This document shows positions 1 to 35,902 of a stretch of DNA of 35,902 nt, piece after piece. The DNA is from Candidatus Gastranaerophilales bacterium. Its GTDB lineage: Bacteria; Cyanobacteriota; Vampirovibrionia; Gastranaerophilales; UBA9579. How positions within the stretch are numbered: position 1 is the stretch's first letter; every line of letters starts with the position of its first letter. The notes under the pieces are model-generated. The model was not told the origin of the DNA. It saw nothing but the letters and a program-made list of their open reading frames with translations, and did not search any database. The stretch lies in contig JAQVCB010000016.1 of NCBI GenBank assembly GCA_028689995.1, forward strand, positions 1 through 35,902, in the 5' to 3' direction. A program made the translations under genes and the position numbers.

Positions 1-59
1 GCCAGAGATGGAGGAGCAAAGTTTTCAATTTTTTTAATTATTTCACTGCACTTAGTCAT
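1..59 (-). CDS. Nif3-like dinuclear metal centre protein, N-terminal fragment
   Basis: The minus strand starts an ATG at 59 that stays open to the window edge and gives 19 full codons, beginning MTKCSEIIKK and continuing IENFAPPSL. The pattern of an amphipathic helix followed by 'APP.LA' is what the first helix of Nif3/YbgI-family proteins looks like (family knowledge). The start lies inside the last codons of coaBC (8-base overlap, ATGACTAA), with an AAAAGGGA ribosome binding site a few bases upstream, so it is the third gene of the gmk-coaBC operon and probably translationally coupled. Only about 20 residues are visible, so the family call is tentative; the start itself is well supported. 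Confidence 0.5.
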   Translation of the reverse strand, partial: MTKCSEIIKKIENFAPPSL

Positions 60-1236
60 CGACTATCCCTTTTAAGATCAGCTTTGCAATATTTTTTTTG
101 GGCATTGGCACAAAATCAACTGCTTCTTTGTTTTTATCTATCAGAGTAACGGCATTATAATCGCTGTTAAACCCTATTTCAGGATCAGAAATATCGTTAG
201 CTACTATATAATCAAGATTTTTTTCTTTAAGTTTCTTTAATGCATTGTCAAAAAGATTTTCGCTTTCAGCGCAAAAACCTACCACAGTCTGCTCTGGTTT
301 TTTAATTTTAGAAATTTCCATTAAAATATCAGGATTTTTAACTAGTTCCAAAGTTAACGAATCTGAATTCTCTTTTTTGATCTTCTGCTCTGCAACTGTT
401 TTAGGCCTGTAATCAGCCACTGCGGCGACCATAATTAGAATATCAGACTCAACGAATCCTTTTTTTGTAGCTTCCAGCATTTCAAGAGCTGTATCGACTT
501 TCGTCACTTTATAAGCTTTATTAATATCGACAGTAGTAATAAGACTGACTTCAGCTCCTGATTCAAAAGCAGCATCAGCAAGAGCTATTCCCATTTTGCC
601 TGAGCTGCGGTTTCCGATAAATCTTACAGGGTCGATAGGTTCTTTTGTTCCGCCTGCTGTAATTATTATTTTCTTACCTTTTAAATTCGGTTCTAAGTGA
701 AGGGCTTCTTCTACAAAATTAAATATTTTGTCAACAGAAGCCATTCTTCCTGTGCCTTCATAGCCGCAGGCAAGCTCTCCGCTTTCAGGAGGAACGATAC
801 AAAATCCTGCTTTCTTAAGAGCAGCAACATTTTTTTGAACGAAATGACTTTCCCACATGTTGCAGTTCATAGCAGGAGCAAGAATGACAGGTTTTTTAAA
901 TGCAGTAACGAGAGAAGTTAAAAGATTATCGCATATGCCGTTTGCAATTTTTCCTATTGTGTTGGCAGAAGCAGGAGCTATGATAAATAAATCAGAACTG
1001 TCTGCAAGGCTGATATGCTCAGGCTGCCAGTTTCTCACAGGGAACTGCTCAATATAAACCTGATTTCTTGTCAGGGTTCTAATAGTTGTTTCTGTTACAA
1101 ATTCTTTTGCAGAAGGAGTCATGACAGCTTTAACTTCAGCTCCTGCTTTTATAAGAAGCCTGATAAGCTCGCATGTTTTGTAAGCAGCAATTCCGCCTGT
1201 AATGCCGACTAATATTTTCTTTCCAGATAAAACCAT
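52..1236 (-). CDS. coaBC: Bifunctional phosphopantothenoylcysteine decarboxylase / phosphopantothenate-cysteine ligase
   Basis: This enzyme performs two steps of coenzyme A synthesis: CTP-dependent joining of 4'-phosphopantothenate to cysteine, then FMN-dependent decarboxylation to 4'-phosphopantetheine. The N-terminal flavoprotein (CoaC) half, about residues 5-180, shows GITGGIAAYK, the catalytic His74 in PEHISLAD, PAMNCNMW (residues 121-128) and the lid Cys157 in ACGYEGTGRM. The C-terminal CoaB half begins near residue 188 with AGGTKEPID and the NRSSGKMG nucleotide-binding motif (209-216), followed by AAVADYRP and the KIKK lysines. Its 394 residues fit the ~400 of the family. Its ATG overlaps the gmk stop by one base (TAATG). 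Many bacteria carry rpoZ between gmk and this gene; here they abut directly. Confidence 0.97.
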   Translation of the reverse strand: MVLSGKKILVGITGGIAAYKTCELIRLLIKAGAEVKAVMTPSAKEFVTETTIRTLTRNQVYIEQFPVRNWQPEHISLADSSDLFIIAPASANTIGKIANGICDNLLTSLVTAFKKPVILAPAMNCNMWESHFVQKNVAALKKAGFCIVPPESGELACGYEGTGRMASVDKIFNFVEEALHLEPNLKGKKIIITAGGTKEPIDPVRFIGNRSSGKMGIALADAAFESGAEVSLITTVDINKAYKVTKVDTALEMLEATKKGFVESDILIMVAAVADYRPKTVAEQKIKKENSDSLTLELVKNPDILMEISKIKKPEQTVVGFCAESENLFDNALKKLKEKNLDYIVANDISDPEIGFNSDYNAVTLIDKNKEAVDFVPMPKKNIAKLILKGIVDD

Positions 1237-1817
1237 TATTTTTTATTAGCTCCCTGGGCTAAAATAGTATTTTCCAATTCTTCAAGCGCCTTGTTTAAGT
1301 CATCGTTAATTATCTCATGATCGAAATATTTTCTCTTTTTAAATTCGCTTTCCACTATAGAGAGCCTTTTTTGAATAACTTCTTCTGTTTCGGTATTTCT
1401 GCATGTTAATCGTGATTTCAGCTCATCTATTGATGGAGGAGAAATAAATATCAGGATTGCTTCGGGCATTTTTTCCTTAATCTGCATTGCGCCTTGAACT
1501 TCGATTTCAAGAGCTATATTTATACCTTTTGAAAGAGCATTTTCAACAGTTTTTTTATAAGTTCCGTAATAGTTATCAGCGAACTTTGCCCATTCCAGAA
1601 ATTCACCTTTTTCAATTGATTCTTGAAACTTCTCTTTTGAAACAAAGAAATAATTCACCCCATCAACTTCATCCTGTCGAGGACTTCGGGTTGTAGCCGA
1701 TATAGAAAGAGATATTTCAGTATGTTTGGCCAGGAGCATTTTAAGCAATGTCCCTTTCCCAACGCCGGATGGCCCTGAAATTACAAATATATTTCCTTTT
1801 GGAGAATTATTTTCCAT
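1236..1817 (-). CDS. gmk: Guanylate kinase
   Basis: Guanylate kinase phosphorylates GMP (or dGMP) to GDP with ATP, an essential cytosolic step of nucleotide synthesis. The 193-residue protein has the P-loop GPSGVGKGT (about 15-23), the GMP-binding stretch SATTRSPR...VDGVNYFFV, and GEFLEWAKF..NYYGT, all diagnostic of Gmk. A short acidic/Lys-rich C-terminus follows. It is the first gene of a minus-strand operon with coaBC and the Nif3-like gene; the TAATG overlap suggests translational coupling. It is transcribed divergently from the HicAB pair, about 90 bases from the HicAB promoter. Length matches the short bacterial form. Confidence 0.96.
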   Translation of the reverse strand: MENNSPKGNIFVISGPSGVGKGTLLKMLLAKHTEISLSISATTRSPRQDEVDGVNYFFVSKEKFQESIEKGEFLEWAKFADNYYGTYKKTVENALSKGINIALEIEVQGAMQIKEKMPEAILIFISPPSIDELKSRLTCRNTETEEVIQKRLSIVESEFKKRKYFDHEIINDDLNKALEELENTILAQGANKK

Positions 1818-1901
1818 GCAATATTCCTTTTATTATATTTTATCAAAGATATTCGATGTTAAGAAATTTCTATGATTTTTATAAAGTTGTCATTATATAT
1901 A

Positions 1902-1930
1902 TTGACATTCATATTGTCATGCTATATAAT
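1902..1930 (+). promoter_or_regulatory. Consensus sigma-70-type promoter of hicAB
   Basis: TTGACA at 1902-1907, a 17-base spacer and TATAAT at 1925-1930: an exact consensus match, rare in this window. It points at hicA, 26 bases downstream of the -10. The -10 box partly overlaps the right arm of a perfect inverted repeat, so the promoter should be strong but repressible. Confidence 0.85.
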
Positions 1931-1941
1931 GACAATATGAA
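1908..1941 (+). promoter_or_regulatory. Probable HicB operator (13-bp perfect inverted repeat)
   Basis: TTCATATTGTCAT (1908-1920) and ATGACAATATGAA (1929-1941) are perfect reverse complements separated by 8 bases. The dyad fills the spacer and -10 of the promoter. A second, looser TGTCA/TGACA pair lies at 1888-1892 and 1903-1907. HicB antitoxins with a C-terminal DNA-binding domain are known to repress their own operon, so this is the expected binding site; that binding is inferred. Confidence 0.75.
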
Positions 1942-1955
1942 AAATGGGAGTTGAA

Positions 1956-2177
1956 ATGAACAAAGTAGAAAAAATTATAGACAGGATGAAAAGAACCAAA
2001 TATGGTCATACATTTGAAGATTGTCAAAAAGTTCTTGAATTCAAATGCTACACAATGAAAGAAGGCAAAGGCTCACATTTCAAATTCTTTAAAGGTCAAA
2101 AAATGATAGTAATTGCAAAACACAGGCCAGTTGATCCAAAAGCAGTAGAAGATATTATCAGAGCCTGGGAAACATAA
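1956..2177 (+). CDS. hicA: HicA-family mRNA interferase toxin
   Basis: HicA toxins are small RNases with a double-stranded-RNA-binding-like fold that cleave mRNA and stop growth unless bound by HicB. The 73-residue product has the family's alpha-beta layout: a first helix (VEKIIDRMKR), a second helix around FEDCQKVLE, and then GKGSHFKFF with the catalytic His41 in the GSH motif, followed by a second strand (MIVIAKHR) and a final helix. I chose the ATG at 1956 because GGGAG at 1946-1950 sits five bases upstream; an ATG at 1944 in the same frame would add four residues but lacks a site. hicB follows 28 bases after the stop. Confidence 0.88.
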   Translation: MNKVEKIIDRMKRTKYGHTFEDCQKVLEFKCYTMKEGKGSHFKFFKGQKMIVIAKHRPVDPKAVEDIIRAWET

Positions 2178-2205
2178 TCTTTTAACTCTAAAAAAGGAGA
2201 ATATA

Positions 2206-2562
2206 ATGAACAAAGATCTAAATTATTATATGAATTTACCATGGGAATTTGAACTGGAGAAAGCTCCTGAAGGTGGTTTTTATGCAAGAGTTAAAGGTTT
2301 ATCTTGTTATTCCCACGGTGATGATATGATAGAAGCTGTTAAAAACATTAATGAAGCCTTAGAAACTTATATAGAAGGTTGCCTTGAAGAAAATATTACA
2401 ATTCCTGAACCTGTTTCCGAAGAAGATTGTAATGGTAGACTTAGTATTAGAGTTAAAAAGTCTTTACATTGCAAATTAGCTAAAATTGCAAGAGAAGAAG
2501 ACGTCAGTATTAGCCATCTCATAAATGATGCGTTGATAAAAGTTTATGATAAAGTTTCTTAG
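2206..2562 (+). CDS. hicB: HicB-family antitoxin with C-terminal DNA-binding domain
   Basis: The antitoxin partner of HicA. Residues 1-70 form the partly degraded RNase H-like HicB domain (GGFYARVKGLSCYSHGDD, then EAVKNINEALETYIE). Residues 80-118 (RLSIRVKKSLHCKLAKIARE, then a helix-turn-helix-like SISHLINDAL) look like a ribbon-helix-helix/HicB-like DNA-binding domain. AAAAAAGGAG precedes the ATG at good spacing. Its order after hicA and the shared promoter fit a type II toxin-antitoxin operon. By family precedent it neutralises HicA and represses the promoter at 1902-1930. No partner or target can be read from the sequence. Confidence 0.87.
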   Translation: MNKDLNYYMNLPWEFELEKAPEGGFYARVKGLSCYSHGDDMIEAVKNINEALETYIEGCLEENITIPEPVSEEDCNGRLSIRVKKSLHCKLAKIAREEDVSISHLINDALIKVYDKVS

Positions 2563-2720
2563 ACTTGTAATCTCAAATAGAATAACATTTATCCACCCTG
2601 CGTATACTACTCCAATAAGAGTTATTATGTAAAAAAATACTACAGCGTTTGATGTAGTTGTATATCTTATACTATGTGTTTAATTATTTCTATGAATTAA
2701 AAATCTTATGAATATTGATA

Positions 2721-2750
2721 TAGTTCCTCTATTAAACATGGAGGAACCAT
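2721..2750 (+). promoter_or_regulatory. Hairpin hiding the ribosome binding site of the next gene
   Basis: GTTCCTC (2723-2729) is the exact reverse complement of GAGGAAC (2741-2747); two further inner pairs (U-G, A-U) extend the stem to nine. The right arm contains the GGAGG Shine-Dalgarno (2740-2744) for the ATG at 2758. If transcribed, the stem would block ribosome entry. It could instead be a DNA operator. Confidence 0.5.
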
Positions 2751-2757
2751 ATTTCTA

Positions 2758-3042
2758 ATGAAAGAATTAATTAAAATTCTGTCAGTCATAGTCTTAAGTT
2801 TATTTGTTACTAATAATTTCGTATTTGCTTTGACAGACAACGAAATTAAAGAAAGAATTATTCAAGAGTCAATTTTAAACTATCCGGGAAACTGTCCCTG
2901 TCCCTATAATATTGCAAGAAATGGGAGTAGATGCGGCAAAAGAAGCGCTTACAGCAAACACGGTGGCTATAGTCCCATTTGTTATCCAGATCAGATTAAT
3001 CAAAAAATGATTGATGAATATAAAAAAACTCATAAAAAATAA
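2758..3042 (+). CDS. Small secreted Cys-rich protein of unknown function
   Basis: A 94-residue protein with a Sec-type signal peptide: Lys-containing start (MKELIK), a hydrophobic stretch to about residue 22, and likely cleavage near VFA-LT (about 25). The mature part has a compact Cys-rich core with NCPCPYN, NGSRCGKRSAYSKHGGYSP and ICYP, four cysteines able to make two disulfides. I recognise this CPCPYN...NGSRCG...CYP pattern from short conserved hypothetical proteins in many bacteria, often near mobile genes, but know no function. GGAGG sits about 13 bases before the ATG, longer than usual, and inside a hairpin. It is followed after 19 bases by another small gene, and its placement beside HicAB suggests an acquired patch. 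Confidence 0.75.
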   Translation: MKELIKILSVIVLSLFVTNNFVFALTDNEIKERIIQESILNYPGNCPCPYNIARNGSRCGKRSAYSKHGGYSPICYPDQINQKMIDEYKKTHKK

Positions 3043-3061
3043 ATTAAGAGGAGATTAACTT

Positions 3062-3340
3062 ATGACTTTTGCAACGTTTGAGGAGTTTTTTTCAAAAATT
3101 AAATCAAGAATGAAAAATGGAAAAGTTTATAATTTAGAATTTATTAATCCAGATAATAATAATGAAAATTTTATGATTTCGGCTTGGTGTTCAATGAAAG
3201 ACTATTCAGATTGTAAATCACATATAGTTTTTTATAATCAAAAAAATGAAAAAAATAAAATAAAGGAAGAAACCGTATCATTAGATAAACTTGAACAATT
3301 ATTTTATAAAAATGGCTGGTCAAATTTCCGATTGAAGTAA
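3062..3340 (+). CDS. Hypothetical 92-residue protein
   Basis: Not recognised. The protein starts with an aromatic helix (MTFATFEEFFSKIKSRMKNG), followed by a likely strand (KVYNLEFI), a polar Asn-rich turn, MISAWCSMKDY, and a basic middle section before a C-terminal amphipathic segment ending NFRLK. There is no signal peptide or membrane segment. AAGAGGAG lies at good spacing before the ATG. The gene is 19 bases after the secreted Cys-rich gene and likely co-transcribed with it. A strong ribosome binding site and clean placement support it as real. Confidence 0.65.
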   Translation: MTFATFEEFFSKIKSRMKNGKVYNLEFINPDNNNENFMISAWCSMKDYSDCKSHIVFYNQKNEKNKIKEETVSLDKLEQLFYKNGWSNFRLK

Positions 3341-3463
3341 ATTAAGTTTTTGTCCTATAATAGTAATTATATAAAATATCTGTTTATAAACTTCACGCTT
3401 ATTTTTGATGGGCTAACAGATCATCCTACTTCATAAATTGATTTTCATTATTTTTAAAAAGAA

Positions 3464-4360
3464 TTAATAAAGTTTATTTAATGTTTCTCTCAATCTTCCA
3501 TTGTTTTTATTTAACAAATTAACTGTTTCGTTAAAATTTATATCGTATTTTAGCATTAAAACAGCTGCTTTAACGTTATAATCAGCTTTAATTAACGTAT
3601 TTTTCGCATTTTCATAATCAACCTCGGCAATTTCTGAAACTATTCTGGCAGCTCTGTCTTTTAGTTTTATATTTGTCGGCTTAACATCAATCATAAAGTT
3701 TTCATAAGTCTTGCCTATTTTGATCATGGAAGCTGTAGAGAGCATGTTCAGGATCATCTTTTGTGCTGTTCCGGCTTTCATTCTTGTTGAACCGGTAATT
3801 GCTTCTTCTCCAACTTCAGGCGAAATAAATATATCGGCATGTTCCTGTAATTTGGCTTTTTTGTTGCATGCTATACCTATCGTGGATATTCCAAGCTCTT
3901 TTGCTTTTTTTAACACTCCAATAACATATGGAGCATTTCCACTTGCTGAAATACCGACCACAACGTCATTTATTTCTGCACCTGATTTAACAAAATCTGA
4001 CTCTCCTCCTTCAAAGCTGTCTTCTGCACCTTCAACAGCATTTTTTATTGCAGTATCTCCTCCAGCGATATATCCTCTGACCATTTCAGAGAGGACGCTG
4101 AATGTCGGAGGACATTCTGAAGCATCGAGTATTCCTAACCTGCCGCTTGTACCGGCTCCGAAATACAGTAAATTTCCTCCTTTTAAAAAACTTTCCGTTA
4201 TTAAATCAACTGCTTTTGAAATTGAATCAAGTTCTTTTTGAACAGCAAGCGCAACTTTTAAATCTTCATTATTAATCAATCGGACAATTTCCTGCGAAGA
4301 CAAAAGATCAATATTTACTGTATCAGGGTTTCTTTTTTCAGTTAATATTATTTCCCCCAT
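3464..4360 (-). CDS. murQ: N-acetylmuramic acid 6-phosphate etherase
   Basis: MurQ cleaves the D-lactyl ether of MurNAc-6-phosphate to give GlcNAc-6-phosphate and lactate, the key step in recycling cell-wall muramic acid. At 298 residues it equals the E. coli enzyme. The SIS domain shows LLYFGAGTSGRLGILDASE with catalytic Glu82, GGDTAIKNAVEGAED with the second acidic residue Glu113, VVGISASGNAPYV and GSTRMKAGTAQK, then a C-terminal helical UBA-like tail (NAKNTLIKADYNVKAAVLM). It stands alone, without a MurNAc kinase or PTS transporter beside it, and is divergent from pnp. A ribosome binding site AAAGG precedes the ATG. Confidence 0.95.
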   Translation of the reverse strand: MGEIILTEKRNPDTVNIDLLSSQEIVRLINNEDLKVALAVQKELDSISKAVDLITESFLKGGNLLYFGAGTSGRLGILDASECPPTFSVLSEMVRGYIAGGDTAIKNAVEGAEDSFEGGESDFVKSGAEINDVVVGISASGNAPYVIGVLKKAKELGISTIGIACNKKAKLQEHADIFISPEVGEEAITGSTRMKAGTAQKMILNMLSTASMIKIGKTYENFMIDVKPTNIKLKDRAARIVSEIAEVDYENAKNTLIKADYNVKAAVLMLKYDINFNETVNLLNKNNGRLRETLNKLY

Positions 4361-4475
4361 GGCATAACCTTTCTAAAAAATAATTACACTTTTTATGATT
4401 AAAATTTTTATTACATTTATTTTAATATATACTATTAATGGAAAAATAGAAGAAATATAAGGAACGAAAGAAAAG

Positions 4476-6614
4476 ATGGATTCAGTTCAAAAGTACACAT
4501 TTCAAATTGGTGAAAGAACCGTAGAGTTAGAAACCGGTAAATATGCAAAAAATGCTGCCGGTTCTGTAACAGTACGTTGCGGCGATACAATGCTGATTGT
4601 TTCAGTTGCAACATCAGATGAGCCAAGACCGGGTATTGATTATTTCCCGCTTCTTGTTGACTACGAAGAAAAAATGTACTCTATCGGGAAAATTCCCGGC
4701 AGCTATATGAGAAAAGAAGGACGTCCTTCAGATAAAGCAATTCTTACAAGCAGATTAATAGATAGACCAATCAGACCATTGTTTCCAGCTGGTTTCAGAA
4801 ATGATGTTCAGATTGTTGCAACAATATTAAGTTCAGATCAGCTAACTCAACCTGATACACTTGCTATTCTCGGTGCTTCTATGGCGCTTGAACTTTCAGG
4901 AGTTCCATTCCAGGGTCCTATAAGTGCAGTTAGAGTAAGCAGACTGAATGGAAAACTGATCGCAAATCCAACTTATGAAGAAAGCGACTTGAGCGATCTT
5001 GATATTGTTATCGCAGGTACTGAAGATTCAATTATAATGGTTGAAGCAGGATGCAAATTTGTATCCGAAGAAGTAATTATGGAAGCGGTTGTATTTGCTC
5101 AGGAAGAAATCAAAAGACATGTTCAGGCTCAAAAAGCATTATCAGCTCAATGTGGAGTTGTTAAGAAAGAATACGTTAATCCGTTTGACACTTCAGAGCT
5201 TAAAAGCTTCATAGAAGGAATAGCAAAAGATGAAGTTTATGCTGCTTATCACAACTTTGACAGAGAACAAAGACAGGAAAAACTAAAAGCAGTAAAAGAA
5301 CTTGTTAATACAAAAATTGCTGAACTCCCTGAAGATAGTTCAATTAAAACACTTATAGCTTCTTCTGCAATTAAATTTGTAACAGAAGAATTTAAATATC
5401 TCGAAAAGAAAATTATGAGAGATATTTTAGTTAACGAAGGAATCAGGGCTGACGGAAGAAAAGTCGACGAAATCAGACCTATCTGGTCTGAAGTTGGAAT
5501 GCTTCCAAGAGCTCATGGTTCAGCCGTATTCACAAGAGGCAGCACACAGGCATTATCAGTTGCAGTTCTTGCAGGTCCTGGACTTGCTCAGGAACTTGAA
5601 GGGGTTGACCCACAGACTGAAAGAAGATATATGCACAATTATAGCTTCCCTGGTTTCGCTACAGGTGAAGTAAGACCTAACAGAGGTGCCGGAAGACGTG
5701 AAATTGGGCATGGTGCACTTGCAGAAAGAGCTATTATTCCTGCACTTCCTTATAAAGATAAATTCCCTTACGCTATAAGAGTCAACTCAGATATACTTGA
5801 GTCCAACGGATCATCAAGTATGGCAAGTACATGCGGTAGCTGTCTTGCTCTTATGGATGCAGGCGTTCCATTAACTGCCATAGTTGGCGGTGTTGCAATG
5901 GGTCTTGTTAAAGAAGCAGATAAAGAAATAATTTTGACAGATATTCAAGGTCTTGAAGATTTCCTCGGAGATATGGACTTTAAAGTTACAGGCAGCAAAG
6001 ATGGTATTACTGCTCTTCAAATGGATATGAAAATCAAGGGAATTTCTACTGAAACCGTAAAAAAAGCACTTATTGATGCTAAAGCAGGCAGAATATTCAT
6101 TATAGATAAAATGATGGAAACACTGGCTGCTCCAAGACCTGAATTATCACCAATGGCTCCTAGAATTACTACTTTAAAAATTGATGTTGATACAATTGGA
6201 GCTCTTATAGGCCCGGGCGGTAAGACAATAAGGGGCATTATTGAAGAAACAGGCGCAACAATTGACATCGAAGATGATGGAACAGTTAATGTTACCAGTG
6301 TTGAAGCAGAAGGAAGCAGAAGAGCAATTGCAAGGATAGAAGCTATTACAAGAAAAATTACAGAAGGCCTTGTAATGAAAGGAAAAGTTGTAAGAACTAT
6401 TCCTATCGGAGCTTTTGTTGAACTTGCACCCGGCAAAGATGGACTGGTACATATTTCTCAACTTGCAAAAGAAAGAGTTGCAAAAGTTGAAGATGTCGTG
6501 AATTTAGGCGATGTAGTCATTGTTAAAGTTCAGGCTGTAGATGATAAGGGAAGAATAAACCTTACTATAAAAGGCGTAACCGACGAAGAAAAACTGCCCT
6601 TTATTCAGGCATAA
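4476..6614 (+). CDS. pnp: Polyribonucleotide nucleotidyltransferase (PNPase)
   Basis: PNPase degrades RNA 3'-5' by phosphorolysis and can add tails in reverse; it works as a trimer and in degradosomes. The 712 residues contain a first RNase PH domain (about 10-145), the all-helical linker (about 240-310), and the second catalytic RNase PH domain (about 315-540). This last carries FPGFATGEVRPNRGAGRREI and the metal-binding acidic run LTDIQGLEDFLGDMD. A KH domain follows with GALIGPGGKTIRGI from residue 575, then an S1 domain (about 630-700) with GAFVELAPGKDGLVHISQL. The start ATG has AAGGA about 12 bases upstream, a rather long spacing. A hairpin terminator follows the stop. No rpsO precedes it, unlike the common rpsO-pnp order. 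Confidence 0.97.
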   Translation: MDSVQKYTFQIGERTVELETGKYAKNAAGSVTVRCGDTMLIVSVATSDEPRPGIDYFPLLVDYEEKMYSIGKIPGSYMRKEGRPSDKAILTSRLIDRPIRPLFPAGFRNDVQIVATILSSDQLTQPDTLAILGASMALELSGVPFQGPISAVRVSRLNGKLIANPTYEESDLSDLDIVIAGTEDSIIMVEAGCKFVSEEVIMEAVVFAQEEIKRHVQAQKALSAQCGVVKKEYVNPFDTSELKSFIEGIAKDEVYAAYHNFDREQRQEKLKAVKELVNTKIAELPEDSSIKTLIASSAIKFVTEEFKYLEKKIMRDILVNEGIRADGRKVDEIRPIWSEVGMLPRAHGSAVFTRGSTQALSVAVLAGPGLAQELEGVDPQTERRYMHNYSFPGFATGEVRPNRGAGRREIGHGALAERAIIPALPYKDKFPYAIRVNSDILESNGSSSMASTCGSCLALMDAGVPLTAIVGGVAMGLVKEADKEIILTDIQGLEDFLGDMDFKVTGSKDGITALQMDMKIKGISTETVKKALIDAKAGRIFIIDKMMETLAAPRPELSPMAPRITTLKIDVDTIGALIGPGGKTIRGIIEETGATIDIEDDGTVNVTSVEAEGSRRAIARIEAITRKITEGLVMKGKVVRTIPIGAFVELAPGKDGLVHISQLAKERVAKVEDVVNLGDVVIVKVQAVDDKGRINLTIKGVTDEEKLPFIQA

Positions 6615-6628
6615 TAAAATTCAATCAT

Positions 6629-6672
6629 ATATTAAGAAAGGAGATGCAAAACATCTCCTTTCTTAATATTTT
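6629..6672 (+). terminator. Hairpin terminator of pnp
   Basis: An 18-base left arm (6629-6646, ATATTAAGAAAGGAGATG) pairs perfectly with 6652-6669 around a CAAAA loop, followed by a short T run. The stem starts 15 bases after the pnp stop. The tail is only four Ts, so termination may be partial. Confidence 0.75.
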
Positions 6673-6960
6673 AGGATCGACAAATTTGCAAATTCGGCTG
6701 GATATCAAGAAAACTATATATAAATAAGATTCCAGTCCAGCCTTACCCACAAGGGGCAGTGCAAATTTGCCTGTATATGTCGCTTATAACTCCCCCCTAT
6801 AAAATCGTTTAAAGCTCCGATTTTGATAAAACTTACACCATTTTGATAGAGTTATATTTTTCTAATAAGAAATATAAAAAGAAGGAACTTTTGCGATAAA
6901 TCGCTGCTTAAATGAATCTGCTGGCAAAGCTGGAGGGGCATAAGTTTTATCAAAATCTCA

Positions 6961-7020
6961 TGCGAAGCGGGAGCGTTTCAAAGGGAAACGATGAGTTTTC
7001 CTTTGAATAAACTCATTCCC
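6961..7020 (+). repeat. TGCGAAGCGGGAG-type intergenic element, copy A
   Basis: Begins TGCGAAGCGGGAG (6961-6973) and ends AACTCATTC, with an internal near-perfect stem CAAAGGGAAA / TTTTCCTTTG. Same plan as copies at 7150, 28481 (reversed) and 35792, with different internal sequence. Confidence 0.55.
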
Positions 7021-7149
7021 GCCCGAAAACGATCTTCAAGGAGGAGTAATAAGCTCTCTGTTAGGTTTTTTATAAAAATTGCAAAAGAATTTTTCTTAGA
7101 GCCTGTCTTGTTAAAAACTGTAAAATCCAATTATAACTGTAAAAGCTAG

Positions 7150-7224
7150 TGCGAAGCGGGAGTGCTGGCTAAAGCCGAAACGGCTTGCTTGGCAAGGCGT
7201 TGGAGGCTTTAACCAAACTCGTTC
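7150..7224 (+). repeat. TGCGAAGCGGGAG-type intergenic element, copy B
   Basis: Begins TGCGAAGCGGGAGTG (7150-7164) and ends AACTCGTTC (7216-7224). The interior forms AAGCC/GGCTT and CTTGC/GCAAG stems. It lies just downstream of the minus-strand receiver-STAS gene and could also serve as its 3' structure. Confidence 0.6.
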
Positions 7225-7232
7225 TTACTTTT

Positions 7233-8126
7233 TTAAAATGATTCAAGCGCTGATTGCTTGTCTTTATAAAATTGTATAATATTTTGCAGGTGAACATAAG
7301 AAAGAGTGTCTTTAACAGTATTGTTAACATTAATTAATTTTAAATTACCTCCATGTTCAAAGCAGGATGTATATCCAAATATAAGGGTTCCGATTCCTTT
7401 TGAATCAATACTGGAAAACTTGCTCATATCAAGAATAATATTGAAATAACCTGAATTTACAAGTGCAATAAACTCTTTTTCAAGCTCAATAGCTATTTTT
7501 TGGTTATATAAGTGATTAATTGAAACAGTAACAATATTTTTTTTCTGGTTTTCAATATGATTTGAAATTATTTTATTTTTGTTATGCTTTTGGCTTTCAA
7601 GTTGTTTTAAATGTCTTAAAATATTTTTATGCCAATCTGGTGATTTGCTTATAAATTCGTTAGCTCCTTTTTCAAGGCATTTATTGATTAAATCTTTGTT
7701 ATCAGTTCCTGATATAACAATAATTTTTGTATCATCCTCTTTTGCTTTGTCTGAATTATTGAGGGATTCAAGAATTTTTAACCCGTCTTCCGCTTCAGGA
7801 ATATATAAATCGAGCAATACATATTCAAAACATTGCTTTTTAAATTGATCCAGGGCTTCATCAACGCTTCTTGCAACACATACATTATATCCTGATTTGG
7901 TTAAAAGCAGGTTTAACTGATAAATAGATACTTCAAGATCATCAATTATTAATATATCAGGTGATGTTTCAGGTTCAAAATTACTTTCAGAATACGCGGA
8001 ATGTGTTACTTTTTTTTCAATCTCAATAAGAGCTTTTGTAATATTGTTTGAATTTATTTCAGACGGTATTTCCAAACCTGCGAGATTAAAAAGTTTTTCA
8101 GCCTGTTCATGATTTAAACTAGTCAT
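7233..8126 (-). CDS. Response regulator receiver domain fused to a STAS (anti-anti-sigma-like) domain
   Basis: A 297-residue cytosolic signalling protein. Residues 1-50 are an unassigned helical lead (LNHEQAEKLFNLAG). Residues 56-175 form a CheY-like receiver: acidic pair Asp62-Asp63, phospho-acceptor Asp106 in LLDLYIP, VISGTD switch residues and Lys161 in FISKSPD. Residues 195-297 form a STAS domain with ILDMSKFSSIDSKGIGTLI, where Ser242 sits at the position phosphorylated in SpoIIAA-type anti-anti-sigma factors. A receiver controlling a STAS output suggests partner switching with an anti-sigma-type kinase, but no kinase, phosphatase or sigma factor is nearby. GGAGA precedes the ATG at good spacing. 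The gene stands alone between repeat-rich gaps. Confidence 0.9.
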   Translation of the reverse strand: MTSLNHEQAEKLFNLAGLEIPSEINSNNITKALIEIEKKVTHSAYSESNFEPETSPDILIIDDLEVSIYQLNLLLTKSGYNVCVARSVDEALDQFKKQCFEYVLLDLYIPEAEDGLKILESLNNSDKAKEDDTKIIVISGTDNKDLINKCLEKGANEFISKSPDWHKNILRHLKQLESQKHNKNKIISNHIENQKKNIVTVSINHLYNQKIAIELEKEFIALVNSGYFNIILDMSKFSSIDSKGIGTLIFGYTSCFEHGGNLKLINVNNTVKDTLSYVHLQNIIQFYKDKQSALESF

Positions 8127-8427
8127 CTTTTCTCCAAAGTTTTCAGAAGCAAGAGTGAAATAAAACTATGCCAAGGTAAGGAAAGATGTGCTTATCAGAA
8201 AAAGATGGACTCTGACCCTTTGCGTAAGTTTTATGTAACTCGTTATAATATAATTCAACTATTTTATAACATTATATGATTATCTTTTTAATATACGCAA
8301 GTGAAAAAAATACAGTTGTACAAAAGTTGAGGAAAATTTGGATTTTTCCTGTAACCTCATAATAAATTCCGGTATAAATATTTATGTTAAAGTATTAAGG
8401 GAAACTATTATATAAAGTAAAAATTTA
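8127..8427. other. Intergenic gap between divergent genes
   Basis: No gene seen. It contains AACTCGTTA at 8236, a fragment of the dispersed element's right end, and a small hairpin (AGGAAAA 8330-8336 with TTTTCCT 8344-8350). TATAAA at 8373 could serve as a -10 for the M16 peptidase operon, but I find no good -35. Confidence 0.4.
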
Positions 8428-9678
8428 ATGATTAAAAAGACAATATTACCTAATGGGATAAAAATAATAAGCGAATACATGCCAAATACATATTCTGCAA
8501 CAATAATGCTCTGGATAGATGCAGGATCCGGCATAGAAAAACTAGAATTAAATGGCATTTCTCATTTTATTGAGCATATGCTTTTTAAAGGAACGATAAA
8601 CAGATCAGCTCAAACAATAGTTCAGTCAATTGAAAATACAGGCGGAAGCATGAATGCCTTCACTGACAAAGAATGTACCTGCTGTTATGCAAGAGTTCTG
8701 AGCGATCAGGTGCCTGTAGCAATCGATATACTCTTGGATATGATTTTCAATTCGTTATATAGCCCTAAAGATATCGAAATTGAAAGACAAGTTATATTAG
8801 AAGAAATTAAAATGTACGAAGATACTCCTGATGAACTTGTACATGACCAGTTTATAAAGTCCTTCTGGAAAAACCATTCACTAGGTCAGCCAATAACCGG
8901 AACTTTAAATACAGTAAAGGAAATTTCACGAGAGGATATTCTTCAGTTTATACGGGATTATTACACTCCTTCCAATATTACGATTTCAATTGCAGGTAAT
9001 TTTGATGAAGACAACGTAATATCAAAAATTTCAGAATCTGTGGAAAAAATTCATTTCACTCCAAAAATAAAGGAAATTAAAATACCTGAAAGTACACCTG
9101 ATTTTACTGTTTTGAAAAAAAACATAGAGCAGACTCATATTTGTTTAGGTTCAAAGAGTATTTCTATTCTTGATGATGACCGTTATGCTCTGGCAATAAT
9201 AGATGTATGTCTTGGTGGCAGTATGTCGTCCAGATTATTTCAGGAAATACGAGAAAAAAGAGGTCTTGTTTATTCAATAAATACGTACGAGTCTGTATAC
9301 AGACCGGCTGGAATATTTGGAGTTTATGCAGGAACCAGTTCATCTAACTCTGATGAAGTGATAAAACTGGTCTGGGATGAGATGGAAAAAATTAAAATTG
9401 AAGGATTTGTTGAAGAAGAGTTTGAAAGAGCCAAAACTCAAATAAAAGGCGGTCTTTTGATAGGTCTGGAATCCACAAAATATAGAGCAAGCAGAAACGG
9501 GCGATCTGAATTATACTTTAACAGAACATTTTCTACAGAAGAAATTTGTGCTGCAATTGATAAAGTTACTCAAGCTGATATTAGAAGATTGAGCAATCAA
9601 ATGTTTGACATAAAAGCTACGGGTATTGCGATGATATGTCCTATGGATTATGTAAATAAACAGCCTGTATTAATTTAG
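8428..9678 (+). CDS. M16-family zinc metallopeptidase (processing-peptidase type)
   Basis: A 416-residue member of the M16B peptidases, related to mitochondrial processing peptidase beta and bacterial MlpA/PqqL-type enzymes. The inverted zinc motif HFIEH lies at residues 46-50 (His46, Glu49, His50); the third ligand is a Glu near 126 in LEEIKMYEDTPDE. The second half carries the REKRGLVYSI signature typical of this group. There is no signal peptide, so it is probably cytosolic; the substrate is unknown. It begins a tight plus-strand run with dut (13 bases) and ispG (7 bases). Peptidases of this subfamily often sit near pnp and dut in other bacteria. The Shine-Dalgarno before ATG 8428 is weak. 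Confidence 0.92.
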   Translation: MIKKTILPNGIKIISEYMPNTYSATIMLWIDAGSGIEKLELNGISHFIEHMLFKGTINRSAQTIVQSIENTGGSMNAFTDKECTCCYARVLSDQVPVAIDILLDMIFNSLYSPKDIEIERQVILEEIKMYEDTPDELVHDQFIKSFWKNHSLGQPITGTLNTVKEISREDILQFIRDYYTPSNITISIAGNFDEDNVISKISESVEKIHFTPKIKEIKIPESTPDFTVLKKNIEQTHICLGSKSISILDDDRYALAIIDVCLGGSMSSRLFQEIREKRGLVYSINTYESVYRPAGIFGVYAGTSSSNSDEVIKLVWDEMEKIKIEGFVEEEFERAKTQIKGGLLIGLESTKYRASRNGRSELYFNRTFSTEEICAAIDKVTQADIRRLSNQMFDIKATGIAMICPMDYVNKQPVLI

Positions 9679-9691
9679 GGAGACTTTCTGC

Positions 9692-10138
9692 ATGAAATTC
9701 AAACCAGAACTTAAAATTTACCGTTTAAAAAATAATTTAACCATGCCTTCTTATGCTACAGAAGGCTCAGCAGGAATGGATCTGACCGCTGCAATATCTG
9801 AACCCTGTGAATTCAAGCCCTTTGAGAGAAAACTTATTCAAACAGGAATTATTATAGAATTGCCTGAAGGATATGAAGCACAAATAAGGTCGAGATCAGG
9901 CCTCTCGATAAAGCATGGAATGACTCTTGTAAACTGTGTGGGGACAATAGACGAAGATTACAGAGGCGAAATCTGCGTTCCGATGATCAATCTCTCTCAG
10001 GAAGCTTATACAATCAACCCAGGCGACAGAATTGCCCAGATGATAATTTCTTCTGTTCAAAAAGTTGATATAATTGAAGTAAGAGAAGTCTCATCCACGT
10101 CAAGATCTTCAGGCGGATTCGGCTCAACAGGATATTAA
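9692..10138 (+). CDS. dut: dUTP diphosphatase
   Basis: Trimeric dUTPase hydrolyses dUTP to dUMP and pyrophosphate, keeping uracil out of DNA and feeding dTMP synthesis. All five family motifs are visible in 148 residues: AGMDLTA (motif 1), RSRSGLSIKHG (2), GTIDEDYRGEI (3), GDRIAQMII (4) and the glycine-rich C-terminal arm SSGGFGSTGY (5). GGGAG lies upstream of the ATG. It is the second gene of the M16 peptidase operon. The uracil-DNA glycosylase at 14681 acts on the same problem, uracil in DNA, but is not in this operon. Confidence 0.97.
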   Translation: MKFKPELKIYRLKNNLTMPSYATEGSAGMDLTAAISEPCEFKPFERKLIQTGIIIELPEGYEAQIRSRSGLSIKHGMTLVNCVGTIDEDYRGEICVPMINLSQEAYTINPGDRIAQMIISSVQKVDIIEVREVSSTSRSSGGFGSTGY

Positions 10139-10145
10139 ATTATTT

Positions 10146-11222
10146 TTGAAATTTATAAAAATTATGAAAAGAGAATCAAAAAAAATCAGGATAGGGAATG
10201 TTGAAATAGGCGGCAATGCCCCTGTTTCAGTCCAGTCTATGTGCAATACCGATACAAGAGATGTTCAGGCTACAGTCAGACAAATAAAAGAACTTTCTGA
10301 TGCCGGCTGTGAGATTATACGTGTTGCTGTTCCAGATAAAGAAGCTGCGCAGGTATTAGGCGATATTAAAAAACAAATAAAAATTCCTATTATTGCCGAT
10401 ATACATTTTGACTGGAGGCTTGCTGTTGAAGCCATTAATCAGGGTATTGACGGCTTGAGGCTAAATCCCGGCAATATCGGCAAAAGAGAAAATATTGAAA
10501 AAGTTGTCAAACTTGCAAAAGAAAAAGAAATTCCAATCAGAATAGGGGTTAATGCAGGTTCACTTGAAAAGGAACTGGCACAAGAAGAAGGAGATTTATC
10601 TCAAAAACTTGTAAAGAGCGCCCTTAAGCATGTAAAAATTCTTGAAGATCTTGATTTTAACCTTATTAAAATTTCATTAAAATCTAGCGATGTACCTGTG
10701 ATGATTGACGCTTACAGACAAATAGCAGATATCGTTGACTATCCATTGCATCTGGGAGTAACAGAAGCAGGTACATTAAAAAGAGGGCTGATAAAGTCTT
10801 CCGTCGGCATTGGCACACTTTTGAGTCTTGGTATCGGTGATACTATAAGGGTTTCTTTAACTGAAAATCCTGTTGAAGAAGTTTATGCAGGATTTGAGAT
10901 ATTAAAATCCTTAAATTTAAGACAGAAGGGATTAAATTTAATAAGCTGCCCTACTTGCGGCAGATGCCAGATAGACCTTATTAACCTTGCAAAGCAAGTG
11001 GAAGAAAAGTTTAGAAATATTGACAAACCTGTCACTGTCGCTGTTATGGGTTGTGCTGTTAACGGCCCCGGCGAAGCAAAATCAGCTGATATTGGCATAG
11101 CAGGTGGAATAAATGAAGGATATATATTTAAAAAAGGTGAAATAATAAGAAAAGTAAACGAAAAAAATCTTCTTTTGGCATTTGAAGAAGAATTTAGTAA
11201 ACTTTTATTAGAATATCATTAA
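10146..11222 (+). CDS. ispG: 4-hydroxy-3-methylbut-2-enyl diphosphate synthase (GcpE)
   Basis: IspG makes HMBPP from methylerythritol cyclodiphosphate in the non-mevalonate isoprenoid pathway, using a [4Fe-4S] cluster. The short bacterial form (358 residues) shows the TIM-barrel start PVSVQSMCNTDTRD, ADIHFDWRLA and LRLNPGNIG. The C-terminal cluster domain has CPTCGRC with ligands Cys268 and Cys271, then MGCAVNGPGEA with Cys303 and Glu310. The start is uncertain: ATG 10146 or ATG 10164 (MKRESKK), neither with a clear Shine-Dalgarno; coupling from dut seven bases upstream may suffice. No other isoprenoid gene is near. Confidence 0.96.
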   Translation: MKFIKIMKRESKKIRIGNVEIGGNAPVSVQSMCNTDTRDVQATVRQIKELSDAGCEIIRVAVPDKEAAQVLGDIKKQIKIPIIADIHFDWRLAVEAINQGIDGLRLNPGNIGKRENIEKVVKLAKEKEIPIRIGVNAGSLEKELAQEEGDLSQKLVKSALKHVKILEDLDFNLIKISLKSSDVPVMIDAYRQIADIVDYPLHLGVTEAGTLKRGLIKSSVGIGTLLSLGIGDTIRVSLTENPVEEVYAGFEILKSLNLRQKGLNLISCPTCGRCQIDLINLAKQVEEKFRNIDKPVTVAVMGCAVNGPGEAKSADIGIAGGINEGYIFKKGEIIRKVNEKNLLLAFEEEFSKLLLEYH

Positions 11223-11310
11223 GAAAATTTTGTCGAATGGTAATTCTGAATGCTATGAGCGAACATAATTAACTTAACAAAGTATTAGAGTTATAAAACA
11301 GGGGATTCAT

Positions 11311-12216
11311 ATGAAAAATTTCAGAGGGATCTATTTAATTTTAACTCTCTTATTTATTAGTATTATTAGTTCAGCCTGCAAATTTCCTGATAATATTCTT
11401 GACTGGCAAAATATCAAAGATTATAAACCGGATATAATTCAGTTCGGGGTGACGACTACGGATGATTTTAAGGGTCTTGTTAAATCAAAGCCCGAACAAA
11501 AAATTGGAAATGTAAGCATCTTTATTACACAACCCTCTGATACTAATATTTACAAAAAAATTAGAGTCGGATTTAAAAACGATAAGCTTGACTGGATTGA
11601 ATTTACGTTAAATAATAATTTAAAAATGTCAAAATTTACAGACCTTTATGGCAAACCATCTCATATTAATACTACTTACAACAATTTTCTTGATTATTAT
11701 GATTACGGCTTATTTAATATCTCAACTGATAAACAGCATACTTATGCAAAAAACATTACTATTTTTGAAATGCCAAAAGCTTCTCAAAATCAGGAAAAAA
11801 TTATTGATTTTAGCAACTTGATTCCGGACTGGAAAAATCTTACCACAGCAAATTTTTTAGGATTAAAACCCGGATACAGTATAGAATCTAATTTTAACAG
11901 TTCTTATCCTGAATTAATTCCTGTTAAGTCAAATAAGAAAAGTTTTTCATCAATTTATATTATTGACAAGGAATTAGGTAAAACAAAATCACAGTATAAA
12001 AAAGCAGAACTAACCTTTAATAATGGTCTTTTAAGCTGGATTAGTCTTATTCCTCAAAATTTATATTTAGACCAAGTGATAAAAGCCTGGGGATCACAAT
12101 ATACTCTGGAAACCATAGATATAAAATATGACTTGTACGATTTTTTAAATGTTGTAGTTGTCGTTGATAAAAGTAATAAAAAAGTTGTAAAAATCGGCAT
12201 CGTATCAGCACAATAA
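11311..12216 (+). CDS. Putative lipoprotein with two tandem related domains
   Basis: Function not recognised. The 301-residue protein begins with a hydrophobic export signal ending ISSAC, so Cys23 could be a lipidated residue; the -3 position is Ser rather than the favoured Leu, so a plain secreted form is possible. The mature part looks like an internal duplication. Residues about 30-160 and 170-301 each run from a DW(K/Q)N start through an 'F(K/N)N..L.WI' strand pair, a helix, a short G-containing turn (LYGKPSH; AWGSQYT) and a Tyr-rich end. GGGGATT precedes the ATG. It is about 90 bases after ispG and may have its own promoter. Confidence is high for a real exported protein, low for any role. 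Confidence 0.75.
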   Translation: MKNFRGIYLILTLLFISIISSACKFPDNILDWQNIKDYKPDIIQFGVTTTDDFKGLVKSKPEQKIGNVSIFITQPSDTNIYKKIRVGFKNDKLDWIEFTLNNNLKMSKFTDLYGKPSHINTTYNNFLDYYDYGLFNISTDKQHTYAKNITIFEMPKASQNQEKIIDFSNLIPDWKNLTTANFLGLKPGYSIESNFNSSYPELIPVKSNKKSFSSIYIIDKELGKTKSQYKKAELTFNNGLLSWISLIPQNLYLDQVIKAWGSQYTLETIDIKYDLYDFLNVVVVVDKSNKKVVKIGIVSAQ

Positions 12217-12314
12217 GAGGCTTGTCTGAAGATATATTTAAGTAGTGGTCAGGTTGGCATATTTAATATGACCTACCCTTTAAAATAGTTAATCTTATCA
12301 TTATACATACACAT

Positions 12315-12421
12315 GTCATTGCGAGGATTTCAAAGAAATCCGTGGCAATCTGTCCATTTTTCGCTTTTTATATTCAGATTTAATTGCTAAGATCCTTCGA
12401 CTTCACTTCGCTCGGATGACA
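12315..12421. repeat. ~105-bp composite palindromic repeat, copy 1 (reversed)
   Basis: Contains GTCATTGCGAGGATTTC-AAA-GAAATCC at one end and AAGATCCTTCGACTT...GGATGACA at the other. Its reverse complement aligns along its whole length with 25674-25775, including the middle AAGCGAAAA. About 40 bases lie inside the 3' end of the adjoining minus-strand gene. Confidence 0.8.
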
Positions 12422-13510
12422 ATTCAGAAATTTTTGATTTTTATCAGCCACAATTCGATCACTACCTTGTTTCTTGTTTCTGCGGATTTTGACAAGATCA
12501 ACAAAAGCTTCTAGTCTGCTTTCTAAACCTGTATCGCTTGTATGTGCATCAAAAACCAGTGAAATAACAGGTATTCCGGTTTTTTTCTGAATGTATGAAA
12601 GTTGATTTCTTAGAGCATCACTGGGATTACAGGTAAATGGAGAGATAAAAACAATACCGTCATATGATTTACCTGCATAATGACTTGCCTTTTCTATTTC
12701 TCTGGGCATTAGTACTCCATATTCATTCTTTAAAAAATTCTTTAATTTTATTTTTTCTGAATCTTTTTTATTTATAAATCTGTTATTTATCCATCTATCA
12801 GTTATACATCCGAGATATCCAAGCTTTCGATCAGTGTACTGATGAATATAAGGCTCATTTAGAGTAAATGGATCTCCGATTAAACCTATATGAGGCACAT
12901 TATAATTTGGCGGATAAGATTCAAGCAGGCTATTAATATCTTTTTTAATTTTTTTATAAGAAGAAAATGATGAAGCATCAGTTAGTTTTTGAAAAAATTC
13001 TAAATAAATTTTTTCACCTTTTTTGTTATCTTTGATTGTTGGCCTTATTGTATAAAATACATTGTCGAGATATTCAAATAAAAGAAACTTTTTATAACCT
13101 AATAGTATTGCCCTGATTACTTTTATGGAAGAAGCTCCTGAGATTTTTTTTAAATTCCAGTAATAATCTTTTATGAATTGTTTTTTATCCGTAACATTAA
13201 AATAATAAGCCTCTGGATGCCATGAATATTCAGCAAAAATATCAAGAAAAACCTTTCCTGCAGGTGTTAAATTACAAAGATCACAACCATTGTAGAAAAT
13301 CACTATTTCAGGTTTTAAGTCTTTTTGGGTCAAATAATTGCCAAGATAAAGCTTTAAAGGGTAGCATAAATCACTTTTTAAATTTTTTTCGCCAAGTTCC
13401 TGAGCTTGTGAATTTGACAACGGAGGAAGCACCATTTCAATATCCAGATCCTGAAAAGAAGTCTGAATTGCAAAAGCTAAAGCTCCAAGATGTCCCGCAG
13501 TTATTTTCAT
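12380..13510 (-). CDS. Acyl-CoA dehydratase activase-related protein (DUF2229/HgdC-associated family)
   Basis: A 376-residue protein of the family found as the C-terminal part of, or a partner to, 2-hydroxyacyl-CoA dehydratase activases. Family marks are LCYPLKLYLGNYL, IVIFYNGCDLCN, IGLIGDPFTLNEPYI, FTCNPSDALRNQL and VISLVFDAHTSDTGLESRL; the conserved cysteines suggest an iron-sulphur site. The ASKHA ATPase half of the activase is not in this window, so the reaction is uncertain. The last ~13 residues (NCHPSEVKSKDLSN) are encoded by a dispersed intergenic repeat, so the C-terminus was probably extended by repeat insertion. No strong Shine-Dalgarno precedes the ATG at 13510. Confidence 0.8.
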   Translation of the reverse strand: MKITAGHLGALAFAIQTSFQDLDIEMVLPPLSNSQAQELGEKNLKSDLCYPLKLYLGNYLTQKDLKPEIVIFYNGCDLCNLTPAGKVFLDIFAEYSWHPEAYYFNVTDKKQFIKDYYWNLKKISGASSIKVIRAILLGYKKFLLFEYLDNVFYTIRPTIKDNKKGEKIYLEFFQKLTDASSFSSYKKIKKDINSLLESYPPNYNVPHIGLIGDPFTLNEPYIHQYTDRKLGYLGCITDRWINNRFINKKDSEKIKLKNFLKNEYGVLMPREIEKASHYAGKSYDGIVFISPFTCNPSDALRNQLSYIQKKTGIPVISLVFDAHTSDTGLESRLEAFVDLVKIRRNKKQGSDRIVADKNQKFLNCHPSEVKSKDLSN

Positions 13511-13562
13511 AATTTTTTAATTATATGACAAAGATGGATTTCTTTTCATTTCCAACATAAAT

Positions 13563-14162
13563 CTATGTTTTTGACTTTGCTTTAGGTTTGGCTTTTTTGA
13601 ATTTTTTATTTACTTCATCCACATTGAAATATTCGGGGTCAAAATCTTCTCCAAGCCATTCTTCAATTCTTTCTTCGTATTCAGGATGTTCAGGATCTTT
13701 AAGTATTTCCAATATTTCCTCATATCCCCAAACTCCTCCACAATCTTCCGGAGGGCAAGCTCTTTCCCCATCGATGACTACAGGAAAGTTTTCGGTATCT
13801 TCAGCTTCAAATATTTTCTTTACGGTTAATATATGTTCCCAGGAATCACCCATATCATACATATAAGAGAATTTTTGACTTTTTTTCTCGATAAAATCTG
13901 ATAATTTTGCTTTATTAGCTTTTATCTCTTTGGGACCTTCTTCCATAAGTGATAAAAAGCCTATGTCTTCGTCTCTGGAGTCAACTATATTAGTTTTTCC
14001 GACTTTAAAATCGTACATATGGTAGTCTTCCCATCCCATAACTTTTTGGATGATTTTATGAAGCTTATTAAAAGTAGTTGAAGCCTCTACTTGAAAAGTT
14101 CTCCATATCTTAGGTTTTATACCTTCGATCTCGATTTTTAATTCTATAACCTGCTTAGTCAT
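13563..14162 (-). CDS. pRiA4b ORF-3-like family protein
   Basis: A 199-residue member of the plasmid pRiA4b ORF-3-like family (PF07929 type): IKPKIWRTFQV near the start, FNKLHKIIQKVMGWEDYHMY, FSYMYDMGDSWEHILTV, then ACPPEDCGGVWGYEE and a C-terminal acidic helix. These are the defining motifs of the family, whose biochemical role is unknown; it is found on plasmids and chromosomes alike. The tail is Lys-rich. A perfect AAGGAGG site sits at good spacing before the ATG. The product is cytosolic, with no signal or membrane segment. It is about 50 bases from the activase-related gene, in the same direction, and may be read through into it. Confidence 0.9.
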   Translation of the reverse strand: MTKQVIELKIEIEGIKPKIWRTFQVEASTTFNKLHKIIQKVMGWEDYHMYDFKVGKTNIVDSRDEDIGFLSLMEEGPKEIKANKAKLSDFIEKKSQKFSYMYDMGDSWEHILTVKKIFEAEDTENFPVVIDGERACPPEDCGGVWGYEEILEILKDPEHPEYEERIEEWLGEDFDPEYFNVDEVNKKFKKAKPKAKSKT

Positions 14163-14345
14163 ATTTTCCTCCTTATTTGGTGATAATTAATTTTACAAAA
14201 AATTTTTATTTTTTCATTAAATTTAATGAAATTATTTTTTATATATTACAACCAAAAAGACTTTAGTATATATAAAAAGAAAGTCTCTGATAAAATCAGA
14301 GACCAAGCGAGTAGCAAGTAGATTTAGAAGAGTTGAGGATTCACT

Positions 14346-14432
14346 ATGTTATTGTATGAATTTTTTACTCAAATTTTATGCCCTTTTAGTATTGTTTTTA
14401 AAATAATGCAAAGTGTTAATGTTAATAGATGA
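14346..14432 (+). CDS. Possible 28-residue small protein
   Basis: ATG at 14346 has GAGGA six bases upstream and runs 28 codons to TGA: a short hydrophobic, aromatic-rich peptide (MLLYEFFTQILCPFSIVF...). Good Shine-Dalgarno spacing is the only support; chance is quite possible in AT-rich spacer DNA. Confidence 0.2.
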   Translation: MLLYEFFTQILCPFSIVFKIMQSVNVNR

Positions 14433-14542
14433 GTTTCTTAGTATTAAAATTTTTTCTGGTTATCTATATTTTTAATCGTAAATTTTATTGATATAATTTT
14501 AAAAAATTGTTTGCATTATATAACATGATAAAATTTTACGTA

Positions 14543-14612
14543 TTGTGTCATGCTGAATTTATTTCAGCATCTCAGGGATTATAAGATCCTGAAACAAGTT
14601 CAGGATGACACG
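14543..14612. repeat. Double-hairpin repeat (GTGTCAT...ATGACAC), copy 1
   Basis: Outer arms GTGTCAT and ATGACAC enclose GCTGAA-TTTA-TTTCAGC and CCTGAAACAAGTTCAGG hairpins. Compared with the copies at 32083 and 33187 the GC/CC identities of the two hairpins are swapped. Confidence 0.75.
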
Positions 14613-14680
14613 AAATGATTTTTTTAAAATATATAAAAAATTTTCTTTGATTTTTGTTGTTTAGATTTAGAGGAAATAGG

Positions 14681-15310
14681 ATGATAAATGGACAGAAGAG
14701 CTTGTTTAATTTTTCTGAAACTGATCAAAATATAAGATTTAAGACTTTAAAAGAAGTTGAAGAAGTTTGCAAAACTTGTTATAAATGTGATCTTTCAAAT
14801 TCAAGAATCAAGGTTGTTTTCTCAGATGGAACACCAGAGGCTAAGTTAATGCTTATAGGTGAAGGGCCCGGTAAAAATGAGGATGAAACCGGATTACCAT
14901 TTGTCGGAAGAGCCGGAAAACTCCTTGATAAAATATTGTTATCTCAAAATATCACCAGAGAAAAAGAAATTTATATTTGTAATATTGTAAAATGCCGTCC
15001 ACCTCAAAATAGAGTTCCTGTTCCTTCTGAGAGGGAAGCTTGCAGAGTTTATCTTGAAGCTCAAATTCAGCTTATCAGACCAAAATTAATTCTCCTTGCC
15101 GGTGCAACTGCTGTTAAAGGAGTTTTAGGAAGAAAAGAACCTATTTCTAAAATCAGAGGTCAATGGTTTGATGGACCATTCGGATCTAAAATTATGCCAA
15201 TATTTCATCCTTCATATCTTCTTCGTTATGAATCAAATGAACCGGGCACTCCAAAGTACCTAATGTATCAAGATATTCAGGAAGTAAGAAGATCACTTGA
15301 TGCTTTATAA
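14681..15310 (+). CDS. Family 4 uracil-DNA glycosylase
   Basis: Removes uracil from DNA to start base-excision repair; family 4 enzymes carry a [4Fe-4S] cluster. From the ATG at 14681 the protein has 209 residues. Cluster cysteines lie in CKTCYKC (Cys33, Cys36), KCRPPQNR and SEREAC. The active-site motif is GEGPGKNEDETGLPFVGRAG, and HPSYLLR is the second catalytic/DNA-binding motif. I chose 14681 because AGGAAATAGG stands directly upstream; an in-frame TTG at 14654 would add nine residues but has no site. It complements dut in uracil control. It is monocistronic, with the giant coiled-coil gene starting about 200 bases later. Confidence 0.94.
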   Translation: MINGQKSLFNFSETDQNIRFKTLKEVEEVCKTCYKCDLSNSRIKVVFSDGTPEAKLMLIGEGPGKNEDETGLPFVGRAGKLLDKILLSQNITREKEIYICNIVKCRPPQNRVPVPSEREACRVYLEAQIQLIRPKLILLAGATAVKGVLGRKEPISKIRGQWFDGPFGSKIMPIFHPSYLLRYESNEPGTPKYLMYQDIQEVRRSLDAL

Positions 15311-15425
15311 ACTTGAACGAGTTACAAAACGCCTACCTTTCTATACTCCTATTTTGATTTGTAACAGGTATAAAAAATCTGATTTGGTGCTATAGCTTAT
15401 TTTTTAACTATTGTTCTATATCTTT

Positions 15426-15455
15426 TTGCCCACATCATATAAATTTTGCTAGAAT
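15426..15455 (+). promoter_or_regulatory. Candidate promoter of the giant coiled-coil gene
   Basis: TTGCCC (15426-15431), an 18-base spacer and TAGAAT (15450-15455) preceded by TGC, an extended -10. It lies 53 bases before the start codon. Match is moderate. Confidence 0.4.
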
Positions 15456-15508
15456 ATACTATATATGGTTGGGAAAAAATTGAATAAAAAAATGGAGATA
15501 TAGCTTCT

Positions 15509-18500
15509 ATGAAGTATGATGAAAAGCTGGAAAGCCTTGAGGAGAAAGTATCAGCATCTGGTCAAAAGATTGAATATTTAGCCTCTTTAATGCAGAATAT
15601 TTCAAAATTAATCAAAAGAAATAATGTTGATATAGAGGGAAATACTACTAATAACCCTGTTCTGGATAGAATTGAAAATAAAATTGATGTTTTATCCAGA
15701 TCAAACTCAGTTGAATGTGTGGATTTATTTCTCATTGAATTAAAAAGAAATCTTGAAGAAAAGCAAAGACTCTTAAATTCAAAAGTAACTTCAATAGAAA
15801 CTCTTGCTGCCCAAATAACAAAAATAGTTGAAAAAAGTGATAATGAAAAATTAATTTCAGCTGATAACCATATTATAAACGATCTTGGTAGTCTTAAGGA
15901 AAATATTGATAATCTTTCTTCAAGTTTTAGCGGGATTCAAAGTGATCTGAATAATATTAACAGTAAGGTGGAATCAATTTCCAGTTCAGTTAAAGATGAA
16001 TCGGATGATTGCGTAAATTCTGTAATTAGTGAAATAAAGCCTCTGGCGGATAATTTCAACAGTAAATTTGACGAAAATACATCTTTCTTGAATGAAAAAT
16101 TCAAAGAAATAAATAATCTTGTTAAAAATTTAAATGATAATCAGTCTTTTGATCATCTAAAATCAGATATTAGTCTTGTTAATTCTAATGTAAGCGCTAT
16201 TTCAGCAGAATTATCAGAATTAAGCGGCGGATTAAAATATCTTAATGAGAAAATCGTTCAAATAGCCTCAAATGAAAGTATAAATTTACTTCAAAGTGGA
16301 ATAAATTCATTATCAGGCAGACTTAATGAACTGTTTGAGACGATAAAAGATATCTCTGAAACAGATAATACTGAAAAAATAACAGGTGAAATCAATCTTG
16401 TCTCGGAAAGATTTAATGAACTTAAAGATCATCTGTCTTCGGTTATAGAGAATAACAAAATTGAAATAAATGATAACAATAAAGATAAATTTGAAGATTT
16501 AAAAACAAATCTTCAAAATATAAACAAAAAATTAACATCTATCAGTTCAGAAGTTAACTTAGATAAGTACGAATCTGAATTTGGCGGATTAAAAGAGAGT
16601 GTTAATGAATTAAAAAATAAATTTGAAAAAATAGAAGAATTAATAGCTGATGCTGTTAATGTAGAGAAATTCGAAAACTTTATCAATTCAGGCATAGAAG
16701 GTTTGAATGGTCAGTTTATTGAACTGCAAAAATCAATAAACGGACTGGTAAAAGCCGGCAGCTTAAATGAAATACACGCCAGTATAAACAGTATAATCGG
16801 ACGCTTTGAAGGATTTGAATCATCAATAAATCAGCTAGATTCAACAGAAGACTTTAATGATTTAAAAAATAAAGTTGATGGATTAAAGGAAAAATTTAGT
16901 AATTTTGGAACAGATCTGGCTACCACAGAAGATATAGGCGGTTTAAACTCCGGTATCGAAGACATAAGAGAAGAATTTAATAAACTTGGCATATCATTAA
17001 ACAGCCTTGCTTCTTCAAATAGTATAAATTTACTTCAAAGTGGAATAAATTCATTATCAGGCAGACTTAATGAACTGTTTGAGTCGATAAAAGATATCTC
17101 TGAAACAGATAATACCGAAAAAATAACAACCGAAATCGGTCTTGTCTCAGAGAGATTTAATGAACTGAAAGATCATCTGTCTTCGGTTATAGAAAATAAC
17201 AAAATTGAAATAAATGATAACAACAAAGATAATTTTGAAGATTTAAAAACAAATCTTCAAAATATAGGCAAAAAATTAACATCTATAAGTTCAGAAGTTA
17301 ACATGGACAAGTACGAATCTGAATTTGGCGGATTAAAAGAGAGTGTTGATGGATTAAAGGAAAAATTTAGTAATTTTGGAACAGATCTGGCTACCACAGA
17401 AGATATAGGCGGTTTAAACTCCGGTATCGAAGACATAAGAGAAGAATTTAATAAACTCGGCATATCTTTAAACAGCCTTGCTTCTTCAAACAGTATAAAT
17501 TTACTTCAAAGTGGAATAAATTCATTATCAGGCAGACTTAATGAACTGTTTGAGTCGATAAAAGATATCTCTGAAACAGATAATACTGAAAAAATAACAG
17601 GTGAAATCAATCTTGTCTCGGAAAGATTCAATGAACTGAAAGATCATCTGTCTTCGGTTATAGAGAATAACAAAATTGAAATAAATGATAACAATAAAGA
17701 TAATTTTGAAGATTTAAAAACAAATCTTCAAAATATAGGCAAAAAATTAACATCTATAAGTTCAGAAGTTAACTTGGACAAGTACGAATCTGAATTTGGC
17801 GGATTAAAAGAAAGCGTTGATGGATTAAAAAACAAATTTGAAAATATAGAAGAATTAATAGCCAATGCTGTTAATGTAGAGAAATTTGAAAACTTTATCA
17901 ATTCAGGCATAGAAGGTTTGAATGGTCAGTTCATTGAGCTGCAAAAATCAATAAACGGACTGGCAAAAGCCGGCAGCTTAAATGAAATACACGCCAGTGT
18001 AAACAGTATAATCGGACGCTTTGAAGGATTTGAATCATCAATAAATCAGCTGGATTCAGCTGAAAACTTTAATGATTTAAAAAATAAAGTTGATGGATTA
18101 AAGGAAAAATTTAGTAATTTTGGAACAGATCTGGCTACCACAGAAGATATAGGCGGTTTAAACTCCGGTATCGAAGACATAAGAGAAGAATTTAATAAAC
18201 TCGGCATATCATTAAACACTCTTGCTTCATCAAATAGTATAAATTTACTTCAAAGTGGAATAAATTCATTATCAGGCAGACTTAATGAACTGTTTGAGTC
18301 GATAAAAGATATCTCTGAAACAGATAATACTGAAAAAATAACAGGTGAAATCAATCTTGTCTCGGAAAGATTTAATGAACTTAAAGATCATCTGTCTTCG
18401 GTTATAGAGAATAACAAAATTGAAATAAATGATAACAACAAAGATAATTTTGAAGATTTAAAAACAAATCTTCAAAATCTAGGCAAAAAGATAGCTAATA

Positions 18501-21500
18501 TAAATTCAGAAGTTAGTTCAAACAAATATGAATCTGAATTCAGTGAATTAAAAGATAAATTTGAAGATGTAAAAACATTATTAACCAGTACAATCAATAC
18601 AGATCATATTCAGGACTTTATCAGTTCAAGTATGGAAGGCGTAAACAACAAATTCATTGATATAGGAAAATCAATAGACGGATTAGCAACCGCCGACAGT
18701 TTGAATGAAATACAAATCGGAATAGGCAGTATAAATGATCGCTTTGCAGAATTTGAAACATCAATAAGTCAGCTGGATTCTACTGAAGAATTTAAAAATT
18801 TAAAAATTAAAATTGATGGATTAAGGGAAAAATTTAGTAATTTTGGAACAGATCTGGCTACCACAGAAGATATAGGCGGTTTAAACGCCAGTATCGAAGA
18901 CATAAGAGAAGAATTTAATAAACTCGGAATATCATTAAACAGCCTTGCTTCATCAAAAGACGTAAATATAATAAGAGCTGATTTTGAAAAAATCAATGAA
19001 AAATTTGATAATTTTGGAACAGATCTAGCTACTACAGATAATATTGAAATATTAAATGCAGGAATTGAAAATATAAAAGGACAATTTAAAAACCTTGAAT
19101 CAGTTATTGAACAAAATGCATCTTCAGAAGATTTGGAAGAAATAAAAGAACAAATTAGCAGTATAAATGAAAAGTTCATTAATCTTGGAACCTCAATAAA
19201 TAATCTTCCGTCAACCGGGGATATTAACTCGGTAAAATCTGGCATTAAAAATATAAATGAGCAATTTAAAGAACTTGAATCATCAATAAATCAACTGGAT
19301 TCTACGGAAAACTTTAATGATTTAAAAATCAAAATCGATGAATTAAATGAAAAATTTGATATTTTTGAAATTGCTCTAGCTAATACAGATAATATTGATG
19401 TATTAAATGCAGGAATTGAAAATATAAAAGGACAGTTTAAAAATCTTGAATCAGTCATTGAACAAAATTCATCCAAAGCGAACTTTGAAGAAGTAAAAGA
19501 ACAAATTAGCATCATAAATGAAAAATTCAATAATCTTGGAATATCAATAAATGGACTTCCGTCAACAGGCGACATTAACTCAGTAAAATCCGGAATAGAA
19601 GATATAAAAAATAAATTTAAGAATCTTGGTATTTCCGTTAATGATTTAGCATCAACTGAAAATATAAATGAAGTAAAATCAGTCATTGAAGGTGTTAATG
19701 AAAATATAAATAATAGATTCAATAATATTGGAGCATCTATAAATGAGTTTGCAGCAGCAGGAGATTTAAATGAAGTAAAATTCGGGATAAATAATATTAA
19801 AGATGAACTTATAGAAATTAGCAGTCTGGTATTTCAAAACAGCGATAATGGAAAGTTTGATGAATTAAGAAATGAGCTTTTATTTATCAAAGAAAAAATC
19901 TGTGAAGTAGATTCTTTAATATCAAGTGAAAATACAAAGGGAATTGAAGAACTTGCTACAGGTATAAATAATGTAAAAACCAGAATAATAGAATTAGGTA
20001 CATTAATAAAGAACCATTCTGCCGGAAATACAGAAGGAACCAGCAATGGAATAGATAATATCAAGGACAGACTTTATGAAATAGAACAGGTATTGGGTCA
20101 ATTAGTATCAATAAAAGAAATTGAAACTGTAAAAGAGCGGTTAACATGCTCAGTAACGAGAATGGAAGAACTGAAAGATAATATACAACAATCTTGGGAC
20201 AAATTAGACTTAATCAAGAAAAATGTAGAAAGACTTCCAGAAAAAGAAGATAATCTTGAAATTAAGAGTGGAATAACAAATCTTGGCATCAGCCTTTTAG
20301 ATATGAAAGGAGATTTAAACGGAATTAGTGCCAAGATAACTGAATTTTCCGAAATAATGTCGAACAACGATTCTAAAGACAGATGGATGGAATTATTAGG
20401 AGAAATAAAACCTTATTTAGAAAAATCGGATTTAAAATTTGAATCGAATATTTCATATATAAACGAGAAATTCGAAGATATAAACAAACTGATAGAAAAA
20501 CTTGATAATAAGGATGCAGTAAATCAGGTTAAATTAGATATAGATCTGGTAAAACTCAGTATAAATACTGTAGGGGACGAAGTATCAGGATTAAATAATA
20601 AAATAGCAGATATAAAAGAAAATCTGTTTGAAATAGCAACGAAAGAAAATATAAATACAGTTGGAAAAGAAATAAAAGCTGTATCGGATAAACTTTATGA
20701 CCTGTATGATGTTGTAAAGAATATATCCGGTTTAAATAATCTTGATGAAGTAAAAGAGAAGATAAATATAGCCGGGAATAATGTAGCTGAGCTGAAAAAT
20801 CATCTTAATTTATTATTTGACGATAAAATTAATTCCGTAATTGCTGAAAATACAGGATTATTAAAAGAAAATATTGTTAATTTTGAAGATAAATTAAATG
20901 ATATTAATCGATTAATTGAAAATAACGGCTCCAGTACAAGATTAGACGAGTTAAAGCAGGAATTATTATTAATACAAACAAATATTGGGGAATTTAGATC
21001 ATTTACTATTCAGAATAGTGAAGAAGAATTACGGAGTTTTAAACATTGTCTTGAAGGTGTCAAGGACAAGTTTAATGAGCTTGAAGGTTCATTTAAGAAG
21101 TTTGCAACTGTTGAAGATATTGGGATAATAAGAGACAATATTGAAGATTCGATATCCGGAATTTTAGAGCTTAAAAAGAATATAGATAGGTTAACAATTA
21201 TGGATTCAAAAATTACTTCAATCTATGACAAACTTGAAAATGTTTCATCAATTGAAAGCATTAACGCAATAGATAACAGCATATCTCGATTAACTGAAAA
21301 ATTTGATGTGCTGCTGGAGCTAATAAAAACAGCTGCTACAACACTTGATATCGAAGATATCAAAGAAGAAATCTATTCTTTCAAAGATGATTTTATTAAA
21401 CTTCATGGGAAAATAGAAAATTCTTTCGGGGAAAATACCGGCATAATAAAAGAAAATTTAGTTAGATTAGATGAAAAGCTAGGGGAATTAGGTTCATTAG

Positions 21501-24253
21501 TTGTTGATAATACAAATTTGTCTGAAGTACTCGAAAAATCAAGCCTTAAAACTGAGATAGAAATTATACATCAAGATATTACACAATTAAAATCAGGTTT
21601 GGGCGTTGATTATAACAGTATTAGAGAAAGTTTTGTTAAATTTGATGCAAAATTCAGAGAATTAGGTTCATTAGTAATTGATAATACAAATTTATCTGAT
21701 GTTCTTGAAAAATCAAGCCTTAAAATCGAGATAGAAAATGTACAGCAAGGAATTATGCAATTAAAATCAGGTTTGGGCGTTGATTATAACAGTATTAGAG
21801 AAAGTTTCCTTTCATTACAGAAAAGTCTTGAAGTTCTGAATGTTAACGAGAATATCGAGACTTTTAAAAATGATATTATAAAACTTGAAGAGTTTAACAA
21901 TAATCAGCTTACTCAGCTTCTTGAAAAAGGTTCTTTTGTTGAAAAAACCAAAGAAAAACTTGATATATTATTGGAACTAATAAAAACAGTCGCTACAACC
22001 CTTGATATCGAGGATATTAAAGAAGAAATTTATTCTTTTAAAGATGAATTTTCTGGACTTCATAGTAAAATAGATGATTCTTTTGACGAAAATATTAATT
22101 CCGTAAAAGAAAATCTGGTTAGATTTGATGAAAAATTAAATGAAATCGGATTATTAGTTGTGGAAAGTACAAATTTTTCAGAAGAACTTGAAAACTCAGG
22201 TGTTAAAACCCGAATAGAAAACGTCATCGAAGAAATTATTATTTTAAAGTCAAATTTTGCACAAGAAATAGAAGATTTGAATGTAAAACAGGATAATAAT
22301 TATGAAGGCATCAAGGATAGTATTGTTCTTTTGCAGGAAATGATTGAAGAACTTCATAAAAAAGCTCAGGATGAACCATTAGAAGATAAATATAATTCAA
22401 TTTTAGAAAGAATTAATTCTATATCAGATCTGTTTGAACAAAATGACAGACTTATTAAAATTGTTGAAGGTATGGATATTAACGAAAAAATTGATTCTGT
22501 CCAGCAATCTGCAGTAAATATAAATGATCTGATAGAAAGTAAAAGCACCGACTTTGAATTTGAATTTGAAACAATACAAGAAGATCTAACATCAATAAAA
22601 TCTCAATTTTCTGATTATACAGCCAAATATGAAGATATTAAAGGTGAAATTCAAAAAGGCTTTGAAGAAAATTCAATTAATAATTTAAAACCGGACATCG
22701 AGACATTACAAGAAGATCTAACATCAATAAAATCTCAATTCTCTGATTATACAGCCAAATATGAAGATATCAAAGGTGAAATTCAAAAGGGCTTTGAAGA
22801 AAATTCAATTAATAACTTAAAACCGGAAATCGAGACATTACAAGAAGACTTAACATCAATAAAATCTCAATTCTCTGATTATACAGCCAAATATGAAGAT
22901 ATCAAAGGTGAAATTCAAAAGGGTTTTGAAGATATAAGTGCTATGTCTGCCGCACTTTCTGAAGATTTGCCAGCTACTAATGATCAGATGAAAATTATAA
23001 GCAGTAATTTTAATAATTTAAAACTGGAATTTCAGAATATTGTAGACAAATTTGAAGATGTAAGTAGTAATATTTCTGATATTCATTCCAAAGCAAATAT
23101 GATGATATTAACATCAGATGATAATATTAATATTTTGAAAACAGCCATTGAGACTCCTGCTGAAGAAATAAAGGGTAAACTCGATGAAATAATTGAAAAT
23201 AATGCTGTTAGCCAGGAAAATATAAATAATTTAATTGTTAATTCAGCATCTTCATCAAGTGAATTTGTTAAAAAACAAGATGAAATTGCTGAGAATATCA
23301 GTAATCTCTCTGACAATGTAGCAAATTCATCAAATGAACTGATTAATAAACATGCTGAAATTGCTAAAAATGTTATTAATCTCTCTGATAATGTAGCAAA
23401 TTCATCTAGTGAACTGATTAGTAAACATAATGAAATTGCTAAAGATATCATAAATCTTTCTAATACATCTTCAGATACTTTAAATAGTACAGAAGCAGTT
23501 AGAGAAGCGTTGATTCAAATTGCAATATGGATAGACAATGCAGGAGAATTACTTGAAGAAACCAATAATAATGTTGAATATATCAAGCAAAATAAAGAAA
23601 CAGATAAAGTTTTTTCTGCACTGGAAAATATAAAAGATTTTATTGGCAAAACATTATCTGACAATGATGAAGAAACCAAAAAACAAATAAAAGCAATTTC
23701 TGAAAAATTGATTCATATAAACAGTATTATATTTGAGAATTCAAGAGATACTGAAATTGTTCAAAAAGTAGATCAGGTTGATAAAAATATTGAAAGTCTC
23801 GACATCAATATTTCAGGTATTTCACAGGAAATATCAAATATTTCAGGTTTGCTGTCAGGCTTTGAAAGTTTAATTAAAAAAGATACAAACGGATTAAATG
23901 ATAAGGCTGAAGATAATGATTTTTCCAAGCAGATTGAGAGCAATCTTGGTCGAGTAAAAAAAGACATAAATTCAGAGCTTAAGAAAATCAGCACTAAATT
24001 TAACAGCATTGAAACCAGACTTGAAAGTATTGATGAAAAGCTTGCTGCAATTGAATTAGGGAAGAGTTTAGAAGTAGGAAATGATGAAACGAAATCACTT
24101 CTTGAATTTATAGCAAGTCAGGTTGCGACATTAAATGAATCCGGTAAGAAAAACAATCTTTTAACCAAAAAAATGGAACAGATGGAAAAGAAAATATCCA
24201 GACTGGATGACAATTTAACAAAAATAGTCAGTGTTCTCGGCGAAGAAGGATAA
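15509..24253 (+). CDS. Giant 2914-residue coiled-coil repeat protein of unknown function
   Basis: Not recognised as any named family. One uninterrupted frame of 2914 codons encodes an acidic, Asn/Ser/Glu/Lys/Ile/Leu-rich protein with only three Trp, a handful of Cys and almost no Pro. There is no signal peptide or membrane segment, so it should be cytosolic. Nearly all of it follows a loose ~30-35-residue pattern (I..L...I..I...F..L...I..L) expected for long amphipathic helices and coiled coil. Near-identical 248-residue units start at residues 257, 505 (shortened to 157) and 662, with a fourth from 910 that diverges. Further repeats are 58, 44 and 25 residues. The N-terminus (MKYDEKLESLEEKV) and C-terminus (MEQMEKKISRLDDNL) are themselves heptad-like. 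GGAG lies 11 bases before the ATG. Plausible roles are scaffold, cytoskeletal filament or spacer; none is shown. Confidence 0.85.
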   Translation: MKYDEKLESLEEKVSASGQKIEYLASLMQNISKLIKRNNVDIEGNTTNNPVLDRIENKIDVLSRSNSVECVDLFLIELKRNLEEKQRLLNSKVTSIETLAAQITKIVEKSDNEKLISADNHIINDLGSLKENIDNLSSSFSGIQSDLNNINSKVESISSSVKDESDDCVNSVISEIKPLADNFNSKFDENTSFLNEKFKEINNLVKNLNDNQSFDHLKSDISLVNSNVSAISAELSELSGGLKYLNEKIVQIASNESINLLQSGINSLSGRLNELFETIKDISETDNTEKITGEINLVSERFNELKDHLSSVIENNKIEINDNNKDKFEDLKTNLQNINKKLTSISSEVNLDKYESEFGGLKESVNELKNKFEKIEELIADAVNVEKFENFINSGIEGLNGQFIELQKSINGLVKAGSLNEIHASINSIIGRFEGFESSINQLDSTEDFNDLKNKVDGLKEKFSNFGTDLATTEDIGGLNSGIEDIREEFNKLGISLNSLASSNSINLLQSGINSLSGRLNELFESIKDISETDNTEKITTEIGLVSERFNELKDHLSSVIENNKIEINDNNKDNFEDLKTNLQNIGKKLTSISSEVNMDKYESEFGGLKESVDGLKEKFSNFGTDLATTEDIGGLNSGIEDIREEFNKLGISLNSLASSNSINLLQSGINSLSGRLNELFESIKDISETDNTEKITGEINLVSERFNELKDHLSSVIENNKIEINDNNKDNFEDLKTNLQNIGKKLTSISSEVNLDKYESEFGGLKESVDGLKNKFENIEELIANAVNVEKFENFINSGIEGLNGQFIELQKSINGLAKAGSLNEIHASVNSIIGRFEGFESSINQLDSAENFNDLKNKVDGLKEKFSNFGTDLATTEDIGGLNSGIEDIREEFNKLGISLNTLASSNSINLLQSGINSLSGRLNELFESIKDISETDNTEKITGEINLVSERFNELKDHLSSVIENNKIEINDNNKDNFEDLKTNLQNLGKKIANINSEVSSNKYESEFSELKDKFEDVKTLLTSTINTDHIQDFISSSMEGVNNKFIDIGKSIDGLATADSLNEIQIGIGSINDRFAEFETSISQLDSTEEFKNLKIKIDGLREKFSNFGTDLATTEDIGGLNASIEDIREEFNKLGISLNSLASSKDVNIIRADFEKINEKFDNFGTDLATTDNIEILNAGIENIKGQFKNLESVIEQNASSEDLEEIKEQISSINEKFINLGTSINNLPSTGDINSVKSGIKNINEQFKELESSINQLDSTENFNDLKIKIDELNEKFDIFEIALANTDNIDVLNAGIENIKGQFKNLESVIEQNSSKANFEEVKEQISIINEKFNNLGISINGLPSTGDINSVKSGIEDIKNKFKNLGISVNDLASTENINEVKSVIEGVNENINNRFNNIGASINEFAAAGDLNEVKFGINNIKDELIEISSLVFQNSDNGKFDELRNELLFIKEKICEVDSLISSENTKGIEELATGINNVKTRIIELGTLIKNHSAGNTEGTSNGIDNIKDRLYEIEQVLGQLVSIKEIETVKERLTCSVTRMEELKDNIQQSWDKLDLIKKNVERLPEKEDNLEIKSGITNLGISLLDMKGDLNGISAKITEFSEIMSNNDSKDRWMELLGEIKPYLEKSDLKFESNISYINEKFEDINKLIEKLDNKDAVNQVKLDIDLVKLSINTVGDEVSGLNNKIADIKENLFEIATKENINTVGKEIKAVSDKLYDLYDVVKNISGLNNLDEVKEKINIAGNNVAELKNHLNLLFDDKINSVIAENTGLLKENIVNFEDKLNDINRLIENNGSSTRLDELKQELLLIQTNIGEFRSFTIQNSEEELRSFKHCLEGVKDKFNELEGSFKKFATVEDIGIIRDNIEDSISGILELKKNIDRLTIMDSKITSIYDKLENVSSIESINAIDNSISRLTEKFDVLLELIKTAATTLDIEDIKEEIYSFKDDFIKLHGKIENSFGENTGIIKENLVRLDEKLGELGSLVVDNTNLSEVLEKSSLKTEIEIIHQDITQLKSGLGVDYNSIRESFVKFDAKFRELGSLVIDNTNLSDVLEKSSLKIEIENVQQGIMQLKSGLGVDYNSIRESFLSLQKSLEVLNVNENIETFKNDIIKLEEFNNNQLTQLLEKGSFVEKTKEKLDILLELIKTVATTLDIEDIKEEIYSFKDEFSGLHSKIDDSFDENINSVKENLVRFDEKLNEIGLLVVESTNFSEELENSGVKTRIENVIEEIIILKSNFAQEIEDLNVKQDNNYEGIKDSIVLLQEMIEELHKKAQDEPLEDKYNSILERINSISDLFEQNDRLIKIVEGMDINEKIDSVQQSAVNINDLIESKSTDFEFEFETIQEDLTSIKSQFSDYTAKYEDIKGEIQKGFEENSINNLKPDIETLQEDLTSIKSQFSDYTAKYEDIKGEIQKGFEENSINNLKPEIETLQEDLTSIKSQFSDYTAKYEDIKGEIQKGFEDISAMSAALSEDLPATNDQMKIISSNFNNLKLEFQNIVDKFEDVSSNISDIHSKANMMILTSDDNINILKTAIETPAEEIKGKLDEIIENNAVSQENINNLIVNSASSSSEFVKKQDEIAENISNLSDNVANSSNELINKHAEIAKNVINLSDNVANSSSELISKHNEIAKDIINLSNTSSDTLNSTEAVREALIQIAIWIDNAGELLEETNNNVEYIKQNKETDKVFSALENIKDFIGKTLSDNDEETKKQIKAISEKLIHINSIIFENSRDTEIVQKVDQVDKNIESLDINISGISQEISNISGLLSGFESLIKKDTNGLNDKAEDNDFSKQIESNLGRVKKDINSELKKISTKFNSIETRLESIDEKLAAIELGKSLEVGNDETKSLLEFIASQVATLNESGKKNNLLTKKMEQMEKKISRLDDNLTKIVSVLGEEG
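16277..18480 (+). repeat. Near-identical 744-bp in-gene tandem units
   Basis: Units begin with AGTATAAATTTACTTCAAAG at 16277, 17021, 17492 and 18236. Spacings are 744, 471 and 744 bases, all in frame. The 471-base unit lacks an internal 273-base segment. DNA identity is very high including silent sites, so duplication or gene conversion is recent. Unit 4 keeps identity to about 18480. Confidence 0.92.
21485..21809 (+). repeat. 58-residue in-gene repeat, two copies
   Basis: GAATTAGGTTCATTAGT starts at 21485 and again at 21659 (174 bases, 58 codons). Each copy ends with LKSGLGVDYNSIRESF. The flanking LLELIKT.ATTLDIEDIKEE block recurs at about 21310 and 21960. Confidence 0.85.
22577..22930 (+). 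repeat. 44-residue in-gene tandem repeat, nearly three copies
   Basis: CAAGAAGA(T/C) starts at 22577, 22709 and 22841, an exact 132-base period. The encoded unit is QEDLTSIKSQFSDYTAKYED plus IKGEIQKGFEENSINNLKP; the third copy breaks after QKGFED. Copies are nearly identical at DNA level. Confidence 0.92.
23228..23452 (+). repeat. 25-residue in-gene tandem repeat, three copies
   Basis: Starts at 23228, 23303 and 23378 (75-base period). The consensus is NLSDNVANSSSELI.KH.EIAK.I; the first copy is more diverged. Confidence 0.85.
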
Positions 24254-24388
24254 TTTTTTAGACTACTAATAAATATGGTGAATTTTGTAACAGTTTGCTG
24301 ATTTTATGCAATTTTTATTTATACTTTGTTTTTATATATATAAGAAAGGAAATTTTCAATAATTTGACATGGATATAGGAAAGGAAGA

Positions 24389-25381
24389 TTGAATCAAAAT
24401 CTCCTGAAATTATACTTTAATAGTGATGGCATGCAGCAGAATCAAGGTAATAATGGCATGCCTGATTCTGCTATAACTAAAAACCAATCTGTAGAACATT
24501 CTACTCCTTCGATTAACCCTAAGTTAAATCAGGATTTATCGCAGGTTAAAGATATTTTTGAATCTTTCAGACCAAAAGTTAATAAACTTACAAATAAGAT
24601 AAATAATTATGATACATTTATAAAACAAAATAGGGACAATCAGGCAATAAAGGAATCACATCCTGTTTTGGAAGGGGTTATAAGTACTATCCCCAATGCA
24701 AGAAGGATAATTAATGTTGAAAATAATGTAGAGAATAATAATCCGACAAAAGCTGTCGGGCTTGGTTTACTGGCAATTATTACCTTAAAAGAGGACTTAA
24801 GAGATTTATTGTCTATATTTGGACTTTCAAAATCCGAAGCACCTGAAGGATATTTCTCAAAATTCAAATTCTTTGCCGGAACACCTATTGAAAGCTGGCT
24901 TTTAAACAGAAAATGGGGGAAAAATATTCTTAATAGCTGGGATACTACTTTAGCAGATGCAAAATTGGGAAATAAAGTTTATTCATTCTTTAAAATAGAA
25001 GAAAATAGCCAATTTTATAATAAAGAAACAAGAATTCCTTTTCTAAGAAAGGATACAGTTACCAGAGAATATCTTAAATTTGAAGGTTCGTTTATTGGAA
25101 AGTTATCTTGTTTGGCATTAAACAGAATTACTAAAATAGGCTTAATTTTTATGTCTCTTTTAGAAGTACCAACAATATATAAAGCCATTAAAAATAACAA
25201 AGATTACTCTCAAATTCCTGAATCAGCAGTAAATGTAATATCCTGCACTTTTTGTGGAGCTTTATTCAGTGCATTATTATCTTTAATAACAGGCATTCCG
25301 GCTGGTTCAGTTATAGGATTGGGATTAGGTTTATTTATTGGCAATAAACTTTCAAAGCTTATTTTTAAAAATAAACAATAA
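24389..25381 (+). CDS. Putative membrane protein with glycine-rich C-terminal hairpin
   Basis: Not recognised. The 330-residue product has a polar, Gln/Asn-rich N-terminus (1-60) and a helical region with RPKVNKLTNKINNYDTFI. A weakly hydrophobic stretch follows (KAVGLGLLAIITLKED, about 125), then a soluble middle. The C-terminal third is strongly hydrophobic: LALNRITKIGLIFMSLLEV, then VISCTFCGALFSALLSLITG and GSVIGLGLGLFIGNKL, the last a glycine-zipper-like pair of helices. The start is taken as TTG 24389, with AGGAAAGGAAG immediately upstream; an ATG at 24369 is in another frame and ends after seven codons. It lies 135 bases after the giant coiled-coil gene in the same direction and may be co-transcribed. 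Its stop abuts the convergent small gene. Confidence 0.7.
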   Translation: MNQNLLKLYFNSDGMQQNQGNNGMPDSAITKNQSVEHSTPSINPKLNQDLSQVKDIFESFRPKVNKLTNKINNYDTFIKQNRDNQAIKESHPVLEGVISTIPNARRIINVENNVENNNPTKAVGLGLLAIITLKEDLRDLLSIFGLSKSEAPEGYFSKFKFFAGTPIESWLLNRKWGKNILNSWDTTLADAKLGNKVYSFFKIEENSQFYNKETRIPFLRKDTVTREYLKFEGSFIGKLSCLALNRITKIGLIFMSLLEVPTIYKAIKNNKDYSQIPESAVNVISCTFCGALFSALLSLITGIPAGSVIGLGLGLFIGNKLSKLIFKNKQ

Positions 25382-25603
25382 TTATTTTCCTGCTGATGCT
25401 TTTTCCAAAAATTCTTTAGCAAGTTTAAGTTTTGCTTTTAATGTTCTATTATATGGATATTTAGCAAGCTGTTCAGTTAAATCTCTGACTACTTCCTGTA
25501 ATTCACTAATAGAAGGTGGTTTTTGTTGCCCAAAACTGATTTGTTTTTGTCCTGTAGATTGTCTTTGATAAGGATTTTGCATCTCAAAAGAATTTACTAA
25601 CAT
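25382..25603 (-). CDS. Small protein with ISFGQ motif and helical C-terminus
   Basis: A 73-residue ORF ending exactly next to the stop of the plus-strand membrane protein. The N-terminal third is polar and Gln-rich (QNPYQRQSTGQKQ) and contains ISFGQQKPP at about residues 22-30. The rest predicts two helices (ISELQEVVRDLTEQLAKY, then NRTLKAKLKLAKEFLEKA), like half of a TPR or a short helical hairpin. The ISF-G motif resembles the one in the protein at 26727. The ribosome binding site is weak (CGGAAAA). It has no recognised family, and coding status is probable but not sure. Confidence 0.5.
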   Translation of the reverse strand: MLVNSFEMQNPYQRQSTGQKQISFGQQKPPSISELQEVVRDLTEQLAKYPYNRTLKAKLKLAKEFLEKASAGK

Positions 25604-25673
25604 TTTTCCGATTCTCTTTTCTTAATTTCTGTTAATGGTCAAATTGTGACTGATAAAAATAAAAAGACTGACT

Positions 25674-25775
25674 TGTCATCCGAGTAAAGTCGAAGGATCT
25701 TACCAATTAAGTCTGTAATTAATAAGCGAAAATTGGTAAGATTGCCACGGATTTCTTCGAAATCCTCGCAATGAC
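25674..25775. repeat. ~105-bp composite palindromic repeat, copy 2
   Basis: Runs from TGTCATCCGAGTAAAGTCGA to CCTCGCAATGAC and matches the reverse complement of 12315-12421 across its full length with small indels. The right part is a hairpin, GGATTTC-TTC-GAAATCC. Confidence 0.8.
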
Positions 25776-25975
25776 TAATGTGTACGAAATAATGGGATTC
25801 TGAATTTTAAATTATTTATCAGTTCGTATCTGTCCATAACCTAATTTCTCTCTTAATTATATAAAATCTATAAAAATAATAATTGCTAAATTTCCTAAAA
25901 TTTTTCTATTGAAAATTTTAGAGGATAAAATTATCAAATTAATATTTCTAAAAATCCTTACTCTATAATGTTTGT

Positions 25976-26003
25976 ATATAAGTTTATTATAATAAACTTA
26001 TAT
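25976..26003. repeat. Perfect 28-bp palindrome
   Basis: ATATAAGTTTATTA followed at once by its exact reverse complement TAATAAACTTATAT, with no spacer. It lies about 65 bases before the open frame of the truncated AAA+ gene. It could be an operator, a cruciform-prone site or a rearrangement scar. Confidence 0.7.
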
Positions 26004-26067
26004 TTACTAATGTAAATTTATATTAATTCAAGTAGCAACTTTTTATATTTCTCAACTTTATACATAG

Positions 26068-26658
26068 GACAATGTATACATTCATTTTATAAATGATGCT
26101 GCAAAGAGATTTAAAAAAGATAAAACAAGAACTATTCTATACGTTGATGAATTAACAAGAGTAGTTGATAAAACATCCAACATTAAAAGAGAATTTGAAG
26201 ACTTTGTAAAAACCTGTTCTGAAAAATATCACTGTACTGTTTTTGGAGCAACAAATCATATGTCTAAAATAGGTATAGATCTCAAAAATCCTGATATTTT
26301 CCCTGTTAGAATTTCTCTCGATCCTCCAAACAAAGAAGATACAAAAAGCATACTTATGCATTATCTAAAAGGAAGAACAACGGGAGAGGTAAATTATGAC
26401 CTTATAACTGATAAACTTATGGAAACAGGAAAATCAAGAGGAGGTATTTACAGTAATTCTCAAATTGAAGATATTTGTGTACGTAGCCAGAAAGAAGGTA
26501 AAAGCGGGATATCACAAAATGATATTTTGGAATATATACAGGAAGAAATGAAGAAATCAATACCATATGGGATGACCAGAGAAATCAATAAGGGCCCTGC
26601 AATTATCTGGAAAAAAATTGAAAGTTTTAATGAGGATATAAAAAAATATATGACTTGA
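26068..26658 (+). pseudogene. 5'-truncated AAA+ ATPase remnant
   Basis: The frame opens right after TAG at 26065-26067 and runs 196 codons with clear AAA+ ATPase features: the Walker B strand RTILYVDELTRVV, sensor-1 TVFGATNHMSKI, and a C-terminal lid with DILEYIQEEMKKS. The Walker A half and any ATG before residue 65 are missing, and the upstream DNA is non-coding AT-rich spacer, so the gene has lost its 5' part. An internal ATG at 26260 with no good ribosome binding site would give 132 residues lacking Walker B. The neighbour at 26727 looks like a diverged relative. It is probably a decaying paralogue left by duplication or deletion. Confidence 0.7.
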
Positions 26659-26726
26659 TAAATTATCCATATACCTGACAATAAACTTCCTCTTTTTGTT
26701 TTATAATATATAAAAGGCTAAACAGA

Positions 26727-27848
26727 ATGAAAATTGTAAATAATCTGCTTCAATTAAATAATAGTACAATTGTTAAAAATAATTCACAAAATATATCGTT
26801 TACCGGCAATCCTAATAACGGTTCTGGTGAAGACATGTTTGTATATACGGCAAGTGATGCTGATTTAGACAAAAGACTTGAATCTAACAAAAAATTGTTA
26901 AAATTATATTATGACGCTTTGGAAAGTTTTCCTTATCATGTGAAAGAAGAACAAATCGGAACAAGAGTAAAAATACCTAACTGCATTATGGTATTAGGCA
27001 ATAATTCTAAAATCACAGGCGGTGTGATTGAATGGATGAAAAATTATTCTGGTGACAGTAATATTGTTAATTTAGCCAATGAAGATAAAGATGTTTTGCA
27101 AGATGACCTGTGGGATGTTTTCAATAAATCAAAAGAAGAATTTCTAAAAACAAAAAAAAGGACATTAATACATGTAGAAGGATTTGACAGGTTAATAAAT
27201 CCAGAAATTAATGAATTCAAAAATATTGAGTGGCTGAAAGATTTAATGAACCGCTGCGCAAGTGATTTTGGTGTAACAATTGTATTTGACACAAAAGATG
27301 CTTCAAAATTGACTGAAGAAGCTATTCAGCCTCATAGAATCGGTGAAATATTAAAGACAGGTGATGTATTGCCGTCCGAGTTTCTTGAATATGATAGATC
27401 AGTGAATAATAAAGCCAGAATTGAAAATTATTTTAAAATGAATCAGGAATTATACCCTGAAACCAGTAAACCTGAAATTCCAAAACCACAGGAAGAAATA
27501 CAAGTCAAAAGTAGAACGACAAAATCTCAAGAACCAAAAGAACAAGTAAAAATTGAAGATGAAAAAATAAAAATAGAACCCGAAGCTCAGACAAAAGTAG
27601 ATACGCCTGAAATTAAAGTAGAAAAAGAAGTAAAAACTGAAAATTTAGATCAGGGAATCAAAAAAGCTTCAAAAGGTGCAAAAGTATTTAAATGGGTAGC
27701 AATCCTGGCTGCAATTGGAGGCATCATTGCCGGAGTAAGGCATTTAATTTCAAAAGACAAAAGTAAAAGCGGACAGCCATTAATCAACAACAATGAGCTG
27801 CAACCCACTACTACTAATACTATATTAAATAATAAGATGCTGAAATAA
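26727..27848 (+). CDS. Membrane-anchored degenerate AAA+-like protein with ISFTG motif
   Basis: Not a named family. The 373-residue protein has a polar lead and NISFTGNPNNG at residues 23-33. The segment about 85-230 follows the AAA+ strand order but with ruined catalytic motifs: IMVLGNNSKITGGVI where Walker A should be (no GKT/S), RTLIHVEGFDRL where Walker B should read DE, and TIVFDTKDASKL at sensor 1. A Pro/Glu/Lys-rich linker (about 245-310) leads to one hydrophobic helix VFKWVAILAAIGGIIAGV (about 322-340) and a polar tail. It is thus likely a non-hydrolysing pseudo-ATPase with a C-terminal membrane anchor. AAAGG lies nine bases before the ATG. The truncated AAA+ remnant is directly upstream. 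Confidence 0.7.
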   Translation: MKIVNNLLQLNNSTIVKNNSQNISFTGNPNNGSGEDMFVYTASDADLDKRLESNKKLLKLYYDALESFPYHVKEEQIGTRVKIPNCIMVLGNNSKITGGVIEWMKNYSGDSNIVNLANEDKDVLQDDLWDVFNKSKEEFLKTKKRTLIHVEGFDRLINPEINEFKNIEWLKDLMNRCASDFGVTIVFDTKDASKLTEEAIQPHRIGEILKTGDVLPSEFLEYDRSVNNKARIENYFKMNQELYPETSKPEIPKPQEEIQVKSRTTKSQEPKEQVKIEDEKIKIEPEAQTKVDTPEIKVEKEVKTENLDQGIKKASKGAKVFKWVAILAAIGGIIAGVRHLISKDKSKSGQPLINNNELQPTTTNTILNNKMLK

Positions 27849-27887
27849 ATTCAGCAAATTGTGTTAAAAATTTTTCTGTTTCAAAAA

Positions 27888-28439
27888 TTAATCCAGATAA
27901 AAAACGGTTACTACCTTATGGCTTTCTTCAGCGTATGAAATTGCTTTATGCAAAGTTCCGCTTGTATGGGAGAGAAAGCAAATTAATTGTTGGCATTCAT
28001 CAATGATCTCTCTGTTACAGATTCTGCTTGCATCAGCAAGTGTCATCATAGCTCTGTCAGGATGTTCAATGATATTTGGAACTCCAATAAGCTGATCCTG
28101 AACATCAGATGGCTGTTGACCTATTGTTTGCGGAAGAATAACTTTTAAATGAATCGGATCAGCTTTCATTGCGCCTCTAATCGCTGCAGCATTTGTACCG
28201 CTTGATCCTCCACTGGTAATTAAAGTATTTCCCTGTCCCACCAAAGCAAAAGATAATGTTTCAATAGTTTGCTGGTGTGTAATAGGTAAATTTCTGCTTC
28301 CGATTATAGCAATTCTTTTTGCAGACTGCTGAATTGTTGCTAATTCATGAGCAAGCTGGTCTGTTGTTTCTGGTTTATCATCATCAACTACATCATCAAG
28401 TGGCACCATTATAGTACGCTGTTCTTTTTCGTCTGGCAT
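27888..28439 (-). CDS. DprA-like SLOG protein of the cyanobacterial type
   Basis: A 183-residue relative of the DprA/Smf Rossmann domain, of the short kind annotated in cyanobacteria as DNA recombination-mediator protein A. After an acidic N-terminus come LAHELATIQQSAKRIAIIGS, PITHQQTIETLSFAL, the nucleotide-binding loop ITSGGSSGTNAAAIRGAM, and VILPQTIGQQP, then a C-terminal domain ending VVTVFYLD. It lacks the SAM-like and winged-helix domains of true DprA, so a role in natural transformation is unproven; SLOG domains also bind nucleotide signals. It is convergent with the pseudo-ATPase gene and divergent from the helicase. The product is cytosolic. The start has no strong Shine-Dalgarno. 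Confidence 0.85.
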   Translation of the reverse strand: MPDEKEQRTIMVPLDDVVDDDKPETTDQLAHELATIQQSAKRIAIIGSRNLPITHQQTIETLSFALVGQGNTLITSGGSSGTNAAAIRGAMKADPIHLKVILPQTIGQQPSDVQDQLIGVPNIIEHPDRAMMTLADASRICNREIIDECQQLICFLSHTSGTLHKAISYAEESHKVVTVFYLD

Positions 28440-28480
28440 TCCTGATCCCTTATCTACCTTATCTCTACTTAACTACATTT

Positions 28481-28614
28481 GAACGAGTTATGTTTTCGGT
28501 TCATGTCGGCAATGCCGCCTCTTGGTTGTTGCCGATAAACGAGTTACGGTCTGACAGGGTCAGCCCTGCACTCTCTGGCAACAATCCGCTCCCGAAAATG
28601 TCACTCCCTTCGCA
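28481..28614 (-). repeat. TGCGAAGCGGGAG-type intergenic element, copy C (reversed, longest)
   Basis: On the minus strand it starts TGCGAAGGGAGTG (28614-28602) and ends AACTCGTTC (28489-28481), with a second AACTCGTT inside. The interior is GC-rich and strongly paired: TGTCGGCAATGCCG, GGTTGTTGCCGAT and CAGGGTCAGCCCTG. It fills most of the gap between the DprA-like gene and the helicase. Confidence 0.55.
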
Positions 28615-28648
28615 ATATATTAATTTTCTTTAATTTCAATAAAAATGG

Positions 28649-28677
28649 TTAGTGTATTAATATATTTCTATTATAAT
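28649..28677 (+). promoter_or_regulatory. Candidate helicase promoter
   Basis: TATAAT at 28672-28677 is a perfect -10; TTAGTG at 28649-28654 is a weak -35 at 17-base spacing. The helicase ATG is 46 bases downstream. Confidence 0.4.
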
Positions 28678-28723
28678 ACTAAGTAATACCATTATACAAA
28701 ATATCTAAAAAAGTAAAACAAAA

Positions 28724-31261
28724 ATGAATAAAATTCTAGTAGGTCTAAATTCTGCACAACAAGAAGCAGTATCAAAATTATCCGGTGCAATGCTGGTTTT
28801 AGCCGGGGCAGGAAGTGGCAAAACAAAAGTATTAACTCAAAGAATAGCTTATCTCATTCAAAATGGGGTAAGTCCTTATGAGATACTTGCCGTTACATTT
28901 ACCAATAAAGCCGCTCAGGAAATGAAGGAAAGACTTGTTTCCATACTTGGAGAAGATATCGTAAAAAAACTCTGGGTGGGTACTTTTCACAACATTTGCG
29001 GCAGGATTTTACGGCAGGACATCGACAAATACAAGACTGACGACGGTAGAGACTGGCGTAATAACTTTGTAATATTTGATCAGGACGATAGTTTAAGTTT
29101 GATTAAGCAGGCTGTTAAACTTGAGAATCTCGATGAAAAAATGTATCAGCCAAAAGCCGTACAAACAAATATAAGCATGGCAAAAAATAAAATGATGGAC
29201 GCTTTCAAGTTCGCAACAAACGCAAAAGACTTTAGGACAGAAAGAGTTTCAAGGGTTTATCATACTTATGAAGGCATGCTTTCAACAAATAATGCTCTTG
29301 ATTTTGACGATTTGTTATTGATGAGTGTTAATTTATTCACAAAATCGCCTGAAATTCTTAATAAATATCATTCAAGATTCAAGCATGTTCTTGTAGATGA
29401 ATATCAGGATACTAATCTGGCACAGTATAGCCTTATAAATAAAATATATACTGACGGAAAAGATAATTTCTCTGCCAAAGACAGGAGTTTATGTGTTGTT
29501 GGAGATATTGACCAGTCAATATACAGCTGGAGAGGTGCTGATTATAAAATTATTCTTAATTTTCAAAATGATTTTCCTGATGCACAACTTATCAAGCTTG
29601 AACAAAACTACAGGTCGACAGAAAATATTCTTGAAGTTGCAAACCATATAATTGTGAATAATACGGAAAGACTTTCTAAAAAACTTTATTCCAACAAGGG
29701 TAAAGGTGAAAAAATTCTTTGTTTTGAGGCTAATAATGAATTGGAAGAAGCCCATTTCATGATAGATAAGATAAAAGCGCTTATCTGCGGTAAATATAGC
29801 TACAATGACTGCGTGGTTTTATACAGGACAAATGCGCAGAGCCGTCCTATAGAAGAAGCTTTTATGGCAAGAAGCATTCCTTACAAGATGGTGGGTGGAA
29901 TCAAGTTTTATGCAAGAAAAGAAATCAAAGATATTATTGCTTACCTAAAACTTGTTTATAATCCTGACGATTCACAGAGCTTAAAAAGAGTTATAAATGT
30001 TCCAAGACGAGCAATTGGACCGACTACCATTAAAAAAATTGACGACATCTCAAAAAGAGAAAGTATTTCATTGTTTTCTGTACTTGAAAATATTGAAGAT
30101 TATTCTGAATTTTCCCCAAAAACTAAAAATTCTCTCAAAGGATTTGTGAATTTAATAAAGAAAACGAGAGAAGTATGCGGAAGCATGCCGTTAAGCGAAT
30201 TTATATCACAGATGATTGATGATACAGAATATCTTGATGAGCTTAAGGAAGAAGGTACGGATGATGCCAACAGCAGAATTGAGAATATTCAGGAATTTAT
30301 AAGCGTTGCAAAAGAGTATGAAAGTATGGAAGCTGGAAATGATCTTGGTGACTTTTTAACCCAGATTTCACTTGTCAGTGACCTTGATTCGCTTGAAGAG
30401 TCAGCAGAAAGCGTTACTTTGATGACTCTGCATGCCGCAAAGGGACTTGAGTTTCCTGTGGTATTTCTGGCAGGTCTTGAAGAAGGTATTTTCCCTCATT
30501 CAAGGTCATTGAACATCAATGCTGAAATGGAAGAAGAAAGACGCCTTATGTATGTCGGTGTAACAAGGGCAGAAGATCTCTTATATCTGACATATACAAA
30601 GAAAAGACTAATTTGGGGCGATTATAAATACTGCACCCCTAGCCGATTCCTTAAAGAAATTCCACAAAATCTTATAGTTACAAATTATGCAAGAGAAAAA
30701 GAAGAAAAATCTTCATATTCATCAACAAAATCAGGTAGTTGGGGTTATTCAAAAAGTAATGACAGGTCAAATTCTTTTGGGAAAGATTTTAAATCACCCG
30801 GATTTAAGGAATCACCCCTACAGAATGACTACTCAAAAGGCTTTGGCAGTAATTTTGTAGCGCCCAAGTTTAAGGATAAAAATATTCAAAATGATTGTTC
30901 AAAAGGCTTTGGAAGTGGATTTGTCGCTCCAAAGTACAAAAAAACCGAAGAAGCTAAAACTCAAAAAATTGAAGTTAAATTGCATAAGCTACCAGAACAG
31001 AAGAAACCTGAAAAAATTATCTCCGGCCCGCAGCTGCCGGATAATCTTAAAGCTTTTCTAAAACAAAAAGAAGTATCAACACCTCAAAAAGTCGAAATAG
31101 ATATATTTAATGAAGGTGAGAGAGTTTTTCACGAAAAATACGGTATAGGTATAATAGCTGAGGTCCTTGAGATGGGGCAGGATGTTATGTATTCGGTTGA
31201 TTTTGGAAAACTAGGCAAAAAACCGCTCGATGCAAGATTTAGTAAGTTAAAGAAGTTTTAA
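28724..31261 (+). CDS. UvrD/PcrA-type superfamily 1 DNA helicase
   Basis: ATP-driven 3'-5' helicase for repair and replication restart. All SF1A motifs are present: Q motif LNSAQQEAV, Walker A AGAGSGKT (27-34), Ia TFTNKAAQEM, II VDEYQDTN, III GDIDQSIYSWRGAD, IV QNYRS, V TLHAAKGLEFP and VI EERRLMYVGVTRAED. Residues about 650-780 form a low-complexity, basic, Ser/Lys/Gly-rich linker with a 22-residue repeat (SKGFGS.FVAPK). The C-terminus (about 790-845, GERVFHEKYGIGIIAEVLEM) is the Tudor-like domain known from PcrA to contact RNA polymerase. At 845 residues it is some 100 longer than typical PcrA, the excess being the linker. Gene name pcrA or uvrD both fit. Confidence 0.95.
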   Translation: MNKILVGLNSAQQEAVSKLSGAMLVLAGAGSGKTKVLTQRIAYLIQNGVSPYEILAVTFTNKAAQEMKERLVSILGEDIVKKLWVGTFHNICGRILRQDIDKYKTDDGRDWRNNFVIFDQDDSLSLIKQAVKLENLDEKMYQPKAVQTNISMAKNKMMDAFKFATNAKDFRTERVSRVYHTYEGMLSTNNALDFDDLLLMSVNLFTKSPEILNKYHSRFKHVLVDEYQDTNLAQYSLINKIYTDGKDNFSAKDRSLCVVGDIDQSIYSWRGADYKIILNFQNDFPDAQLIKLEQNYRSTENILEVANHIIVNNTERLSKKLYSNKGKGEKILCFEANNELEEAHFMIDKIKALICGKYSYNDCVVLYRTNAQSRPIEEAFMARSIPYKMVGGIKFYARKEIKDIIAYLKLVYNPDDSQSLKRVINVPRRAIGPTTIKKIDDISKRESISLFSVLENIEDYSEFSPKTKNSLKGFVNLIKKTREVCGSMPLSEFISQMIDDTEYLDELKEEGTDDANSRIENIQEFISVAKEYESMEAGNDLGDFLTQISLVSDLDSLEESAESVTLMTLHAAKGLEFPVVFLAGLEEGIFPHSRSLNINAEMEEERRLMYVGVTRAEDLLYLTYTKKRLIWGDYKYCTPSRFLKEIPQNLIVTNYAREKEEKSSYSSTKSGSWGYSKSNDRSNSFGKDFKSPGFKESPLQNDYSKGFGSNFVAPKFKDKNIQNDCSKGFGSGFVAPKYKKTEEAKTQKIEVKLHKLPEQKKPEKIISGPQLPDNLKAFLKQKEVSTPQKVEIDIFNEGERVFHEKYGIGIIAEVLEMGQDVMYSVDFGKLGKKPLDARFSKLKKF

Positions 31262-31285
31262 AAAAGCAAGACAGCAGAAAAGTAG

Positions 31286-31341
31286 GGTGGGCATCTGTGA
31301 TAATAGTTGAAATATAAAGATATCAAAGTTTCTTGCCCACC
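31286..31341. repeat. Inverted repeat between convergent helicase and cysE
   Basis: GGTGGGCA (31286-31293) pairs exactly with TGCCCACC (31334-31341) around a 40-base AT-rich loop. It lies in the only spacer between the convergent genes and may end transcription, though there is no T run. Confidence 0.45.
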
Positions 31342-31379
31342 AACGTCGATTCTTCTAAAGGTACTTGTTGTTTATAATG

Positions 31380-32021
31380 CTATTTTTTATCAGAAAGTTC
31401 TTTCACCTGTTCTTTAAGCTCTTCTATTTCATACTTCATTCTGTTAAGAGCACAGGACACAGGGTCTGGGATGAAGTTGTGATTCAGCTGACTTCTCTTT
31501 TCACCCTTTTGAACTACTATTCTGCCTGGAACTCCAACAACTGTCGAATCATCCGGTACATCTGAGATAACAACCGAACCTGCACCAATTCTTACATTGT
31601 TTCCAAGAGTAATATTGCCGAGAACTTTAGCACCTGCCCCGACAACTACATTATCTTTTAAAGTAGGATGGCGTTTACCGTGTTCTTTTCCTGTTCCTCC
31701 GAGTGTAACTCCTTGATAAATAAGACAATCGTCACTGATTATTGTTGTTTCACCAATAACAACGCCCATTCCGTGGTCTATAAAAAATCTTTTGCCTATC
31801 TGTGCCCCAGGATGAATTTCTATACCTGTAATGAACCTTGAAAAGTTAGAAATCATTCTTGGTAATACAGAAATTTTCCAGTTATAAAGTTTGTGGGCAA
31901 GTCTATGAAATGCAAGCGCCTGAAACCCCGGATAACAGCAAATTATTTCAAAAATATTAGTTGCAGCCGGATCTTTTTCATATATTGTCTTTATGTCTTC
32001 TTTTAAGTCTCTTAATCCCAT
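31380..32021 (-). CDS. cysE: Serine O-acetyltransferase (short EpsC/CysE form)
   Basis: Transfers acetyl from acetyl-CoA to L-serine, giving O-acetylserine for cysteine synthesis. The 213 residues fit the short CysE form. An N-terminal helical domain (DIKTIYEKDPAATNIFEII, HRLAHKLY) is followed by the left-handed beta-helix of hexapeptide repeats: IHPGAQIGKRFFIDHGMGVV with the catalytic His, TLGGTGKEHGKRHPTLKDNV, and IGAGSVVISDVPDDSTVVGV ending in PGRIV. The tail is a charged helix. GAGG precedes the ATG. cysK lies 183 bases upstream in the same direction, separated by a repeat element; the two enzymes often form a complex. Confidence 0.95.
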   Translation of the reverse strand: MGLRDLKEDIKTIYEKDPAATNIFEIICCYPGFQALAFHRLAHKLYNWKISVLPRMISNFSRFITGIEIHPGAQIGKRFFIDHGMGVVIGETTIISDDCLIYQGVTLGGTGKEHGKRHPTLKDNVVVGAGAKVLGNITLGNNVRIGAGSVVISDVPDDSTVVGVPGRIVVQKGEKRSQLNHNFIPDPVSCALNRMKYEIEELKEQVKELSDKK

Positions 32022-32082
32022 TTATATTCCTCTTTTTAGAATTTATATTAATTTTAACCAATACAAAAAATTCTTATATATC

Positions 32083-32150
32083 GTGTCATCCTGAATTTAT
32101 TTCAGGATCTATTAATTTTTGTAGATGCTGAAACAAGTTCAGCATGACAC
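32083..32150. repeat. Double-hairpin repeat, copy 2
   Basis: GTGTCAT-CCTGAATTTATTTCAGG-ATCT, a short A/T spacer, then AGAT-GCTGAAACAAGTTCAGC-ATGACAC. It sits between cysK and cysE and is nearly identical to 33187-33252, in the same orientation. Confidence 0.85.
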
Positions 32151-32204
32151 ACAGATATAATATAAATATTTAAGAATTTTTTGTTACCTCCTTATATATA
32201 TTAA

Positions 32205-33140
32205 TTATGAACGTAAATGTTCAAATAAAACCGTGCTTAAATATCTTTCACCGTAGTCAGGTAAAATAACCACGATTAATTTTCCTTCATTTTCAATTCT
32301 TTTTGCAGCCTGAATTGCGGCAAATGCTGCTGCTCCGCATGATATTCCACAAAGAATACCTTCTTCCACAGCTAATTCTCTCGCAGTTTCAATAGCTTTA
32401 CCTCCGGGAACTGTTATAATTTCATCTATTAATGCTCTGTCAAAGATTTTCGGTATAAAGCCCGCACCTATTCCCTGAATTTTATGCGGCGATGACTGGC
32501 CTCCTGAAATAACTGGACTTTCTGAAGGTTCAACAGCTATAGCTTTAAATTTAGGTTTTTTTTCTTTAATTTTTTTGGCTATTCCTGTTATGGTTCCGCC
32601 TGTTCCAACTCCTGCCACTACAATATCAACCTTGCCGTCTGTATCTCTCCATATTTCTTCAGCAGTGGTGTTGTAATGAGTTTCAGGGTTTGCAGGATTA
32701 TCAAACTGCTGGGGAATATAGGAATTCTCTGTATTTTTTGCAATTTCAACAGCTTTTTCAATAGCCCCTGTTATTCCAAGCGGGCCTGATGTTAAAACGA
32801 GTTCCGCTCCGTATGCTTTTAAAAGCATCCTTCTTTCAATACTCATAGTCTCAGGCATAGTTAAAATAAGTTTATATCCTTTTACTGCACATACAAGCGC
32901 AAGTCCGATGCCAGTATTTCCGCTGGTAGGTTCAATTATTACAGTCTCACCGGGAGTGATCTTTCCTGCTTTTTCTGCTGATTCGATCATTCCAAGAGCG
33001 ATACGATCTTTTACTGAATTTCCGGGATTAAAATACTCAAGTTTTACTGCTATAGTTGCTTTGCAGTCCTTATTTAATTTGTTTAAATAAACGAGAGGAG
33101 TATTTCCTATCAACTCTGTTATATCTTTTGCTATTTTCAT
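32205..33140 (-). CDS. cysK: Cysteine synthase A
   Basis: PLP enzyme joining O-acetylserine and sulphide to make cysteine. The 311-residue protein shows [11 protein letters not shown], the PLP lysine Lys44 in NPGNSVKDR, the substrate loop [12 protein letters not shown], the phosphate-binding [23 protein letters not shown] and the C-terminal [12 protein letters not shown]. Length and motifs are typical of CysK rather than CysM or cystathionine beta-synthase. ACGGA lies before the ATG. It sits upstream of cysE on the same strand and is flanked on both sides by the same double-hairpin repeat. Confidence 0.95.
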
Positions 33141-33186
33141 AATTTTTTCCGTCAGGTTAAGGAATAAACAAAAATTTTTACATGCT

Positions 33187-33252
33187 GTGTCATCCTGAAT
33201 TTATTTCAGGATCTCTGAATTAATAGATGCTGAAACAAGTTCAGCATGACAC
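33187..33252. repeat. Double-hairpin repeat, copy 3
   Basis: Same order and orientation as the copy at 32083: GTGTCAT-CCTGAATTTATTTCAGG, a spacer CTGAATTAAT, AGAT-GCTGAAACAAGTTCAGC-ATGACAC. It lies upstream of cysK. Confidence 0.85.
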
Positions 33253-33359
33253 AAAGACGACTTAAGTAAACAATTGAAAATTTTTGTCATCTCTTTATTG
33301 TTAACATAGTTAAAGTATAAGAAAATCATTAATTTTTCAATAATTATGTATTTGCAATC

Positions 33360-33394
33360 TTATTGAGGCTTTGCAATCTGCAAAACCTCAATAA
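33360..33394 (-). terminator. Hairpin downstream of the peroxiredoxin gene
   Basis: TTATTGAGG (33360-33368) pairs with CCTCAATAA (33386-33394) and, past one mismatch, TTTGCA with TGCAAA around ATC. It sits about 25 bases after the peroxiredoxin stop on the minus strand. There is no clear T run after it, so intrinsic termination is uncertain. Confidence 0.4.
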
Positions 33395-33420
33395 AACTTA
33401 ATTAAAGACTTTAAAGAATA

Positions 33421-34095
33421 TTAGGCTTTTCTTTTACATAAAAACCAGTCTTTGCATTCTTCATGCTTTTCTTGTGTTCTTTTTTCAGCATCTTCAACAG
33501 TATGAGGAGGTGGAATTATCACATTATCTCCAGGTTTCCAGTTTACCGGAGTAACAACATTCTCTTTATCAACAAGTTGCATGGCATCGAGTATTCGTAT
33601 AATTTCATCAATATTTCGGCCTACGCTTTGAGGATAAGTTACCATAAACCTTATAATTCCTTTTGGATCTATAATAAAGACCGTTCTGACTGCATGAACT
33701 TCACTCATAGCAGGATGCAGCATTCCATACATATGAGCGACATCCATCAAAAGATCTGCTATAACCGGAAATTTTATTTTTACTTCAAACAATTTTTCCA
33801 TATGTCTGACCCATGCTATATGAGAATAAACGCTGTCTATGCTGAGTCCGATAAGTTTCGTGTTTCTTTTGTCAAATTCTTCCTGCTTTTCGGCAAATCC
33901 TACAAATTCAGTAGTGCAGACAGGGGTAAAGTCAGCCGGATGAGAAAACAAAATTACCCAATGATCCTTGTTATAATCAGAGAATTTAATTTTTCCATGA
34001 GTTGTATCTGCTTCAAAATCAGGAGCTGGTTCTCCAAGCCTAGGGCAAGAACATACTTCTATCACTTCTTCATAGTTTTCATAATTATTAGTCAT
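33421..34095 (-). CDS. Peroxiredoxin (Prx6-like, with C-terminal Cys pair)
   Basis: Thiol peroxidase reducing hydrogen peroxide and organic peroxides. From ATG 34095 it has 224 residues: LGEPAPDFEADTTHG, the active site HPADFTPVCTTE with peroxidatic Cys60, the conserved Arg in HAVRTVFIIDPKG, and the long Prx6-type C-terminal domain (MVTYPQSVGRNIDEI, PVNWKPGD). The tail has EECKDWFLCKRKA, a Cys-x5-Cys pair like the resolving cysteines of archaeal-type Prx6 enzymes, so it is probably not a strict 1-Cys form. An extra CSC sits near the start. GAGGT is seven bases before ATG 34095; an in-frame TTG 33 bases earlier lacks a site. No reductase gene is adjacent. Confidence 0.93.
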   Translation of the reverse strand: MTNNYENYEEVIEVCSCPRLGEPAPDFEADTTHGKIKFSDYNKDHWVILFSHPADFTPVCTTEFVGFAEKQEEFDKRNTKLIGLSIDSVYSHIAWVRHMEKLFEVKIKFPVIADLLMDVAHMYGMLHPAMSEVHAVRTVFIIDPKGIIRFMVTYPQSVGRNIDEIIRILDAMQLVDKENVVTPVNWKPGDNVIIPPPHTVEDAEKRTQEKHEECKDWFLCKRKA

Positions 34096-34173
34096 ATCAG
34101 TTACCTCAAGATATAATATCTTCGACAAAATACAATTGTGTCATGCGGATTACTATTCCCCTGATGTTTTAAT

Positions 34174-34208
34174 ACTAAAAAACACTCTTTAACAGAGTGT
34201 TTTTTAGT
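34174..34208 (-). terminator. Terminator of the PfkB kinase gene
   Basis: ACTAAAAAACACTCT (34174-34188) and its exact reverse complement (34194-34208) around a TTAAC loop. Read on the minus strand, the right-hand half gives a run of six Ts within the stem. It lies 16 bases after the kinase stop. Confidence 0.75.
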
Positions 34209-34224
34209 AAAAGTTCTTATAAAA

Positions 34225-35166
34225 CTAGATTATTGTTTGTTTTTGAAGAGCACCTAAAGATTCAAAAGCAGATAGTCTTTCAAATTCGCTGTAACGTTCC
34301 TGAAGATCCACAAAAGATACTGTTTTTAACTTATCAAGACTAAAATCTTCTGCTGTGAATGATGCCAGTGCTGAACCTATAATTACTGCTTTTCTAAGAT
34401 TGATAGCATTTATTTCTTCCATATGTGAAAGATAACCTATAAATCCGCCTGCGAAGGTATCACCGGCGCCTGTCGGGTCTTTAATCATTTCAAGCGGATA
34501 AGCAGGTGAAGAGAAAATTCCGCCCATTTTATCAAACATAAGAGCCCCATGCTCTCCTTTTTTAATTATTACAAAGTCAGGTCCCATCTCAAGAATTTGA
34601 TTGGCAGCAGCAACAAGATTTGGAGTTTCACAGAGCTGCCTTGCTTCTCCTTCATTAAGAAGTACCATATTAACTCTTTTTATAACTTCCATAAGTTCAT
34701 TTTTTGTAGTAGATATCCATAAATTCATGGTATCAACCATTGTGAATTTAGGCGTCTTAATCTGATCCAGTACATTAAGCTGAAGAGAAGGATGAATATT
34801 GGCTAGAAAAACAAAGTCGCTGTCAACATATTCATTAGGCAGAACCGGATTAAAATCAGCAAATACGTTCAAATGAGTTTCCAGAGTGTGTGCCTGATTC
34901 ATATCATATTCATAATAGCCTTTCCATTTGAAAGTATTTCCTTCTCTGAATTCAAGGCCGTTTGTATTGATTCCTCTGCTCTTGAATAAATCAACATATA
35001 CAGCAGGAAAATCCTGTCCTACAACGCCAACCATGTTTATTGGACTGAATAAACTTGCAGCTATTGATGCATATGATACTGATCCTCCAAGAACACTTTC
35101 CCTTTTACCAAAAGGAGTTTCAAGAGTATCCAAACCAATTGAACCGACAATTAAAACTTTACTCAT
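34225..35166 (-). CDS. PfkB-family sugar kinase
   Basis: A 313-residue ribokinase-like kinase. Family marks are LIVGSIGLDTLETPFGK, the GGSVSYASIAASLF glycine motif, NEGEARQL, VIIKKGEHGALM and the catalytic signature DPTGAGDTFAGGFIG with base Asp236. The substrate cannot be told from sequence; the short lid region and family resemblance suggest a sugar or nucleoside. AGGAAG precedes the ATG. It is followed by a strong terminator and preceded by the terminator of the small gene upstream, so it is a single-gene transcript. The product is cytosolic. Confidence 0.9.
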   Translation of the reverse strand: MSKVLIVGSIGLDTLETPFGKRESVLGGSVSYASIAASLFSPINMVGVVGQDFPAVYVDLFKSRGINTNGLEFREGNTFKWKGYYEYDMNQAHTLETHLNVFADFNPVLPNEYVDSDFVFLANIHPSLQLNVLDQIKTPKFTMVDTMNLWISTTKNELMEVIKRVNMVLLNEGEARQLCETPNLVAAANQILEMGPDFVIIKKGEHGALMFDKMGGIFSSPAYPLEMIKDPTGAGDTFAGGFIGYLSHMEEINAINLRKAVIIGSALASFTAEDFSLDKLKTVSFVDLQERYSEFERLSAFESLGALQKQTII

Positions 35167-35230
35167 TTCAATTCTTCCTGTATTAAAATTATTAACAATA
35201 TTATAGAATTTTTCCTTTACTTTAATAACA

Positions 35231-35265
35231 TAAAAAAAATTCTCTTAATATAGCATAAGAGAATT
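35231..35265 (-). terminator. Intrinsic terminator of the 78-residue gene
   Basis: AATTCTCTTA (35238-35247) pairs perfectly with TAAGAGAATT (35256-35265). On the minus strand the hairpin is followed directly by a run of eight Ts (35232-35239 as As on the plus strand). A textbook intrinsic terminator. Confidence 0.85.
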
Positions 35266-35318
35266 AGTAAAAGAGATTTCTTTTTAGTTTTATTATGTTT
35301 TACTGTTGCTGCACAGTA

Positions 35319-35555
35319 CTAACTAATCAGCCCATCCAGCGCTCTGAGTATTTCATAAGTAACGCCGGCTTCTGCAAGCTCTTCCGCGCTTAGTCCAAAG
35401 AGCGAAATCATTTTTTTAGCGGATATGCTCGACGGGTCTTGATTAAGTTCTCCAGATACAAGGCCAATAGCCTCTTTTCTGGATATGCTGAGCTGATTTT
35501 TTTCGTTTTTTGCTCTGGCAATTAATCTTTTTTTACACTTACCCAAGTCAGGCAC
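35319..35555 (-). CDS. Hypothetical 78-residue protein, GTG start
   Basis: Not recognised. A basic N-terminal third (GKCKKRLIARAKNEK) is followed by an amphipathic helical part with SRKEAIGLVSGEL, ISAKKMISLFGLSAEELAEA and a C-terminal TYEILRALDGLIS. The repeated 'GLSAEELAEAG' style suggests small helical domains that could bind nucleic acid, but no motif is decisive. The start is GTG at 35555, with TTTAGG about five bases upstream. A strong terminator on the same strand lies about 55 bases downstream, which supports expression. I considered RNA polymerase omega and rejected it. Confidence 0.55.
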   Translation of the reverse strand: MPDLGKCKKRLIARAKNEKNQLSISRKEAIGLVSGELNQDPSSISAKKMISLFGLSAEELAEAGVTYEILRALDGLIS

Positions 35556-35902
35556 CTTAACCTAAATAAAAATGAAAGTATTATGAAATATTTCCAAGTT
35601 CACATAGTATGTAGTTTTAGGAATATAAATGCAATAGAGTAGTTGTTAAATATTTTATTAATAATTCAAATTATTCACGTATTCATTGATCAACATACAA
35701 GTTAATAAATTTTAATGAAATTTTTATTAACTTAATTAATCTTAAAGAATCTGAGGTTTTTAGGTTAGTATCGGTAAATTTGCTAATTCGTTGCGAAGCG
35801 GGAGTGGAAAAAATCTTGTGCGGCGACGCGTAGGCGGCGGCGTAAAAAGATTTTTATAACTCGTTCGTCGGAACAATGTTTAATTATATTGAATTATATA
35901 GA
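35556..35902. other. Gene-free right end of the window
   Basis: AT-rich, with no coding frame I can support. Its only distinct content is the GC-rich repeat element at 35792-35866. Confidence 0.5.
35792..35866 (+). repeat. TGCGAAGCGGGAG-type intergenic element, copy D
   Basis: Begins TGCGAAGCGGGAGTG (35792-35806) and ends AACTCGTTC (35858-35866). Inside, AAAAATCTT (35809-35817) pairs with AAGATTTTT (35847-35855) around a GC-rich loop (GGCGACGCGTAGGCGGCGGC). Confidence 0.6.

Follow-up and report, generated by a model that had tools for sequence, protein, structure and literature searches.

A giant segmented coiled-coil protein with conserved ends forms a family specific to the Gastranaerophilales

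We found that a single gene of the window (the whole stretch of 35,902 nucleotides analyzed here, which spans contig C133 from end to end; the draft genome is 89% complete with 6% contamination) encodes the longest listed member of a giant coiled-coil protein family. The family is well supported as real and order-specific; it is new to the libraries searched and its general kind, the bacterial coiled-coil-rich structural proteins, is known. Its members have conserved ends and a middle that varies in both sequence and length. A very large and near-universal protein that marks the Gastranaerophilales offers an entry point to the little-known cell biology of these nonphotosynthetic cyanobacterial relatives.

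Results

The giant gene (15509-24253, + strand) starts with ATG, contains zero internal stops and forms one intact frame of 2914 aa (326 kDa, pI 4.5), as the initial annotation had reported for this 8.7-kb stretch. A GGAG string resembling a ribosome-binding site was read from the sequence at 15494-15497 (+), 11 nt 5' of the ATG. The protein is rich in E, I, N, S, L and K and contains 3 Trp, 5 Cys and 11 Pro. No transmembrane segment or signal peptide core was detected, the highest 19-residue Kyte-Doolittle mean being 0.84, which indicates that the protein is soluble. Pfam searches and a Walker A check revealed no enzyme domain, and the sole P-loop-like string, AAIELGKS, sits within the coiled coil and appears to be a chance occurrence. 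The earlier description of a cytosolic-looking protein lacking a signal peptide, membrane segment and enzymatic motif agrees with these results.

Heptad periodicity was assessed with a register model, in which the giant protein scored +4.2 per 100 aa compared with -18.2 for shuffled sequence. PNPase, UvrD, GcpE and an M16 protein encoded in the same window served as controls and scored close to their own shuffles. Hydrophobic residues occupied 85% of the assigned core positions of the giant protein and 14% of the other positions. The coiled-coil character proposed initially is thereby confirmed. AlphaFold2 models of the N-terminal 150 aa and the C-terminal 316 aa were nearly all helix (pLDDT 76.9 and 80.5, respectively), with low pTM values (0.27 for the C-terminal model and 0.38) that are expected for long helices and uninformative on assembly; helicity of the central part rests on the register analysis. 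The best register path contained 85 breaks, about one per 34 residues, of which 47 were +2 and seven were +6 shifts, compared with 56 breaks (15 and 15) in one shuffled copy. These results show that the giant protein consists of short coiled-coil segments, heptad-periodic almost throughout, and contains no single uninterrupted helix. The initial annotation had envisaged one continuous stretched helix; the helical nature of both modeled ends stands, but the continuity does not. Its estimate of a rod of hundreds of nanometers is compatible with a fully extended length of ~430 nm, which is an upper bound rather than a result. Ile and Val are plentiful at both the a and d core positions of the protein. 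By established coiled-coil rules, Ile and Val at both positions disfavor dimers, and this composition, together with the β-layer-like motifs described below, favors a trimer.

Many of the register breaks carry a candidate β-layer motif close to the consensus of trimeric α/β coiled coils. Insertions of two or six residues into heptads are the criterion for that class, and its β-layer consensus is [aliphatic]-A-T-K-[polar]-[DE] (PMC4786415). The insertion feature is present in the giant protein at the +2 and +6 breaks counted above, and close variants of the consensus include LATTEDI, LASTENI, FATVEDI and IATKENI. A loosened form of the motif matched 19 times compared with 1.5 times in shuffles, many of the 19 matches being copies of one another that arose by duplication. 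The register shift at these sites was +2 at 11 and +6 at six (17 of 19 together). Outside the motif, too, +2 was the most frequent shift, and the +2 class is inflated by duplication. The main run of candidate β-layer breaks spans residues 443-1386 (16835-19667, +) and includes LDSTEDF, LATTEDI, LASSKDV, LPSTGDI and LASTENI. Where the run is dense it forms units of 27-30 residues, each with a core spacing of 3-4-3-4 and one six-residue gap at the motif L-A-[ST]-[ST]-x-[DEN]-I. Similar sites (LPVKDDI, LSVKDDV and FAVKEDI) occur in L021, a member of family f3. Among the register breaks of most f2 members +1 skips predominate, indicating that β-layers are not a family-wide trait; at best they characterize the middle in some lineages. 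The protein is a candidate case of β-layer coiled coils in a cytosolic protein.

Three conserved elements were located near the ends. The conserved N-terminal region (approximately residues 1-130; 15509-15898, +) has the core RIE.KIDVL...ELK..LEEK and is mostly helix in the AlphaFold2 model. A Trp motif, LIQIAIWIDNAG, lies at residues 2668-2679 (23510-23545, +) with the Trp at position 2674, which is preceded by Ile in place of the usual Glu. The conserved C-terminal block, LLEFIASQV..NESGK...KKMEQMEKKI..LDDNLTKIVSVL (23891-24250, +), is helical in the AlphaFold2 model. Each of the 43 members read at the C-terminus contained the Trp motif, at a distance of 46-366 residues from the last residue, with the consensus [LMI]-[AG]-E-W-[IVMF]-[DE] and few exceptions; because the motif was picked by scoring Trp contexts, percentages at the flanking positions are slightly favored by the choice. 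The C-terminal 130 aa were better conserved than the middle in nine of 11 between-species pairs. For the pair L061/L062, identity was 0.60-0.67 at the ends compared with 0.23-0.55 between them, falling to 0.23-0.37 in the center.

The middle of the giant protein has been lengthened by recent internal duplications that are under purifying selection. Four 300-nt copies (starts at 16277, 17021, 17492 and 18236; 16277-18535, +) share 91-97% nucleotide identity and are spaced by 744, 471 and 744 nt. Three tandem repeats follow: two copies of a 174-nt unit (84%; 21446-21793, +), three copies of a 132-nt unit (75-95%; 22568-22963, +) and 2.8 copies of a 75-nt unit (23251-23461, +), all copy numbers being those of a metagenome contig and possibly off. 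Pairwise dN/dS between the 300-nt copies was about 0.1-0.4 and every copy is in frame, indicating that the repeats are real coding sequence. In the L061/L062 pair, dN/dS was <1 in every window along the protein. The initial suggestion that the gene is maintained by selection is supported by both comparisons.

No relatives emerged when genome contigs were scanned with the complete protein, but a profile of the C-terminal block did recover them. With this profile (A3), the family was detected in 169 of 192 Gastranaerophilales genomes, usually at one locus per genome. In a second, class-level sample, a deeper profile (A4) matched 52 of 52 Gastranaerophilales genomes, including that of the window, with no genome of the order among the misses listed, which appear ordered by kinship. 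Only two of 94 genomes from other orders of the class matched A4, both in ORFs of 129-140 aa. Phylum-level matches outside the order were rejected as generic coil; they were ORFs of 114-153 aa that aligned only to profile positions 65-170, a range that excludes the part containing the Trp motif. Among the 148 matches listed, frames ranged from 332 to 2921 aa with a median of ~1690, the shortest probably being cut by contig ends, and the window protein was the longest family member among them. Protein length within the family differs more than fourfold (about 640-2914 aa); the same-family relative L017, for example, has 1174 aa. The Melainabacteria-type host suggested at the outset is in keeping with the named relatives, which are Candidatus Gastranaerophilales. 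The protein, whose first description could be read as that of an isolated oddity, is instead part of an order-wide family.

No curated family in Pfam, NCBIfam or PHROG describes the giant protein, the matches being generic coil, and a sequence search of PDB with the whole protein found no relative; the initial view that it has no described family over its full length is upheld. Several short Pfam coil models (DUF2730, Occludin_ELL, DUF1664, PilJ and EF-hand_14) scored above their cut-offs over ~55-90 aa, as did the short NCBIfam model BcepMu_gp16. None of the five Pfam models matched the 2283-aa relative L061, and they were rejected as a property of the family. Crescentin (PF19220) was likewise rejected, with 21.8 bits against a cut-off of 100 for the C-terminal 273 aa and no whole-protein match. 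In PDB the family profile matched mainly generic coils, of which many were trimeric, and Foldseek with the N-terminal AlphaFold2 model returned nothing at E<=0.001. Among the titles listed from the open-access literature on Gastranaerophilales and Melainabacteria, we found no description of this protein.

The gene directly upstream of the giant gene encodes a protein of the uracil-DNA glycosylase (UDG) superfamily (14654-15310, +). It is a conserved neighbor for which no functional link is claimed; the UDG gene upstream of the L017 giant gene is 78% identical to it. UDG genes lie upstream in families f1 and f7, in part of f4 and in some of f2, and are the widest-spread neighbors. At most f2 loci (L049, L052, L056, L057, L079-L088, L090, L091, L097 and L098), the giant gene overlaps the start of a gene for an FAD-linked, glycolate-oxidase-like oxidase by 10-34 nt, which suggests translational coupling, and in these loci it is in most cases oriented divergently to a 2-oxoacid:ferredoxin oxidoreductase operon. 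Since neighbors are kept within families and differ between them, gene context does not identify a partner.

Discussion

We lean toward the view that the giant protein is a cytosolic, probably homotrimeric, segmented rod that has docking sites at both ends and acts as a scaffold or tether. Parallel homotrimers are the probable form in which the chains would associate via their heptad segments; the resulting long rod would be jointed at the register breaks, many of which are β-layer-like hexads and nonads. In-frame duplication and deletion would lengthen or shorten the middle. The working ends would be the N-terminal region on one side and, on the other, the C-terminal block together with the invariant Trp motif. 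They may dock two cellular partners, which would make the protein a tether, or link successive rods into a filament. A tether or scaffold would be expected to bind through its ends and to gain reach from its middle, and the family has conserved ends flanking a coiled middle that varies freely; this makes the role proposed in the initial annotation plausible. Since length is not conserved, a fixed ruler is unlikely, and the variation fits better with a tether that is flexible or a unit from which filaments are built. In this family nature has in effect run an experiment on the extent to which a coiled-coil rod may change in length when its two ends remain constant.

A more specific version of this proposal is that the family forms an order-specific cytoskeletal or tethering system, in which a cytosolic trimeric rod of up to ~0.4 μm, with β-layer joints in some lineages and a length tuned by repeats, binds fixed partners through conserved ends that include the Trp docking motif. 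We regard this version as possible but doubtful.

Several known systems resemble the segmented rod in part. The intermediate filament-like coiled-coil-rich proteins (CCRPs), such as crescentin, FilP, Helicobacter pylori Ccrp and cyanobacterial Fm7001, are, like the giant protein, apparently cytosolic, nearly all coil and devoid of a nucleotide-binding domain. Crescentin and FilP are much shorter than the giant protein. The giant family also differs from CCRPs of the crescentin/FilP type in its variable length, its Trp motif and the lack of a sequence relation, and filament formation is only a candidate property of it. By the criterion of at least 80 coil residues (PMC7002697), the giant protein counts as a CCRP. 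Golgins are eukaryotic tethers with a long coil and functional ends, and giantin reaches ~0.5 μm (PMC5082667). Golgins and giantin combine a very long coil, short breaks and functional ends, as proposed here for the giant protein, and no homology is claimed; the coil of giantin keeps its length and is anchored in a membrane, whereas the giant family varies more than fourfold in length and has no transmembrane segment. With Tcar0761/DUF3782, DUF1640 and the stalks of trimeric autotransporters (PMC4786415), the giant protein shares breaks of the hexad/nonad type, and its candidate motif is close to theirs. Unlike in those α/β coiled coils, its breaks are ~3-4 heptads apart rather than consecutive, and it has neither a Pfam match to the DUF3782, DUF1640 or stalk families nor any export or membrane parts. 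SpiroCoCo (NCBIfam NF047514/NF047515) is likewise a lineage-named coiled-coil family; its similarity to the giant family consists of coil below the cut-off in the relatives L044 and L054 and is absent from the window protein.

Coiled-coil hubs are known in bacteria in general, and the giant protein might be a regulatory or polar-organizer hub that recruits clients along its length and uses its ends for oligomerization only. A variable middle could hold species-specific client sites, but the middle is poorly conserved even between close species, with identity down to 0.23-0.47, and we consider a hub unlikely.

An SMC/Rad50-like coil or another chromosome-associated organizer of the nucleoid appears similarly improbable. 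The NCBIfam models for SMC, Rad50 and ASRP gave the top coil scores and the DNA-repair (UDG) gene recurs upstream; however, the best scores were far under the curated cut-offs (204.7 compared with 300 bits for ASRP and 121.6 compared with 729 for SMC) and covered the coil only. Membership was rejected on these scores. In addition, Pfam detected no AAA/SMC head domain and no ATPase head was found, the pI is acidic, and most f2 loci lack the UDG linkage.

We also weighed an accessory role in Mla/MCE lipid transport, in which the protein would be a cytoplasmic scaffold for MlaF-MlaD. At eight f4 loci (L044-L048, L050, L054 and L055), the giant gene lies 3-18 nt 5' of a gene for an Mla-type ABC ATPase, which is followed by MlaD, and a gene for the MlaE permease is ~1.2 kb away in L064 and L065. 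The permease gene in these two closely related loci is on the opposite strand, though, and in the genome of the window mlaE, mlaF and mlaD are together on a separate contig, where mlaE takes the position ahead of mlaF that the giant gene has at the f4 loci. As most f2 genomes have the FAD-linked oxidase gene downstream and other genomes have neither, such a role seems rather remote.

A surface or secreted fiber, of either the trimeric autotransporter or the S-layer type, is still harder to reconcile with the protein. Stalks of this kind typically carry β-layer motifs and are trimeric, as the giant protein probably is (PMC4786415), and the PDB matches of the family profile included trimeric stalks and fusion proteins. 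The window protein, however, has no signal peptide, transmembrane or barrel anchor, SLH domain or YadA domain, and no transmembrane-like stretch exceeded the cut-off in any family member read, making a surface location very improbable.

We dismiss a phage tail tape-measure protein or prophage remnant, as weak PHROG tape-measure matches over the coil are outweighed by the absence of relatives in the viral contigs scanned, the lack of a hydrophobic segment and a chromosomal position amid housekeeping genes across an order.

Other features of the window

Directly 3' of the giant gene is a gene (24389-25381, +) for a protein of 330 aa that belongs to no known family; its N-terminus looks low in complexity and its C-terminus is hydrophobic and rich in glycine. 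The downstream gene in the syntenic L017 is a different one. Further downstream, the fragment at 26080-26658 (+) looks like the latter half of an ATPase domain of the AAA type, with no Walker A seen and no 5' start. Its neighbor is a 373-aa protein that looks intact and has an AAA-like middle. A related frame occurs on contig C132, and the fragment is possibly a 5'-truncated pseudogene. A short motif around SF.G/AFG (NISFTGNP, for example) begins several unrelated predicted proteins of the order, encoded at 26727-27848 and in L047, L048, L055 and L064, and may be a signal for sorting or attachment that recurs among them. The intergenic stretches at ~14550-14620 and 25660-25790 contain imperfect-palindrome-like sequences (tgtcat...atgacac; ttcttcgaaatcctcgcaatgac) that resemble REP-type elements.
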